Origin: Streptococcus macacae NCTC 11558
Lineage (GTDB): Bacteria; Bacillota; Bacilli; Lactobacillales; Streptococcaceae
Length of the DNA stretch: 64,000 nucleotides
Assembly: GCF_000187995.2 (NCBI RefSeq)
Contig: NZ_AEUW02000001.1
Coordinates: 1,302,001 to 1,366,000, forward strand
Direction: 5' to 3'
A model generated the notes under the pieces. The model ran no database searches. It was given only the letters and a program-made list of their open reading frames with translations, and was not told where the DNA came from. A program made the translations under genes and the position numbers. Shown piece by piece: positions 1 through 64,000 of this stretch; position 1 is the stretch's first letter, and the number at the start of each line of letters is the position of its first letter.

Positions 1-125
1 TCTTTTGATTCAGCAATAGACGCACCATTGTCTGTCAAGATGGAATCAAAACGTGCTACCAAAGCATTTTTTGCTTCTTCTTCAATGTTTGGACGAATAA
101 TATAAAGAATTTCATATTTTGCCAT
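1..125 (-). CDS. rpsF: Ribosomal protein S6, N-terminal part (window edge)
   Basis: Reverse-strand reading begins [12 protein letters not shown] and continues 41 residues to the window edge, so only the N-terminus is present. This matches bacterial S6, a 30S protein that pairs with S18 in the platform. The start at 125 is set by AAGGAGGAAC at 131-140. In streptococci rpsF is followed by ssb and rpsR, which would lie outside the window. The identity is clear from the N-terminus; nothing can be said about the rest of the gene. Confidence 0.93.
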
Positions 126-130
126 TGATA

Positions 131-227
131 GTTCCTCCTTTTGGTCTAATGACCCCAAATCATTGTAAGGGGTAAGTGAGGGTTACTCACAAAACATTAT
201 TATACAGGATTATAATCAGTAATGCAA
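131..227 (-). promoter_or_regulatory. rpsF promoter and structured leader
   Basis: A sigma-A promoter reads TTGCAT (222-227), 17 nt, TATAAT (199-204) toward rpsF. The leader of about 65 nt can fold a GTGAG/CTCAC hairpin and a CCCC/GGGG pairing just before the ribosome site. Firmicute rpsF mRNAs often carry an S6:S18-binding leader, so autoregulation is plausible. I did not verify the conserved protein-binding bases. Confidence 0.55.
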
Positions 228-554
228 GTAGCTCCTGTTCCATTTTCGCCTATCCTTAATATCTTCATGACCTTTCTAGCAGATCTTTATTGCTATAAGT
301 AAATATGCAAACTAAAAAAGATATTTTTAATGGAATCATTAACCTTTGGAGCGTTTAAAACATTGGCATTTATCCTCTTGCACCAGCTCAAAGTGAAGTT
401 TTTGAGCTGGCAAAGCTTAGCTGCTAAAGGTTTGAAAAGAAGCTATTGCTAGATTTAATCTCGAAAATCAAGGGAACCTATCCTTTTTGCTTTTGCTGAA
501 TTAACAGCATAGAACATCTAAATCTGATAACAATGCTATCATTCTTGTCAATAA

Positions 555-593
555 AAAACTCCTGCTGTTCTCATTAAGAATCTCAGGAGTTTT
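555..593 (-). terminator. Hairpin terminator of the micro-ORF transcript
   Basis: A 10-bp perfect stem (AAAACTCCTG at 555-564, CAGGAGTTTT at 584-593) is followed on the reverse strand by TTTTTTATT. It ends the transcript that starts near 1000. T-rich bases on the other side could make it bidirectional. Confidence 0.7.
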
Positions 594-806
594 GTTTTGA
601 GCTTTTTATAATGTCATTGGCTTTCTCCTTTATACTCTTCCTTTAAGCTTAAGAGCTTCTTTTCATCAACACTTTACTTTTACATTTTAGGACTTTTATA
701 TCATCTTAAAAGAGTTCATCCTAATGATGTCATTTTTACGAGCAATCCATCTTTTTATACTAAACAGATAGTATCATTTCAAAACTGTAAAATTAAACTG
801 CCTACT

Positions 807-854
807 TTATCTTTTATCACCATTTTTATAGCGACTGATATCAAAGGTTAACAT
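807..854 (-). CDS. 15-residue micro-ORF ending in RYKNGDKR
   Basis: The predicted peptide is MLTFDISRYKNGDKR. A GGAGG ribosome site at 863-867 lies 8 nt before the ATG. The hexapeptide RYKNGD is also encoded by the micro-ORF 60 nt upstream, but with different synonymous codons (CGC-AAT-GGT here, AGG-AAC-GGA there), which argues for selection on the peptide. It has no signal sequence or membrane segment. I do not recognise a family; it could be a signalling or regulatory peptide, or a leader peptide. Coding status is inferred from the ribosome site and motif conservation. Confidence 0.5.
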   Translation of the reverse strand: MLTFDISRYKNGDKR

Positions 855-913
855 AAGCGCTACCTCCATATTAATTAAGAAAGAGAACAACTAAGAACAA
901 ACAAATAGAAAAT

Positions 914-955
914 TTAATCTCCGTTTTTATACCTTGCCTTATTCATTTTTATCAT
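914..955 (-). CDS. 13-residue micro-ORF ending in RYKNGD
   Basis: The predicted peptide is MIKMNKARYKNGD. An AAAGGAGGTA ribosome site lies 7 nt before the ATG, and a strong promoter lies about 50 nt further upstream (1008-1036). It is the first reading frame of a transcript that seems to run to the terminator at 555. It shares RYKNGD with the next micro-ORF. A third, three-codon frame (ATG ACA TTA TAA, 606-617) with its own AAGGAG precedes the terminator. Function unknown. Confidence 0.5.
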   Translation of the reverse strand: MIKMNKARYKNGD

Positions 956-1007
956 GTGAATACCTCCTTTTTAATAGGTATTTGTATCTATCCTTCTTTA
1001 CATTTTT

Positions 1008-1036
1008 ATTATATAGTAAGCGCTTCCATTTGTCAA
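1008..1036 (-). promoter_or_regulatory. Strong sigma-A promoter with embedded cre site
   Basis: Reverse strand: TTGACA (1031-1036), 17 nt, TATAAT (1008-1013), a consensus promoter. The spacer holds ATGGAAGCGCTTACT (1015-1029), which fits the CcpA cre consensus WTGNAANCGNWNNCW at every position. CcpA bound there would block the promoter, so the micro-ORF transcript is probably catabolite repressed. It is divergent from mutY. Confidence 0.75.
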
Positions 1037-1052
1037 GAAATAATTCGTATTT

Positions 1053-1081
1053 TTGGAAAATAAATAAGCTTTTGCTACAAT
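1053..1081 (+). promoter_or_regulatory. mutY promoter, abutting the start codon
   Basis: TTGGAA (1053-1058), 17 nt, TACAAT (1076-1081) with an extended TGC before the -10. The -10 ends 7 nt before the mutY ATG, so transcription should begin at or next to the start codon and leave no ribosome site. Confidence 0.6.
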
Positions 1082-1088
1082 ATACCTT

Positions 1089-2246
1089 ATGATAGATTTG
1101 AAAGATTATGGTATCCAGATGTGGGATAAGACTAAAATTGCTGATTTTAGAAGAACCCTCTTATCATGGTATGATCAGGAAAAGAGAGATCTTCCTTGGC
1201 GCAGAACGAAAGATCCTTATAAGATTTGGATTTCTGAGATTATGCTGCAGCAAACACAAGTTAGTACTGTTATTCCCTATTATAATCGTTTCTTAGAATG
1301 GTTTCCATCTATTTGGGATTTAGCTCAAGCTCCTGAAGAAAAACTGCTGAAGGCCTGGGAAGGGCTGGGCTATTACAGCCGCGTTAGGAATATGCAGGCT
1401 GCAGCACAGCAAATTATTAAAGACTATAACGGCAGCTTTCCACAGACTTATGCTGAAATAGTTCAATTAAAAGGAATCGGCCCCTATACCGCAGGAGCCA
1501 TAGCCAGCATTGCTTTTGACTTACCAGAACCAGCTGTTGATGGCAATGTTATGCGTGTGATGGCAAGACTTTTTGAAGTTGATTATGATATTGGGAATCC
1601 AAAAAACCGTAAAATCTTTCAGGCTATAACAGAACAGCTTATAGACCCAGTACGGCCTGGAGATTTTAACCAGGCTTTAATGGATCTGGGAACTGATATT
1701 GAATCTGCTAAGAATCCAAGACCTGAAGAAAGCCCGGTAAGAGCATTTAGTGCAGCTTATCTGCATAAAACAGTAGATAAATATCCGATCAAACTGCCTA
1801 AGAAAAAACCACGGCCCATTCATTTGCAGGCTTTTATCATTCGTAATGATAAAGGAGAATTTTTACTTGAAAAAAATATTCAGGGACGGCTTTTAGGGGG
1901 CTTTTGGTCCTTTCCCATTTTAGAAACAGAGCCGATAGCTCAGCAACTTAATCTCTTTGAAAATAAAAGTGATACGATTTTAAAAAACCAGCCGCAAAAA
2001 AACTTATTTAGGCAAATTTATCAGTTAAAACCCCAATGGTCAGCAACAGTTTTTAAATCTGTCCAGCATACCTTCAGTCATCAAAAATGGCAAATTGAAT
2101 TAATCGAAGGCTTCATAGCAGATGAAGTTCCTCTCCTAAAAGACAAAAACCTACGTTGGGTGGCTGCCAAAGAATTTTCAGCTTATCCTTTTGCAGCTCC
2201 GCAAAAGAAAATGGTGGACAATTACTTAGCCGCAAAATGGCCTTAA
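1089..2246 (+). CDS. mutY: A/G-specific adenine DNA glycosylase, cluster-less type
   Basis: MutY removes adenine paired with 8-oxoguanine. Visible: helix-hairpin-helix LKGIGPYTAG (127-136), catalytic Glu50 in SEIMLQQTQ, catalytic Asp151 in AVDGNVMRV, and a C-terminal NUDIX-like 8-oxoG recognition domain from about 240. The loop at 201-222, which normally holds the four [4Fe-4S] cysteines, reads GTDIE..NPRPEESPVRAF and has none; I see no cysteine in the whole protein. Cluster-less MutY is known in Lactobacillales. The start at 1089 is favoured because the streptococcal N-terminus M(I/L)DLKxYG is conserved, although there is no ribosome site; the next in-frame ATG is at 1119. Confidence 0.95.
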   Translation: MIDLKDYGIQMWDKTKIADFRRTLLSWYDQEKRDLPWRRTKDPYKIWISEIMLQQTQVSTVIPYYNRFLEWFPSIWDLAQAPEEKLLKAWEGLGYYSRVRNMQAAAQQIIKDYNGSFPQTYAEIVQLKGIGPYTAGAIASIAFDLPEPAVDGNVMRVMARLFEVDYDIGNPKNRKIFQAITEQLIDPVRPGDFNQALMDLGTDIESAKNPRPEESPVRAFSAAYLHKTVDKYPIKLPKKKPRPIHLQAFIIRNDKGEFLLEKNIQGRLLGGFWSFPILETEPIAQQLNLFENKSDTILKNQPQKNLFRQIYQLKPQWSATVFKSVQHTFSHQKWQIELIEGFIADEVPLLKDKNLRWVAAKEFSAYPFAAPQKKMVDNYLAAKWP

Positions 2247-2357
2247 CAAAAAACAAGGGAATGGTAAGAACCAATACTTCACTCTTTGGCTTCTTTTCCA
2301 TTTCCTTGTTTTTAATTGATAATTCCAGATTGAAATCTTTTAAACTCATTTTGCCGC

Positions 2358-2675
2358 TTAAGCATTTAATTCAGCAATAATGGCTTTAAGTTGGTCTTTG
2401 GTATGAACACCAGCAACTTGTTTAACAACTTCTCCGTCTTTTTTAAAAAGAAGGGTTGGTATGCTCATGATACCAAAGTTTTGTGCTGTAGCAGGGTTTT
2501 CATCAACATCAATCTTAACAATTGTTAGTTCATCTTCTGAAAATTCTTCAGACAGCTGCTCTAAGATTGGTGCCTGCATGAGACAGGGACCGCACCAGGT
2601 TGCCCAAAAATCAACAAGGACGAGACCATCCTTTGTTTCTGCTTCAAAATTAGCATCTGTTACAACTTTTGTCAT
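2358..2675 (-). CDS. trxA: Thioredoxin
   Basis: A 105-residue cytoplasmic thioredoxin, the family's usual length. The active site WCGPC is at 28-32, preceded by DFWATWCGPC, and the cis-proline is in SIPTLLFKKDG. It reduces protein disulfides and supplies electrons to reductases such as peroxiredoxins. A GAAGGAG ribosome site precedes the ATG. It is convergent with mutY and lies downstream of mutS2 on the same strand with about 70 nt between, so it may be read from mutS2 or its own promoter. Confidence 0.95.
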   Translation of the reverse strand: MTKVVTDANFEAETKDGLVLVDFWATWCGPCLMQAPILEQLSEEFSEDELTIVKIDVDENPATAQNFGIMSIPTLLFKKDGEVVKQVAGVHTKDQLKAIIAELNA

Positions 2676-2748
2676 AAAAATTCTCCTTCTTTGATTTTTA
2701 TAAATTTATTCTACACTAAAAGACCGTATTTGCCTAATATTTGCTACG

Positions 2749-5079
2749 TCATTTAAAACTAACAATCGTTGCACCAGATCCTCCTGCATTTTGGGGAGCA
2801 TAAGCAAAGTCTTTAACATGTTTATTGCGACGCAGATAATTCTTGACACCTTCACGAATAACGCCTGTACCAATACCATGAATAATATCTACCTGAGCCA
2901 TATTATTTAAAAGAGCTTGATCTATGAATGCATCTAGTTCCCTCATTGCTTCTTCATAGCGCTTGCCTCTTAAATCAAGCCTTGCACTCGGCGCCTTGTG
3001 AGAAGTCTTTTTCACAGACCGAGCCTGCTGTTTCTTAGATCCGTGATTTTTTCCTTTTGCTGCTAAATCAAATTCCCTTTCTTTCAAAGTCATTTTTATC
3101 AGACCAACCTGGGCTTCCCAGCGTCCGTCTTTAAGCTGTTTTATCAATGTCCCTCTCTGACCGTAGCTGCTGACAATAATATCATCGCCAGCATGGATAG
3201 CACGCTGTTTTTTAGCTTTTTTAAGGATTTTGTTTTTCGATAAATCAACTTCTGGTGCTAATTTTTCCAGCTTACTCTTTGCTTCTATCACTTGATGAGG
3301 CTTCAGCTGCGCTTTTTCATGAAGGTTTTTAAGGATCTCATTGCTTTCTGTCAAAGCTTTTTCAATAATACTTTGCGCTTCTAACTTAGCTTTATTTAAT
3401 TCTTTATCTTTAGCATGTGAAAATTCCTGATAAAGTTTCTTGACAGCACGGTTAAACTTTAGATTCTCCTGCTCAACTTCCTGAATATTATCCAGACGTC
3501 TGCGGCTCTCAGCCATTTGTTTTTCCAACTGCTCAATCATGCTATTAACATCAGAATCAGCATATGTTAATTTTTCGGCTTCTGAAACAATAATTTCGTC
3601 CAAGCCCAAACGGCGAGCTATCTCAAAAGCGTTTGAGCGGCCTGGTACCCCTTGCATAAAACGATAAGTCGGACTCAGACTGGCCATATCAAATTCCATA
3701 CTGGCATTTTCTACGAATGCTTTTTCAATGCCATAAGCCTTTAGTTCTGGATAATGGGTGGTTGCCATTGTTTTAATATGAGAAAGACGCAGATGTTCCA
3801 AAATACTTATCGCTAAAGCAGCACCTTCCTGCGGATCAGTTCCAGCACCTAATTCATCAAATAACACCAAGCTATCACTATCAGCATGAGTCAAAATTTC
3901 AACTATATGAGTCATATGACTTGAAAAAGTAGAAAGGCTCTGCTCAATAGACTGCTCATCGCCGATATCAGCAAAAATATCTTTAAAGACAGCTACCTTA
4001 CTTCCGCTATCTGCTAAAATAGGAAGTCCTGACTGTGCCAATAACTGTGTCAGTCCTAATGTTTTTAGTAAGATTGTTTTTCCGCCTGTATTGGGGCCTG
4101 TGATCAAAATTGTTGTCGTTTGATCCCCAAAATACAAATCATTAGCGACTGGATTAAGTAAAAGAGGGTGGCGGACACTTAAAAGTTGGATAGAATGATT
4201 TTTGGTGAGGCTTGGCAGGGAAGCTTTTTTCTCTCTCATATAAAGGTATTTAGCCCGAACAAAATCAATATGGCCTAAAAGCCAAGCATTATTATTAATA
4301 GCTGGCGCTTGAGGACGCAGACTTTCTGCCAGCTTTTTCAAAATACACGCTATTTCATGGCGTTCATCAGCTTGAGCCTGTGTCAGATCTTCATTGAGCT
4401 TAACAACTCCTCTAGGCTCTATATAAACTGTATTTCCCGAAGCAGAAATATCATGCACAACGCCTTGTATCCGGTGACGATAGGTATTTTTCACCGGCAG
4501 GACACTGCGGCCATTGCGGCTGGCAACCAGGCTTTCCGCCAGCATCTCTCTCTGATTTTTCAGCATCTCCTGAAGGATTTGCCGAATTTCTTGCTCTTTT
4601 TGCTGAATTTTCTGCCTAATTCTGCCTAATTCTGGACTGGCAAAATCTTCAACAAAGCCGCTGTCATTAATAGATTGCAGACTGCCTTGCAAATCAGGAA
4701 AAATAACTAAATTTTGAAAAGTATAACCTAAAGTTTTTAAAGAAATATTCTCTAAATCTCTATAAAATTGGTGAGCGTGGGCTGACATCTGCAGAATCCG
4801 CTTTAAGGCTAAAAGTTCCTCAATATTAAGATCAGCGCCTAATTCTAAACGGCGCAAAGCTTCTGTAATATCTTGGCTGCTGCCAAATCCAAAACGCCCA
4901 TATTCTTGGAAGATTTGTTCCATATCCGCAACTTCTGCAAAAGAACGCTCTATTTTTTCTATATTAGTCATGGGCAAAAGTTTGCTCAGCTCTATTTTCC
5001 CTTGCTCTGTCTGCAGCAAATCAGCAAAAGGTCTTTTGGCTTTATCAAATTCTAAAATATCTAAAATCTTTGTATTCAT
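2749..5079 (-). CDS. mutS2: Endonuclease MutS2 (ribosome/recombination surveillance ATPase)
   Basis: A 776-residue MutS2. The ATPase Walker A GPNTGGKT and Walker [13 protein letters not shown] are central, followed by a long coiled coil and a C-terminal Smr domain with [15 protein letters not shown]. MutS2 suppresses homologous recombination and in Firmicutes also acts on collided ribosomes. The ATG at 5079 ([13 protein letters not shown]) is chosen because it matches the family start; a longer reading to 5121 adds 14 unrelated residues. An extended -10 lies 6 nt before it and no ribosome site is present, suggesting a leaderless mRNA. Confidence 0.94.
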
Positions 5080-5085
5080 GGATTC

Positions 5086-5094
5086 ATTATAACA
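5086..5094 (-). promoter_or_regulatory. Extended -10 of mutS2, 6 nt from its ATG
   Basis: The reverse strand reads TGTTATAAT (TG, one base, TATAAT at 5086-5091) and then six bases to the ATG at 5079. No good -35 is seen, as is common for extended -10 promoters. The start site would fall on the start codon. Confidence 0.55.
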
Positions 5095-5110
5095 TAAGCA
5101 TACAAAATGA

Positions 5111-5153
5111 ACTGCACCCAAGCTGGATTTTTATTATCCAGCTTGGGTGCAGT
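5111..5153 (-). terminator. 18-bp hairpin ending zapA-cvpA
   Basis: ACTGCACCCAAGCTGGAT at 5111-5128 pairs perfectly with 5136-5153 across a 7-nt loop. On the reverse strand it is followed by TTCATTTTG, a modest U-tract. It abuts the mutS2 promoter, so it insulates mutS2 from the upstream operon. Confidence 0.65.
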
Positions 5154-5229
5154 TTAAACTAATCCTCTCTAGTCAGCGCAGTTAACAAAGCACTCTAAAA
5201 TTTGAGAACTTTTCTTTTAAACTTTCATT

Positions 5230-5763
5230 TCATGATAGCCAAAAATAATGAATAAGCCATGAAAATAATGGAAAATCAATCAAAAAGCGAATCATGAAAC
5301 TCTTTGCTAAAAATGACTGGATATTCTGTAAGGGAACAGCAGCCAGAACATTAAAAAACAAACTTAAAGACAGCATCGTCACAAGAACTGCTAGGCCGCC
5401 GCTCAAGTAAGTATAAAAGGGTTTATGGAAACGATCTGACTTTACAAAATGAACAAAAATCCCCAATACTCTAAAAACAGTATAAATAGCAAGATAGATG
5501 ACAAAAAAAGATAGACCTGAATAAAAAATTTTATCTAAATCAAAAAGATCAACTGATTTAAAAAAGTTAACAGAGGTCTCTGGCGTTGCATTTGAAAAAG
5601 GAACCCAAAGGGTTAATACTTCTGACAGCCTCTTATAATAGATAGCCGCAGCCCCAATAGAGATGAGGCTGGAAAAAAAATAAAAGGTCTGCAAAATAAT
5701 ACCGCGATGACTGCCAATATAAAAATTCCAAGCCAAAAGCAATAACAGCAAAAGCGAAATCAT
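5230..5763 (-). CDS. cvpA: CvpA family membrane protein
   Basis: A 177-residue protein with about four hydrophobic segments, starting MISLLLLLLLAWNFYIGSHRG, typical of the CvpA (colicin V production) family of small membrane proteins. Its biochemical role in Gram-positives is not settled. The start overlaps the end of zapA by 4 nt, so the two are translationally coupled, an arrangement seen in many streptococci next to mutS2. Confidence 0.85.
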   Translation of the reverse strand: MISLLLLLLLAWNFYIGSHRGIILQTFYFFSSLISIGAAAIYYKRLSEVLTLWVPFSNATPETSVNFFKSVDLFDLDKIFYSGLSFFVIYLAIYTVFRVLGIFVHFVKSDRFHKPFYTYLSGGLAVLVTMLSLSLFFNVLAAVPLQNIQSFLAKSFMIRFLIDFPLFSWLIHYFWLS

Positions 5764-6065
5764 TTCTTATCTCCGCTTTGCTGTGCACGGTTTTTAAGAA
5801 TGGATAATTCCTTGGTTCTAAATTTTTCCAGCTCCTCTTCCTTTTTATCAAAATCAATCTCTCGGCTAAGCTGGGTTGATAAAGCATTAATTGCCATTAA
5901 AATAGCAATTGTCTCATCATCTGCCTGCGGTAATTTTTCCTTAATAGCCTCATATTTTTCTCTGGCAACACGTTCAATTTCTTCCATAAAAAGATTGTCT
6001 TTATCAGTTGTCAGTGTCAGCGTTTTTTCACCAAATGTGAACTTATAGCGATTTTTACTTGTCAT
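5760..6065 (-). CDS. zapA: Cell division protein ZapA
   Basis: A 101-residue small protein: N-terminal beta domain (NRYKFTFGEKTLTLTTD) followed by a helix and a C-terminal coiled coil rich in E and K. ZapA cross-links FtsZ filaments at the division ring. A GGAG site lies just before the ATG. It is first in the zapA-cvpA operon, divergent from rnhC. Confidence 0.88.
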   Translation of the reverse strand: MTSKNRYKFTFGEKTLTLTTDKDNLFMEEIERVAREKYEAIKEKLPQADDETIAILMAINALSTQLSREIDFDKKEEELEKFRTKELSILKNRAQQSGDKK

Positions 6066-6262
6066 AACTCCACCTCAAGTTTTATTATAACGTAAAATAA
6101 CTTTTTCGTAAATTAAAGATTTTTCAGCAAATAAGCCGTAAATCTTTATCAGAAAAGGAATTTAAGCGATTTTTGACATTAAAATTTTTCTAAAAATATC
6201 TACAAAACTAAATCATTTATCAATAATATCTTATTAGATTCTTCCAAAGTTTAGGTACTTTA

Positions 6263-6271
6263 TGCTAAAAT
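6263..6271 (+). promoter_or_regulatory. Extended -10 of rnhC, 7 nt from its ATG
   Basis: TGCTAAAAT (TG, one base, TAAAAT at 6266-6271) is followed by seven bases and the ATG at 6279. No ribosome site exists between them, consistent with a leaderless transcript. Confidence 0.5.
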
Positions 6272-6278
6272 GTTAATT

Positions 6279-7190
6279 ATGGAGACTTTTGTTGTAAAAC
6301 TTGATGAAAAAGCTATTAGCAGTTTAGAAGAAAAATTAAAAAGGCATCAAGTTCAAAATGCCAATGCCTATGTTCGCTTTGCGGCCAAAGTAAAACAAGT
6401 CACTGTTCTTATCTATAGCTCTAACAAGGTTGTTTTTCAAGGCAATGCTGCTCAGCAGCTAGCACAGCAGATGGGAGTTCTGCCAAAAAAACAGAACCAA
6501 ACAGCTCCGTCGAAAAGTCAAAAAAAGGAAAAGAGTTCCGTTCTTGGAACAGACGAGGTAGGAAATGGCTCCTACTTTGGCGGTTTGGCTGTTGTGGCAA
6601 GCTTTGTCACACCCCATGAACATGATTTTTTAAAAGAAATGGGAATTGATGATTCTAAAAACTTAACTGATACTAAAATTAGGCAGTTAGCTCCGCTATT
6701 AGAAGAAAAAATCCCTCATCGATCACTTCTGCTGACCCCTAAAAAATATAATCAAGTCGTCGGAAAAGGACTAAAGCATAATGCTGTCTCTGTTAAAGTA
6801 GCTCTGCATAATCAGGCTATCTTTTTACTTCTAAAAGATGGCATAAAACCAGATAAAATTGTTATTGATGCCTTTACCAGTCCAAAGAATTATGACAGAT
6901 ACCTTCAAAATGAAAAAAATCGCTTCTCTTCTCCCATAAGCCTTGAAGAAAAAGCTGAAGGCAAATACTTGGCAGTGGCTGTCAGCTCTATTATTGCCCG
7001 CAGTCTATTCCTTGAGAATCTTGAACATTTAAGCCGGGAGATTGGGTTTCAGCTGCCAAGCGGAGCCGGCAGACAATCAGACAAGGCAGCCAGCCAGATT
7101 TTAAAAGTTTATGGAAAATCAGGGCTTGAGTTAACTGCTAAATGGCATTTCAAAAATACAGAAAAAGCCTATCATTTATTAAAAAAGTAA
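6279..7190 (+). CDS. rnhC: Ribonuclease HIII
   Basis: A 303-residue RNase HIII that degrades RNA in RNA/DNA hybrids. Visible: the N-terminal TBP-like substrate-binding domain (about 1-85), then the RNase H2-fold catalytic domain with [20 protein letters not shown] and VIDAFTSP carrying acidic active-site residues. The start [10 protein letters not shown] at 6279 is preferred over an ATG at 6270 because the latter lies inside the -10 element. The lepB gene follows after 10 nt. Confidence 0.93.
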
Positions 7191-7200
7191 GGATATTATC

Positions 7201-7788
7201 ATGAAAAATTTTCTAAAAGAATGGGGAATCTTTATTCTTTTCATTGCTGCACTTATATTGAGCCGTATCTTTGTTTGGGCTCCTGTACGAGTTGAAGGAC
7301 ACTCTATGGATCCTACCTTGGCCGATAAAGAACAGATTATTATCGTTAAAACAACATCTATAAAAAACTTTGATATTGTTGTTGCCAAAGAAGGCAAAAA
7401 AAACATTGTCAAACGTGTAGTCGGAATGCCTGGAGATACAATTTCATTTAACAACGACACGTTATCTATAAATGGTAAAAAAGTTGATGAAACTTATCTT
7501 AAGTCCTTTAAGAAAAAATTTGCTAAGGATAAACTGCAAAAAACGTATTCTTATAATAACTATTTCCAGCAGTTAGCTGCAAGTTCAGCTGCCTTTACAA
7601 CTGACAGTCAAGGAAAAGCAAACTTCACTGTCACTGTTCCTAAAGGACAGTATTTCCTTTTAGGAGATGATCGTATTGTCTCTAAAGACAGCCGCCAAGT
7701 AGGAACCTTCTCGAGAAATAAAATTATCGGTGAGGTCAAGTTCCGCTTTTGGCCTTTAAAAGCCATTAAATTTATTTCAAATAAGTAG
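7201..7788 (+). CDS. lepB: Type I signal peptidase
   Basis: A 195-residue signal peptidase I. One N-terminal membrane anchor (about 8-27) is followed by the catalytic Ser35 in EGHSMDPTL and the general-base Lys71 in NIVKRVVGMPGD, then the conserved GDDR box. It cleaves Sec signal peptides outside the membrane. An AAGGATATTATC ribosome site precedes the start. It is probably co-transcribed with rnhC. Confidence 0.94.
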   Translation: MKNFLKEWGIFILFIAALILSRIFVWAPVRVEGHSMDPTLADKEQIIIVKTTSIKNFDIVVAKEGKKNIVKRVVGMPGDTISFNNDTLSINGKKVDETYLKSFKKKFAKDKLQKTYSYNNYFQQLAASSAAFTTDSQGKANFTVTVPKGQYFLLGDDRIVSKDSRQVGTFSRNKIIGEVKFRFWPLKAIKFISNK

Positions 7789-7872
7789 TTGTTTGCAGAC
7801 ATTGCACTGATGGAACGGGATAGAAACTCACTGTAGGAACTGTTGCCGCTCCTTTTTTGATAAGGAAATGCT

Positions 7873-10227
7873 ATGACATATTATTTTTCAGGTACTATTG
7901 AACGCCTTATTTTCGAAAATAGCAGTAATTTTTTTAAAATTATTCTCTTAGAAATTGATGACACAGACAGTGGCTTTGAAGAAGCAGAAATTATTGTAAC
8001 AGGCACAATTGCTGAGGTCATAGAAGGAGAGTCTTACACTTTTTGGGGAGAGCTGATCCAGCATCCAAAATACGGGGAACAATTAAAAGCAGAACGCTAT
8101 GAACGTGCCAAGCCTTCTTCAACTGGTCTTATTAAATATTTTTCCGGCAAACATTTTAAAGGAATCGGACAAAAAACGGCGGAAAAAATAGTTCAGGTAT
8201 ATGGCGATAATCCTATTGATAAAATTCTCGAAAATCCTGATAAATTAGATACTATTTCTGGACTTTCTCAAAATAAAAAAGAAGAATTTGTCCAAAAATT
8301 GCGGCTGAACTACGGTACTGAACAAATTTTGGCTAAATTGGCAAAATATGGCCTTACTAATAAACTTGCCTTTCAAATTTATGATCATTATAGAGAAGAA
8401 AGTCTCAATATAATCAAAGACAATCCCTATCAGCTGGTCGAAGATATCCAAGGAATTGGCTTTAAAATTGCGGATCAGCTAGCTGAGCAAATCGGTATTA
8501 AGAGCGATGCAAAAGAGCGTTTTCGTGCCGCACTTCTCCACACTCTCTTAGAGACATCTCTTGATAAGGGAGATACTTATATAGAAGCTAAGGAACTGCT
8601 TGAAAGAGCTATTGAATTGCTTGAGGATGCTAGGCAAGTAGAATTAGAGGCTAATCAGGTTGCCCAAGAGTTAACCCAATTGATTAAAGAAGATAAAGTC
8701 CAAAATATTGAAACTAAAATTTTTGATAACTCTCTTTTTTATGCTGAAGCAGGTATTCAAAAAAATTTATCGCGCCTTCTTCAGCAAAAACTTGAAAAGA
8801 ATTTCGATACTAAAACCATTCAAGCAGAAATCAAACAGCTTCAGCAAAAATTTAAATTAACTTATGACAATGTACAAAAAGAAGCTATTCAAAAAGCTAT
8901 TCAGAGCAAGATTTTTCTATTAACTGGAGGCCCAGGAACTGGCAAAACTACTGTGATCAACGGAATCATAGAAACATATGCTAGTCTTCATAATATTGAT
9001 CTGAATCAAAAGGACTGCCCTATCATTTTAGCAGCGCCGACTGGACGGGCAGCCAGACGTATGCACGAGTTAACAGGTCTTTCCAGTGCAACAATTCATC
9101 GGCATTTAGGTTTAAATGGTGACAGCGACTATCAGACGATTGATGACTACCTTGATTGTGATTTGATCATTATTGACGAGTTTTCCATGGTGGATACTTG
9201 GCTAGCCAATCAGCTTTTTAATGCGATTGCCACTCACACGCAAGTCATTATTGTCGGAGACAGCGACCAGCTCCCTTCTGTAGGACCAGGTCAAGTGCTG
9301 GCTGATTTACTGAAAGTTCCCCAATTAACGCAGGTTTCACTATCTAAAATCTTCCGACAGTCTGAGGATTCCACCATTGTTACCTTAGCTAGTGAGATCA
9401 AGCAAGGTTATTTGCCAGATGATTTCACAGCTAAAAAAGCCGATCGGTCTTACTTTGAAGCACAGAGCAGCCATATCCCTCAGATGGTTGAACAAATTGT
9501 CAGCTCTGCTATTCGAAACGGGATTGATGCTCAAGAAATCCAAATTCTAGCACCTATGTATCGCGGACAAGCTGGAATTGATCACCTTAATCATTTAATG
9601 CAAGAATTGCTTAATCCTCTAAAAGATCGGACAGAATTTCAATTTAACAACATTCACTTTCGCAAAGCAGATAAAATACTTCATCTTGTAAACGATGCTG
9701 AATTAAATATCTTTAATGGTGATATTGGCTATATTACAGACCTTATACCGGCTAAAGACACTGAATCTAAACAGGATGAAATGATTATTGATTTTGATGG
9801 TGCTGAAATTCTCTATCCTCGCAGTGAATGGAACAAAATAACTCTAGCTTATGCCATGAGTATCCATAAATCACAAGGAAGCGAATTCAAAGTTGTTATT
9901 CTTCCTATCACCAGACAAGGCGGACGGCTTCTAAAACGCAATCTCATTTATACAGCTATTACACGCTCAAAAAGTAAGCTCATCATGCTGGGAGAATTAA
10001 CAGCCTTTGAGCTGGCTGTTAAAAATGAAGCAACAAGCCGTAAAACTTATCTGGTAGAACGTTTTACTTCTGTGGTTTCTGAAAATTCTAGCAAGCATAA
10101 AATTGAGCCAGACCAAGAAACAGCAGGAGAAAATGCAACATACATTTTAAGAGAAAATAATATTTTTGACATTAATCCCATGATTGGTATAACACAGACT
10201 GATATTGATTATTTTTTCAAAAAATAA
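7873..10227 (+). CDS. recD2: SF1B helicase RecD2
   Basis: A 784-residue RecD2 DNA helicase (5'-3') used in repair and replication in bacteria whose RecD is not part of RecBCD. N-terminal OB-like and helix-hairpin-helix regions occupy about 1-330. Walker A GGPGTGKTT lies at about 352-360, Walker B is IIIDEFSM, and helicase motifs include GDSDQLPSVGPG and AYAMSIHKSQGSEF near the C-terminus. AAGGAA lies before the ATG. Confidence 0.93.
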   Translation: MTYYFSGTIERLIFENSSNFFKIILLEIDDTDSGFEEAEIIVTGTIAEVIEGESYTFWGELIQHPKYGEQLKAERYERAKPSSTGLIKYFSGKHFKGIGQKTAEKIVQVYGDNPIDKILENPDKLDTISGLSQNKKEEFVQKLRLNYGTEQILAKLAKYGLTNKLAFQIYDHYREESLNIIKDNPYQLVEDIQGIGFKIADQLAEQIGIKSDAKERFRAALLHTLLETSLDKGDTYIEAKELLERAIELLEDARQVELEANQVAQELTQLIKEDKVQNIETKIFDNSLFYAEAGIQKNLSRLLQQKLEKNFDTKTIQAEIKQLQQKFKLTYDNVQKEAIQKAIQSKIFLLTGGPGTGKTTVINGIIETYASLHNIDLNQKDCPIILAAPTGRAARRMHELTGLSSATIHRHLGLNGDSDYQTIDDYLDCDLIIIDEFSMVDTWLANQLFNAIATHTQVIIVGDSDQLPSVGPGQVLADLLKVPQLTQVSLSKIFRQSEDSTIVTLASEIKQGYLPDDFTAKKADRSYFEAQSSHIPQMVEQIVSSAIRNGIDAQEIQILAPMYRGQAGIDHLNHLMQELLNPLKDRTEFQFNNIHFRKADKILHLVNDAELNIFNGDIGYITDLIPAKDTESKQDEMIIDFDGAEILYPRSEWNKITLAYAMSIHKSQGSEFKVVILPITRQGGRLLKRNLIYTAITRSKSKLIMLGELTAFELAVKNEATSRKTYLVERFTSVVSENSSKHKIEPDQETAGENATYILRENNIFDINPMIGITQTDIDYFFKK

Positions 10228-10314
10228 TAAGGGCCTGCCATTTAAAATCACTGTAAATTATGTTAAAATAGATGTATTGTAATAAATTTTTACTTTTAAA
10301 CAAGGAGATTTTTA

Positions 10315-10776
10315 ATGACTTACGAAGAAACAGCTAAATCATTTAGAACCAGCAATATTATCATTATCGTTTTAAATATATTATCGTTAATTTTAGGACT
10401 TATCAGCTTGCTAGGGCTTTTTATGACAAACCAAGCGATTAAACAGGGAAATACAGATCAATATAATCTTTCAGCTAGACAAATAGAAATCATTAAGCAA
10501 GCTTTGACGCCTTTGTCTCTGACTATTATTATTGTGGCAATAGCTATTAATCTTGCGATTGTTATTTTTTGCTTCATCAATCTATCTAGATTAAACCAAG
10601 AAACTGCCGTTACTCCTATCCCTTATTATATTGGACTTGTTCTTTCGGCTATATCAGTGATTAATACTACTTTGGCAGGAAATTTGTCCATTTTGTCTTT
10701 GGGTATTCAAGCTGCCTTCATTATTCTTTATTTCTATGCCATTCAAAAAGCGAGAGCTTTAGTCAAACTTCTTTAA
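10315..10776 (+). CDS. Small integral membrane protein of unknown function
   Basis: A 153-residue protein with four clear hydrophobic segments: about 14-38, 68-92, 102-122 and 124-145. A 30-residue polar loop (TNQAIKQGNTDQYNLSARQ) lies between the first two. It has its own AAGGAGA ribosome site and a terminator downstream, so it is probably a single-gene unit. I do not recognise a named family. Confidence 0.75.
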   Translation: MTYEETAKSFRTSNIIIIVLNILSLILGLISLLGLFMTNQAIKQGNTDQYNLSARQIEIIKQALTPLSLTIIIVAIAINLAIVIFCFINLSRLNQETAVTPIPYYIGLVLSAISVINTTLAGNLSILSLGIQAAFIILYFYAIQKARALVKLL

Positions 10777-10816
10777 GGCTAAGTTCAAGCTGTTTAATTA
10801 CTTTTTATGATAGGTT

Positions 10817-10850
10817 AAGAAATTGGGATCTTTTCTCAGTTTCTTTTTTT
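10817..10850 (+). terminator. Terminator after the 10315 gene
   Basis: A stem of about 12 bp with G-U pairs (AAGAAATTGGGA / TCTCAGTTTCTT) is followed directly by a T run. Confidence 0.7.
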
Positions 10851-11005
10851 GTTCAAAAAATTAGAATTCTCTCAGTTTCTTTCAAACCTTATTTGTCTGA
10901 CTTCTCTTTTTAACTTTCCTAGCCCGTTTACTGTACAAGTTACCTCTTTGTGTTGATTTTTTTTGAAATCTTTTGATATTTTTTGCTTTTCTTTTTCAAA
11001 AACTA

Positions 11006-11034
11006 TTGCTTTTTATATGAAAACGTTTTAAAAT
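11006..11034 (+). promoter_or_regulatory. manLMN promoter with cre-like operator
   Basis: TTGCTT (11006-11011), 17 nt, TAAAAT (11029-11034). TGAAAACGTTTTAA (11018-11031) overlaps the spacer and -10 and matches the CcpA cre consensus TGWAANCGNTNWCA with one mismatch. The site implies direct CcpA control of the mannose PTS. Confidence 0.6.
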
Positions 11035-11140
11035 AATATCGTTCTTAAAATTTCTTTAAAGAAAGAAGAATGGTATTTCTTCTATAAAGTTCCTTCTTCT
11101 TTTGTCTAAGAAAAAAATATTATAAGGAGGAAGAACAAGA

Positions 11141-12139
11141 ATGGCTATCGGAATCGTTATCGCCAGTCACGGTGAATTTGCTGCTGGTATCCACCAATCT
11201 GGTTCTATGATTTTTGGCGAACAAGAAAAAGTTCAAGTAGTCACTTTCATGCCAAATGAAGGTCCTGATGATCTTTATGCCAAGTTTAACGATGCAGTTG
11301 CTGCATTCGATGCTGATGATGAGATCTTGATCTTAGCTGACCTATGGAGTGGATCTCCTTTCAATCAAGCCAGTCGGGTCATGGAAGAAAGTCCTGATCG
11401 CAAGTTTGCTGTCATCACCGGACTTAATCTGCCTATGCTTATACAAGCCTATACAGAGCGCATGATGGATGCTTCTGCTGGTGTTGATCAAGTTGTGGCA
11501 AACATTATTAAAGAGGCAAAGGGTGGTGTTAAGGCCCTCCCTGAAGAACTTAATCCAGCTGAATCTGAAAAGACAGCAGCTCCTGCAGAGGAAAGCCCTG
11601 TTGCGCAGGGGGCTATTCCTGAAGGTACCGTTATTGGTGATGGAAAACTTAAAATTAATTTAGCTAGGGTCGATACACGCCTTTTACACGGACAAGTTGC
11701 CACCGGCTGGACACCTGCCTCTAAAGCTGACCGTATCATCGTGGCATCAGATACTGTCGCTAAAGATGAACTTCGTAAAGATTTGATCAAACAAGCTGCG
11801 CCAAACGGTGTAAAAGCAAATGTTGTTCCTATTAAGAAATTGATTGAAGCTGCTAAAGATCCTCGTTTTGGCAATACGCATGCTCTCATCCTCTTTGAAA
11901 CACCGCAAGAAGCACTAGAAGCAATTGAAGGCGGCGTTCCCATCAAAGAATTAAACATTGGCTCTATGGCTCACTCAACTGGTAAAACGATGGTTAATAA
12001 TGTCTTATCAATGGATAAAAATGACGTTGCTACCTTTGAAAAATTAAGAGACTTAGGTGTTTCATTCGATGTTCGCAAAGTACCTAATGATTCTCAAAAA
12101 GACTTGTTTGAGCTCATTGAAAAAGCAAATGTCCAATAA
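11141..12139 (+). CDS. manL: Mannose PTS EIIAB component
   Basis: A 332-residue fused EIIA-EIIB of the mannose family. The EIIA domain (about 1-140) has the phospho-accepting His10 in VIASHGEFA. An Ala/Glu/Pro linker (about 143-170) leads to the EIIB domain (about 172-332) with the second phospho-His in [14 protein letters not shown]. It phosphorylates glucose, mannose and related sugars entering through ManMN and in oral streptococci also takes part in catabolite control. A strong GGAGGAAG site precedes the ATG. Confidence 0.96.
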
Positions 12140-12142
12140 AAA

Positions 12143-12212
12143 GAGAGAAAACTACAAAGAGCTGCTAGCCTTTGCCTGCTTTTTTAATCTTTAAATGATT
12201 TAGTTTTTTCTC
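12143..12212 (+). other. Intercistronic stem-loop between manL and manM
   Basis: GAGAGAAAACTA (12143-12154) can pair with TAGTTTTTTCTC (12201-12212) through A-T, G-C and G-U pairs across a loop of about 46 nt. The 147-nt gap is long for an operon. Such a structure may stabilise the 3' end of manL mRNA or partly terminate transcription. Fold not computed. Confidence 0.35.
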
Positions 12213-12286
12213 TATTTAACTATTTTACTTAATATTTCTTATCGTTTTACTCATTTATATCAGACTCATTGAAAGGATCTAGAAAC

Positions 12287-13102
12287 ATGTCAGATATTTC
12301 TATTATTTCCATGATTTTGGTCGTTATCATCGCTTTCTTTGCAGGGATGGATGGGATTCTTGACCAATTTCAATTTCATCAACCGCTGGTTTCTTGTACC
12401 TTGATCGGTCTTGTCACTGGTCATTTAGAAGCAGGTCTTATACTTGGCGGTTCACTTCAAATGATCGCTCTTGGCTGGGCTAATATTGGCGCAGCTGTTG
12501 CACCCGATATCGCACTTGCTGCTTCAGCAGCTGCTATTATCATGGTTAAAGGAGGAGACTTCTCTAATAGAGGTATCGGAGTAGCAACAGCACTTGCTGT
12601 ACCTCTTGCAGTTGCTGGTCTCGCACTTACAATGATTGTCCGCACCCTATCAGTAGCTGTTGTTCACGGTGCTGATGCAGCAGCAAAACAAGGGAATATC
12701 CGGGCAGTAGAACGTGCTCATTATCTTGCCCTTTTCATGCAAGGTCTCCGTATTGCTCTGCCAGCTGCTTTACTTCTTGCTTTGCCTACCTCTACAGTGC
12801 AGTCTATGCTTCACTTTATACCTGATTGGTTAAAAGATGGTATGGTCATCGGCGGTGGTATGGTCGTTGCCGTGGGTTATGCTATGGTTATTAACATGAT
12901 GGCAACTCGTGAAGTTTGGCCTTTCTTTGCTCTTGGTTTCGCACTTGCTGCTTTGACTAATTTAACCCTGATTGCTCTTGGTGCAATCGGTGTCGCTATC
13001 GCTCTTATCTACCTCAACCTGTCAAAACAAGGCGGTTCAGGCAATGGTGGTTCCTCAGGCGGTTCCAACGATCCCATTGGCGATATTTTAGAAGATTACT
13101 AG
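12287..13102 (+). CDS. manM: Mannose PTS EIIC component
   Basis: A 271-residue EIIC membrane permease with several hydrophobic segments from MSDISIISMILVVIIAFFAG onward; GVIGGG-like glycine stretches are typical. The last 20 residues are Gly/Ser-rich. The start at 12287 is chosen because AAAGGA (12272-12277) lies 9 nt upstream; an earlier ATG at 12269 overlaps that site. It works with ManN as the sugar channel. Confidence 0.94.
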   Translation: MSDISIISMILVVIIAFFAGMDGILDQFQFHQPLVSCTLIGLVTGHLEAGLILGGSLQMIALGWANIGAAVAPDIALAASAAAIIMVKGGDFSNRGIGVATALAVPLAVAGLALTMIVRTLSVAVVHGADAAAKQGNIRAVERAHYLALFMQGLRIALPAALLLALPTSTVQSMLHFIPDWLKDGMVIGGGMVVAVGYAMVINMMATREVWPFFALGFALAALTNLTLIALGAIGVAIALIYLNLSKQGGSGNGGSSGGSNDPIGDILEDY

Positions 13103-13118
13103 AAAGGAGCGAGAAATC

Positions 13119-14039
13119 ATGGCAGAAAAAATCAAACTTTCCAAATCAGATCGCAGAAAAATTTGGTGGCGTTCTACCTTCTTACAAGGTTCTTGGAATT
13201 ATGAACGTATGCAAAACTTAGGTTGGGCCTACTCACTGATTCCAGCTCTCAAAAAGCTTTACACAAAAAAAGAAGACCGGGCAGCAGCTCTTGAGCGGCA
13301 CTTAGAATTCTTTAATACTCACCCTTATGTTGCAGCTCCTATTATGGGGGTTACCCTAGCTCTTGAAGAAGAAAAAGCTAACGGTTCTGACATTGATAAT
13401 ACCGCTATTCAAGGAGTTAAAATCGGTATGATGGGACCGCTTGCTGGTGTCGGTGATCCAGTCTTTTGGTTTACAGTACGTCCGATCCTTGGTGCTCTTG
13501 GAGCTTCTTTAGCCCAGGCTGGTAATATCATGGGGCCAATTATCTTCTTTCTAGGCTGGAATATTATTCGTATGGCCTTTCTTTGGTACACTCAAGAATT
13601 GGGCTATAGAGCAGGTTCTGAAATTACTAAAGACTTATCAGGCGGTATCCTCAAAGATATCACTAAAGGAGCTTCTATCCTTGGTATGTTCATTCTTGCC
13701 GCTCTGGTAGAGCGTTGGGTTGCTGTTAAATTTGCCGTTGGGCTGCCAGCAACTAAATTATCAAATGATAATGGTCAGACCTTTATCCCTCTCCCTAAAG
13801 GATCTGTCTCTGGTGAGAAACTGAAAGAGGCTATTGAAGGCTATAAGAACGGTCTTAATCTCGGTCCAATCAAGGTTAACACACTTCAAGATCAGCTGGA
13901 TTCTTTAATCCCAGGACTTATGGGACTGCTCTTAACCTTATTATGTATGTGGCTGCTTAAGAAAAAAGTATCACCAATTACTATTATCATCGGGCTCTTC
14001 GTAGTAGGTATTGTTGCCCATGTCATTGGCTTGATGTAA
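13119..14039 (+). CDS. manN: Mannose PTS EIID component
   Basis: A 306-residue EIID, the second membrane subunit of the mannose-family permease. It begins with a polar region (KLSKSDRRKIWWRSTFLQGSWNYERMQNLGW) characteristic of EIID and ends with membrane segments. In many streptococci and lactococci ManM/ManN is also the receptor of class IIa bacteriocins, which is relevant because a class IIa gene lies at 27654. AAAGGAGCGAG precedes the ATG 16 nt after manM. Confidence 0.94.
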   Translation: MAEKIKLSKSDRRKIWWRSTFLQGSWNYERMQNLGWAYSLIPALKKLYTKKEDRAAALERHLEFFNTHPYVAAPIMGVTLALEEEKANGSDIDNTAIQGVKIGMMGPLAGVGDPVFWFTVRPILGALGASLAQAGNIMGPIIFFLGWNIIRMAFLWYTQELGYRAGSEITKDLSGGILKDITKGASILGMFILAALVERWVAVKFAVGLPATKLSNDNGQTFIPLPKGSVSGEKLKEAIEGYKNGLNLGPIKVNTLQDQLDSLIPGLMGLLLTLLCMWLLKKKVSPITIIIGLFVVGIVAHVIGLM

Positions 14040-14069
14040 TCAAGATCAGCATAAATAGTTTTTATGCAT

Positions 14070-14096
14070 GAGGTTGGATAAAATCCAACCTCTTTT
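14070..14096 (+). terminator. man operon terminator
   Basis: A 10-bp perfect stem GAGGTTGGAT / ATCCAACCTC with a 3-nt loop, followed by TTTT. It separates manLMN from the DUF956 gene. Confidence 0.85.
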
Positions 14097-14167
14097 AAAA
14101 TAGACTAGAGATTTGGTTAAGGCAGCGGTATTGTTCAAATACTTAGCACACTATCTATAATAGTTTT

Positions 14168-14218
14168 ATTTATCATTGCTAATGATAAATAGCCTAAGCT
14201 GGCTTTTTTTGATATAAT
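14168..14218 (+). promoter_or_regulatory. DUF956 gene promoter with upstream palindrome
   Basis: An extended -10 TGATATAAT (TATAAT at 14213-14218) lies about 28 nt before the ATG. Upstream, ATTTATCATT (14168-14177) and AATGATAAAT (14181-14190) form a perfect 10-bp inverted repeat with a GCT centre, positioned next to the -35 region. It looks like an operator. The regulator is not identifiable from sequence. Confidence 0.5.
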
Positions 14219-14246
14219 GAGACAGTATCTAATTCAGGAGTAGTTT

Positions 14247-14615
14247 ATGGCACAGTCAATTAATACAAAAGTTGAATACACAGGCAAGGGCGTCTCTTAT
14301 CTCGGAATAGGCGGGACAGTTGGTAAATTTCTCCTTGGAGATAGAGGATTTGAATTTTATAATGATAATAATGTCGAACATTTTATCCAAATTCCTTGGA
14401 CTAGTATTATAGAGATGGGAGCAAATGTTCATCGTCAAAAAGTCAGCCGTCATTTTGAGATCATCACAGACAAAGGCAAATTTCTTTTTGCTTCTTCTAA
14501 CTCTGGCAAAATTTTAAAGATCGCCAGACAGCATGTAGGAAATGACAAAATTGTCCGCTATCCTAGCCTGCTGCAAAAAATCGGCAGCTTCTTTAGGAGA
14601 AAAAATAAAGATTAG
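14247..14615 (+). CDS. manO: DUF956 protein of the mannose PTS locus
   Basis: A 122-residue soluble protein of the DUF956 family (ManO), almost always encoded next to manLMN in lactic acid bacteria. It begins MAQSINTKVEYTGKGVSYLGIGG and has a basic C-terminus (FFRRKNKD). It is thought to affect man operon function, but its mechanism is not established. It has its own promoter and terminator here. Confidence 0.85.
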   Translation: MAQSINTKVEYTGKGVSYLGIGGTVGKFLLGDRGFEFYNDNNVEHFIQIPWTSIIEMGANVHRQKVSRHFEIITDKGKFLFASSNSGKILKIARQHVGNDKIVRYPSLLQKIGSFFRRKNKD

Positions 14616-14638
14616 GTTAGCTTATTATATAAGCAGCA

Positions 14639-14683
14639 AAGAGAGTCAGTAAACTTTTTTAAAATAAGTTTACTGACTCTCTT
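14639..14683 (+). terminator. Terminator after manO
   Basis: An 18-bp perfect stem (14639-14656 with 14666-14683, 9-nt loop) followed by CTTCTTT. Confidence 0.8.
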
Positions 14684-14818
14684 CTTCTTTAATTGCACTG
14701 TTTTCAAGAGCAATATATTTATCAAGTTTAAGAACTAACTGGCCACTCTTGAGAGATGTTGTTATTTTTTCTTTATAAAATTAAAAATTCTAATGACAGC
14801 TTCTTTCGCATTCAGTTA

Positions 14819-15040
14819 TTTACATTCTTTTTCAAATCTTGTATAATAAAAACAACGGATAAGTAAGTTCAGTTATTCTTTCAGAAAGTCTGCGGTTGCT
14901 GTAAGCAGACAGAAAATTGACCCGAAATTCTACCGTGAAAATTCATTAAAAATGATAATTGAGAGCACAGTTGTTGTGAAGCTGGATGGAACCGCGCATA
15001 AGCGCTCCAGCATCATAATGGCTGTCTTTGTTTTTTAATT
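14819..15040 (+). promoter_or_regulatory. T-box leader of serS with its promoter
   Basis: Promoter TTTACA (14819-14824), 17 nt, TATAAT (14842-14847). The leader of about 185 nt has the diagnostic T-box TGGAACCGCG (14987-14996) inside a competing stem (GCTGGA at 14981 with TCCAGC at 15006) followed by TTTGTTTTTT. T-boxes sense uncharged tRNA; the placement requires a serine specifier, and TCT followed by A in the sequence AATTCTACC near 14929 is a candidate. Low charged tRNA-Ser should favour read-through into serS. Confidence 0.88.
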
Positions 15041-15042
15041 AG

Positions 15043-16332
<1,290 letters not shown>

Positions 16333-16347
16333 AAAAGCAGAACAAAT

Positions 16348-16400
16348 AAAAAGCACCCCAAAAATTAGACTAAAACTCTAACGATTGAGGGGCTTTTCTT
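16348..16400 (+). terminator. serS terminator
   Basis: AAAAAGCACCCC (from 16348) pairs with GGGGCTTTT (16389-16397) with one bulge; T-rich tail. Confidence 0.65.
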
Positions 16401-17009
16401 ATCATCTTATGTTATAAAGAGAAAACTGGTCTGGATAAACTGGAAAAATCAGATCTTCCATGATCTACATTTCACCATCCATTTGGCCTAAAGAGTCACA
16501 ACTTAGATTATTTGGCTTTACTCATCAAAAGAAATTGTTTGCAAGTTTAAGCAACAAGCCCTTAATAAAATTTTGTTAGAAGGTCAGCAGTTCTAACGAC
16601 AGTATAAGAAAATCTTTCTTTGGCATTTTGAAGCTGGAAATATTCTGTGGCTATGAAACCCACCTTTAAAAGTATTGGCCAGCTAAAATCAGCTATTACA
16701 GATTATATTATTTATACTCTTCAAACTAGGTCAGCTTCACCTTGCCTTAGCACTGCCCATAGCTAGCTTCCTAGTTTGCTTTTTGATTTTCATTGAGTAT
16801 TACTGCAGTAACAAACAAATCAAGACAAAATTAAAAGGACTGAGTCCTGTCTAATACAGAAACACAATCCTTTTGACAAAATTAATTGTCCAATTTTGGG
16901 GATAGCAGAAATCCCGTCTTTAGAAATTTACGCTTAACTTTTACTGTTCCAAGGAATAGTAAAAATGGAATAAGGAATAACTATTCATTGATGCACAATA
17001 AATATATTT
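16401..17009. other. Gene-free stretch with decayed sequence and an intergenic repeat
   Basis: No intact gene is seen. 16712-16800 is one copy of a streptococcal intergenic repeat (it ends CTTTTTGATTTTCATTGAGTAT). 16826-16890 (AAAAGGACTGAGTCC... to AATTTTGGGG) resembles an insertion-sequence end but has no transposase. The remainder has broken frames only. Confidence 0.45.
16712..16800. repeat. Intergenic repeat, copy 1
   Basis: It begins TACTCTTCAAACTAGGTCAGC and ends CTAGTTTGCTTTTTGATTTTCATTGAGTAT. Related copies lie at about 24883-24972 (same orientation) and 26612-26680 (opposite). This sequence type is scattered between genes in streptococci; no coding capacity. Confidence 0.6.
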
Positions 17010-17285
17010 TTATTGACAGAAATTTGCCCAGCCTAAGCCAGCTCCTGATATAGCTCCTAAATCCCAACCAATTGCTGCACCAGCAATAGGACCGAGACCT
17101 CCGCCTTCAGCAGCAGGGGCAGATACAGCAGCACCAATACCAGCACCAGTACCAGCACCAGCTAAACCTCCTGCAAGTGCAGAACTGCCTGTCCCTACAA
17201 TACATTGACCCCAGTTACCGCCTTCTACAGCAGCCAACATATCTACATCCATAGTATCAAATTGTTCCAATGTTTGAGTGTTCAT
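17010..17285 (-). CDS. Double-glycine class II bacteriocin precursor (NWGQC type)
   Basis: A 91-residue precursor: 23-residue leader MNTQTLEQFD...LAAVEGG, then a 68-residue mature peptide beginning NWGQCIVGTGSSA and ending GLGWANFCQ. The mature part is Gly/Ala-rich, hydrophobic, has many small-xxx-small (GxxxG) motifs and two Cys at its ends, a pattern of membrane-inserting class II bacteriocins. The start at 17285 is set by the conserved MNTQ leader; the longer frame to 17453 runs into untranslated sequence. The leader RNA upstream has a TGTTAGC/GCTAACA hairpin. No adjacent immunity gene is evident. Confidence 0.85.
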   Translation of the reverse strand: MNTQTLEQFDTMDVDMLAAVEGGNWGQCIVGTGSSALAGGLAGAGTGAGIGAAVSAPAAEGGGLGPIAGAAIGWDLGAISGAGLGWANFCQ

Positions 17286-17739
17286 AATAAAAACCTCATT
17301 TCTTTTAAATTTGTTAGCTTTACCTGCTAACACCCTCATTGTAAACCTTTTCATTATGTTTGTTAAGCGAAAAAGAGTAAGATAACCAGATATTAATGAT
17401 AATGATAACATAAAGAAATGGGATATTAACATCTTGAAATACCATCTGGTCATTTAAAATGTCAGCTGCTTATGACTTCTGCATTAGACCATAAAATAGC
17501 AAGTTTTTAGTTTTCACCAGTTTAAACACTTCCAAAATAAAAATTCTCATCACTTTAAATATCAAAAAAGCGACAACAACTGCTATGGATTTTACGATTT
17601 ATTTGTATTGTCAGCAGAGTAATTTCTCCTATTTTCACTTAGTAAATCTATGGTTGCCTTATAATATTAAAAAATGATTGGTCTTTCTCCAATAGAAAGA
17701 CCAATCATACAAAATTCATGAGCTTATGAATACTAATAA
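17286..17739. other. Promoter and leader region, first copy of the duplicated block
   Basis: It contains a promoter for the 17285 gene (reverse strand TTAACA, 17 nt, TACAAT just before the leader hairpin), a conserved GACCAG...TATTTCAA block, and at its far end the terminator of the 17740 gene. A possible 26-residue frame (MRIFILEVF...) has only a weak ribosome site. The same sequence recurs 831 bp to the right with few changes. Confidence 0.55.
17674..17708 (-). terminator. Terminator after the MTTSITNY peptide gene, copy 1
   Basis: A 14-bp perfect stem ATGATTGGTCTTTC / GAAAGACCAATCAT with a 7-nt loop and a reverse-strand T run. An identical copy is at 18505-18539. Confidence 0.85.
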
Positions 17740-17904
17740 TTAATGTGTGTAATAATAATAAGCTTTACCCACAGCATAGCCTGCACCATAGACAAGTGTC
17801 ACAGCAGCTATTCCTGTCCCAATAGCTGCCAGAACCTCTCCACCATTAACATCCATTAATTCGTCATCTGTCATCTCTGCATAGTTTGTTATCGAAGTTG
17901 TCAT
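17740..17904 (-). CDS. Double-glycine bacteriocin peptide, copy 1 (EVLAAIG type)
   Basis: A 54-residue precursor: leader MTTSITNYAEMTDDELMDVNGG (22 residues), mature 32 residues starting EVLAAIGTGIAAVTL with GTG, GAGYAVG and a YYYYTH tail. The short GxxxG-bearing helix suggests one half of a two-peptide (class IIb) bacteriocin, with the 17940 peptide as partner 35 nt upstream. The nucleotide sequence is identical to copy 2 at 18571-18735. Confidence 0.82.
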   Translation of the reverse strand: MTTSITNYAEMTDDELMDVNGGEVLAAIGTGIAAVTLVYGAGYAVGKAYYYYTH

Positions 17905-17939
17905 TGTCAGTACCATCCTTTGCTATTATTACTATTAGA

Positions 17940-18116
17940 TTAATGAGCTGCATCATTGTAGCCATTATAGGCTCCTAAACCAAAAACAACTATAGCCGGA
18001 GCCGGACTAATGGCAACGTATGTAGCGGCAGCCTCTTTCCAAGTCCAACCACCTTCAACAGCAGCGAGAGCTCTTGCATCCATGACATCAAATTGTTCTA
18101 ATGTTCGAGTGTTCAT
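17940..18116 (-). CDS. Double-glycine bacteriocin peptide, variant A (WTWKEAAA type)
   Basis: A 58-residue precursor: 23-residue leader MNTRTLEQFDVMDARALAAVEGG and a 35-residue mature peptide. Its first ten residues WTWKEAAATY and last 17 FGLGAYNGYNDAAH-type tail match variant B at 18775, but the centre (VAISPAPAIVV) is different and five residues shorter. It is probably the partner of the EVLAAIG peptide just downstream. The start is set by the leader motif and GAGG ribosome site. Confidence 0.84.
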   Translation of the reverse strand: MNTRTLEQFDVMDARALAAVEGGWTWKEAAATYVAISPAPAIVVFGLGAYNGYNDAAH

Positions 18117-18570
18117 CATAAAAACCTCATTTCTTTTAAATTTGTTAGCTTTACCTGCTAACACCCTCATTGTAAACCTTTTTATTATGTTTGTTAAGTG
18201 AAAAAGAGTAAGATAACCAGATATTAATAATAATGATAACATAAAGAAATGGGATATTAACATCTTGAAATACCATCTGGTCATTTAAAATATCAGCTGC
18301 TTATGACTTCTGCATTAGACCATAAAATAGCAAGTTTTTAGTTTTCACCAGTTTAAACACTTCCAAAATAAAAATTCTCATCACTTTAAATATCAAAAAA
18401 GCGACAACAACTGCTATGGATTTTACGATTTATTTGTATTGTCAGCAGAGTAATTTCTCCTATTTTCACTTAGTAAATCTATGGTTGCCTTATAATATTA
18501 AAAAATGATTGGTCTTTCTCCAATAGAAAGACCAATCATACAAAATTCATGAGCTTATGAATACTAATAA
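18117..18570. other. Second copy of the promoter/leader block
   Basis: Nearly identical to 17286-17739 at a constant offset of 831 bp, with a handful of substitutions (for example at 18186-18230). It includes the leader hairpin (18143-18163), promoter and a terminator for the 18571 gene. Confidence 0.7.
18505..18539 (-). terminator. Terminator after the MTTSITNY peptide gene, copy 2
   Basis: Identical to the hairpin at 17674-17708. Confidence 0.85.
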
Positions 18571-18735
18571 TTAATGTGTGTAATAATAATAAGCTTTACC
18601 CACAGCATAGCCTGCACCATAGACAAGTGTCACAGCAGCTATTCCTGTCCCAATAGCTGCCAGAACCTCTCCACCATTAACATCCATTAATTCGTCATCT
18701 GTCATCTCTGCATAGTTTGTTATCGAAGTTGTCAT
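18571..18735 (-). CDS. Double-glycine bacteriocin peptide, copy 2 (EVLAAIG type)
   Basis: Same 54-residue precursor as 17740-17904, with no nucleotide difference that I can find, although the neighbouring partner gene differs. It lies 39 nt downstream of variant B. Identity suggests recent duplication or gene conversion. Confidence 0.82.
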   Translation of the reverse strand: MTTSITNYAEMTDDELMDVNGGEVLAAIGTGIAAVTLVYGAGYAVGKAYYYYTH

Positions 18736-18774
18736 TGTCAGTACCATCCTTTGCTATTATTAATTACTATTAGA

Positions 18775-18966
18775 TTAATGAGCCGCATCATTGTAGCCAT
18801 TATAGGCTCCTAAACCAAAAACAGAAGCATTTGATACGATTGGCCATACAGTCGGATTAGTAGCAACGTATATAGCGGCAGCCTCTTTCCAAGTCCAACC
18901 ACCCTCAACAGCAGCGAGAGCTCTTGCATCCATGACATCAAATTGTTCTAATGTTTGAGTGTTCAT
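18775..18966 (-). CDS. Double-glycine bacteriocin peptide, variant B (WTWKEAAA type)
   Basis: A 63-residue precursor: 23-residue MNTQTLEQFDVMD...VEGG leader, 40-residue mature peptide with WTWKEAAAIY at the N-terminus, a variable centre VATNPTVWPIVSNAS, and the FGLGAYNGYNDAAH tail. It pairs by position with the copy-2 EVLAAIG peptide. The leader RNA hairpin is TTAGC/GCTAA (18995-19011). Confidence 0.84.
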   Translation of the reverse strand: MNTQTLEQFDVMDARALAAVEGGWTWKEAAAIYVATNPTVWPIVSNASVFGLGAYNGYNDAAH

Positions 18967-19317
18967 AATAAAAACCTCATTTCTTTTAAATTTATTAGCT
19001 TTACCTGCTAACATCCTTATTGTAAACCTTTATATTATGTTTGTTAAGCGAAAAAGAATAAAATAACCAGATATTAACATAACGATAAAGCAATAAAATA
19101 AAATGTCAATATTTTGAAATATTACCTGGTCGTTTTACAGTGTTAGCTGCTTATGGCTTCTGCATTAGACCATAAAATAGCAAGTTTTTTTGGCATGATA
19201 CTGCTATTATATTCCAGAAAAATAGGCTCCAAATAACAGTGGAGCCTATTAAAAATTTCTTCAGCTAAATAGTAACATTACAACAACTCAGTTTTTTATT
19301 AGCAAAGTTTTTCTGTC
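18967..19317. other. Intergenic, diverged promoter copy and terminator
   Basis: 18969-19190 is the third, diverged copy of the bacteriocin promoter block (shared TTCTGCATTAGACC segment). 19221-19250 is a terminator. No further gene seen. Confidence 0.55.
19221..19250 (-). terminator. Terminator after the 19318 gene
   Basis: AATAGGCTCCA / TGGAGCCTATT, 11-bp stem with 8-nt loop, reverse-strand TTTTT. Confidence 0.8.
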
Positions 19318-19503
19318 TTAAAAGCGGCTGGATGATCCTGAACCGCGCCAAGATCTTCGAAACCAGCGAGCATAGCTTACAACTTGTTCATTTTCAAAAG
19401 CAGCAGCAAATCTTGCTATGTTCTCACTTCCTCCTTGGATAATAGCTAGATCAGCTGTATCCAATGCTTCAAATCGTTTCCAGGTTTCAGTTTGTATTTT
19501 CAT
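19318..19503 (-). CDS. Double-glycine peptide, Arg-rich, possible pheromone or bacteriocin
   Basis: A 61-residue precursor: leader MKIQTETWKRFEALDTADLAIIQGG (25), mature 36 residues beginning SENIARFAAAFENEQ and ending SWRGSGSSSRF, with six Arg. It lacks the Gly/Ala-rich membrane helix of its neighbours. The IIQGG cleavage site and the aromatic, basic mature part recall competence-stimulating peptides, but no ComD/ComE pair is nearby, so a bacteriocin of another type is equally possible. A GAGG site lies before the ATG, and a leader hairpin at 19533-19551. Confidence 0.7.
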   Translation of the reverse strand: MKIQTETWKRFEALDTADLAIIQGGSENIARFAAAFENEQVVSYARWFRRSWRGSGSSSRF

Positions 19504-19572
19504 AAAAAACTTACCTCACTTTAATTAGATTTATTAGCCTTTTTAGCTAATGATTTTATTGTATTCCTTTGT

Positions 19573-19612
19573 AAAAAAAGAGACAGGACTTTTGAAACCC
19601 AGCCTCTTCTTT
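19573..19612 (-). terminator. Imperfect terminator after the 19641 gene
   Basis: An imperfect stem (AGAGGCTGGG / TCCTGTCTCT with one mismatch) followed on the reverse strand by seven T. Confidence 0.55.
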
Positions 19613-19640
19613 TTATAAAATATTAGTTATAAGCTCCTTA

Positions 19641-19802
19641 TTAACGTACTCTAAAAGGAACAATAACAGGCTTTGGAATGTAAAAAGATCCTATAGTTGC
19701 ACCAACAATAGCACCTATTTCTGCCCAAGTCATACCGCCTTCTATCGTAGCTAACGTCTCTGTATCCATTGTTTCAAATTGATTGAATTTTTGTGTATTC
19801 AT
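19641..19802 (-). CDS. Double-glycine bacteriocin peptide (MTWAEIG type)
   Basis: A 53-residue precursor: 23-residue leader MNTQKFNQFETMDTETLATIEGG, mature 30 residues starting MTWAEIGAIVGATIG with two GxxxG motifs, ending in the Pro-rich basic tail PKPVIVPFRVR. This is the shape of a class IIb peptide; the 19844 peptide, 41 nt upstream, is its likely companion. AAGGAGAT precedes the ATG. Confidence 0.8.
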   Translation of the reverse strand: MNTQKFNQFETMDTETLATIEGGMTWAEIGAIVGATIGSFYIPKPVIVPFRVR

Positions 19803-19843
19803 TAAAATATCTCCTTAATCATTTAATTTAATATCATGCAAGA

Positions 19844-20095
19844 TTAACAGAATGATGCAATACCTACACCAGCTCCTGATATACCACCTATAATACCTCC
19901 CGATACATGGCCGATTATAGGTAAGGTCAACCCACCAGTGGTGCTGCCACCTAAAGCGCCTGTTCCAATCGTACCTGCTGTTCCGGCTACACATTTGAAA
20001 CCTCTCCAGATACTGCCCCAGCCAAAACCACCTTCAACAGCGGCTAACATGTCTGTATCCATTGTTTCAAATTGATCCAACGCCTTTATTTCCAT
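19844..20095 (-). CDS. Double-glycine bacteriocin precursor (FGWGSIW type)
   Basis: An 83-residue precursor: leader MEIKALDQFE...LAAVEGG (23), 60-residue mature peptide starting FGWGSIWRGFKCVAG and ending GVGIASFC, Gly-rich with repeated GxxxG and two Cys placed like those of the 17010 peptide. GAGG lies 9 nt before 20095; an ATG one codon upstream (20098) is possible. The leader RNA has a TGTC...GACA hairpin at 20122-20139. Confidence 0.83.
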   Translation of the reverse strand: MEIKALDQFETMDTDMLAAVEGGFGWGSIWRGFKCVAGTAGTIGTGALGGSTTGGLTLPIIGHVSGGIIGGISGAGVGIASFC

Positions 20096-20521
20096 CATAT
20101 AAATCCTCATTTCATCCATTTTGTCTGTTGCAACTGACACCTTCACTATAACAAGTTTTGTTTAAAATAAAGTAACAAATAATTGCAGAAAAACAACAAA
20201 TATTTAATAAAGGATTAAAAAAGTAATATAACTTATGTCAATAATGATTAAGCTATTCAGTTAATAACAATAACTACAGCTATTCTAGGTTTACAAACAA
20301 AGAACAAATAAACAGTCTAAAAATTCCAAATTAAACTTTTCGCAGTCTTTTAGGCTGATTAATCCTAAATACCAAGAAGCTAGCCCAAAAATATTATAAA
20401 AACATTGTAACTTTCAAAAAAATAACATTATTATAACATTTCTCCTTAATGCCTTGATTATTAGCATTTACTTGATTATTATTAAATGTGTAAAATATAA
20501 AAATTTAAGGAGATATTTTTA
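20096..20521. other. Divergent intergenic region
   Basis: It separates the leftward peptide operon from the rightward gene at 20522. It is very A/T-rich. A possible -10 TAAAAT lies at about 20491 for the rightward gene. No convincing gene or LytTR repeat pair seen. Confidence 0.5.
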
Positions 20522-20803
20522 ATGAATACTTTAACTTTCGATCAATTTGACACTATGGATAATGAGGCTCTTTCTTCTGTTGAAGCTGGTGGTGTCATTT
20601 TAGGGGTAACTGGAGCAATAGCTGGTGGTGTCGGTGGCTTTTTCGCAGGAGGAGCAGCTGGAGGGGCTGTTGGAACAGTAACACTTCCTGTAGTTGGTAC
20701 AATTGCAGGAGCCACAGCTGGAGCTATTGGCGGAGCTATAACTGGTGCTGCTACTCTCGGTATATCTGGGGCAAGTGTTAATACTTGGGGACCTTGGATT
20801 TAA
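20522..20803 (+). CDS. Double-glycine bacteriocin precursor on the plus strand
   Basis: A 93-residue precursor with leader MNTLTFDQFDTMDNEALSSVEAGG (24). The cleavage site is EAGG rather than the usual VEGG, an apparent one-residue insertion. The 69-residue mature peptide is extremely Gly/Ala-rich (GAIAGGVGGFFAGGAAGGAVG) and ends SVNTWGPWI; no Cys. AAGGAGATA precedes the ATG. The next gene is a small membrane protein, probably its immunity factor. It is the only precursor transcribed with the exporter strand. Confidence 0.82.
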   Translation: MNTLTFDQFDTMDNEALSSVEAGGVILGVTGAIAGGVGGFFAGGAAGGAVGTVTLPVVGTIAGATAGAIGGAITGAATLGISGASVNTWGPWI

Positions 20804-20829
20804 CTCTCTTGAGATGAAAGATTGATATT

Positions 20830-20997
20830 ATGTTAACACCTAAATTTGCTTGGTTTGTTCTTGCCAGCTATCCTATTTTATTGCTTATCTCATTGCTATT
20901 GCCTATTAAGCATATCAAAGTGATCGTGTTTACAATACTACTGGCAGAAACCCTTTTAGTGATAGCCTTATATTTTAAAGGAAAATATTTCTCATAA
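20830..20997 (+). CDS. Small two-segment membrane protein, likely immunity
   Basis: A 55-residue protein starting MLTPKFAWFVLASYPILLL with two hydrophobic segments (about 7-25 and 30-48) joined by KHIKV and a basic C-terminus FKGKYFS. Size, topology and position 26 nt after a bacteriocin gene suggest a self-immunity protein. A weak GAAAG ribosome site is present; translational coupling is possible. Confidence 0.6.
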   Translation: MLTPKFAWFVLASYPILLLISLLLPIKHIKVIVFTILLAETLLVIALYFKGKYFS

Positions 20998-21039
20998 AGT
21001 AGTAGGGTATCTACTTCAGTAAAATAAAAGGCACTTTAA

Positions 21040-21087
21040 AGCAAGAACTTGATTCTGGAGTAAGAAATCAAGTTCTTGCTTTTTTTA
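21040..21087 (+). terminator. Terminator after the plus-strand bacteriocin unit
   Basis: AGCAAGAACTTGATT (21040-21054) pairs perfectly with 21066-21080 and is followed by seven T. Confidence 0.88.
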
Positions 21088-21419
21088 TTTTGCTTTTTTC
21101 CAAAAGCGAAGGAATTCTAAAAATACAATTCCTAGAATATACCTTGCTGGAGCAAGCAGTGACTGCTTGGATATCCAAGCAACTGTCAGAGATGGGGGCA
21201 AAGCAGTCTGTGGACTGTTTTAGGTCAGCAGCTAAAAACTAAGACTTGCTGAAAAATCACATTTTTCGAATAATTAATTTTCGATCCCACTCTCATTTTA
21301 GATATTTTATACCCAAAAATGATAGAAGCTCTTGAATTTTATTAAAAATATATTATGATGTATGTAAATTATAAATTGGAGCTCGCAGTTATATTTTTAA
21401 TATAACGTAACAGCAATAT

Positions 21420-21450
21420 CGTAAACGGTAGTGATTTCATCTTAAATGGT
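21420..21450 (-). promoter_or_regulatory. LytTR-type direct-repeat pair upstream of the exporter
   Basis: Reverse strand: ACCATTTAAG (21441-21450), 11 nt, ACCGTTTACG (21420-21429). Spacing and sequence match the ComE-like repeats found at 26891, 29120 and 30985. The orientation points away from the exporter gene and no gene is seen on that side, so its target is unclear. Confidence 0.5.
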
Positions 21451-21486
21451 TATTGACTAAATGATTTTAAGATTTGATAACATCTA

Positions 21487-21529
21487 TTTACGGTTTTTTA
21501 AACTATTTGTGACAAAATTATAAGATAAT
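21487..21529 (+). promoter_or_regulatory. Exporter promoter element TTTACG-31-GATAAT
   Basis: TTTACG (21487-21492) lies exactly 31 nt before GATAAT (21524-21529) in the context TAAGATAATAG. The same pair with the same spacing occurs on the reverse strand before the bacteriocin operons at 28862 and 30721, which suggests common control of export and production. Confidence 0.5.
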
Positions 21530-21565
21530 AGAATTACAATTGTTATAATGAGAAAGGTAGAGGTT

Positions 21566-23779
21566 ATGTTAGATTCCTTCAAATCTGCTTTACAGCAGTT
21601 CGCCGCCAGCATACGCTTTAAGTTCAAATCATTACGATCTTATAAATATGTTCCGCAGATAGACTCCAGGGATTGTGGGGTCGCTGCCTTGGCTTCCATC
21701 GCCAAATATTATGGCTCGGATTATTCATTAGCTCACTTGCGAGAACTGGCTAAAACCAACAAGGAAGGTACAACTGCACTGGGTATTGTGGAAGCGGCCA
21801 AAAAGATGAAATTTGAAACACGCGCTATTAAAGCCGATATGTCTCTCTTTGATGTAGAGGATATTCCTTATCCTTTTATCGTCCATATCGTCAAAGATGG
21901 CAAGTTGCAGCACTACTACGTTGTCTACGGTCAGGAAAAAGAAAAAGTAATCATTGGCGACCCTGATCCTACTGTTAAAATAACAAAAATGTCCAAATCG
22001 CAATTTGCAGAAGAATGGACAGGTGTTGCTATTTTTCTGGCACCTGAACCTAGTTATGAACCGCATAAAGACGAAAAGAATGGCTTATCTAGTTTTTTCC
22101 CTCTCATATTAAAGCAAAAAGCACTTCTTAGTTACATTATCATGGCCAGTTTAATGGTGACACTGATTGATATCGCAGGTTCCTATTATCTACAAGGTAT
22201 TCTGGATGAATATATCCCTAATCAGCTCATTTCAACACTGGGTATTATCTCTATTGGCTTAATTATCACCTATATCATCCAACAGATGATGGAGTTTGCC
22301 AAAGGTTACTTACTGGTGGTCCTAAGTCAGCGTCTTGTTATTGATGTTATCCTTTCTTATATTAGACACATCTTTACCCTGCCGATGTCTTTTTTTGCTA
22401 CAAGAAGAACAGGGGAAATTACCTCACGTTTCTCTGATGCTAATTCCATTATTGATGCCGTGGCTTCAACCATTTTTTCTATCTTTTTGGACCTTACCAT
22501 GCTTATTTTAGTCGGCAGTGTCCTATTGATACAAAATGGCAACCTTTTCCTGCTTACACTCATTTCAATTCCTATCTATACAGTGATTATCTTTGTTTTC
22601 ATGAAACCTTTTGAAAAAATGAATCAGGAAGTCATGCAGAGCAATTCGATGGTTTCTTCTGCCATCATTGAAGATATCAATGGTATTGAAACCATTAAAT
22701 CTTTAACCAGTGAAACTGCCCGTTATCAAAATATTGACAGTGAATTTGTGGATTATTTGGACAAATCTTTCAAACTCCATAAATATGAAACGCTGCAAAC
22801 ATCACTTAAAAAAGGGGCTCAATTGATTCTCAACGTTGTCATTTTGTGGTGCGGTGCTCAATTGGTTATGGATGATAAAATATCGGTCGGCCAGCTCATT
22901 ACTTATAATTCTTTATTAACCTACTTTTCTAATCCTATTGAAAATATTATCAACCTGCAAACCAAACTGCAGTCTGCCAGAGTGGCTAATAATCGTTTAA
23001 ATGAAGTTTATCTTGTCGAATCAGAATTTAACGATACTGGAACTTTATCAGACAGTGACTTCCTTGCTGGAGATATTACTTTTGAAGACTTATCTTATAA
23101 GTATGGTTTTGGAAGAGACACTTTATCAGATATTAATTTAAGGATCAAAAAAAATGATAAAGTCAGTATCGTTGGTGTCAGCGGATCTGGAAAGACCACT
23201 CTAGCGAAAATGATTGTTCATTTTTATGACCCTTATAAGGGACATATTCGAATTAATGGCAATGACTTAAAAACAATTGACAAAACCACTTTGCGGCAAT
23301 ATATCAATTATCTGCCGCAGCAGGCTTATATCTTTAGTGGAACTATCTTTGAAAACCTAACATTAGGAGCTAAAGAAGGCATTAGTCAGGCAGATGTTCT
23401 AAAGGCTTGTGAAATTGCTGAAATTCGCTCAGATATTGAACAAATGCCTATGGGCTATCAAACAGAACTCTCTGACGGAGCCGGTCTATCAGGCGGACAA
23501 AAACAGCGGGTTGCTTTAGCACGTGCACTTTTAACAAAGTCTCCTGTTTTAATTCTTGATGAAGCTACCAGCAGTCTTGATGTCCTTACTGAGAAAAAAA
23601 TTATGGATAACCTGCTGCAGATGGCAGACAAGACTGTTATCTTTGTTGCTCATAGACTCAGTATCTCTCAGCGGACCAATAGAGTTATTGTTATGGATAA
23701 AGGAAAAATTATTGAAGAAGGTACACATAGTGAACTTATTGCAGCAAATGGTTTTTATCATCACTTATTTAACAAATAG
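21566..23779 (+). CDS. C39 peptidase-containing bacteriocin ABC exporter
   Basis: A 737-residue NlmT/ComA-type transporter that removes double-glycine leaders and exports the mature peptide. The C39 peptidase domain has Cys37 in DSRDCGVAAL, His116 in LQHYYVVYG and Asp132 in IIGDPDP. Six membrane segments follow (about 175-440), then the ATPase with Walker A GVSGSGKTT, signature LSGGQKQR and Walker B VLILDEATS. The ATG at 21566 is chosen because AAAGG lies 8 nt before it; an ATG at 21548 has no ribosome site. It should serve all precursors in the locus. Confidence 0.93.
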   Translation: MLDSFKSALQQFAASIRFKFKSLRSYKYVPQIDSRDCGVAALASIAKYYGSDYSLAHLRELAKTNKEGTTALGIVEAAKKMKFETRAIKADMSLFDVEDIPYPFIVHIVKDGKLQHYYVVYGQEKEKVIIGDPDPTVKITKMSKSQFAEEWTGVAIFLAPEPSYEPHKDEKNGLSSFFPLILKQKALLSYIIMASLMVTLIDIAGSYYLQGILDEYIPNQLISTLGIISIGLIITYIIQQMMEFAKGYLLVVLSQRLVIDVILSYIRHIFTLPMSFFATRRTGEITSRFSDANSIIDAVASTIFSIFLDLTMLILVGSVLLIQNGNLFLLTLISIPIYTVIIFVFMKPFEKMNQEVMQSNSMVSSAIIEDINGIETIKSLTSETARYQNIDSEFVDYLDKSFKLHKYETLQTSLKKGAQLILNVVILWCGAQLVMDDKISVGQLITYNSLLTYFSNPIENIINLQTKLQSARVANNRLNEVYLVESEFNDTGTLSDSDFLAGDITFEDLSYKYGFGRDTLSDINLRIKKNDKVSIVGVSGSGKTTLAKMIVHFYDPYKGHIRINGNDLKTIDKTTLRQYINYLPQQAYIFSGTIFENLTLGAKEGISQADVLKACEIAEIRSDIEQMPMGYQTELSDGAGLSGGQKQRVALARALLTKSPVLILDEATSSLDVLTEKKIMDNLLQMADKTVIFVAHRLSISQRTNRVIVMDKGKIIEEGTHSELIAANGFYHHLFNK

Positions 23780-23791
23780 AAAGGCATGCAG

Positions 23792-24799
23792 ATGAACCCA
23801 AATTTATTTAAAAGCGCTGAATTCTACCGAAGACGCTATCATAATTTTGCTACAGTTCTTATTATTCCTTTGGTTTGTTTACTTGTATTTTTATTTATCT
23901 TTCTATTATTTGCTAAAAAAGAGGTCACTGTCTTATCTAATGGCGAGATCTCTCCCCTTAAAGTAATTGATGTTATTCAATCTAAAAGCGACTATCCCAT
24001 TTCTGAAAATAATTTAACAGATAATCGCGCCGTTAAAAAAGGGGATGTTCTCATCCAATATGTTAATCCAGCAGCAAATACAAGACAGGGCGGAAATAAT
24101 CAGAATCAATCTCAAAACAAGCAAAATAAGAATCAGCAGCAAAACAATAAGAATCAAAAGAACGGCAATCAAGGTCAAAAAAATCAAAATCAGAACCAAA
24201 ATAAAAAGGATCAGAAAAACAATAACCAATCTCAGCAAAACAAGCAAGGACAAAAGAAAACTAATCAATCCCAAAATCAGCAGAATAAGAATCAAAATAA
24301 AAACCAATCTCAAAACAAACAAAATGGGAATCAAAACCAAAATAACTGGAATCAGAATAATCAAAATGATAAAGTCACAGCCAGCCAAGATGGTGTTATC
24401 CATACCAACCCCAAATATGAAGGTGAAAACTTAATTCCTCGGGGGACTGAAATCGCACAGCTCTATCCAGATATTAACAAAACAAGACAAGTTCTGATCA
24501 CTTATTACGTCTCCTCTAAAGATGTCACCCGCCTCAAACAAGGCCAAAAGACTCGTCTTGCTTTAACCAAGGTAGGAAATGATCAAATTTCCATTAGAGG
24601 AAAAATTAATAGTATCGCTTCAGCTGCTACAACGACGAAAAAAGGCAATGTCTTTAAAGTGACAGCTAAAGCAAAAGTTTCTAAAAAAGACAGCCAAACC
24701 ATTAAATACGGCCTCCAAGGTAAAACCATCACAGTTGTTGAAAAAAAGACTTTCTTTGATTATTATAAAGATAAACTGTTAAATAAAAATCAAAAATAA
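23792..24799 (+). CDS. Exporter accessory protein (ComB/NlmE-like) with Asn/Gln/Lys-rich insert
   Basis: A 335-residue HlyD-family adaptor. The N-terminus MNPNLFKSAEFYRRRYHNF and the one membrane helix (about 21-41) match ComB/NlmE, as does the C-terminal part with GVIHTNP, LITYYVSSKDV and FDYYKDK. In ComB the middle is a coiled coil of roughly 200 residues. Here residues 99-192 consist almost only of N, Q and K with some S and G. Start 23792 has AAAGG 7 nt upstream. It probably partners the exporter 12 nt upstream; the insert is odd, not obviously a frameshift product. Confidence 0.88.
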   Translation: MNPNLFKSAEFYRRRYHNFATVLIIPLVCLLVFLFIFLLFAKKEVTVLSNGEISPLKVIDVIQSKSDYPISENNLTDNRAVKKGDVLIQYVNPAANTRQGGNNQNQSQNKQNKNQQQNNKNQKNGNQGQKNQNQNQNKKDQKNNNQSQQNKQGQKKTNQSQNQQNKNQNKNQSQNKQNGNQNQNNWNQNNQNDKVTASQDGVIHTNPKYEGENLIPRGTEIAQLYPDINKTRQVLITYYVSSKDVTRLKQGQKTRLALTKVGNDQISIRGKINSIASAATTTKKGNVFKVTAKAKVSKKDSQTIKYGLQGKTITVVEKKTFFDYYKDKLLNKNQK

Positions 24800-24882
24800 A
24801 AAAACTAGGTTTTTAGCCTTTACCAAAAGTAACTCTTAATTAGTGAGTGCCAAAGCTAAAAGCATTTCATACCTTGCGAAAG

Positions 24883-24972
24883 TCAAAATCAAATGCATCA
24901 GTGTTGTCTTAACCTGCCTCAGGGCAGCCTGCAGCTAGCTTCTTGGTTTACTTTTTGATTTTTCATTGAGTT
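24883..24972. repeat. Intergenic repeat, copy 2
   Basis: It ends CTTCTTGGTTTACTTTTTGATTTTTCATTGAGTT, matching copy 1 at 16712-16800 in the same orientation. Confidence 0.55.
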
Positions 24973-24990
24973 ATTGATTAAAGATGACAT

Positions 24991-25054
24991 AACTTATCTT
25001 ACATATAAAAAACGGGGCTTTTGAACGCTCCGTTTTTTATATGTAAGATAAGTT
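24991..25054. terminator. 28-bp bidirectional hairpin between converging genes
   Basis: 24991-25018 pairs with 25027-25054 over 28 positions (one G-U) around an 8-nt loop. AAAAAA and TTTTTT tracts sit inside the stem, so it can end transcription of the exporter operon and of the opposing peptide gene. Confidence 0.85.
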
Positions 25055-25057
25055 TTA

Positions 25058-25201
25058 TTATTTTTCTGCTACATTAAAACCTAGCCACTCTCTTGGATCA
25101 AGAGAAATAACATTTTCTTTTCTTTGATAAAAAGCACCGCCAACAATAGCCATCAACTCAGTTTCTGTCAATGTCTTTACATGATTTTTTGAATAATTCA
25201 T
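25058..25201 (-). CDS. Double-glycine peptide with 25-residue hydrophilic product (pheromone candidate)
   Basis: A 47-residue precursor: leader MNYSKNHVKTLTETELMAIVGG (22), mature 25 residues AFYQRKENVISLDPREWLGF plus NVAEK. The product is short, charged, without Gly-rich helix or Cys, which is more like an inducing pheromone (BlpC/ComC style) than a pore-forming bacteriocin. A strong GGAGG site lies 6 nt before the ATG. It ends at the shared terminator 24991-25054. No receptor kinase is nearby. A bacteriocin role cannot be excluded. Confidence 0.7.
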   Translation of the reverse strand: MNYSKNHVKTLTETELMAIVGGAFYQRKENVISLDPREWLGFNVAEK

Positions 25202-25267
25202 CACATACCTCCTTCTATAAAGCTATTATACCCTAATAAGTTTATAAATGGATAAATTTACTGTTAT

Positions 25268-25420
25268 TTATTCTAAAAAATATTCGAAAATATTCCCACC
25301 CATGGCTAATATAAAGGCTATAACAGCTATATATTTTGAAATAGGCCACAATAACCAACCTAGAAAAAAAGCAAGGGGTGTAAGAATAATGACTATTATT
25401 AGCTTCTTTGTTGTTTTCAT
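25268..25420 (-). CDS. Small two-segment membrane protein, possible immunity
   Basis: A 50-residue protein MKTTKKLIIVIILTPLAFF... with two hydrophobic helices (about 7-25 and 29-46). It lies between the Trx-like gene and the hydrophilic peptide gene on the same strand. The ribosome site is weak (AGGA too far upstream) and a longer frame from 25450 exists. The opposite strand has an overlapping frame that I consider a shadow. It could be an immunity protein. Confidence 0.45.
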   Translation of the reverse strand: MKTTKKLIIVIILTPLAFFLGWLLWPISKYIAVIAFILAMGGNIFEYFLE

Positions 25421-25492
25421 TTTTAACTCAAACCATCCTGACTCATACAAGATCTGCTTATCTATTACTAAATAAAACTGTTATTGAATCTT

Positions 25493-26539
25493 TCAAATTT
25501 TTAATTTTGCTAAAGCATCATAAAGAAAAGATAAAAATGCTGTGATAGCCTTAGTCACTAGTTTTTTATCTGCTTCTTCATCTGTCATTTGTGATGAATC
25601 TGATTTTTGGCTTGCTGAAACAGCAGATTGTGCTGATTTTTGGCGAGGTGCAGGTCCTCCGCTCCCTGGAACAGTTTTTACTTGCTCAGTAGGATTAGTG
25701 GTGTTTTCTTTATCAGCAATAGGAGTATCTTTAAGAGCAGACGTCTGATTTCCAGATTTCAATTCTTCTTTATGATTGCTATTGCTGTATAACTTGTTGT
25801 AAAGCTCTTTTGAAGGGATACCGCTTCCTACCCAACCTGAAACTAACTGACCTTTATCAATAAACAAAGTCATTGGAGTCGCAAAAATCCCTACTTTATT
25901 CTTGAGAAATTCCTTAGCTGCTATAGTGAAGTCATCTCTGTCCGTATTATAATAATAAAGCTGAGAACCGGTCAAACCGTTAAATTCTTTCAAAATTGGA
26001 GAAAAGTCCCGGCAATAGTGACAAGTCGGACGGCCAATATATAAGGTATAGCTGTTTTCTGTGTCATCAAACATGTGGTAAACATCAGCCATGCTCACCG
26101 CTTTAAAATGAGAGACATTGGCTTCATATTTTTCCGTTGAAATACTTTCTGCTGCTGTATTTTGATTCTCCGAGGATTGCTCAGCTGAGGTATTAGCAGC
26201 AGCTTCCCCTTGAGATAACGGAGACTTTTCATTTTCTGCAGTTTGATCAGATGTCTTTGGTGGGGTTTGCTGTTCAGTATTGTCACCACCATCATTTTCC
26301 TTCTGCTCCTCTTTGTTTTCAGAAGAGGATAAGGCTGAAGCAGTCGTTTCTGTTGTTGACACTGTTTCTTTATTAACAGTAGTAGTGTCACTGCTTTGTA
26401 CTTCTGTCGTTACAGCAGGTGTGCTCATTTCCGTTTTTTCCAAGTTTTCTCCTTGAGATACATCCTCTGCAAAAGCTGCACCGCCTGCTAATAATAGTAT
26501 TGAGGTGGACAATAATAATATGGATTTGCTAAATTTCAT
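25493..26539 (-). CDS. Secreted thioredoxin-like protein, bacteriocin accessory
   Basis: A 348-residue exported protein: signal peptide about 1-24 (cleavage after AFA), a Ser/Thr/Glu/Gln-rich linker to about 135, a thioredoxin-fold domain (about 140-250) with active site PTCHYCRDF (Cys173, Cys176) and cis-Pro in FATPMTLF, and a disordered C-terminal extension. It resembles PedC/BrcD-type bacteriocin transport accessory proteins that promote disulfide formation. It lies beside Cys-containing bacteriocins including a class IIa one. The C-terminal 90-residue extension and long linker are unusual for that family. Confidence 0.82.
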
Positions 26540-26611
26540 TCTTGATCATTTTCCTTTCATATAGCTATTAAATTTATTTTTTCGAAGTGTACCAACTGCA
26601 TTCTACGTTTA

Positions 26612-26680
26612 TGCTCAATAAAAATCAAAAGCAAATGAGGAAGCTTACTAAAGGTAGGCTGACGTCATTTGAAGAGTATC
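26612..26680. repeat. Intergenic repeat, copy 3 (inverted)
   Basis: It reads TGCTCAATAAAAATCAAAAGCAAATGAGG to GAAGAGTATCAG, the reverse orientation of copies 1 and 2. It overlaps the 3' end of the broken ORF at 26648. Confidence 0.5.
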
Positions 26681-26802
26681 AGGACTCTGGTTTAGTTCTT
26701 GCCAGGCAAATGCCATCTGCCAAATATTACTTGACGTTAACAGAACCTTAATCCCTAAGAAATGATTATCAAGGCAGAAAGAACAATTAGATATTTTCTC
26801 AT
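26648..26802 (-). pseudogene. Frameshifted small exported ORF behind a LytTR promoter
   Basis: AAAAGGAG precedes ATG at 26802; the frame reads MRKYLIVLSALIIIS and stops at 26755. One frame over, the sequence continues LGIKVLLTSSNIWQMAFAWQ... for 36 residues to 26648. A single-base change in ATTTCTTAGGG would join the two into a 51-residue protein with an N-terminal hydrophobic segment. The last ten residues fall in the intergenic repeat, so the original 3' end may be lost. Family unknown. Confidence 0.45.
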
Positions 26803-26854
26803 AACTAGACACTCCTTTTACAGTTATTTATTGATTAGCCAACTGACAAGATTT

Positions 26855-26921
26855 AGTATAGCACTCTATTTTTGAAATAGAGCAAAATTCCCTGAATGGT
26901 AGCTATTTTAGCCTGAATGGT
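26855..26921 (-). promoter_or_regulatory. LytTR-type direct repeats and -10, operon of the Trx-like gene
   Basis: Two perfect ACCATTCAGG boxes (26912-26921 and 26891-26900) separated by 11 nt, then 30 nt, then TATACT (26855-26860). This fits ComE/BlpR-type regulated promoters, where two direct repeats lie just upstream of a poor -35. Confidence 0.7.
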
Positions 26922-26998
26922 TAAAAAAGGAAGCTCTCGAAAGAGAGTTTCCACTATTACTATCACACTGTTATTGGAAGGTTTAGGATAGTACCAGC

Positions 26999-27088
26999 CT
27001 ATTTATTTTTTTTATCTCGAGATGATTTCCGATACAAAATCGCAAAAACAAGGCCAATAAGGATACCAAAAAGAAAAGGATCTTCCAT
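26999..27088 (-). CDS. 29-residue single-helix membrane peptide
   Basis: MEDPFLFGILIGLVFAILYR followed by a basic tail KSSRDKKNK. GGTGAG lies before the ATG. It is a sister of the 25-residue peptide at 27161 (shared LxxLIGLxxAxxY pattern). The role may be immunity or regulation of the class IIa unit. Small size limits certainty. Confidence 0.45.
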   Translation of the reverse strand: MEDPFLFGILIGLVFAILYRKSSRDKKNK

Positions 27089-27093
27089 AATAC

Positions 27094-27198
27094 TCACCAC
27101 CAATAAGTAACTCCATCACTAGCAGCACCTAGACCAGCTGCAGCCGCAGCTGCAAGCAGACTACTTTTTATTCCAAATACTATAGGCCAAACCAATGG
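27094..27198 (-). pseudogene. C-terminal remnant of a double-glycine bacteriocin
   Basis: An open frame of 34 residues without start codon or leader, containing VWPIVFGIKSSLLAAAAAAG and ending GAASDGVTYWW. Its composition is that of class IIb mature peptides, and VWPIV also occurs in variant B at 18775. It overlaps the neighbouring micro-ORFs, so it is probably a truncated relic. Confidence 0.4.
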
Positions 27199-27238
27199 CT
27201 AGACCAATCAAAAGGCATAGTATATTAGATATAGGCAT
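27161..27238 (-). CDS. 25-residue single-helix membrane peptide
   Basis: MPISNILCLLIGLAIGLAYSIWNKK, one hydrophobic helix and a basic end. GGTGGTG precedes the ATG. The frame is open further upstream to an ATG at 27310 (49 residues), but that start has no ribosome site. It is paralogous in pattern to 26999-27088. Confidence 0.42.
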   Translation of the reverse strand: MPISNILCLLIGLAIGLAYSIWNKK

Positions 27239-27357
27239 ATTAATCACCACCAACTTTTGCATCCTTGTATAACCAATTAATCTTTTTCTGCGTACGAATA
27301 TGGATAACATTAACTGAAAGGGCTATTCTTTTTCAGAATCCACCATAGATAAACTAG

Positions 27358-27654
27358 CTAGTATCCATATCTAATATTTGATAAATCTCTCAATTTCTTT
27401 AATTGACTAGACTGATGATTTGATAAAAGAATACCATTTTCTGTCACTATACGGGAAATGTCAACATTCATTCGGCTTAATATAAATGGGATTGAAATTT
27501 TTGGATTTTTTACTTCTTCCTTATACTGAAATAATATATTTTGCAAAGGCTGACTATTTCTATCTTCCTTTAGCTCACCTAATAATGCTTCAATGATCAC
27601 TACTGCCTGCTCTTTTCTAGTTTTACCATCTGAAAACCATTTCAGTTTAGCCAT
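27358..27654 (-). CDS. Bacteriocin immunity protein, EntA-immunity type
   Basis: A 98-residue soluble, helical protein ending NGILLSNHQSSQLKKLRDL-SNIRYGY, the signature C-terminus of the enterocin A immunity family (four-helix bundle). Such proteins protect the producer from class IIa bacteriocins by binding the bacteriocin/mannose-PTS complex. The start overlaps the stop of the class IIa gene (TAATG), so the two are translationally coupled and functionally paired. Confidence 0.88.
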   Translation of the reverse strand: MAKLKWFSDGKTRKEQAVVIIEALLGELKEDRNSQPLQNILFQYKEEVKNPKISIPFILSRMNVDISRIVTENGILLSNHQSSQLKKLRDLSNIRYGY

Positions 27655-27866
27655 TAAATAACTCCTCCTGAGTGCCAGCCAGCTTTGCCATCAGTAGCCC
27701 AATTCATTGCTGAATTATTTAGGATAGTTGTAATAGCTGTTCCCCAGTCCGTTGTACATCCTTTTTTAGTGCAAGTAACCCCATTTCCATAGTAAGTTCC
27801 ACCTTCAATAATTGAAAGGGCTTCCTTATCCATTACTTCAAATTGTTCAAATACTGGTGTATTCAT
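27654..27866 (-). CDS. Class IIa (pediocin-like) bacteriocin precursor
   Basis: A 70-residue precursor: leader MNTPVFEQFEVMDKEALSIIEGG (23) and a 47-residue mature peptide starting TYYGNGVTCTKKGCTTDWG. YGNGV followed by C-x4-C is the pediocin box; a central amphipathic helix (TAITTILNNSAMNW) and hairpin tail GKAGWHSGGVI follow. One disulfide is expected. Class IIa peptides kill through ManMN permeases. The leader is of the local Nlm type, so the usual exporter is the likely one. Confidence 0.93.
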   Translation of the reverse strand: MNTPVFEQFEVMDKEALSIIEGGTYYGNGVTCTKKGCTTDWGTAITTILNNSAMNWATDGKAGWHSGGVI

Positions 27867-28076
27867 AGTATAGTACTTCTTTTTCTTTTTAATGTTTTAT
27901 CTGCTTGGCTAACCGATGATATTACCCCAATTTTCAAACCATACCCGCCTGTATCACGACTGGTCGTTATTTTGCCATGAGCAGGACAAACAGCTACAAT
28001 GGCTGTTTATCCTAAACTCTAGAATACTGAGTAGTGTACAGTAACTATTTTTTATCTGTTATTTTACAATACAAAT

Positions 28077-28247
28077 CTACCTTTTCTTCCAAAATTTTAC
28101 TACTAGACCAGCTAAATACAGTAATATACCAATAATTGCAAGCGCTATTTACCATAAATAATTTGAAGTCATTAAAACTGCGGTACCTAGAAACAGGACT
28201 ATCAACGTACATAGAACGGTGATATTTTCCCATTTGTATAAATACCT
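28077..28247 (-). pseudogene. Broken small membrane (immunity-like) gene
   Basis: One frame encodes two hydrophobic helices, TVLCTLIVLFLGTAVLMTS and IALAIIGILLYLAGLVVKFW-KKR, separated by an in-frame TAA and lacking a start in frame. A different frame with an ATG at 28233 gives unrelated residues. I read it as a decayed two-helix immunity protein following the intact one at 28248. Confidence 0.45.
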
Positions 28248-28418
28248 TTACTCTATAAATGTTATTATAAGCTCAAATAAGTAATAGCTAAATAATATCA
28301 TGAATAAAACAACAATAAACGAATAAAATTGCTTATCATTGAACCATTTTCTTTTTTTTAAATAAACTGAAATTAATAAAAAGAAGAAAAAGATAATAAC
28401 TTTAATAATGAGTTCCAT
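28248..28418 (-). CDS. Small two-helix membrane protein, likely immunity
   Basis: A 56-residue protein starting MELIIKVIIFFFFLLISVYL, polar link KKRKWFNDKQ, second helix FIVVLFMILFSYYLFELII. It follows the KSGIFK bacteriocin gene by 17 nt and probably confers immunity to the 28436/28635 peptide pair. The ribosome site is weak. Confidence 0.6.
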   Translation of the reverse strand: MELIIKVIIFFFFLLISVYLKKRKWFNDKQFYSFIVVLFMILFSYYLFELIITFIE

Positions 28419-28435
28419 AGAAGTTAGTTATAGTC

Positions 28436-28624
28436 CTAGAAAAAAGATTCTACAACACCTACTGCGCATCCTGCTGCCATGCCAGCAGGTCCGCCCCATA
28501 CCCCAAGCAAGGCATCGCCAGCACAATAGCCCGCAGCTTTGAAAATTCCAGACTTCCCTCCTTCAATTTGTGATAATTCATCTTCAGTCAAACTTTTATA
28601 GTCCATATAATCATTTTTAAGCAT
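28436..28624 (-). CDS. Double-glycine bacteriocin peptide (KSGIFKAAG type)
   Basis: A 62-residue precursor: leader MLKNDYMDYKSLTEDELSQIEGG, mature 39 residues starting KSGIFKAAGYCAGDALLG with GxxxG motifs and two Cys, ending GVVESFF. The ribosome site AGGAGG lies 6 nt before the ATG. Only 10 nt separate it from the upstream YNCTG peptide, so they are probably the two halves of a class IIb bacteriocin. Confidence 0.85.
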   Translation of the reverse strand: MLKNDYMDYKSLTEDELSQIEGGKSGIFKAAGYCAGDALLGVWGGPAGMAAGCAVGVVESFF

Positions 28625-28634
28625 AAGATACCTC

Positions 28635-28862
28635 CTAGAAAAATCGAGAACTTAATTGTCCACCAACACATTTCAACCCACCTGCAATAACACCAACATG
28701 AGCTCCAACAAATGCTCCAACCGGTCCGCCAGCTAAGGCACCTCCAGCGGTTCCACTAGCAACTCCAGTCACAAAATCTCCAGTACAGTTATATCCACCT
28801 TCAACAACAGAAAGCGCTTCATTATCCATTACGTCAAATTGTTCAAATACTTGTGTATTCAT
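28635..28862 (-). CDS. Double-glycine bacteriocin peptide (YNCTGDF type)
   Basis: A 75-residue precursor: leader MNTQVFEQFDVMDNEALSVVEGG, 52-residue mature peptide starting YNCTGDFVTGVASGTAGGA, Gly/Ala-rich with a second Cys in LKCVGGQ. It is first gene of an operon driven by the regulatory cassette at 28912-29150. The leader hairpin TTGTC...GACAA lies before the ribosome site. Confidence 0.87.
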   Translation of the reverse strand: MNTQVFEQFDVMDNEALSVVEGGYNCTGDFVTGVASGTAGGALAGGPVGAFVGAHVGVIAGGLKCVGGQLSSRFF

Positions 28863-29303
28863 AGTATAATACCTCTTTTTCTTTTTAATGTTTTGTCTGC
28901 TTGGCCAACCGACAAGTAAAATATTTTACACTATTATCTTACCATTTTAATTTACGGTTTTTGAAAATTCGTAAATATGAAAATAATAAAAAAAATAATT
29001 TGCATATTTGCGAATAATCTGCTTGTCCAATCTCGCAAATATAATAAGTGCTTTTAGCTACTGCCTTATTATCCTAAAGATAATCGCTTGACTGAGCTAA
29101 AAAAGCTAACCTTTGCTAAGAAGAACAGTAGCTATTTTGCCCTGAATGGTAACAAAAATAGAGTTTAGAACAAAAATAATCTCAAGCTCCCTTTCCTCCA
29201 CCATCAATTCTGGAAAACATATCTATTCTTCGCATTTCATTTCCCTCGTAAACATTTACTCAACGACGAAGAAGAACTTACGGTTCGTTTCTAATGATGG
29301 TCA
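28863..29303. other. Duplicated regulatory cassette, copy A, plus spacer
   Basis: 28912-29150 is homologous to 30776-31015. It holds the leader hairpin, TAAGATAATAG (-10 at 28933-28938), TTTACG (28970-28975, 31 nt upstream of it), a TTTGCGA/TCGCAAA hairpin and a LytTR-type pair (29120-29150). 29151-29303 shows nothing. Confidence 0.65.
29120..29150 (-). promoter_or_regulatory. LytTR-type direct-repeat pair
   Basis: Reverse strand ACCATTCAGG (29141-29150), 11 nt GCAAAATAGCT, ACTGTTCTTC (29120-29129). The spacer is the same as in the copy at 30985. It lies about 260 nt before the first bacteriocin gene. Confidence 0.62.
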
Positions 29304-29732
29304 TTAGAAATGCTTATTTCTAATATTTTCAATTTCCAAATCTACTAAGGTACCTATAGCAATTAAAAACATAAGCACAAGATACACATCAATAAAATGA
29401 GCTTGAGTCGTTATACTGGTGTAAAGATTTATGGCAGCCATAGCGATAAAGCCAAGCGTATAAATCACTAATGTTTCCTTTTTTTCATAAAGGCGAGTGG
29501 TTTTAACAGATTGCTTATTTTTTCTAACTTTTCCAGAAATCCATTCTGCTAGCACACAAAGGAATATTATAAATATAAAAATAAGGCTAGGGTCAATAAA
29601 ATGCATTCCTTTTTTTAGACTTATATACCCCTTCATAAGCGTAATGGCGATAAAAACACAGGTAACTACAATTAGCTCCTTTTTTCTTTCCCGCAGATGA
29701 TTAACAGTAGTAAACGGTTCATCTCTTTTCAT
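29304..29732 (-). CDS. Four-helix membrane protein with internal repeat, likely immunity
   Basis: A 142-residue protein. After a charged N-terminus (MKRDEPFTTVNHLRERKK) come four hydrophobic segments arranged as two similar halves, each with a HFIDxxLxxxF motif, which suggests an internal duplication of a two-helix unit. GAGG lies 6 nt before ATG 29732; the longer frame from 29804 is less likely. It follows the DRRLG bacteriocin gene. Confidence 0.6.
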   Translation of the reverse strand: MKRDEPFTTVNHLRERKKELIVVTCVFIAITLMKGYISLKKGMHFIDPSLIFIFIIFLCVLAEWISGKVRKNKQSVKTTRLYEKKETLVIYTLGFIAMAAINLYTSITTQAHFIDVYLVLMFLIAIGTLVDLEIENIRNKHF

Positions 29733-29856
29733 TAGTATCCTCTTTTTGTTTCTATTTTTATACACATATTTGGCCATAACATCAATATATTTAAGACATA
29801 ACAACTAAAAACAAAGGGAAAGCTAGCCTCTCCCTTTATCTTATCTATTAAATAAA

Positions 29857-30075
29857 CTAACCACCAATCACATAACCCCAATATCCACTATATGCACCTG
29901 CACCCGCTGCACAAGCTGCTACTACCCAGGGGCCTCCTAAAGAACAGGCTTTCGCTCCTTCCACAGCACCCATTGCAGCTGATATTACTGCATTTCCCAA
30001 CCTACGATCTCCTCCGGTAATTGAAGATAATTCTATATTTTTTAGTTCAGTAAATTTTTGATTAATATTTTTCAT
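29857..30075 (-). CDS. Double-glycine bacteriocin peptide (DRRLGNAV type)
   Basis: A 72-residue precursor: leader MKNINQKFTELKNIELSSITGG (22), mature 50 residues starting DRRLGNAVISAAMGAVEGA with two Cys and ending GAYSGYWGYVIGG. The leader differs from the MNTQ series but keeps the L-x4-ITGG cleavage pattern. GGAGGAAG lies before the ATG. It may act with the NlmA-like peptide upstream, which is broken. Confidence 0.84.
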   Translation of the reverse strand: MKNINQKFTELKNIELSSITGGDRRLGNAVISAAMGAVEGAKACSLGGPWVVAACAAGAGAYSGYWGYVIGG

Positions 30076-30089
30076 TGTTAAACTTCCTC

Positions 30090-30479
30090 CTACTTATGTT
30101 TTAAAGTCTTTGCTATAACATTATTGGAGCAAAGAACATAGCCGATGGTATAAACTGTTATAAAAACGTGTATATAAAAGAAAATAGAAAAATGAGATTC
30201 ATGGTTGATAACAATCATACTGATTACAATGATAGCTAGAGTAATCATAACTAATGCTGTTTTTTTAATAAATTTACCAAATAATTGAAAGGTTTCTCTA
30301 AGATTGATATTTGAATGTTCTTTTCGACATAAATAGTGAATTAATAACTCAAGTAAATTACTTCCAATAACCAAAACAGCTATTTTCTTTATTGAAATAT
30401 CCAATACAATACCAGAGAACTCAATTAACAAATCAGAAAGTGACAAAGCTACAACTATTCTAGTGATATTTTCCTTCAT
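30090..30479 (-). CDS. Four-helix membrane protein, possible immunity
   Basis: A 129-residue protein with about four hydrophobic segments (6-25, 32-48, 70-92, 96-118) and basic loops (CRKEHSNINLRE, KFIKK). It sits between the broken NlmA-like gene and the DRRLG peptide gene in one operon, so an immunity role is inferred. No named family recognised. Confidence 0.6.
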   Translation of the reverse strand: MKENITRIVVALSLSDLLIEFSGIVLDISIKKIAVLVIGSNLLELLIHYLCRKEHSNINLRETFQLFGKFIKKTALVMITLAIIVISMIVINHESHFSIFFYIHVFITVYTIGYVLCSNNVIAKTLKHK

Positions 30480-30498
30480 TTCACTACCTCTTTATGGA

Positions 30499-30721
30499 TT
30501 AAACGGAAGTTGCGATCGCCCATGCTCCCGTACACCACTGGGAACCTAATATACCTCCAGCCCAAGTTCCTGCTCCAGGAGCAATCAAACTACCAATAGC
30601 AAGCTCCACTAGCTGTACAAATAGCACCTGCACGAGCTAGATCACCAGCCGATATTTTGCTTCCACCTTCAACAGCGGCAAGCTCTTGAGCATTCATTAC
30701 TTCAAACTTTTCAATTGTCAT
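30499..30721 (-). pseudogene. Frameshifted NlmA-like (mutacin IV type) bacteriocin gene
   Basis: The leader MTIEKFEVMNAQELAAVEGG is followed by SKISAGDLARAGAICTASGA and a stop near 30590 after the out-of-frame residues CYW. If one T in GAGCTTGCTATTGG (about 30600) is removed, the frame continues AIGSLIAPGAGTW... to GTAWAIATSV-like residues and stops at 30499. The joined mature peptide has ICTASGAAIG and a C-terminal Trp-rich end, closely patterned on S. mutans NlmA (ICATASAAIG). It is a true frameshift or a sequencing error. Confidence 0.75.
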
Positions 30722-30984
30722 TGTATCACAACAAACTCTTTTTTCTTTTTTAGTATTTTTGTCTGCTTGATCAACCGACAAGTAAAATATTTTACACTAT
30801 TATCTTACCACTTTAATTTACGGTTTTTAATAATTCGTAAATATGAAAATAATAAAAAAATAATTTGCATATTTACGAATAGTCTACTTGTCCAATCTCG
30901 AAAATATGATAAGTGCTTTTAGCTGTTACTTTGTTATCATAAAGATAGCCACTTGACTAAGCGAAAAAGACTAATATTTGCTAA

Positions 30985-31015
30985 GAAGAACAGTAGCTAT
31001 TTTGCCCTGAACCGT
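30985..31015 (-). promoter_or_regulatory. LytTR-type direct-repeat pair
   Basis: Reverse strand ACGGTTCAGG (31006-31015), 11 nt, ACTGTTCTTC (30985-30994), head of the NlmA-like operon. Confidence 0.6.
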
Positions 31016-31090
31016 CATTTTTCTCTCATTTACAGCAAAGATAATGTTGCTCCCTGTAACTAAAAAAACACGTTAATCAGCACAACAAAA

Positions 31091-31125
31091 AACCTCTCTC
31101 TAAAATTCAGTTTAAGAGAAAGGTT
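31091..31125 (-). terminator. Terminator of the der operon
   Basis: AACCTCTCTCT / AGAGAAAGGTT stem followed on the reverse strand by a T run. Confidence 0.75.
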
Positions 31126-31221
31126 CCTTTACTTATACATCTTTTAACAAAGAAAAATACAGAAAGAATTTTGAACTTTGCCAATTCTTCTGCGTCTTCC
31201 AATAAAACATAACGGTTCCTG

Positions 31222-32532
31222 CTATTTTCTTCTTCTTGCGATTAAGTGAATAGGGGTTCCTTCAAATACAAAAGCCTTACGAATTTGATTTTCTAAAAAG
31301 CGCAGGTAGGAAAAGTGCATCAGCTCTTCTTCATTGACAAAAATAACAAAGGTTGGCGGCTTGACTGATACTTGAGTGGCATAAAAAATCTTCAGCCGTT
31401 TCCCCTTATCTGTCGGTGTTGGGTTAACTGCAACAGCATCCATAATCACTTCGTTTAAAACAGCCGAAGGAATGCGGGTGTTTTGACTTTGACTGATTTG
31501 CTTAATCATATCCGGCAGCTTATGAAGACGCTGTTTCGTAAGAGCTGATACAAAAACAATCGGTGCATAGGGAATATATTGAAACTGCTCACGAATATCG
31601 GTCTCCCACTGAGCCATTGTATGATTGTCTTTTTTAATAGTATCCCATTTGTTAACAAGGATAACAATTCCCTTACCAGCTTCATGGGCAAATCCAGCTA
31701 TACGCTTATCATACTCACGAATTCCTTCTTCAGCATTTATTACCATTAGGACAATATCAGAACGATCAATAGCCCGCTTAGCACGCATCACTGAATATTT
31801 TTCTGTATTTTCATAGACTTTACCTGATTTACGCATACCTGCAGTATCAATCATCGTAAATTCCTGCCCCTGTGCATCTGTGAAAGTCGTATCAATAGCA
31901 TCACGTGTAGTCCCTGCTAGCGGTGATGCAATCACGCGCTCTTCACCAAGAATAGCATTAATGAGACTTGATTTACCGACATTGGGACGTCCAATCAAAC
32001 TAAACTTAATCCTATCTGGATTTTCTTCTTCTGTCTGTATTGGCAGACTTTCTATAATCTTGTCCAAGAGATCTCCTGTACCAATACCGTGTACAGAAGA
32101 AACAGGATAAGGATCTCCAAGGCCCAAAGCATAAAAATCATAGATATCATTACGCATTTCAGGATTATCTACCTTATTAACGGCTAAAATAACAGGTTTA
32201 TGTGTACGGTAAAGAATCTTTGCCACATATTCATCTGCATCTGTCACGCCTTCTTTAGCAGATACCACAAAAACAATGACATCAGCCTCTGTTATCGCAA
32301 TATCAGCTTGATGCTTAATTTGCTCCATAAAAGGCGCATCAACATCATCAATGCCCCCTGTATCAATGATTGAAAATTGGCGATTAAGCCAGTTGGCATT
32401 AGCATAAATACGATCGCGCGTGACCCCTTCAACGTCTTCAACAATAGAAATACGTTCACCAGCAATACGATTAAAAAGCATGGATTTGCCAACATTAGGA
32501 CGTCCAACAATAGCAACAGTTGGTAAAGACAT
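31222..32532 (-). CDS. der: Ribosome assembly GTPase Der (EngA)
   Basis: A 436-residue tandem-GTPase protein needed for 50S maturation. Two G domains each carry GRPNVGKS (about 9-16 and 182-189), with DTGG/DTAG and NKVD/NKWD motifs, followed by the C-terminal KH-like domain. It ends the nrdR-dnaB-dnaI-der gene group and has a GGAGA ribosome site. Confidence 0.96.
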
Positions 32533-32543
32533 TATCTCTCCTT

Positions 32544-33446
32544 TTATCTTCTATTTTCACCTTCTAAGTGAATCTCCTTAGCTAAATAGCGAATACGCTC
32601 CAGCACCCGTTTAGCTTGCCAGCTTTCATCACTTCCCTTTATATTAGCTAATTTAGCTTCTAAATCTTTAAAACTATAATTAGATGTGAAAAAGGTTGGC
32701 AGCTCTTCTAACATCCGATATTGCAGAATAACCTGCAAAACTTCATCACGAATCCAAGAGGTACTTTGTTCAGCACCAATATCATCAAGAATGAGAATAT
32801 CAGTCTTCTTAACAGCATCAATCTCTTCTTTAACCGTTCCTGTATTGATAGCATTTTTGACATCAATCGCAAAGCTTGGAAAATGCAAGAGTGTGGTCTT
32901 TGCTTCTCTTTTCTTTGACAGTTCATAAGCCATGGCTGCCATTAGATAAGACTTGCCAATTCCCATATCACCATAAAGATATAGCCCTTTTTGCCCAGGG
33001 CTTGGATAATGCTCCACGAAATCAGCTATCATTTTAAACACATCTAGACGCTTGACATCATCAAGATTGATATCATCAAAAGAGATATTTTTATAAGAAC
33101 GCGGTAAACTAATCACATTAATACGATCTGAAACAGCTTGTTTCTTTTGAGCTTCTTTTAATTCTTTGGTTTCTAAATAAGAAACATCAGCATAGCCTTC
33201 ATTCATAACCAAGAGAGGCTGGTATCCTTTAGCAACATAGGCTTGATCCTTACTTTCAAAACGTTCACGCTCCAAAAGGTACTGATTAAACTTAGGCAGA
33301 CTTATCTGAACTTGTTCCTGTGTTAAGTGATGGGCAGCAATAAAATCAATAATAGCCTGATCAGACAGAATTGCCTGAATCATCTCTTGATTAGTGTATT
33401 TGGAGTGAGTATTCTTTCTTGATAGGGTTTGACCGATTTTTTCCAT
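32544..33446 (-). CDS. dnaI: Primosomal helicase loader DnaI
   Basis: A 300-residue AAA+ ATPase that loads the replicative helicase. The N-terminal helicase-binding region is followed by Walker [11 protein letters not shown] and Walker [12 protein letters not shown]. It starts directly after dnaB with no gap, so the two are coupled and co-expressed. Confidence 0.94.
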
Positions 33447-34622
33447 CTACTCATCATCCTTTCTTAGTCTTGCGAGTGTTTGGCGTTTGATTTCATCCAG
33501 ACGGCTTTGTTCTTCAGCTGTTGTCTCATTCTTATAGTCTTGATTGCTCCAAGCAGGTATATTGCTTTTTGCTTTTTTTCTGCTGTGATGCTGCTCTTGT
33601 TTGCGACGTTCAGTAAAAGAGCGCATCTTTTCAACAGCCTGCTCAGCAGAAGCAACTTTCTGATAGGAAAAATCATTAGCTATTTTCATCAGATAAGAGC
33701 GATTTAAATTGGCTGAATTTGTCTTGTTGATCGTATACAAAACCATAACATTGATAACTTCATCCAAAAAATGCATCTCTGCTAAATCTAACAAGAGTTG
33801 ACGTTCATCCCTTGTAATAGCTGCATGCCTTGCCTTTTTGATCTTAGCCAGAAAAAGTTCAGGATTATCCGCCTTTGCTTCTTTGATAACAACCGTTTCT
33901 TCCTTAGAAAATGAAGATAGCTTCCCGATGGATTTTCCTTCCTGCTCTTTTTTGCTTACCATTCGTTTGGTTGCTATTTTATCCTTATAAGCTGTTTCTT
34001 TAGCCAGCAGATAAGTATCATACCAAGTTAAGTGATATTTTTCAGAAATAATATAAAGAGCGACAACATCTTTTTGCTCATTAGAAAACTGCAAACCATC
34101 TCTTCGCATCAGGCTTTTAAAACTCTCTAAATCAAAGTCTGTCTTACTTCCCAGCGATGCAGATACAACTCTCACCTCACTGTCCATTGTAAAGACATCT
34201 GAAAACTGCTGAGAGCGATCAACTGCTTCTTTTGGAAGCTGTAAATCCAAATGTTCCACAGCTACCTGACCGATCTTTTGTTCTAAAAGACTGCGGTAAA
34301 CAGCGTTTTTAAGAAAGGTTTGCCCGCTTAAAGGAGCTAGTATCTTGATAAAATACTTTCCAGTCTTCTCATAAATGGCAATAAGATCCATTGCTGACAA
34401 AAGAGATAAGGATTGCTCCAAACGTGCCATCCCAAACTGGACATGATTAAGGATTTCACTAAATTTATGCCTCTTCTCACCATTATCAAAAAAGCTTATA
34501 AAATACTGATACAAGCTAGCAGCATCATTGCCAATTATTGGCAAATAAAATCTAATTAAACTAACTGTGTCAGGGCTTTGAAAATTTTGGCGAATATAGG
34601 AAAATTCATCAATCGGTTTCAT
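33447..34622 (-). CDS. dnaB: Replication initiation/membrane attachment protein DnaB
   Basis: A 391-residue Firmicute DnaB (not the E. coli helicase). It begins [31 protein letters not shown] and has a C-terminal DnaD-like domain ending in basic residues. With DnaD and DnaI it recruits helicase to oriC and stalled forks. Its start lies within the last codons of nrdR (14-nt overlap). Confidence 0.93.
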
Positions 34623-35100
34623 CTACTTTACTCTTTTTCTTACTTCTCACACGATTTGTGATTTGCTGCAGTAAATCTTCGATTTCATCAACATCCTTGA
34701 AACTACGGTAAACACTGGCAAAACGGACATATGTAATCTCATCAAGCTCAGCTAATTCATCCATAACAAGATTCCCAATGACTTCACTGGATACTTCACT
34801 ATCGTAGTCACTGCGAATTTTTTGCTCAATATCATTTACTACTCTTTCAATAGCACTGCTGGATACAGGACGTTTTTGAGCACTTCTGATAATACCATTA
34901 AAGATTTTATCACGTGAAAACTGCTCTCTGGTTCCATCTTTTTTTACCACTAAAAGAGGAAGCTCTTCAATTCTTTCAAAAGTCGTAAAGCGTGTATGGC
35001 AGTTTTCACATTCACGGCGGCGTCTGATGGTGTTTCCTTCTTCAGCTTGACGGCTATCAACAACACTTGATTTAAGATAACTACATTTTGGACAACGCAT
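34609..35100 (-). CDS. nrdR: Ribonucleotide reductase repressor NrdR
   Basis: A 163-residue transcription factor: zinc ribbon with Cys3, Cys6, Cys31 and Cys34 (MRCPKCS ... CENCHTRF), then an ATP-cone domain (about 49-139). It represses nrd genes when dATP is high. It has a GAGGAG site and begins the replication operon. Confidence 0.95.
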
Positions 35101-35157
35101 GAAAACTCCTCGCTTTTTAGATTTGATTAATACTTTATTCTACCACAAATCAAATGA

Positions 35158-35194
35158 TAAAAAAAGCATACAAATTGCTTTTTCCTGTATGCTT
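35158..35194 (-). terminator. covR terminator
   Basis: AAGCATACA / TGTATGCTT stem with a reverse-strand run of seven T. Confidence 0.8.
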
Positions 35195-35203
35195 ACTCTT
35201 TGA

Positions 35204-35893
35204 TTATTTATCACGAATGACATAGCCCATACCGCGGACAGTCTGAACATAGCTTTCTTTTCCAGGAACATCAATTTTCCCGCGCAGATAACGAATATAG
35301 ACATCAACAACATTTGTCTCTGCTTCTTGATCGTATTTCCAGACATGTGCCAGCAACTCTTCTCTGGTCATTACTTGATTGATATTTTCCATCAAAACAC
35401 TCAAAAGATCAAACTCTCGTTTCGTCAATGGAATAGTTTCTCCATTTCGAATAGCTGCTCTATTGTGTACATCAAGCTGTAAATCCCGATAGGTTCCATC
35501 TGGCTTAGTGACATATTTAGCTTTTTCAATATCCTGCCGCCGAAAAATAGCACGTACACGTGCTAGTAATTCCTCAATAGCAAATGGTTTCACAATATAG
35601 CCATCAGCACCACGATCCAACCCTGTTACGATATCCATAACAGAATCACGGGCCGTTACCATAATCACATATGTTGTTTTCTCCAGCTGCAGGCGGCGCG
35701 TTACCTCATAGCCGTCCATCTCCGGCAGCATCAAATCCAAAAGGATTAGATCATAATCTTTTTCAAGAGCTTTATTTAGTCCTGATCGGCCGTCATGTTC
35801 AACTTCGACCTCATAACCTTCGTGCTGCAGTTCCAAGGAAACAAATTTTGCTAAATTCTTTTCGTCTTCAATAATTAAAATACTTTTTGCCAT
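35204..35893 (-). CDS. covR: OmpR-family response regulator CovR/GcrR, orphan
   Basis: A 229-residue response regulator: receiver domain with Asp53 in LILLDLMLPEMDGYE, Thr in MVTARD and Lys in YIVKPFA; winged-helix DNA-binding domain from about 130. Sequence fits CovR (CsrR), called GcrR/TarC in S. mutans, which represses glucan-binding and surface genes. No sensor kinase lies on either side, as in S. mutans, unlike the covRS pair of S. pyogenes. Confidence 0.92.
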   Translation of the reverse strand: MAKSILIIEDEKNLAKFVSLELQHEGYEVEVEHDGRSGLNKALEKDYDLILLDLMLPEMDGYEVTRRLQLEKTTYVIMVTARDSVMDIVTGLDRGADGYIVKPFAIEELLARVRAIFRRQDIEKAKYVTKPDGTYRDLQLDVHNRAAIRNGETIPLTKREFDLLSVLMENINQVMTREELLAHVWKYDQEAETNVVDVYIRYLRGKIDVPGKESYVQTVRGMGYVIRDK

Positions 35894-36238
35894 ACCCTCT
35901 CCATTTCATTTTAATGTAACCCTCATTTTTCAAATAGTTTTACAATCAAAGTATTATTTCCGTATAACAGTGGCATTACAGTCATGTAACGCCAAACATT
36001 TCTATTATACATGATGGAATAAACCTTTACTAATATAGGAATTCCCCTCTTTTTAAAAAAAAACTTTTTTTATTTTTAGTATTTTTAAAATCCCATCATT
36101 TTTTTCATTATACTATTTCTATTTTCTTTTTTCAATGAATATGCAACTTTTATTAAGTATTTTCTAAGAAAAAAATTTGAATTATCGAATAATTGGAATC
36201 TTTAAATTTATTTTCTGGCACCTTTTGATGCTTGTAAA
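35894..36238. other. covR upstream region with two promoters
   Basis: Reverse-strand promoters: TTGAAA (36130-36135), 17 nt, TATAAT (36107-36112); and a second TATAAT (36004-36009) preceded by TG. Between them are long A and T tracts that could bend DNA or bind CovR. No gene. Confidence 0.6.
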
Positions 36239-36772
36239 TCACTCATCAAAAAAGTCAGTCAAAGCTGCAAAGGGACTGTTTTCTGCCTTCTTTTCTTTTT
36301 GCATGCTTTGATATTGCTCTTCACTGAGAAGATTCCAATTTTGGCCCGATGGCAGCTTCTCAGCAGCTTTTTCATCTGCTGTTAAGACTTTTAAAGGAAT
36401 ATTAAGCAAAATATTATCCATAATACTTTCTTCTAAATCAATCGCATCATCTTCAAGAACTAAAACCAAATCATCTTCTACTAATTCTTGCTTTTCTTCG
36501 GCCTCACTGGCTTCAATAAAAACTTCGTGAACAGGCAGGCTGTTTTCTAATACAACAGCCTCTAACGATCGGCTTGAAGGCAGTGTAATAGTATAGTCAA
36601 GCTGATAATTCAAAAGATAGAAGCCATCATCATACTGAAGCTTTCCCTTTGCTGTGACATCATCAAGTGCTAGTACTTGGGAACTTCTCTCCATCAGTTT
36701 TGACTCAAGTGATAAGTTTTCATTAAATGAAATACCTTCCGGTATTTTTTTAATATCATTAATATTAAACAT
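36239..36772 (-). CDS. DUF177 (YceD family) protein
   Basis: A 177-residue acidic protein starting MFNINDIKKIPEGISFNENL with C-terminal EDDAIDLEESIMDNILLNIP and PSGQNWNLL. It matches the YceD/DUF177 family, linked in many bacteria to 23S rRNA accumulation and often encoded beside rpmF, which is not the case here. It lacks membrane segments. Confidence 0.82.
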   Translation of the reverse strand: MFNINDIKKIPEGISFNENLSLESKLMERSSQVLALDDVTAKGKLQYDDGFYLLNYQLDYTITLPSSRSLEAVVLENSLPVHEVFIEASEAEEKQELVEDDLVLVLEDDAIDLEESIMDNILLNIPLKVLTADEKAAEKLPSGQNWNLLSEEQYQSMQKEKKAENSPFAALTDFFDE

Positions 36773-36817
36773 TGATTTTCTCCTCTCGATTTTGCAAGTA
36801 TGTTGCTTTGGGGATTA

Positions 36818-37714
36818 TTAACTGCTATGGTTATTTGTGATTTGATTGTGGTGTAAATGCTGAAAGTCCGAATGGTCACATTCAACAGCTGATTCAACAA
36901 TATTGTAACGATGAAAAAGATGATGAACTTGATCTTTAATAAGCGCTTCATTTGCCTCAGTCTCTACCATAACATGGATCATAGCGACATGCCGGCGGCC
37001 GTCAAAAGACCAAACATTAAACTGAGCAATCCCCTTAATCTGGTCTATAGTAAGAATTTGTGCCTCTATATCTTCCAGATTTAAATTAGCTGGACGTTTT
37101 TCCAGAAAGATCTCCAAATTTCTTATAAATTTAGGTAAAGCCTGACTAAGAATAAAGAGAGCAATTAAGATAGATAAAAGCGGATCCAAAAAATACCAGT
37201 CAGTAAAGCGCAGAATAATAGAAACAAAGATGACAGCCAGCCAGCCTAAGATATCCTCTAAGAAATGCAGACTCAAAATAGACTCTTGCTCTGAGCTATC
37301 CTTATGTAATACACGGCTAGCTAAAAAATTAATAATGACCGCCACAATTCCTAATCCTAGCATACCGTTATAGTTAACAGGCTCTGGATTTTGGATTTTA
37401 CCAACATTTTCCACTAAAACAATAATAGATCCTGTAATTAAAATAACTGAGGTTAAAATAGCACCTAGAAGGCTAAAACGCATATAGCCTAAAGTATACT
37501 TTTGATCACTTTTTTTCTGAGATAATCTTTCAAAATAATAAGAAAAACCAATAGCTAAAGCGTCCCCTGTATCATGAACAGCATCAGCAACAATAGCACT
37601 GGAATTAAAAAGAGATCCAAAAATAAATTCAATCAGAGCAAAACCAAAATTAGCTAAAAATGCAATAAAAATAGGTCTGCTGCTTGTTTGTCCTGTAGAA
37701 TGTTGATGGGGCAT
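36818..37714 (-). CDS. Cation diffusion facilitator, probably zinc exporter
   Basis: A 298-residue CDF transporter with six membrane helices. Metal sites: AVHDTGD (HxxxD, helix 2) and HFLEDILG (HxxxD, helix 5), the arrangement of Zn/Cd exporters such as CzcD/ZitB rather than Mn exporters. A cytoplasmic C-terminal domain ends in a His-rich tail (CDHSDFQHLHHNQ). GGAGAAA lies before the ATG. Confidence 0.87.
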   Translation of the reverse strand: MPHQHSTGQTSSRPIFIAFLANFGFALIEFIFGSLFNSSAIVADAVHDTGDALAIGFSYYFERLSQKKSDQKYTLGYMRFSLLGAILTSVILITGSIIVLVENVGKIQNPEPVNYNGMLGLGIVAVIINFLASRVLHKDSSEQESILSLHFLEDILGWLAVIFVSIILRFTDWYFLDPLLSILIALFILSQALPKFIRNLEIFLEKRPANLNLEDIEAQILTIDQIKGIAQFNVWSFDGRRHVAMIHVMVETEANEALIKDQVHHLFHRYNIVESAVECDHSDFQHLHHNQITNNHSS

Positions 37715-37785
37715 ATATTTCTCCTTTACTAGTTTTTGATTTATTTTAACATCAGCATAACAACCCTGTCAAAGTTTACAAAAAC

Positions 37786-37828
37786 AAAGCAAGAGAGTGT
37801 CATAATTTTAATGACACTCTCTTGCTTT
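37786..37828 (-). terminator. htpX terminator
   Basis: 18-bp perfect stem AAAGCAAGAGAGTGTCAT with 7-nt loop, T-rich flank on the reverse strand. Confidence 0.85.
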
Positions 37829-37832
37829 AATT

Positions 37833-38732
37833 TTACATTTGTTCCAGACGTTTAATCCTGTCTGCTATAGGAGGATGAGTGAAAAAGAGATGCTTCATAC
37901 TTGATTTTTTCTGCGGATCATTAATATAAAGGGCTGCACTGGCATCATCAACATGATGCGCCATTGGCTGTGACTGTTCTAATTTTTGCAAAGCCTTAAT
38001 CATTCCTTGCGGATTCCGAGTCAACTCAACAGAGCTGGCATCTGCCAAGTACTCACGCTGGCGGGAGATCGCTAGCTGAACTAAACTTGCTGCCAAAGGA
38101 GCTAGAATAATAGCTAAAATAGAAAAAATCAATAAGATAATCTGCAGATAGCCTCCACCTTCGCTATTATTAGAACGGCGGGATCTGCCGCCTCCAAACC
38201 ACATCATGCGGCCGCCAATGCTAGCAATCAAAGTTACAGCACTGGCAAGAGCTACAGCGATTGTAGAAATACGGATATCATAATTACGAATGTGACTGAC
38301 TTCGTGTCCTATAACACCTTCCAGCTCTTCTCGATTCATAATAGCGAGCAGGCCTGTTGTTGCTGCTACTGCAGCATTTTTAGGACTTGAACCAGTTGCA
38401 AAAGCATTGAGTGAAGGATCATCAATAACGAAAACTCGAGGCATAGGAATCTGTGCCACCATAGCCATATCTTCAACAATATGATAATACTCTGGCATAT
38501 CTTCAACGGTAATCTCTTGAGCATTATTCATAGACATCACAATATTAGTCGATTGAAAAATCATGCTAAAAGCATAGATAAAACCAATTATCAAAGCTAT
38601 AATGATACCGCCTACTAAACTGTCTAACCACAGATAGCCAACTGCCCCACCAATAGCTGCTAAAAGGAAAAAGAAAACAAATAAAAGAAGAATCGTTCTT
38701 CTTTTATTGCTGGCAATTTGATTAAACAACAT
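37833..38732 (-). CDS. htpX: Membrane zinc metalloprotease HtpX
   Basis: A 299-residue membrane protease with zinc site HEVSH (in [14 protein letters not shown]) and a distal Glu in EYLADASS. Two membrane helices lie at the N-terminus and two central. It takes part in membrane protein quality control. It is preceded by lemA at 9 nt, the usual streptococcal pair. Confidence 0.94.
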
Positions 38733-38741
38733 AGCCTTCTC

Positions 38742-39302
38742 CTAAGCCATATCCCCAAAGTCAACTTTAGGAACTGTTTTTTCTTCCTCAGGAGTTTCCA
38801 AAAATTCCTTCACTTTAAAGCCAAATAAACCGGCAATTAAGTTGCTAGGGAAAGTTTCTAGCTTAACATTATAATTAGCTGTTGTGGAATTAAAGAGCTG
38901 TCGGGAATAAGAAATTTTATTTTCCGTATTGGTCAACTCATCCTGCAGTTTAATAAAATTTTGATTTGCTTTTAAATCAGGGTAATTTTCTGCAACTGCT
39001 AAAATACTAGCCATTTGTCTGCCTAAAGCATCACTTGCTTGCATGGCTTCATTTGGCGTACTAGCATTAGCGACTTGACTGCGCAGTTCCGTAACCTTTT
39101 CTAAAGTACTTTCTTCATACTTGGCATAGCCTTTTACTGTCTCAATTAAGTTGGGAATAAGGTCATTTCGACGTTTTAATTGAACATCAATTTGGCTCCA
39201 AGCTTCTTGCGTCTGCATACGACTTCTAACCAGACTGTTGTAGCCAATGATGACCCATATAACAAGAAGAGCTATAATAATTAAAATAACCCACATAAAC
39301 AT
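38742..39302 (-). CDS. lemA: LemA family protein
   Basis: A 186-residue protein with one N-terminal membrane helix (about 3-21) and an extended helical domain ([20 protein letters not shown]). LemA proteins have no clear enzymatic role; co-occurrence with HtpX suggests joint envelope function. GGAGAAC lies before the ATG. Confidence 0.93.
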
Positions 39303-39395
39303 TTTTTGTTCTCCTTAAAATAAAATCCTTTTTTCCATTATATCAGAAAAAAGAGAAATGTGTTAGAATAAATTAATGATCAGTAAGGAGAAGCT

Positions 39396-40109
39396 ATGAC
39401 CCCTGAAGAATTTTACAAGGCGCTAAAAAAATATGATATTATCTTATCTCATCATCAAAAACAACAGTTTCACCTTTATTTTGAACTGTTAGTAGAATGG
39501 AATAAGAAAATGAACTTAACAGCTATTACAAAAGAAAAAGAAGTTTATCTTAAGCATTTTTATGACTCGCTTGCTCCTGTTTTAACAGGTTATATCCCTA
39601 ATGAACCCTTAACTATTTTAGACATTGGAGCAGGGGCTGGCTTTCCTAGCCTGCCTATGAAAATTATCTGCCCTCAGCTGAAGATAACGATTATTGACTC
39701 ACTGAACAAACGTATCCTGTTTCTTAAAGCATTGGCAGAGGCATTAGAGCTTACTGATGTTTATTTTTATCATGGCAGAGCAGAAGACTTTGGGCATAAC
39801 CAGCATTTCCGTGCCCAATTTGATATCGTAACAGCCCGTGCTGTGGCTCGCATACAGGTTTTATCTGAGCTGACTATCCCATTTTTAAAAGTCGGCGGAC
39901 AGCTTTTAGCCCTTAAGGCAAGTGCTGCAAGCGAAGAATTAGAAGCTGCCAAAAACGCTCTTAGACTTCTTTTCAGCCGAGTTTCTAAAAGTTACAACTA
40001 TCACTTGCCAAATGGCGATGAAAGAAATCTCATCATTATCAGTAAAAAGAAAGAGACTCCTAATCAATATCCCCGCAAAGCAGGAATACCAAATAAGAAA
40101 CCTCTCTAA
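39396..40109 (+). CDS. rsmG: 16S rRNA m7G527 methyltransferase
   Basis: A 237-residue SAM-dependent methyltransferase (GidB/RsmG). SAM site [19 protein letters not shown], and [14 protein letters not shown] typical of the family. It methylates G527 of 16S rRNA; loss gives streptomycin resistance. AAGGAGAAG precedes the ATG. It is divergent from lemA. Confidence 0.95.
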
Positions 40110-40459
40110 AATAGTTATATAAAATGATTAAAAAGTCATTGTGCTTTCAATAATTTCGCAAAAAAAGTCTGGGAAATAATCCCAAGCTCTCAGATTGAAG
40201 AGAAAGTCTTCTTTTGAGACTTTCCTTGGGTGTACAGACGGCAGCCGCCTCCTTTGAAATTCCATATCTAAAATTTGAGCTTAAGGTCTCAAATCTTCCG
40301 AAGCAGCAGAAACAGTCATGTTTCTGCTGCTTGCTGCTTTCACCTTTTGGTTTTTAGGTTCAAATCCTTAACAGTCCAGTTTATCCCTTACACTGCAAGC
40401 GATAGCAAAAAGAGATTTCTGCCGAAACATGATGGCGTCCTATTTCATTTTCGATATCG
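40110..40459. other. Gene-free stretch with hairpins
   Basis: A 14-bp hairpin AAGCAGCAGAAACA / TGTTTCTGCTGCTT (40301-40332) and a shorter one GAAAGTCT / AGACTTTC near 40202-40222. Neither has a clean T tail, so they may be intergenic repeat elements rather than terminators. No gene. Confidence 0.4.
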
Positions 40460-41107
40460 TTATTTAAATCCATGTCTATAGTTAAAGGCATTGGCTTCAA
40501 TTTCTTCAATGGTATCTGGAAACTGCTGCACTAAACGAGCATTCAGCAGTTTAGGAATACTTTGCTTTGGGTTTAACTCTCCAATTTCCAAAGCTTGGCG
40601 AATATATTCACGAATATGCCAATACTGTTTACCGTCCTCAACCAGCACTCGTTTAAATTTCTTAGGTCTGTTAAAAACTAATCGAAATAAAGTAACAAAC
40701 ACTATTAATCCTATAAGTGCATTATAGCTTAGAAGAGGAATAAAAGGTATTATCAAAATGGCAAACAATAACGCTGTTAACCATGGATGCCATTTCATAA
40801 ATTTAAGCAATGTTTCTCCCTTGAAATTTTGGGTTAAATGTAAAATATCCTTTTGCAATTCTGAAAAATTGAGAACTGTTGCTTTCTCCGGAAAAGGATA
40901 AGGCCTACTTTGCAGACGGCCATCTACTTCTAAGCGGCACAAATCTTCACGCACAATGATATCGTATAATCTTGAGCGATACTCATTATACTGCCTAAGT
41001 CTTTTATCTTCAACAATTACAAGCGTCTTTTGTACTCCTAATTCAGCAGCTGCACTTCCCAAAGTAAGGCCTGCTCCAATTTTTAGACTATCCGTAAATA
41101 ATCCCAT
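40460..41107 (-). CDS. Hypothetical membrane protein
   Basis: A 215-residue protein: soluble N-terminal half (KTLVIVEDKRLRQYNEYRSRL...), two adjacent hydrophobic helices at about 109-145, and a basic C-terminal half (RPKKFKRVLVEDGKQYWHIRE). GGAGAAG lies before the ATG. It seems to be transcribed alone. I do not recognise the family. Confidence 0.7.
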   Translation of the reverse strand: MGLFTDSLKIGAGLTLGSAAAELGVQKTLVIVEDKRLRQYNEYRSRLYDIIVREDLCRLEVDGRLQSRPYPFPEKATVLNFSELQKDILHLTQNFKGETLLKFMKWHPWLTALLFAILIIPFIPLLSYNALIGLIVFVTLFRLVFNRPKKFKRVLVEDGKQYWHIREYIRQALEIGELNPKQSIPKLLNARLVQQFPDTIEEIEANAFNYRHGFK

Positions 41108-41477
41108 TTCTTCTCCCTATGTATTTTTCTCCTATATAAATTCAAGACTTATCCTAACACCATAGATAACAAAACAAATAGGCAAAGCTATCTTGTGAGC
41201 TTTGTCTATAGTGATACTTTTGCACATCCAATATGTAAATAGCTAAGCGCTTGACCTTTTAATATATAGCTTTAGCAAGAGCTTTCGCTTCCACTCATAA
41301 ACTATTTTATCACAAATTTCATTATCGTAGACTAAATTTTTTAACTTTTAGTTTTGAAGAAAAACAAACCTATAGAAGAAAGTCATTAAACAGCTTATAA
41401 ATAGAGACAGAAGATCATTTATAAATCATTAGAATAACAAAATCCTTTTATGTTTATGAAAGATATTCTTTCTCATC
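41108..41477. other. Intergenic, nothing recognised
   Basis: About 370 bp of A/T-rich sequence between the hypothetical gene and ecfT. I see no gene, RNA or strong hairpin. Confidence 0.4.
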
Positions 41478-42308
41478 TTAAAGCCAGGGATTATAAAAAC
41501 GTCCCTTATTTAAAGAAATGAGATAAAAGCTTACTAATAAGAAGAAGACAGCAAGAAACATTGTTATCATATCTCCTTTATGAAAGGTTTGAAAACTGTA
41601 CCATGATCTTTTTTTATTTTTTCCAAAACGGCGAAGCTCCATAGCCGTTGATATAGTGTCAATCTTTTCTAATGAACTAAAAATTAAAGGGATAACAATC
41701 TGAAGATTTCCTTTAATGCGCTGCCTTAAGGCTGCTTTTCTAGATAGCTCAATACCTCTAGCTTCCTGAGACATTCTTATCATGTAAAATTCTTCTTGAA
41801 CATCTGGTATATAGCGCAGCGTCAGGCTCACTGAATAAGCTGTTTTATAGGGTATTCCTATCTGATTGAGGCTGGAAGCAAACTGACTTGGATGAGTCGT
41901 TATAAGAAAGATAACTGCCAAAGGAACTGTACAAAAGTACTTAATAATAAGATTAAAAAGGTAAAAGAGTTCTTGGCTGCTTAGATAAAAGCGTCCCCAA
42001 CCTTGAAAAATAATAGTTTTTACCCCATATATTTTCTCGCCATAGGAAGGAGCAAAGAAATAGACCACTAAAACATTAATAAAAGCAAAAACAATGACTA
42101 AGAAAAAAATAAAGGAGACTTCTTTAAATTTGATATTGGCGGCTTTAAATAACAATAGAGAGAAAACGGCAATGGTAAGGGTAAAACGCGTATCATAGGT
42201 TGTCATACAGGCGATAGACACTAAAATGAAAAATATCAATTTAGAGGCACCAGACAGCTGATAAAGAAAACTATCGCCTGGGCGAAAGCCAATTAATCTA
42301 TTCGTCAT
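41478..42308 (-). CDS. ECF transporter membrane component EcfT
   Basis: A 276-residue integral membrane protein with the EcfT signature [18 protein letters not shown] (Ala-Arg-Gly coupling motif) followed by further helices. It links the S component to the ATPases. Its start overlaps the ATPase gene by 4 nt. Confidence 0.88.
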
Positions 42309-43981
42309 TGCTTTCCTCTCTTTCCATGAATATAAAAATCCGTTAAAGCGGCAGAGCTTATCTTTAGCTTTTCAGCTAATTGAAAAATACTCGTTGTTTT
42401 CAGGTGAGCCCGCTCAAGAAGTTCTTTATTTCCCAAAACCTCAATAGGACTCTTGTCAGCGATCACTTTCCCATCTGCAATCACAAGGGAGCGATCAGAA
42501 TATTCCATCATCAACTGCATATCATGAGTGATCATGATAATCGTATGACCAGCTTTTTGCAGCTGATTCAAAAAGTTCATAATTTCTGTATAATGACGCT
42601 GATCCTGTCCAGCTGTTGGCTCATCCAACAAAATAATCTCAGGATTCAAAACTAAAATAGAAGCAATAGTCACTCGTTTTTTCTGTCCAAAAGAAAGTGC
42701 AGAAACTGGCCACTTACGAAAAGCATATAAGCCACATGTCCTCAAAGTCTCATGCACTCTTTCTTTAATCATTTTTTCATCAAACCCACGCAAACGCAGC
42801 CCCAGAGCTACTTCATCAAAAATCATGGTCTGGCTGATCATTTGATTAGGATTTTGCAAAACATAGCCAATCCGTTCGGCTCGCTCTCTGACAGTATCTT
42901 CTTTAATGGACTGATTATGATAGTAAATGTCTCCGTCTGCTGTAATAAATTGGCACATGGCCTTAGCTAACGTTGACTTCCCTGCTCCATTTTTTCCAAC
43001 GATTGAAATACGTTCCCCTTTACCGATTATTAAAGAAATATCTTTCAAAATAGGGCTGCCTTTAGTATAAGAAAAGGTCACATTTTTTAAAGTAAGTAAG
43101 TCAGAATAATCATGGCTAAGCTTTTGATAAGGTCCTATTGTCTTTGTCTGCAATCCTGATAAATCAAGTTGGGACAGTTGGCTTAAGTGCTGCTGCTTGT
43201 CAAGTTTAAATCCTAAATCACGTAAAATACTAATATAAAGCGGTTCGCGAATGCCATTTTCAGCCAAGAGAGAGGTCTGCAGCAGACTGTCTGGATCACC
43301 ATCAAAGAGAATTTCTCCTTCATTAATTAAAATAACCTGATCAACGCAGCGGTATAAAACATCTTCGAGCCGATGTTCAATAATAATCGTTGTAGCCTGA
43401 TTATCTTTATGTATACGGTCAATTAAATCTATCGTATCCTGCCCTGATTTGGGATCTAAATTAGCTAGAGGTTCATCAAAAAGCAAAATCGGACTTTCGT
43501 CGACTAAAACACCTGCCAGACTAACACGCTGCTTCTGACCGCCTGAGAGATCCTGAGGCCGCTGCTGTAACAGATCGACTAAGTCTAATTTCTCCGCCCA
43601 AAAATGAACTTTTTCTCTCATCTTCGTTTGACTCAGGCAATCATTTTCCAAAGCAAAAGCGATGTCTTCAGCCACTGTTAAGCCGATAAATTGACTGTCT
43701 GGATCCTGTAAAACAGTGCTGACAAGCTCAGATTTATCATAGACAGAACGTTCAAAAACCTCCTGCCCTCCAATAGTCAGCTGACCCGACTTTGTCCCTT
43801 TATAAATATTAGGAATAATACCATTTAGGCATTGTCCAAGAGTAGATTTCCCAGATCCTGATGGACCTATAATAAGTACTTTATTTCCCTTTTTAATATT
43901 TAAATTAATATGTTTCAGAGTTGACTCACTCTGTGCATTGTACTTAAACGTAAAGTTTTCAAATGTAATAAAATCTGTCAT
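42305..43981 (-). CDS. ECF transporter fused ATPase (two ABC domains)
   Basis: A 558-residue protein with two complete ABC domains. The first has Walker [10 protein letters not shown] and LSGGQKQR; the second (from about 290) has [17 protein letters not shown] and [12 protein letters not shown]. It stands in for the separate EcfA1/EcfA2 pair and energises uptake of a vitamin or similar small molecule. Fused forms occur in YkoD/CbiO-like dedicated ECF systems. Confidence 0.9.
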
Positions 43982-44039
43982 ATCGTTCTCTCATTTACCT
44001 AGTACCTAGGGAAATATGCTGAAAATTCCTTGTCCATAT

Positions 44040-44585
44040 TTATTCTTTGGAAAGACTGCCTGCCTGTGTCTGTGTTTTAGCATAAATGGCTAAAAGGATT
44101 GTTCCGCCAACACCAATTGTCAGAGCATTTGAAACAGAAGCCACAAATCCTTGTACAAACAGATAAGACCAAGACTGCGCAAATTGAATTTTATCACCAA
44201 TAGGTGCAATCAAAGCATAGCCCACAAATACCGATACTGTCTGAGCTAGATTAAACCAAATAATATTTGGCAGCTTAAAAATTCCTTTTGAAATATCATA
44301 TTTTTGGCGTAAAAGTCCAATTCCCATGCCTACAATGCCGCTTCCCAAAATCCAAGCCCAAGATAAACTACCATATTGAATACTATCTTTAAGGGCATGA
44401 CCGATAAAACCAATCAGAAAGCCTGCTACAGGACCAAAAAGGGTTGAAAAGAGAGCCAAAACAGCATATTGAAGCTGAATGCTCGTATTTCCAAAAATAG
44501 GAATATTGACAAAAATACCAATGATAATAAAAAGGGCAGAGCCAATACCTGTTGCAACAACTGATTTAATAGAATTATTTTGCAT
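44040..44585 (-). CDS. ECF transporter substrate-binding S component (UPF0397)
   Basis: A 181-residue membrane protein with about five to six helices, starting IKSVVATGIGSALFIIIG and containing GPVAGFLIGFIGHALKD, matching the UPF0397/ECF S-component type. It sets substrate specificity; the substrate is not known from sequence. It lies between the SAM hydrolase and the ATPase genes, all one strand, so it is one operon. Confidence 0.85.
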   Translation of the reverse strand: MQNNSIKSVVATGIGSALFIIIGIFVNIPIFGNTSIQLQYAVLALFSTLFGPVAGFLIGFIGHALKDSIQYGSLSWAWILGSGIVGMGIGLLRQKYDISKGIFKLPNIIWFNLAQTVSVFVGYALIAPIGDKIQFAQSWSYLFVQGFVASVSNALTIGVGGTILLAIYAKTQTQAGSLSKE

Positions 44586-44615
44586 AATCGTTCTCCTTTA
44601 ACTTCTTCTTTAGCT

Positions 44616-45461
44616 TCAAGCCATTTTTCTAATCTCAATATGCCAATTAGAACCGACCCCTACATTATAAGCTTTAGCAAATGACCCTTGATTAATAGCA
44701 AGGCCAACTCGATAAAGCGAGTTGATATAAATAATGGGCTGCCCGATTCGAACATCGGCAAAGGATTTGCCATAAACAACTTGATTTTGGTAAACCAGCA
44801 TATCATTGTTATAAATAGTAATTTCGAAGCGTTCTCCAAAAACTGGCTTTAGTGAATAAAACTCATCACGTGTAATAGAAGTCCAAAGAGATCCAAAACG
44901 GACATCTAAGATATCCACTGCACCCCGAACAAAGTTTTCTTCAATAACTGTCTCAACTACTGGCAGTTCAATAATATCTTCAACAGCCAATTTGGGACCG
45001 ACTTCTGCAAAAGTAATATGATTGCTGGCCAGTTTGGCTCCGGTAAAAGCATAAACATCACGTCCATGAAAAGTATAAGACAGTTCTGTATTATTGCGGC
45101 GATTGGCAACTTCAGAAATCTCACGGACAGCTTTGATACCAATATGTTTTTTTATAAAAGAAAGTGTTCCATTATCAGGAGTAACAATATATTGACCCTT
45201 GTTTGTCAAAGCAACAACGCTTTTGCGTGCAGAGCCTACACCAGGATCTACAACAGAAACAAATGTTGTTCCTTCTGGCCAATATTCTACTGTTTGAAAA
45301 AGCCGGTAAGAAGCTTCAAAGATATTATAAGGAGTAATCTCATGGGTTAAATTGTGCACAATAAGAGTAGGATCTTCCTGCAAAGCTACTCCTGTCATAG
45401 CAGCTACCGCACCATCAACCAGTCCAAAATCTGACTGTAAAACTAATAATTTATTGCTCAT
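44616..45461 (-). CDS. S-adenosyl-L-methionine hydrolase (adenosine-forming), DUF62
   Basis: A 281-residue protein of the SAM hydroxide adenosyltransferase family: LQSDFGLVDGAVAAMTG, HNLTHEITPYN, VVDPGVGSARKSV and TPDNGTLSF are family motifs. It splits SAM into adenosine and methionine. First gene of the ECF operon; the extended -10 TGTTACAAT and AGAAAGG ribosome site precede it. Genomic linkage hints that the ECF system carries a nucleoside or methionine-related compound. Confidence 0.87.
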   Translation of the reverse strand: MSNKLLVLQSDFGLVDGAVAAMTGVALQEDPTLIVHNLTHEITPYNIFEASYRLFQTVEYWPEGTTFVSVVDPGVGSARKSVVALTNKGQYIVTPDNGTLSFIKKHIGIKAVREISEVANRRNNTELSYTFHGRDVYAFTGAKLASNHITFAEVGPKLAVEDIIELPVVETVIEENFVRGAVDILDVRFGSLWTSITRDEFYSLKPVFGERFEITIYNNDMLVYQNQVVYGKSFADVRIGQPIIYINSLYRVGLAINQGSFAKAYNVGVGSNWHIEIRKMA

Positions 45462-45779
45462 ACTTTCTGCCTTTCTCTATGATCAACACCCCATTGTAAC
45501 ATAAGAGGTATTCCTTTTAAATATCCTAAAAGAAATAAAAATAGAATAAGTCTTACTGATAAAAATTGACTGTCTTTCCTTCTTTTGCAAACATATAAAA
45601 AGAGCGGAGAAAATAAATTTTAAAACTTCTGCATTTTCTCCGCTGCTCCTTGCCTTTTAATGACTGTCTTAAATACTATTTTTATCGTTCATTTTCTTCA
45701 AAACACAACAGATACTTTTTGATTATCTGATAAACGGATATCAATAAAACTCAAAAATACTGTTTACTGACTTGATTGG
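45462..45779. other. Intergenic with met operon terminator
   Basis: It contains the SAM hydrolase promoter (TACAAT about 45495) and the terminator AGCGGAGAAAAT / ATTTTCTCCGCT at 45603-45644. No gene. Confidence 0.6.
45603..45644 (-). terminator. Methionine operon terminator
   Basis: 12-bp perfect stem, 18-nt loop, reverse-strand CTTTTT tail. Confidence 0.8.
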
Positions 45780-46472
45780 TCAGCGATGGCTAACTTTGCG
45801 AGTCAGCAGATCTCCAATAAACTGGATCGCAAAAATGAGAAGGACGATCAAAAGAGCTGCTACAAAAGTAATATCCATATTGAAATTATTAAAACCATAA
45901 GAAATAGCAACATTTCCCAGACCGCCTGCCCCAATAGCTCCTGCCATGGCAGTCTCTCCAACTAGCGAGATTAAAGTGACTGTTGATACACGAATCAAAT
46001 CTGGCAGACCTTCGCTAAGATAAACTTTTACAATATCCCAAAAAGTAGCGCCTGAGGCTTGTGCTGCCTCAATAACACCACGATCCAATTCAGAAAAAAC
46101 GACTTGAACCTGACGGGCAAAAAAAGGAAAAGTAGCAAATGACAGAGGTACCAATGCCGCTGTTGCTCCTAAATTTGTCTGCAGCAGCAAATAAGTCAGC
46201 GGTGCCAGTATGGCAACTAATATAATAAAAGGTATCGCACGAAAGATAGAAGTAATTTTATCAATAATCCAGCAAAGCTTTTTATTTTCAATAACACCAT
46301 CTGGCCCCATAAGTACCAATAAAAGACCAAAAAGAAGGCCAACGCTTCCTCCGATAATAAAAGGAAGGACCGTCATATAAAGTGTACTTAAAAAAGCCGT
46401 CAGCCACCCTGTATCTCCTGTAAGGCCTAGTTGATAAACGTTTGGCAGATAAGTTTGAATTAAATTCATCAT
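45780..46472 (-). CDS. metI: Methionine ABC transporter permease
   Basis: A 230-residue permease with five to six helices and the coupling loop [23 protein letters not shown] (about residues 142-165). It overlaps metN by 4 nt. With MetN and MetQ it imports methionine. Confidence 0.94.
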
Positions 46473-47536
46473 TTAGCTCCCTTCTTTAAAACTGTCACTT
46501 TGACATCTGAATTTTTCAAGTCACTGAGTGCCTGCTCTATGCTTGAGACTTCTCCGTCTAAAATAATTATCATTTCTCCCACAGGCGTACTTTCCAAAAT
46601 TTCAATGTTGCCATAAAGGATATTAGTTGTGACTTGATATTTTTTATAAAGGTCATTTAAAATGGGTTCATCCGTTGCTGAACCTGAATATTTTAGCTGC
46701 AAAAGAACTGAACCAGCCGATAAATTTTTAACAAAATCCTGCTCTTCAATTTTGGCTAAGGCTTCATCAATGCCGGTTGCTGTTTTGATAAAGTCTTTTG
46801 TTAGACTCTCCTTAGGATTGGAAAAGATATCCAAAACAGAACCCTCTTCGATCAAAGAGCCATCCTGCATTACCGCCACACGGTTGCAAATGTCTTTAAC
46901 AATTTGCATTTCATGTGTAATCATCACAATGGTTAAATTCAGTTTACGGTTAAGCTCCTGCAGAAGCGTTAAAATTTGTTTCGTTGTTTTAGGATCAAGA
47001 GCAGAAGTTGCTTCATCTGAAATTAAAATTTTAGGATCATTAGCCAGAGCACGCGCAATAGCGACACGCTGCTTTTGTCCTCCTGAAAGCTGAGCAGGAT
47101 AATTATCAGCTCGATCAGAAAGACCAACTAGCTCCAGCAGCTCAGATACCTTCTGATTTTTTTGATCGGCACTAAGATCAGAATGACGCAAGGCAAAAGC
47201 AATATTTTCACGGGCAGTCTTCTGAGCCATTAAGTTAAAATGCTGAAAAATCATACCAATATCACGGCGTTTTTGGCGCAACTCCTGATTGGACAGCTGA
47301 ACTGCGCCTTTTTCAAAAGTAACATCATTATCAATGGTAATTTTTCCTTCATTTGGAATCTGCAAAAGATTAATAACACGAACAAGCGTTGATTTCCCCG
47401 CTCCAGAATAACCTACAATACCATAGACATCTCCTTGTTTGATGCTAACACTGACATCTTTTACGGCCTCAATTGTATGCTTTTTTTGATGAAAAGTGAT
47501 CCCGATATGATCTAATTGGATAATAGCTTCATTCAT
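46469..47536 (-). CDS. metN: Methionine ABC transporter ATPase
   Basis: A 355-residue ATPase: Walker [18 protein letters not shown], Walker [13 protein letters not shown], and a C-terminal NIL (ACT-like) domain from about 260 that binds methionine for feedback inhibition. It overlaps the M20 gene by 8 nt. Confidence 0.95.
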
Positions 47537-48902
47537 AACTTCTAATTAACTCCTTGATTAATTCAATATGCCTATAATAATCGGCCAAGCTGACATTTTC
47601 ATCGCCGCCATGATCCCGGCTGTGAGGATTACCAAGTCCAAAAGCCAGCATAGGTACCCCTAAAGCTTGATATACTGTATACATGGGTCCAGTCCCAGCA
47701 GCGGTTGGCAGCACTGAGACTCCTGCCTTATAAAAAGTTTTTGCCAAGTCAATAACATTTAAGATAGCTGGTGCGCTCATATCACTGCGGTAAGATTCTT
47801 CCCCCAGAGTAAAAGTCACTTTAACATGCTCAAAGCCATGCCTTCTGAGATGGGTGTTTATCTTATCAAAAACATAACGCGGACTGAGTCCTGGAACCAA
47901 GCGCATTTCCATTTTAGCACTGGCAGATGCTGGCAGAATGGTTTTAACCCCCTGTCCCTGATAGCCCGAGGAAATACCTTCAATGGATAAGGCAGGTTCA
48001 AAGAAATAAGTTTTAAGAAACTGCCGACGTTCTTTTTTTAATACCGGTAATTTAAGTCCATAGACCCTGCGCAAACCATCACTATTTTCAAGCGCAAATC
48101 TTTCTACAAGGTCTAACTCCCGTTCATTAGGAGCTAAAATCTTATCATAAATGCCATCTATCAAAATCTGGCCATCATCTGCACGCATACTAGAAATAGC
48201 ATTTAGCAGATACCAAGTTGCAGACTCCACTACAGCTCCGTATTTTGAATGAATATCAACTTCCGCACTGGAAACAGATAAATCAAAGGTAATAATTCCT
48301 TTATTGCCTCCTGTAATTTCCAACTGTCCTAAATTATTTTTAACCCCTTGCTCCCAAATAAGGAGTTCAGCGGGCAAGAGTCTCTCTGCATATTTTTCTA
48401 AATATTTTTCCAGGTCCGTGGAAGCTGACTCTTCTGCACCTTCTATAATAAAAGTAATATTAACAGGGAGCTCGCCAATTTCTCGGATATATTTGCGGAC
48501 AGCAGTTAAGCGTGCTGTGATATGCCCCTTATCATCATCTACTCCTCGACCGTACATATAGCCTTTACGTACAGTTAATTTAAAGGGATCGTCTGTCCAC
48601 AGCTGATCATTATCTGCTGGCACTGTATCATAATGATTGTAAAAAATAATGGTTTTTGCGTCAGGATTAGGACTCTTAAATTTTGCGATCACAAAAGGAG
48701 CCTTATAGGTTTCATCAATTGTAACTTCTGCACCAACATTTGCAAAAATTTCCCCTAAGTAAGCAGCAACATCTTGCAGACCGATCTGCTGTGCAAAAAT
48801 AGATTTTTTAGAAACCAAAGTTCGCAAAACTTCAAAATAATGCTGCGCTACTTCATCTTGTTTAAACTTAACAAGCTGTTCTTCTTCCGTTGAAAATGTC
48901 AT
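47529..48902 (-). CDS. M20 family metallopeptidase in the met operon
   Basis: A 457-residue zinc peptidase: metal ligands in [12 protein letters not shown] and [14 protein letters not shown], catalytic Glu in IEGAEESAS, and a dimerisation domain from about 200. Streptococci keep this gene between metQ and metN; it may release methionine from peptides or N-acyl forms. Start 48902 has GGGGAG close by; the four-codon longer reading uses that site as coding. Confidence 0.9.
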
Positions 48903-48964
48903 GTTTCTCCCCATTATAAATCAAAGGGCGCTTTGAACACGCCCTGATGTTTATTATGTTGTCA

Positions 48965-49807
48965 TTACCAAACAGGTTCATCCACACCTTTTGCTGTTTT
49001 TTCAATAACTTTCTTAACAGCATCTGTGTGATAGGCTTTAATTAACTTTTTGATTGTTGCAGCTTTTTTAGATTTTTTCCAATTTTTTTGTGCAGCAATA
49101 ATATTCACCCACTGTTTAGAATCGGCTGTTACCTTTTCTTTATAGAGAGAAGTCTTAAAGTCAAGTTTGGCAGGAACGGCATAGCTATTATTGACAACAG
49201 CTCCATCAACAGATGATAAATTGCGTGCTGTTTGGCTGGCATCAACTTCCTTGATATCTAAATCTTTAGGATTGGATTTAATATCTTTTTTGGTCGCCAA
49301 AGTATCTGCTGAAGATTTCAATTTAATCAAACCAGCAGCCTGAAGAAGGAAAAGAGCTCTGCTTTCATTGGTTGGATCATTGGGAATAGCGATTTGAGCG
49401 CCATCTGGAATTTCTTTAACATTTGTATATTTAGCCTTGCCGTTTTCAGTTCCTGGGAAAAGATTAACTGGACTGATATAGGTTTCAGCAGCCGTCACCA
49501 AATTGCCATGGTTCTTTTTGTTCCAGTCATTTAAGAAATTACGATGCTGAAAGGCATTGACGTCAACTTCACCATTTTTTAAAGCTTTATTAGGCTGAGA
49601 ATAATCTGTGAACTCTTTAAATTTCAATTTGATATTCTCTTTTTTAAGAAGTTCTGAAATTTTATCCCAACGTGCCTTATCTGATGATGTCATTGTCATA
49701 ACACCGACAGTCAATGTATTTTTATCGTTTTTTTGACCGCAGGCTGCAAGGAAAAATACCGCTGCAATAGCTAGTCCTAAAATTCCTAAATATTTCTTTA
49801 TTCTCAT
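48965..49807 (-). CDS. metQ: Methionine-binding lipoprotein
   Basis: A 280-residue NlpA-family lipoprotein: signal peptide with lipobox LAAC (Cys23), then the binding domain with SPVNLFPGT and IPNDPTNESRAL typical of MetQ. It delivers methionine to MetNI. First gene of the metQ-M20-metN-metI operon. AAAAGGAGAAAC lies before the ATG. Confidence 0.95.
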   Translation of the reverse strand: MRIKKYLGILGLAIAAVFFLAACGQKNDKNTLTVGVMTMTSSDKARWDKISELLKKENIKLKFKEFTDYSQPNKALKNGEVDVNAFQHRNFLNDWNKKNHGNLVTAAETYISPVNLFPGTENGKAKYTNVKEIPDGAQIAIPNDPTNESRALFLLQAAGLIKLKSSADTLATKKDIKSNPKDLDIKEVDASQTARNLSSVDGAVVNNSYAVPAKLDFKTSLYKEKVTADSKQWVNIIAAQKNWKKSKKAATIKKLIKAYHTDAVKKVIEKTAKGVDEPVW

Positions 49808-50144
49808 TGCTGTTTCTCCTTTTTAATTAAAGTAAATTCATTTTCTCATATTTCCTTCTAGCTATCAAATTGTTATTTCAAAGACAGCCTTATAGGTATT
49901 AGCTATAACCGTTTCAAGAGCGGGATCTACTGCAGCTACAATAAAAGGAGAGCAGAGTGAACGCATCTCCAAAAATTGGGCGTTTAGGTCCCTTTTTTGA
50001 AAGATCGTACAGAAAAAAGCTCTCCTTTTATCTGTCTTATATAGTCTGCCAAAAAAGCTAGAGCCTCTTTTCAACTTTAAAATGAGCAGTTGAAAAGGAC
50101 AATACTGAATTTCTCCTTTCTTTCTTGGTCAGAAATAAGCCCTA
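49808..50144. other. metQ leader region
   Basis: Reverse-strand promoter TTGAAA, 17 nt, TATAAG with TTATAGCTAATACCTATAA (49890-49908), a 6-bp inverted repeat in the spacer that resembles MetR/MtaR boxes. Further upstream, ATAAAAGGAGAGC (49941) pairs with 50019-50031 across 65 nt, perhaps the terminator of the upstream gene. No riboswitch recognised. Confidence 0.45.
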
Positions 50145-50951
50145 TTATTTGATATCCTTTTTATTAGGCAGATAGCTTCCGCCGAGGTATTTTTGTGACA
50201 GTTTTTCAAGCTTCCCATTATCATAAAGTTTCTTAATACGCTTATTAACATATTTTTGCAGATCTTTTTGATCCTGAGAGAAAATAAAGTAAATATATGG
50301 CTTTTGCGCAGAGCTAAGCTCAATTGTTTTGAGATTGTCTAAACCTTGCTGTTTAATGATTGTCTGAGCTGAAATCTTTTCAAAAATTTTAAAATCATAA
50401 CGGCCGTCGCTGACATTGCGAATCTGCTTAGATAAATCTTCATCTGTATAGTTTATCTTAACTTTATCTGATCCTGATTTTTTAGCATTAAATTTTTTCA
50501 GCAAAACTTCACTGGTATTACCAGCAACAACTTGTGTTGAGTGGCCTGCAATATCATCGTATGATTTAATGGCACTATTTTTTGGCACGATTAATACCAT
50601 AGGATTTGAGGCAGTTGGATTGGAGTAAAGGTACTTTTTAGCACGCTCCTTGGTATAGCTAATATTGTTTGCTCCGATTTGGAAACGGCCGCTATCAAGC
50701 CCTGAAAAGACACTTTTCCACTCTGTCTTTTTATATTCTACTTTATATTTATCAGAACCTTTGAAAACCTCTTTTGCTACTTCAATGTCATAACCTGTTA
50801 ATTTTCCGTCTTTTACAAAAGAAAAGGGATTCGTTGTTCCAACAGTTGTAAGAACAACTTTCTTTTTAGACGACTTTGAGCTGCAGGCGGTTAATAATAA
50901 TGTTGAGGCCAGCGCAACAGCACCGATTTTTAAAATGGTTTTTAATTTCAT
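50145..50951 (-). CDS. Amino-acid binding lipoprotein, orphan
   Basis: A 268-residue family-3 (polar amino acid/cystine) solute-binding lipoprotein: lipobox LLTAC (Cys23), GYDIEVAKEVF and NNISYTKERAKKYLYS are family features. No permease or ATPase gene is next to it, so it must share another transporter. The ribosome site is AGGAGGAAAG. A TATCAGCTGATA palindrome lies next to its promoter. Confidence 0.88.
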   Translation of the reverse strand: MKLKTILKIGAVALASTLLLTACSSKSSKKKVVLTTVGTTNPFSFVKDGKLTGYDIEVAKEVFKGSDKYKVEYKKTEWKSVFSGLDSGRFQIGANNISYTKERAKKYLYSNPTASNPMVLIVPKNSAIKSYDDIAGHSTQVVAGNTSEVLLKKFNAKKSGSDKVKINYTDEDLSKQIRNVSDGRYDFKIFEKISAQTIIKQQGLDNLKTIELSSAQKPYIYFIFSQDQKDLQKYVNKRIKKLYDNGKLEKLSQKYLGGSYLPNKKDIK

Positions 50952-51007
50952 AGCTTTCCTCCTAAACTTAACTATTTCTATCTTATCACTTATCGATAAC
51001 CTTGCCT

Positions 51008-51032
51008 ATTATATAATTTCTATCAGCTGATA
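51008..51032 (-). promoter_or_regulatory. Promoter and palindrome of the orphan lipoprotein gene
   Basis: TATAAT (51008-51013) with TATCAGCTGATA (51021-51032) at the -35 region. A LysR-type activator site is possible; the regulator is not identified. Confidence 0.4.
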
Positions 51033-51114
51033 ACTATTTTCTATCACATTTTAACTGAGTTTAAAAAGAAAAGAGCAGCTGAAACGATCCTAAAAGATCA
51101 TTTTCAGCCTACTC

Positions 51115-53616
51115 TTATTTGATGACAATGTTAACTAATTTATTTGGTACGGCAATCACTTTAACAATGGTCTTACCTGCTATTTCAGTCTGAATTTTGG
51201 TATCTTCCAAAGCTATTTTTTCAAGTTCTTCACGGCTAGTATCCTTGGGAACAAAGATTCTAGATCGAACCTTTCCTTTAATTTGCAAGACAATTTCAAC
51301 TTCGTTTTCAATCAGCTTGCTTTCATCATAAGATGGCCAAGATACATAAGAAATAGACTGATCAGACTGCGTCAGCTTCTGCCAAAGCTCCTCCGCTAAA
51401 TGCGGTGCAAATGGTGCCAGCAGCTGAACAAATCCTTTAGCATAGTCCGCAAAGATCTGCTCTTCTTTATTGGCTGCATTAACAAAAATCATCAGCTGCG
51501 AAATAGCTGTATTAAAACGCATAGCTTCTAAATGCTCAGTCACTGTCTTAACAGATTCATGATAAACCTTATCTAAATGGCCATTGTTTTCAGGAACAAA
51601 TTCTTTAGAAGTGATCAGGCGATAAACACGATCAAGAAATTTGCGGCTTCCTTCCAATCCCTCTTCAGACCAAGCTATTGAAGCATCTAAAGGCCCCATA
51701 AACATTTCATAAACACGAAGCGTATCTGCACCGTATTGTTCTATCACATCATCAGGATTTACAACATTCTTAAGTGATTTAGACATCTTAGCCGGTGCTT
51801 GCTCTAATTCTTCACCTGTCTCACTATGAAAGAAGGAAGAATCACGCTTTTCTACCTTATCTGTTGCAATGAGAGCTCCGCGGTGATCACGGTAGCTTGT
51901 CCCCAAAATCATACCTTGATTAAATAATTTTTGAAAAGGTTCTTTGGTTGGTACGATACCCAAATCATAAAGAAATTTATGCCAAAAACGTGCATAAAGC
52001 AGATGAAGAACCGCATGTTCAGCACCGCCGACATAAATATCCACCGGCAGCCATTGTTTGAGCAGCTCTTTATTGGCTAGTTCTGTCTTATTATGGGGAT
52101 CAATATAGCGAAGGAAATACCAGCTCGATCCTGCCCATTGAGGCATGGTATTTGTCTCACGGCGTCCTTTAACACCATCTTTTCGAGTCACTTCCAGCCA
52201 ATCTGTTAGATTAGCCAGCGGACTCTCTCCAGTACCAGAAGGCTTGATATCTCCCGTAACTGGTAAAACAAGCGGCAAGTCGCTTTCAGGGACAGCTGTT
52301 GAGGTCCCGTCTTCCCAATGAATAATCGGAATAGGCTCTCCCCAATAACGCTGACGGCTAAAGAGCCAATCACGCAAACGATAAGTCACCTTCTTACAGC
52401 CCACACCATGCGCCTCTAACCAAGAGATCATCTTCTCAATAGCCGCTTCTTTAGTGAGACCATTTAAGAAGTCTGAATTAATATGCGGTCCATCTTCTGT
52501 AAAAGCAGCTTCTGATACATTGCCTCCTTCTAAAACAGGAAGAATAGCAAGGTTGAACTGCTTAGCAAATTCCCAGTCTCGTTCATCATGTGCTGGTACA
52601 GCCATGATAGCCCCGGTCCCGTAACTAGCAAGAACATAATCTGCAATCCAAATTGGAATTTCTTTGCCATTGACAGGATTTATGGCATAACTGCCAGTCC
52701 AGACACCCGTTTTTTTCTTAGCCAGATCTGTACGTGCTAAATCTGATTTAAGACTGGCTTGATAGCGATAATCAGCTACAGCTTGAGCCTGTTCTTGGCT
52801 TGTAATAGCTTCCACCAGTTCATGCTCCGGAGCAAGAACGGCATAAGTTGCCCCAAAAAGCGTATCAGGACGAGTTGTAAAGACCGTGAAGGTCTTATCT
52901 GTATCTTTAACTTTAAAAGTCACATTAGCGCCGGTAGATTTGCCAATCCAGTTACGCTGCATATCTTTAATAGACTCTGGCCAATCAAGATCTTCTAAAT
53001 CTTCTAATAAACGTTCTGCATAGGCCGTTATTTTCAGCATCCACTGGCGCATAGGCTTGCGGACAACTGGATAGCCGCCGCGCTCTGAAGTCCCATCTGG
53101 CAGCACCTCTTCGTTAGCAATAGCTGTTCCTAGCTCTTCTACCCAGTTTACAGGGACTTCAGCCTCATAAGCTAAACCTTTTTCATAAAGCTTTGTAAAG
53201 ATCCATTGAGTCCATTTATAATAATCAGGATCTGTTGTATTAATTTCACGATCCCAGTCATAAGAAAAACCAAGAGATTTAATCTGGCGTTTAAAGGTTT
53301 CAATGTTTTTAGCTGTAAATTCAGCTGGGTCATTTCCCGTGTCCATAGCATACTGTTCAGCAGGTAAACCAAAAGCATCCCAACCCATGGGATGAAGGAC
53401 ATTATAGCCTTGAGCACGCTTAAAACGGCTAAGAATATCTGTTGCCGTATAGCCTTCTGGATGCCCTACATGAAGTCCAGCTCCTGAAGGATAAGGAAAC
53501 ATATCCAGGGCATAAAAATTTGGCTTTGAAGCATCTTCGCCAGTTTTAAAAGTCTTATTTTGATCCCAGAATTTCTGCCATTTTTCCTCAATTGCTTTGT
53601 GATTATAATAAACCAT
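51115..53616 (-). CDS. leuS: Leucyl-tRNA synthetase
   Basis: An 833-residue class I synthetase. HIGH-like HVGH in [16 protein letters not shown], connective editing domain (about 220-410) with [12 protein letters not shown], and KMSKS in KMSKSLKNV. The start at 53616 ([14 protein letters not shown]) has GGAG six nt upstream; a TTG-initiated reading at 53628 would use that site as coding. No T-box is visible in the short leader. Confidence 0.96.
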
Positions 53617-53948
53617 AGTATTCTCCAAAATATAGTATTGCTATTTTATTATAGCATTTTCAAAAGTGTTTTAAAACATGAAAAAATCACTGAGTTTTTC
53701 AGCAAAAAAGTAAAACGCAATCGTGATTTGGCAGACATCAATTTCCCTCGCACTCTTAATTTCAAGACTCTAACCTAAAAATCAAAAGACAAAAATAGCC
53801 ATCAACAGCAACTGCTAAACTAAAGCAGTCCATAAACAGTACAAGGGTTAAGCCTAAAACGAACAGCGTCAATCAGCCTATCCCAAAAGCTTTGCTGCTA
53901 CTAGCCTATATCGTTTTACTGAGATTTAGCCTCACTTCAATGATATAT
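53617..53948. other. Intergenic, nothing recognised
   Basis: The leuS promoter (TGCTATAAT about 53648) and about 280 bp with no gene or strong hairpin. Confidence 0.4.
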
Positions 53949-54551
53949 CTACTGCTTCTTAGAAACCTTATGGTAATTTTTCAAAAATTGCTCTGTAGAG
54001 TTGGGCAAGTTAACAGTTGAGCGATAAACATCAATGTCTTTAACAACTTTTTTTCTCTTGCCATTTTTAGTTTCTTCTGTATAAACGTCTTTGTAAACAT
54101 AGGTGCCCTTTTGCTTTACCAAAAGGGGTTCAGATGGATAAGCTGGACTTTTAATCTTTTCAATCTGTCTTTTGAAAATCTTCCTTTTTTTGACGTCCTT
54201 AACAGACTTAAAAGTAACAGTCGCTGACTTGAGCAGGCGAAAATAATACTTATTATTGTTCTTCTTGTAGGTTCCTTCCAAGAAGGTCAGCTCTGGATTG
54301 ACTTCATTGGGGTAATTGTCCATGCGTTCATCTTCCAGCTCATCTTCAGATTTATAATTGCTATCATTTATCAGCATGACCCATCGATGATTTTTTAACA
54401 ATTTAAAATTATCATAGCCTTCATAGGTCTGATTCAGTGCTATTTCTGAAACGGGCTGATTATAAAAACCAGACCATAAAAAATAAGCCAACCCGCCTGA
54501 TAGAGCAAGGACGAACAATCCTAGACTAATTTTTTTCATTCTTCTTGTCAT
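53949..54551 (-). CDS. Exported or membrane-anchored protein of unknown function
   Basis: A 200-residue protein with one N-terminal hydrophobic segment (about 8-26) and a lysine-rich extracellular domain (VKDVKKRKIFKRQIEKIKS...). Its start overlaps the upstream DUF3114-like gene by 26 nt, so the two are coupled. An alternative start at MKKISLG (54539) is possible. Function unknown. Confidence 0.65.
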   Translation of the reverse strand: MTRRMKKISLGLFVLALSGGLAYFLWSGFYNQPVSEIALNQTYEGYDNFKLLKNHRWVMLINDSNYKSEDELEDERMDNYPNEVNPELTFLEGTYKKNNNKYYFRLLKSATVTFKSVKDVKKRKIFKRQIEKIKSPAYPSEPLLVKQKGTYVYKDVYTEETKNGKRKKVVKDIDVYRSTVNLPNSTEQFLKNYHKVSKKQ

Positions 54552-55806
54552 ACTTATTTTCCTTCACCAATTTTTTGTAAGCCCTAATCGCCTTACCAAC
54601 TCTTTGAAAACTGCTGCTGCCATCTTTAGCATAGTGGCCATTTTTGTTAAAATAGCTATCTTCCCAACGCAGCTGACGATTAGAGAACCTTGATTGTTTC
54701 ACTTTATTCGGCGCTTTAAAAATAGCCTGATACTTCTGTAAAAATGTTCGGCGAAATTTGGGATCATGCAAACGCACAGGATAAATATCTAAATAGCGGT
54801 GCTGGCTGTTATTTTCATTAGCATAGTTAAAACTAGCACCATTAATCACACCATTTTCAGTTGTCACTTCAGGATCCAAGACATTGACAAAATGGCCTGA
54901 TTCATTAAGGATAAATTCACTATAGAAATTCATAACAATTTTAAAATTAACCTGATCCTTGCCATCAGGATAATACTTCATTTTATTCATTAGTGAATCG
55001 CTAAAAACAGCAACTTTGTTGTGCAGGCGGGAGGATTCTCCAAAATTATAATTATAATAATAGTCAGATTTATCAACACCGATTTTTTCGAAAAAATTAT
55101 TGGTTTCATCCATATCTTTCATGTAATGAGCTAGAGCTTGGGCATCTGTCATACCTGTTTTTCGATAAGTATGGCGCACCCATTGTGCTTGCTGGGCAGA
55201 AATGACATAACGCAGCTGATGCACTCTTTGCTCTAAATCACCTGCCCGGGCTAAGCTTCGATCTGGAAAGGCGCGCTGAACAGCTTCTGCCAGTAACTTC
55301 CAAAAGTCATCATTAGGTTCTATATCATTTGAAAAATGGCTGATGAGTCTAGCAGACTCTTTTTTGCTGACTGATATTTCCTTAGGCATACCTGCCGTAT
55401 TGACCGCGATTTTGAGCTGTCTCTTTGCAGCAGACCGGGTTTTTGATTTCCCTTCAATTTCCCACATTTTTTGAAAATCTGAGCTGCCTAAAACTTTGAT
55501 GGTCTTAAAACGTTTGTCAAAAACAGCTGCAATCTGAGAAGCCCTTATCGTAGCAGACGGCCTTTTCAAGAAAATACTTTGAATGGCTTGATTGCTCCAG
55601 CCGAGTTTTTGTAAATCACCTATTTCTGTTTGCAGCTGCTGACGTATGCTTGCTTTCTCTGCTGCTGATAGGTTTTGCTTTAGTCGGTTCACATAAGTTT
55701 CTAAATCCTGATAGGGCTTTTTTTCAACGACATTAGCTGCTGGCTGCCGCAAAAGCAGTCCAAAACAGAGGAAAATACTCCAAAATACCATCCTAGATTT
55801 CTTCAT
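54526..55806 (-). CDS. Secreted protein, DUF3114-like
   Basis: A 426-residue protein: N-terminal signal-like segment (KKSRMVFWSIFLCFGLLL), helical N-terminal half, and a C-terminal domain with GASFNYANENNSQHRYLDIYPV and HDPKFRRTFLQKY that I associate, from memory, with DUF3114 of streptococci. Transport outside the membrane is inferred. It forms a two-gene unit with 53949. Role unknown. Confidence 0.6.
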   Translation of the reverse strand: MKKSRMVFWSIFLCFGLLLRQPAANVVEKKPYQDLETYVNRLKQNLSAAEKASIRQQLQTEIGDLQKLGWSNQAIQSIFLKRPSATIRASQIAAVFDKRFKTIKVLGSSDFQKMWEIEGKSKTRSAAKRQLKIAVNTAGMPKEISVSKKESARLISHFSNDIEPNDDFWKLLAEAVQRAFPDRSLARAGDLEQRVHQLRYVISAQQAQWVRHTYRKTGMTDAQALAHYMKDMDETNNFFEKIGVDKSDYYYNYNFGESSRLHNKVAVFSDSLMNKMKYYPDGKDQVNFKIVMNFYSEFILNESGHFVNVLDPEVTTENGVINGASFNYANENNSQHRYLDIYPVRLHDPKFRRTFLQKYQAIFKAPNKVKQSRFSNRQLRWEDSYFNKNGHYAKDGSSSFQRVGKAIRAYKKLVKENKYDKKNEKN

Positions 55807-56183
55807 AAAATGATTGTAACAAAAAGGACACCATAAAAAAAGCTGCTGCCTTTAAAATGAATCCCACCAATAAAGCTGTAAGCTAACCCGTTATTTATTT
55901 CCAGTTTGCAAATTCTACCAATTGAACTCGACTGATCTTAACAACTTTGACAATGAAGAGACTGACTATAAAGAGAGTTCTATCGCCAAGTATTCGATCG
56001 TTTTTCATAATAGCTGAGATCAAATCAAGCACCGCAATGATCTTATCAAAGGGCGAAGTCTTCTAGAATGAAGCAAGAGAGCAAAGAGATAAGCTTGACA
56101 TTGAGAAAAGACGCTTGTAGAATTATATTTAGAAACAGTCAATAACTATTTATAATATATAATAAAGAGAGAGGACTTTCTCT
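55807..56183. other. blaI-like gene upstream region
   Basis: It holds the promoter at 56095-56123. The remaining 280 bp have fragments of reading frame but no gene I can support. Confidence 0.45.
56095..56123 (+). promoter_or_regulatory. Promoter of the BlaI-like operon
   Basis: TTGACA (56095-56100), 17 nt, TAGAAT (56118-56123). The spacer end reads AAAGACGCTTGTAGAATT, nearly the same as AAAGACAAGTGTAGAATT in the 58207 promoter. TGTAGA is half of a BlaI-type TACA/TGTA dyad. Confidence 0.6.
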
Positions 56184-56552
56184 ATGAGCCAAAAAAGATT
56201 ACCCGATACTGAATTTCTTGTAATGAAAGCTGTGTGGCAATGTCCAGAACTCCCTGTAAGCACACATGATATTATGAAACATTTGCCAAATGATAGGGGC
56301 TGGAAGCCTCAAACCGTTTTAACCTTACTAAAACGTCTGGCAGATAAAGGCTTTTTAGAAAGCGAACGTAAAGGAAAAGAACGCTTTTATACACCTATTA
56401 TCAGCGAAGCCGATTATCTAGCTATAGAAACAGATAACTTTATGAAACGCTATAAGGGAAATTCCATTAGTTCCTTAGTCCGTACTTTTTTCACCTCCAA
56501 TGATGTTTCAGCTGAAGAGCTGGAAGAGTTACGTCATTTGCTTGAGGAGTGA
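56184..56552 (+). CDS. BlaI/MecI-family repressor
   Basis: A 122-residue winged-helix repressor: EFLVMKAVWQ, then the recognition region PQTVLTLLKRLADKGFLESERKGKERFYTP and a C-terminal dimerisation helix. Members bind TACA-N2-TGTA dyads and are cleaved through a BlaR1/MecR1 partner. It overlaps the next gene's ribosome site. Beta-lactam resistance is not implied; no beta-lactamase lies nearby. Confidence 0.9.
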   Translation: MSQKRLPDTEFLVMKAVWQCPELPVSTHDIMKHLPNDRGWKPQTVLTLLKRLADKGFLESERKGKERFYTPIISEADYLAIETDNFMKRYKGNSISSLVRTFFTSNDVSAEELEELRHLLEE

Positions 56553-56557
56553 TTTCT

Positions 56558-57856
56558 ATGATAATTTCCATTTTTTTATCCTTAGTAACAACAAGTATTA
56601 CTATCTCTTTTTTAATGGTTTTGTTCGCCTTTATCTCACGAGCCTTTCCACGGCTGATGTCGTCTAGAACGCGTTATTCGATTTGGATCCTTATCCTTTT
56701 ATGCCTCTTACTGCCTATTAGACCTTTGCTGGGAAATGTCTTTTTTACCTTAACCTTACCGCGCATTACTCAACACACGACAGCCATAAATACCGTTGCA
56801 GCATCCGTCACGAAAGCAAGTCAAGCAGACAAGAGCTTACCAGCAGCTCAAATGCTGCTTTATGCTTTCTTCCTGCTTTGGTTATTAGGCAGTCTCCTTT
56901 TTCTTATACGCCATGCTGTTCAATACTTCAAACTCCGCCGCTTGATCCAAAGAACCGGTCAAAAAATAACAGACAGGCAAATTTTACAGCGTTTTGAAGA
57001 CCTTATGGACTGCATGCAGATCAAAAATAAACAGATACAGCTCATCCGCTGTGCTTTTATTAAAAGTCCCATGCTTACAGGTTTGCGCCGGCCTGTCATC
57101 CTACTTCCCAACCAAGAATTTTCTGACCAGCAAATGGAAATCGTCTTAGAACATGAATTAACCCATTATCAGCACCGTGACCTTTTCATTAATTTACTAA
57201 TGATTCTTACAGCCAGTCTGCATTGGTTCAACCCCATCATAAGGTTTGCTAATCGTGTTATTCAGGAAGAAGGAGAGATTCTTTGCGATGAGTCTGTTCT
57301 ACGCGGAAAAAACTTAAATTACCGCCGCTTTTATGGAAAGACTATTCTCAGTCTTATTGAAAACGGTGAACCTAAATCGATTGCCTTATCTACTTGTTTC
57401 TTTGAATCTAAAATGAATCTACAGCATCGCCTAATAGCCATTTTAGATATCCACAATCCCATGAAGCGATTATCCTATCTAACCCTTATGGCTTCCATTT
57501 TTATTATACTTTTTTCTAATTCTGTTTTTGCTTTTGCAACAAGCATTGAGAAAGACCCTGTCCCGCACAGAACAGCTCAGCATCATAAAATAGTTAATAA
57601 AAAGCAAGATACCACTTCCTCTTCTCATAGCAGCAAGCCCCAAAATACCAAAAACAAACAAACCCCGCCGGCTACTTCAAACGCTAGCACTGCAGCTGCT
57701 CCTCCTCCTAGATCAGAAGCTCCTCAGCCGACAGCTCCGCCAGCAACAAATCCCGCTACTGGAGCCGTTACTAATCCCTCATATAAATCAAATCCTTCTA
57801 AGGAGGCTGATGATGAAAATGAGGCTGATGAACAAGAAGACAATAATGATGATTAA
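56558..57856 (+). CDS. BlaR1/MecR1-like M56 metalloprotease without sensor domain
   Basis: A 432-residue membrane protease: about four helices, zinc site EHELTHYQHRD at about residue 200, and a further helix near 325. After it comes a low-complexity tail rich in S, T, P, A and K ending in acidic DDENEADEQEDNNDD, instead of the penicillin-binding sensor of BlaR1. Start 56558 has GAGGAG 8 nt upstream. It probably cleaves or signals to the adjacent repressor in response to an unknown cue. Confidence 0.87.
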   Translation: MIISIFLSLVTTSITISFLMVLFAFISRAFPRLMSSRTRYSIWILILLCLLLPIRPLLGNVFFTLTLPRITQHTTAINTVAASVTKASQADKSLPAAQMLLYAFFLLWLLGSLLFLIRHAVQYFKLRRLIQRTGQKITDRQILQRFEDLMDCMQIKNKQIQLIRCAFIKSPMLTGLRRPVILLPNQEFSDQQMEIVLEHELTHYQHRDLFINLLMILTASLHWFNPIIRFANRVIQEEGEILCDESVLRGKNLNYRRFYGKTILSLIENGEPKSIALSTCFFESKMNLQHRLIAILDIHNPMKRLSYLTLMASIFIILFSNSVFAFATSIEKDPVPHRTAQHHKIVNKKQDTTSSSHSSKPQNTKNKQTPPATSNASTAAAPPPRSEAPQPTAPPATNPATGAVTNPSYKSNPSKEADDENEADEQEDNNDD

Positions 57857-58206
57857 AAATCCCAATAAACATAAAGAGAGGCAGACTGTTACTCCTATAG
57901 CAAAGTTTGCCTCTCTTTTTATTTGTGCCGCAAATATCCAAGTTTCATCTGCTTTTAATTATGATAATCAGTTTAAAAATGTTACTGTTCTTTAAAAATT
58001 CAAACATAGACATTGACAGTTATTAAAGACAAGTGTAGAATTTTAATAAAGATGTTATCTACATTTGTAGAAGAACATCTGGTACTTAACTTGCATGGCA
58101 AACAAAACCTCTCCTTTCATTTATCCCCTCATAACCCTAAATTAGAGAAAGTTTGCCGTGCATTTAAGTATTTCATTAAAAGAGAAAAATAGAAAGAAGG
58201 GCAATT
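57857..58206. other. Intergenic: promoter and operator of the VTC operon
   Basis: It contains the promoter at 58013-58041 and the dyad at 58050-58080. A weak hairpin AAAGAGAGGCAGACT / GCCTCTCTTT (57871-57920) may end the M56 gene. No gene. Confidence 0.6.
58013..58080 (+). promoter_or_regulatory. VTC operon promoter with BlaI-like operators
   Basis: TTGACA (58013-58018), 17 nt, TAGAAT (58036-58041). TCTACATTTGTAGA (58058-58071) is a perfect 14-bp palindrome containing TACA-TT-TGTA, the BlaI/MecI core; flanking AGATGTT and AACATCT extend it. GACAAGTGTA overlapping the -10 is a second, one-mismatch site. Positions suit repression by the nearby BlaI-like protein. Confidence 0.65.
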
Positions 58207-58971
58207 ATGGCGGCAAAATCCATTCAAAAAGAATTCCAAAGAAGAGAAATTAAATATCTCATTAAACCTGAAATCTGTGAGCAACTGCAAAAAGAATTCA
58301 TGGAGTATCTAGTCCCTGATAAGTTCTCTCATTCGGTTATCACTAATATCTATTTTGACAGCCCTAACTTTCAAATTATTAAAGACTCCATCAACCATCT
58401 CCATGGCAACGAAAAAATCAGGATGCGCACTTACGACCCCAATCCTTCCCTCACCAGCCAAGTCTTTTTAGAAATCAAAAAAAAAGAGCATAGGGGCGAG
58501 CAGGAGATAGGTTATAAATTTCGGCTGACTTCTAATCCTATGTCCATTTGCAACTATGTTCAATACGGTATAGCAGATGATAATATTAAACAAGATGACA
58601 GAGTAAATAATGAACTGGCTGTCTTACGGCAGCGTTATCAAAAACTGCTTCCAAAAATGTTTATCCATTACAAACGTTTTTCACTAAAAGGGATTCAAGA
58701 TCCTAAAGTTAGAGTCACCTTTGATCGTGATATTGTTTATCGTAAAGAAGAGGTCAATTTAACCTCTGGATTGGAAGGAAACCCACTTTTACAGGACGGC
58801 AAAATGATTATGGAAGTTAAAGTAAAAAATGACCTTCCTCTATGGATGGAAAAAATCTTCAATAAATATCATCTAGTCCCACAGCCCTTTTCAAAGTATA
58901 CAACTGCTTATTTAAAAGCTTATGGATTAACACCTGAAGCTATTAGAGAGGAGACTATCTCCAATGCTTAG
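58207..58971 (+). CDS. VTC-domain (polyphosphate polymerase) protein
   Basis: A 254-residue protein with a VTC tunnel domain: RREIKYLI, TNIYFDSPNFQ, KIRMRTYD, FLEIKKK, HYKRFSL, MIMEVKVKND supply the Lys/Arg/Glu strands that line the tunnel. VTC enzymes make polyphosphate from ATP; bacterial forms pair with DUF4956 membrane proteins, as here. It overlaps the next gene by 8 nt. GAAGGG lies before the ATG. Confidence 0.87.
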   Translation: MAAKSIQKEFQRREIKYLIKPEICEQLQKEFMEYLVPDKFSHSVITNIYFDSPNFQIIKDSINHLHGNEKIRMRTYDPNPSLTSQVFLEIKKKEHRGEQEIGYKFRLTSNPMSICNYVQYGIADDNIKQDDRVNNELAVLRQRYQKLLPKMFIHYKRFSLKGIQDPKVRVTFDRDIVYRKEEVNLTSGLEGNPLLQDGKMIMEVKVKNDLPLWMEKIFNKYHLVPQPFSKYTTAYLKAYGLTPEAIREETISNA

Positions 58972-59653
58972 TCAACTATTTAAAAGTGTCTTCTCAAACC
59001 GTAGTATCAGCATTAACCCTGATATGTTTATTTTATCTCTAATCATCAGTCTTCTCCTAGGTTTATTGCTAGCCAAAGCTTACAAATATAAAACGATCTA
59101 TACAAAAGAATTTATCATTACTCTGGCAACTCTGCCTGTCCTTATTTCTATCATTATTTTTCTGGTTAACGGCAGCTTAGGAACCAGTGTTGCTGTTGCA
59201 GGAACCTTTGGTTTGATCCGCTTTCGCTCTGCTGCTGGCGGAGCTAAAGAAATCCTTTATGTCTTTTTCGCTACAGCTATTGGCATTGCAACAGGTATGG
59301 GATTTTTAGTCTTGGCTATTCTGTTTACCCTTGTTTTGCTGCTAGTGCTATGGCTGTATGAAAATTCAGCTTTTGTTCAGGTCAGCACAAGCAGACGCCA
59401 GGCGACTATTACGGTTCCCAACAATCACACAGACTATACACCTATTTTAGAGAAGATTTTAGACAGAAACTGCCGAGAAGCTAATCTCAGATTCATCCAA
59501 AACAATAATAAAGACAGCAAGATCCAGATGGATTATGACTTAGAACTTAGACCTCATATCAGCGATACAGGGCTTATCCATGATATCACCGCCTATGATC
59601 CCGATATTGAAATTTCTTTGGACACTAGTGCCAAAAAGAAGAAGATTTTATAG
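58964..59653 (+). CDS. DUF4956 membrane protein
   Basis: A 229-residue protein: three to four helices (about 23-40, 52-70, 74-95, 107-135) with GTFGLIRFRSAAGGAKEILY, then a soluble C-terminal domain (ITVPNNHTDYTPILEK). It is the usual partner of VTC proteins in Gram-positive bacteria and may help polyphosphate translocation or sensing. Overlap with the VTC gene indicates coupling. Confidence 0.85.
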   Translation: MLSQLFKSVFSNRSISINPDMFILSLIISLLLGLLLAKAYKYKTIYTKEFIITLATLPVLISIIIFLVNGSLGTSVAVAGTFGLIRFRSAAGGAKEILYVFFATAIGIATGMGFLVLAILFTLVLLLVLWLYENSAFVQVSTSRRQATITVPNNHTDYTPILEKILDRNCREANLRFIQNNNKDSKIQMDYDLELRPHISDTGLIHDITAYDPDIEISLDTSAKKKKIL

Positions 59654-59738
59654 AAAATCCATTAACAAATCGCCAAACATTTATAGCCAGCACAGCCCAT
59701 TTTCATAAATGTTTAGGGATTGATAAGGAAAAAGATTT

Positions 59739-59798
59739 AAAAGCCCTGTATCTTAAAGTTAGCTACACAAAATCTAACAGTAAGTTACAGGGCTTTTT
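59739..59798. terminator. Bidirectional terminator
   Basis: A 24-bp nearly perfect stem (AAAAGCCCTGTA... with ...TACAGGGCTTTTT, 59739-59762 and 59774-59798) ends both the DUF4956 operon and nusG. Confidence 0.85.
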
Positions 59799-59803
59799 AG
59801 TTG

Positions 59804-60343
59804 CTATAGTTCTGCAATCTGATATAATTCCAGCTCAGCCTGTGTTTCTGAACCAAACATATTGATCATAATTTTAACTTTATTATTTTCAATTTCAACG
59901 ACACGTCCTTCTTGTCCCATAAAGGCACCGTCAATAATCTGAACAACATCGCCTTCTTTGATATTAGTATCAATAATATCAACAGTTTGCCCCATCGAAA
60001 GAAGAATAGAACGGATTTCTTCCTCAAGAAGCGGAGTTGGTTTTGAACGGTTCCCATGGGAACCAACAAACCCAGTGACGTTTGGTGTATTACGCACTAC
60101 AAACCAGGCTTCATCGGTCATAACCATTTCAACCAGCACATATCCAGGAAAACGATTTTCCTCAACTTCTTTTGTTTTACCATTTTTCTCAACATTTACC
60201 GTCTGAGTCGGAATTTCCACACGTAAAATATTATCCAGCATATTATAAGTCTGAGCTCGCTGCAAAAGATTTTCCTTAACTTTATTTTCATAGCCCGAGT
60301 ACGTCTGGAGAACAAACCAACCTTTATCAAATGAATCTAACAT
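59804..60343 (-). CDS. nusG: Transcription elongation/antitermination factor NusG
   Basis: A 179-residue NusG: NGN domain (GWFVLQTYSGYENKVK, NRFPGYVLVEM, VRNTPNVTGFVG) and C-terminal KOW domain (VQIIDGAFMGQEGRVVEI). The start at 60343 is set by AAAGGAAAA; the long N-terminal extension to 60457 is not coding. It lies downstream of secE. Confidence 0.95.
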   Translation of the reverse strand: MLDSFDKGWFVLQTYSGYENKVKENLLQRAQTYNMLDNILRVEIPTQTVNVEKNGKTKEVEENRFPGYVLVEMVMTDEAWFVVRNTPNVTGFVGSHGNRSKPTPLLEEEIRSILLSMGQTVDIIDTNIKEGDVVQIIDGAFMGQEGRVVEIENNKVKIMINMFGSETQAELELYQIAEL

Positions 60344-60493
60344 AATTTTTCCTTTCACTATAAAAAAGCCTAAGCGGCTTTTGGACTTTTCAAAGTTATT
60401 ATAACATAAAAATAACAAAAGCAATAATTTTATTTTAATGAAAAAAAGCAAGGGCAAACTTGATAGAGCAGTTTTACCCTTGCCTTCTTTCTA

Positions 60494-60670
60494 TTAAAAA
60501 CGTGCTAATAATTCAGCCAAGCCTAAACTCAACAGTCTATCAAAGATAAAAATAACGACCGTAAAAAAAGCTGAGTATTCAAGGATGGAAATAAAATCAT
60601 GCCAAGCTTGCTTGCGTGTAGGCCATGTTGTATTTTTCAAAACTGAAAAAACACCTGCAATAAATTTCAT
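60494..60670 (-). CDS. secE: Preprotein translocase subunit SecE
   Basis: A 58-residue SecE: amphipathic helix with KNTTWPTRKQAWHDF, then a single membrane helix (SAFFTVVIFIFDRLLSLGLAEL). It clamps SecY in the translocon. GAGAAAG precedes the ATG; rpmG is 12 nt upstream. Confidence 0.93.
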   Translation of the reverse strand: MKFIAGVFSVLKNTTWPTRKQAWHDFISILEYSAFFTVVIFIFDRLLSLGLAELLARF

Positions 60671-60681
60671 TACTTTCTCTC

Positions 60682-60834
60682 CTAACGTGTTTCCTTATGT
60701 AAAGTATACTTTTTACAATGTTTGCAATATTTATTAACAGCCAGCCTATTAGGTTTTGGGCTGCTGCTTACTCCAATAGAATAATTGCGAGACCCGCATT
60801 CTGAACAAGCCAGGCTTGCTTTTTTTTGTGCCAT
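60682..60834 (-). CDS. rpmG: Ribosomal protein L33
   Basis: A 50-residue L33 with zinc ribbon CSEC...CKHC, C-terminal [10 protein letters not shown]. Streptococci have more than one rpmG copy; this is the secE-linked, zinc-binding type. GGGAGGC lies before the ATG. Confidence 0.93.
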
Positions 60835-60885
60835 AATGCCTCCCATAGCTTTTTTATTTTATCACGCTTTTATGATTCTTGCAAA

Positions 60886-63153
60886 TCATCTAAAATAGCG
60901 AACCACGCCATCCCAAAACTTCTTAGCTTTGTCAACAATATTTGAGTCATCCACTTTATTTCTAATCGAATCGGTTGCTTTTTTAGCTTTCTCTTTAACG
61001 CTGTCAATAATACTTTGCGAATCTGAATTTGTCTCATTTGACTTATCATCAGGGTCATAAGCAGATCCAATACCGTCTCGTAAGTAGGCATTTTTCACTT
61101 TGAATGAAGTCCCCTTTGTATAAGGAAGAATATAGCTGGCCTGTGTACTAAAAATATTAGAAGCCGTTCCTGAGCTGGAATCATTCAAATAGTGATTCTG
61201 ATCTGTTTTATTAAAGCCTAGCCACTGACTAATGACAACATCAGGAGTATAGCCAATAACCCACTGATCGCTTGAAAGATTAGGATTAAAATCAGTTTCT
61301 GTCGTTCCTGTTTTACCAGCTAAAGTATAACCGTAGACATTGGCATTTACACCTGTTCCATTAGAAAAGGTACCCATCATCATACTAGTCATTTTATCCG
61401 CAACAGATTTGCTGATAACACGCTTATCTTTTGCTGTAAATTTTTTAAGAATCTTGCCGCTGGCTGTTTCAATACGTGTGATAAGGTGAGCCGTCGGCAT
61501 GACCCCATCATTAGCAAAAGTAGCATAAGCACGAGCCATCTCAAGCGGATTTGTTGTGACTCCCCCGCCTAAAGCAACTCCAAGCTCTCTTTTAGCAGAA
61601 TCCATATTTAGACCAAACTGCTTCCCATATGTAAAGGCCTTGTTAATCCCAAGCTTATCCAAAGTATAGACAGCAGGAACGTTATAAGAATTGGCTAAAG
61701 CTTGGTACATGGGAATATCTTCCGTTTCAATTCCACCGTAATTGCTTGGTTTATAGCCGTCAAAATCTCTCGTTTTATTTGGCAAGGTCTCATTCATAGA
61801 CCAGCCAGAAGCAATAGCTGGTGTATAAACAGCCAATGGTTTAATGGTAGAGCCTGGGCTTCGTTTAGACTGAGTTGCATAGTTATAACTTCTAAAGGTA
61901 ACATCTTTAGTGCTGTTCACTCGGCCAACTAAACCTCTGACTCCGCCAGTTTTAGGATCAAGTGCTACACTAGCTGCCTGAGCTGTTGTATTGTCAGAAG
62001 GCGATGTCGGAAAGAGTCCTGTTTGATCAAAAGTCTGCTGGATACCATATTGATAATTTTGATCTAATTCTGTATAAATTTTATAGCCATTATTAACAAT
62101 ATCTTTTTCACTAATCCCATAAACAGAACTAGCCTCACTGATAACGGCATCAAAATAAGAGGGATACTTGTAATCATCTGTTTTAGCTTCATAAGTATCA
62201 TTGATCCGATTAGCCATACCAACACTTTTAGCACTGTCTGCCTGTTTTTGTGAAATTTTACCAGCTGCTACCATGTTTTGAAGAACGGTATCACGGCGGT
62301 TGGTGGCGTTTTGAGTAGAATAAAGCGGATTGTAAACTCCTGGTCCCTTAAGCATGCCAGCGAGAGTAGCTGCTTCATCCAGCGTTAGCTGACTGGCCGA
62401 AGTCCCAAAATATTTCTGACTAGCATCCTCAACTCCCCAGACACCATTCCCAAAATAAGCATTATTGAGATACATTGTCAGTATCTCTTTTTTACTGTAT
62501 TTCTTGGTCAATTCAAGTGCTAAGAAAAATTCGCGTGCCTTTCTTTTAATGGTTTGATCCTGCGTCAAAAAAGCATTCTTAGCAAGCTGCTGGGTGATCG
62601 TTGAGCCTCCTCCAGAGATTCCAAAAGTCGCCACTGCCAGAAGCATCCGTTTATAGTTAATCCCGCTGTTCTTATAGAAACTTCTATCTTCTGTAGCAAT
62701 CACTGCATTTTCTAAATCATCTGAAATAGCATCCAGCTCAACATAAGTCCCTTTTTGTCCATAAAGCGAGCCTGCCTGATGTTCATTTTTATCATAAATG
62801 ACAGTCGTTGCCTTAAGGGCTTGTTTCAAGTCAGCGACATTGGTTGTTTTAGCGAGGTAAAAAAGATAAGAACCTACTAAAAGAACAAAAATTCCCACAG
62901 CAATCAAAAGAATTTTACCAACATTATATCGGCGCCAATACCTACGGATAAAGCCATTTCGGGAGAGCCCCACTTTATTGAGCAGCAGATGAAACTTTCC
63001 AGCAGGCTCCTCATCATGTCTTCTATGATAAAGATGGCTTGAAGTATCTTTTTCTTGGCTATCTCTATTTTCTAAATCGCTTTTTTCTTCAGTACTTTCT
63101 TTTTTATCTGTATTTGGAAAAAACTTCTTTTTTAATAATTCAAAAATACTCAT
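60886..63153 (-). CDS. pbp2a: Penicillin-binding protein 2A (class A)
   Basis: A 755-residue bifunctional PBP. A polar cytoplasmic N-terminus (1-80), one membrane helix (about 81-103), glycosyltransferase domain with Glu in ATEDRSFYKN and GGSTITQQLAKN, then transpeptidase domain with SPGSTIKP (SxxK), NSYNVP (SxN) and KTGTT. It polymerises and cross-links peptidoglycan. The rpmG-secE-nusG neighbourhood is that of PBP2a. An extended -10 lies 6 nt before the ATG. Confidence 0.93.
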   Translation of the reverse strand: MSIFELLKKKFFPNTDKKESTEEKSDLENRDSQEKDTSSHLYHRRHDEEPAGKFHLLLNKVGLSRNGFIRRYWRRYNVGKILLIAVGIFVLLVGSYLFYLAKTTNVADLKQALKATTVIYDKNEHQAGSLYGQKGTYVELDAISDDLENAVIATEDRSFYKNSGINYKRMLLAVATFGISGGGSTITQQLAKNAFLTQDQTIKRKAREFFLALELTKKYSKKEILTMYLNNAYFGNGVWGVEDASQKYFGTSASQLTLDEAATLAGMLKGPGVYNPLYSTQNATNRRDTVLQNMVAAGKISQKQADSAKSVGMANRINDTYEAKTDDYKYPSYFDAVISEASSVYGISEKDIVNNGYKIYTELDQNYQYGIQQTFDQTGLFPTSPSDNTTAQAASVALDPKTGGVRGLVGRVNSTKDVTFRSYNYATQSKRSPGSTIKPLAVYTPAIASGWSMNETLPNKTRDFDGYKPSNYGGIETEDIPMYQALANSYNVPAVYTLDKLGINKAFTYGKQFGLNMDSAKRELGVALGGGVTTNPLEMARAYATFANDGVMPTAHLITRIETASGKILKKFTAKDKRVISKSVADKMTSMMMGTFSNGTGVNANVYGYTLAGKTGTTETDFNPNLSSDQWVIGYTPDVVISQWLGFNKTDQNHYLNDSSSGTASNIFSTQASYILPYTKGTSFKVKNAYLRDGIGSAYDPDDKSNETNSDSQSIIDSVKEKAKKATDSIRNKVDDSNIVDKAKKFWDGVVRYFR

Positions 63154-63159
63154 AGCCCT

Positions 63160-63190
63160 ATTATATCAATTTTAAGGAAAATGATATAAT
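63160..63190. promoter_or_regulatory. Symmetric divergent promoters of pbp2a and the RluD-like gene
   Basis: ATTATATCA (63160-63168) and TGATATAAT (63182-63190) form a 9-bp inverted repeat with a 13-nt spacer. Each arm is an extended -10 for one gene and ends 6 nt before its ATG. The two polymerases would compete for the same site. Confidence 0.6.
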
Positions 63191-63196
63191 AAAACC

Positions 63197-64000
63197 ATGA
63201 CTTTTACTGTAAAAATTCAAAATCCTTACTCTGCTGAAACGGTCAAAGAATTACTCGAAGACTATTTGCTCATTCCAAGAAAAATCAGACACTTCCTGCG
63301 AATCAAAAAAAACATCACGATAAACGGAGAAACCATTAATTGGCAAACGCCTATAAAAAAAGGTGATCTCGTGGAATTAACTTTTGAGGATGATGATTAT
63401 CCACAAAAAGATATTTCTTTGGGCAATCAAAAATATGTAGACTGCCTATATGAAGATGAGCACCTTATCATTGTCAATAAAGCAGAAGGGATGAAAACCC
63501 ATGCTAACCAGCCTAATGAAATCGCCCTTCTCAATCATGTTTCTGCTTATGCAGGAACAACATGCTATGTTGTTCACCGACTTGATAAGGAAACCAGCGG
63601 TGCTGTCGTCTTTGCCAAGAATCCTTTCATCCTTCCCATACTCAACCGCATGCTGGAAAAGAAACAAATAAAACGTGAATACTGGGCTTTAGTACAAGGA
63701 TGTTTTCTCAAGACAAGATGTACTTATACAGATAAAATCGGACGAGACCGCCATGATCCTCGAAAACGGATTGTCAATTCTCAGTACGGCAAGAAAGCCA
63801 TTACTCAAGTAACCTTATTGCAGCATTATGCTAACTCCAGTCTTATCAAATGCCATTTGCAAACAGGGCGTACCCACCAGATTCGAGTTCATCTTGCTCA
63901 TCATAAGCACGCCATTATAGGAGATCCACTTTATGGACAAAAAATCTCACCTAGGCTTATGTTGCATGCCTATCAGTTAAGTTTCACACACCCTCTTACT
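63197..64000 (+). CDS. RluD-family pseudouridine synthase (3' end missing)
   Basis: 268 residues before the window edge. S4-like N-terminus (RKIRHFLRIKKNITINGE), catalytic Asp in VVHRLDKETSGAVVFAKN, and LQTGRTHQIRVHLAHHKHAI-IGDPLYG motif. It makes pseudouridine in 23S rRNA or tRNA; which site cannot be told. The start at 63197 has no ribosome site and sits 6 nt after an extended -10. Confidence 0.9.
   Translation, partial: MTFTVKIQNPYSAETVKELLEDYLLIPRKIRHFLRIKKNITINGETINWQTPIKKGDLVELTFEDDDYPQKDISLGNQKYVDCLYEDEHLIIVNKAEGMKTHANQPNEIALLNHVSAYAGTTCYVVHRLDKETSGAVVFAKNPFILPILNRMLEKKQIKREYWALVQGCFLKTRCTYTDKIGRDRHDPRKRIVNSQYGKKAITQVTLLQHYANSSLIKCHLQTGRTHQIRVHLAHHKHAIIGDPLYGQKISPRLMLHAYQLSFTHPLT

Follow-up and report, generated by a model that had tools for sequence, protein, structure and literature searches.

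A clade of streptococcal NlmE-type exporter adaptors bears a short hydrophilic insert, asparagine- and glutamine-rich in Streptococcus macacae, where the family otherwise has a long one

The window analysed here is a stretch of 64,000 nucleotides from Streptococcus macacae NCTC 11558 (contig NZ_AEUW02000001.1, positions 1,302,001 to 1,366,000). It bears an ABC exporter gene of the nlmT/comA type, directly followed by the gene of an accessory protein of the nlmE/comB type, whose two halves are separated by an unusual insert:

21548..23779, + strand: nlmT/comA-type peptidase-containing ABC exporter gene, 743 aa, intact (TIGR01193 1125.8 bits, PF03412, PF00664, PF00005)
23786..24799, + strand: nlmE/comB-type accessory (HlyD-like adaptor) gene, 337 aa (TIGR01000 284.9 bits against a cut-off of 258.85; PF13437)
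23792..24061, + strand: N-terminal half (residues 1–90 of 335), with the membrane helix and the first half of the lipoyl/barrel core (from the model and clade identity)
24062..24373, + strand: hydrophilic low-complexity insert, 104 aa, residues 91–194 of 335, 66% N+Q, replacing the family's long (hairpin) insert
24374..24799, + strand: C-terminal half, second lipoyl half, β-barrel, C-terminal helix and stop codon (PF13437 at 196–309 of 337)

The exporter unites a C39 peptidase, a transmembrane region and an ATPase, and in a profile search of its own genome it is the only protein over the TIGR01193 cut-off, the eight other matches being weaker. The adaptor frame starts six bases 3′ of the exporter gene, making this a two-gene unit, and in the same genome (G000) the adaptor is the sole match to its own protein, to TIGR01000 and to HlyD_3. 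All 28 aligned rows carry a methionine at the place of 23792; hence, translation likely starts there, and the protein probably comprises 335 residues. A conserved tyrosine (residue 90 of 335) precedes the insert, and the second conserved half follows it. Compared with six close relatives—the clade described below—the N-terminal half shows 63–70% and the C-terminal half 63–68% identity, both without gaps. A preliminary description of this DNA had proposed an accessory protein with an Asn/Gln/Lys insert between well-conserved ComB/NlmE ends behind an exporter gene, and reading frame, position, insert and ends all bear this out.

The adaptor scores above the curated cut-off of TIGR01000, adjoins its partner C39-peptidase ABC exporter and bears an N-terminal membrane helix as well as the lipoyl/barrel fold (by PF13437 and the structural model). 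What it lacks is the long coiled-coil hairpin at about positions 119–225 of the profile, which aligns only over 2–118 and 226–457. Since a protein can pass the NCBIfam cut-off without the hairpin, which six relatives also lack, we class this one as a family variant rather than a typical member. By analogy to the family, and to what is reported for nlmTE of S. mutans, the gene product would be required for the export of double-glycine peptides. Weak Pfam and NCBIfam matches (Presenilin, Piezo, AuxB and the like) were dismissed as chance products of low complexity.

Between 17900 and 30100, inspection by eye shows the exporter pair to lie in an island of small ORFs, encoded on either strand, whose leaders are of the double-glycine type. 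Examples on the minus strand lie at 18571–18747, 19641–19802, 27654–27866, 28436–28624, 28635–28862 and 29857–30075; a leader ORF on the plus strand (20522–20803) reads AGG in place of GG. The small double-glycine ORFs of the island are likely bacteriocins exported by the adjoining pair. On the minus strand, 25493–26539 encodes a thioredoxin-like protein that starts in the manner of a signal peptide and is rich in S/T/E in its N-terminal region; its likeness to the bacteriocin-maturation disulfide isomerases PedC/BrcD is weak (75.5 bits against a cut-off of 120).

The 104-residue insert contains 69 N+Q and 15 K, a result that is the same in the base-shuffle analysis, for which the insert was taken two residues longer. 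Residues 99–193 of the ORF counted from 23786 comprise 80 N, Q or K out of 95. The preliminary description had called residues 99–192 almost only N, Q and K—a numbering from the second methionine (23792), its nucleotides 24086–24367 being residues 101–194 counted from 23786—and was right in this respect. The densest 80-residue stretch of the insert bears 57 N+Q; of all 69 window frames that run from stop to stop over 100 aa or more, the runner-up has only 19. The lysines are interspersed among N and Q, and there is a single aromatic residue. Among 1000 base shuffles of the insert—with stop codons dropped, so that shuffled chains are slightly shorter—none reached 69 N+Q (mean 18) and none bore as few hydrophobic residues (5 seen, 19 expected), with K and D/E likewise fewer than expected. 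As base shuffles never match it, the N/Q composition lies in the pattern of codons, and A-rich DNA alone does not account for it.

The suggestion that the insert expanded by repeat slippage finds no support beyond composition. As many as 392 of 1000 codon shuffles contain an exact DNA repeat as long as the longest one in the insert (14 nt). Taken one by one, the autocorrelation lags of 21 nt (1 of 1000 codon shuffles) and 75 nt (0 of 1000) are unusual, but 35 of 1000 shuffles attain the same best value at one or another of the 33 lags tried; Tandem Repeats Finder reports two weak arrays with scores of 35 and 62. An origin of the N/Q insert by frame shift was considered and rejected: of the insert's two other forward frames one is I/K/R-rich and one is without a listed 50-aa frame (by eye), and the shifted frames of a broken relative are R/K-rich. 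Opposite the insert, an antisense open frame of 129 aa (24014–24403, minus strand) is very rich in L/I/V/F; it is most simply a by-product of low-complexity codons.

To place the insert within the genus, 284 genomes were searched, 68 of which match at E ≤ 1e-40; in an earlier draw of 197 genomes, 117 match at E ≤ 1e-5. The 45 adaptor rows compared here are the best-scoring loci together with hand-picked short frames—and hence no census of the genus—each distinct and with both ends in one frame. Left out were L006 and L037 (frame split), L045 (C half only) and the duplicates L011, L043 and L044. Long inserts of 209–235 residues with 18–26% N+Q and 30–37% A/I/L/M/F/V/W/Y are found in 32 of the 45 rows; that these are coiled-coil hairpins is taken from their composition and from excerpts of PMC4446572. 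Seven rows (window, L002, L003, L004, L005, L033, L034) bear short polar inserts of 69–104 residues with 4–14% A/I/L/M/F/V/W/Y. The remaining joints measure 27 residues (L047–L049), 68 (L046), 109 (L013) and 125 (L007).

In a tree calculated from the ends alone, the seven polar rows form one clade (support 100/99, 200 of 200 bootstrap trees) and correspond to one change, with the window being sister to the other six; long branches elsewhere in the tree gave rise to a warning of the tree tool. The six sister inserts are rich in K/E/D/S and contain only 4–12 N+Q each, and among the seven the N/Q-rich insert is found in the window only. Insert length differs between species of the clade. One member (L034, genome G234) is presumably S. 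mutans, as a ComC sequence matches at 98% over 46 residues; its NlmE comprises 300 aa, the length of SMU.287. Since this clade—S. mutans included—has 69–104 hydrophilic residues throughout, the short insert is a property of the clade and not of a single odd gene. Of the preliminary description, which had asked for insert lengths in relatives, the replacement of the family's long insert stands; an insert typical of all orthologues, part of what it had named as speaking against its proposal, is found within the seven-member clade only.

Several further relatives deserve mention. By its ends, L006 (G127) is an eighth member of the clade, whose frame is broken within the A-rich insert into two frames (minus strand, between 1501 and 2450). 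This split could reflect decay, slippage switching or a sequencing error, and it indicates that the adaptor gene can be lost. In another species, an adaptor gene of the long kind (L037, G252) is split into two frames as well. L047, L048 and L049 (G073, G036, G098) represent an adaptor type of ~257 aa, whose halves are joined by 27 residues only and which adjoins an exporter gene in the case of L048/L089; judged from sequence, this would be a still more extreme hairpin loss. L046 and L084–L087 (G025, G276, G189, G154, G166) form a separate short adaptor lineage with frames of 301–309 aa and no obvious coiled coil. In an order-wide draw of 395 genomes, 59 match TIGR01000 at E ≤ 1e-30, a strict threshold that may miss further short forms. 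Seven of these 59 have frames below 400 aa—the window with 339, one with 369, four with 309 and one with 301—and low complexity was not seen by eye in the six other than the window.

Ends and insert evolve differently. The ends of the seven clade members align without a gap in 21 of 21 pairwise comparisons, and 20 of these pairs show gaps in the insert. Insert dN exceeds that of both ends in all 21 pairs, with most dS values being saturated. The cleanest pair, and the sole close one that gives a clean measure of constraint, is L003/L004: its insert shows a dN of 0.067 and a dS of 0.376 (dN/dS ~0.18) without gaps, and its ends a dN of 0.005 and 0.015. With dN below dS and no gaps, the insert is still constrained—relaxed but not free. 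In six of the seven members, the first 25–30 insert residues show a helix-like E/K/Q/R pattern by eye.

Two of the short-insert proteins were modelled with AlphaFold2 on alignments of 28 of the 45 rows. For the window protein, pLDDT is mostly above 90 in both halves: the N-terminal half, a helix at 3–40 followed by strands, has block means of 76–96 and the C-terminal half of 82–97, falling to 61 over the last five residues. The insert has block means of 31–63 with low-confidence helix pieces, values that are partly due to the few informative rows at the insert. A FoldIndex-type score is −0.83 for the window insert, whereas the 17 long inserts of the alignment score between −0.12 and +0.06. Confident halves around a low-confidence insert agree with the earlier proposal that the insert is probably disordered. 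The S. mutans model contains an uncertain helix at 96–126 and a pLDDT below 50 at 122–154; together with the E/K/Q/R pattern, this indicates that the six inserts with that pattern are not wholly disordered, and by the model the first turns of the former helix may persist in relatives.

A sequence search of the PDB gave no relative with E ≤ 0.1. Compared with PDB structures by VIA-align, the model reaches tied Z values for MacA (13.2, 3FPP), BesA (13.1, 4KKS) and Spr0693 (12.1), so that hairpin-bearing MacA ranks level with BesA by this measure. One BesA form (Z 12.3) superimposes with 2.8 Å over 161 residues, and HlyD with 2.0 Å over 68 residues only. In Foldseek, BesA shows the lowest rmsd—3.9–4.0 Å for most chains and 8.0 Å for one—against 14–29 Å for the others. 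Helicases and similar VIA-align hits with Z below 8 were regarded as unrelated. A BesA-like fit of the model is the pattern expected of an adaptor without a hairpin.

A long insert might be provided in trans, or the exporter might compensate for the short one. A profile search found no long TIGR01000 member over the cut-off in any of the eight clade-group genomes; G036 bears a second, even shorter TIGR01000 adaptor (261-residue frame), and G043 a weak match of 20.7 bits, whose frame of 460 residues may encode a further, longer type of adaptor. The window exporter is 78.9% identical to that of S. suis (L031), whose partner has a long insert, and 77.3–78.7% identical to those of S. mutans, G043 and G036, whose partners have short ones, all without gaps over 710–713 residues; with the exporter of S. 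henryi, another long-insert partner, identity is 78.3% with one two-residue gap. By these alignments, the exporter does not compensate for the short adaptor insert.

Taken as observed, then, ends, exporter and reading frame are conserved, and the long insert is absent clade-wide, with none found over the cut-off in those genomes. As the most likely explanation, we put forward a working NlmE-type adaptor that has lost its long hairpin, with the ring as the essential part and the insert as an unstructured hydrophilic spacer or brush—a reading for which we see the chances as evenly balanced. Hereby, the lipoyl/β-barrel ring of NlmE would sit on NlmT and stabilize or gate the exporter, and this ring would be what the adaptor is needed for. 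The insert would be an unstructured, strongly hydrophilic loop linking the two halves of the lipoyl domain, which protrudes by a few nanometres and forms a soft brush around the exit. It could keep the split lipoyl domain foldable and hinder wall polymers and hydrophobic bacteriocins from adhering at the exit. It would not be able to serve as a rigid tube: a hairpin of ~110 residues per arm reaches ~15 nm (1.5 Å per residue), whereas a disordered loop of 70–104 residues that starts and ends on the same lipoyl domain would extend only a few nanometres and make no conduit. If only hydrophilicity and rough length matter, the insert sequence might drift between K/E/D/S-rich and N/Q-rich.

The central step is that an adaptor without a long hairpin supports export. 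By analogy, this would follow from the position of S. mutans within the clade and the need for nlmTE in mutacin export—provided that G234 is S. mutans—and thus from experiments of others on a sister system. According to excerpts of PMC9416482 and PMC3628994, nlmTE of S. mutans is required for the export of non-lantibiotic mutacins, with nlmT and nlmE being core genes. This suggests that a rigid long insert is not always needed for export, and the view of the preliminary description that the insert points to another way of crossing or docking is sustained insofar as it implies an adaptor without the usual helical tube. We propose with more reserve, and rather doubt than believe, that a streptococcal clade, in its bacteriocin-exporting ABC–adaptor complex, replaced a rigid helical tube by a disordered hydrophilic brush that retains its physical character while the amino-acid alphabet changes (K/E/D/S to N/Q or the reverse), a soft selective exit being sufficient.

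The brush has to be weighed against rival readings of the insert. After hairpin loss, a low-complexity linker might have been left or grown by A-rich drift as a passive filler that merely joins the halves. Such a filler is consistent with the fast divergence of insert sequence and length, with the A-rich DNA (47–56% A) beneath all seven inserts and with the shorter joints of 27 (L047–L049) and 68 residues (L046), which show that some relatives do without a long linker. However, length is confined to 69–104 residues in seven of seven members, the L003/L004 insert shows the constraint described above, and hydrophobic residues lie below the base-shuffle expectation in six of the seven inserts (at most 25 of 1000 shuffles being as low; for L005, which is not depleted, 569 of 1000). 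Above this expectation are N/Q in the window insert and K plus D/E in the others. We consider the filler unlikely, and it nonetheless heads the rivals, followed by a wall anchor and then by aggregation. As a wall anchor, the insert would be a flexible polycation binding anionic wall polymers—teichoic acid or a phosphate-bearing rhamnan—and thereby placing the exporter under the wall. With a net charge of +10 to +17 in the inserts of the seven clade members and of −22 to +5 in the 32 long inserts, selection for positive charge looked convincing at first, yet base-shuffled inserts reach the same charge (means of +14 to +23, with the window at +14 below its own expectation of +23). Hence, positive charge need not be selected, and we moved this idea from the proposal to the rivals, where it appears slightly less probable than the filler.

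The composition of the window insert might further suggest a prion-like or phase-separating domain that clusters exporters, as raised in the preliminary description. A count of 30 N+Q in 80 residues was once used to flag yeast-type prion domains, and the 57 found here are far above it. On the contrary, 15 interspersed lysines, one aromatic residue and sister inserts with so few N+Q—by which N/Q is not the conserved property—make this improbable. Least credible of all is that a normal hairpin gene appears altered through misassembly or pseudogene decay: the broken frame of L006 fits such a fate, but the window genome is a single contig, its adaptor frame is complete with conserved ends, and six relatives with short inserts are unbroken.

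A working adaptor without its hairpin would bear on what such hairpins are for. Available sections of the literature call the long hairpins of Gram-positive adaptors, which meet no outer-membrane channel, 'puzzling' (PMC4338810) and 'difficult to rationalize' (PMC4446572). Removal of the hairpin in one clade, next to an almost unchanged exporter, constitutes a natural experiment on its purpose, and close relatives with different inserts offer a ready-made comparison for locating the working part of the adaptor. If the brush is real, a soft selective exit does a job thought to need a rigid conduit. The insert of NlmE-type adaptors is not described in those parts of the literature searched, a scope beyond which the primary nlmTE paper lies. 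New here, within the literature searched, is hence that a known family has a clade-wide short-insert variant, of which the window genome carries an N/Q version. The hairpin-less adaptor is a natural variant rather than a system of a new kind.

Among known systems, BesA of Borrelia burgdorferi (4KKS/4KKT/4KKU; Z 12.3–13.1) shares lipoyl and barrel domains without an α-hairpin, but belongs to an RND efflux system with an outer-membrane channel and is only 12–16% identical; the available parts of PMC4446572 and PMC4338810 mention no polar insert for it. Spr0693 of Streptococcus pneumoniae (5XU0, Z 12.1) shows the same lipoyl and barrel fold. Unlike the window protein, it bears an α-hairpin barrel and forms a hexameric nanotube, whose modelled assembly of ~154 Å in height is compared with the depth of the inner-wall zone in an excerpt of PMC5768738. 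Nearer in sequence is the long-insert ComB/MesE/LcnD-type adaptor of S. suis (L031), with ends 69% and 56% identical and an exporter 79% identical to those of the window, but with an insert of 223 residues and a net charge of −13. ComB/MesE/LcnD-type adaptors, ComB included, are credited with extremely large hairpins in the text available of PMC4446572, and lactococcal LcnD is described as essential, and as perhaps stabilizing its exporter, in that of PMC9652874. The closest counterpart is NlmE of S. mutans (ComB, SMU.287; L034, G234). Its ends are 66% and 69% identical to those of the window protein, and the adjacent exporter NlmT is 78% identical without gaps. Both adaptors fall into the same clade and bear a short hydrophilic insert in genomes where no long family member exceeds the cut-off. 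They differ in what fills the insert: in S. mutans 69 residues rich in K/E/D/S, with 8 N+Q and a possible helix at the start, and in S. macacae 104 residues with 69 N+Q.
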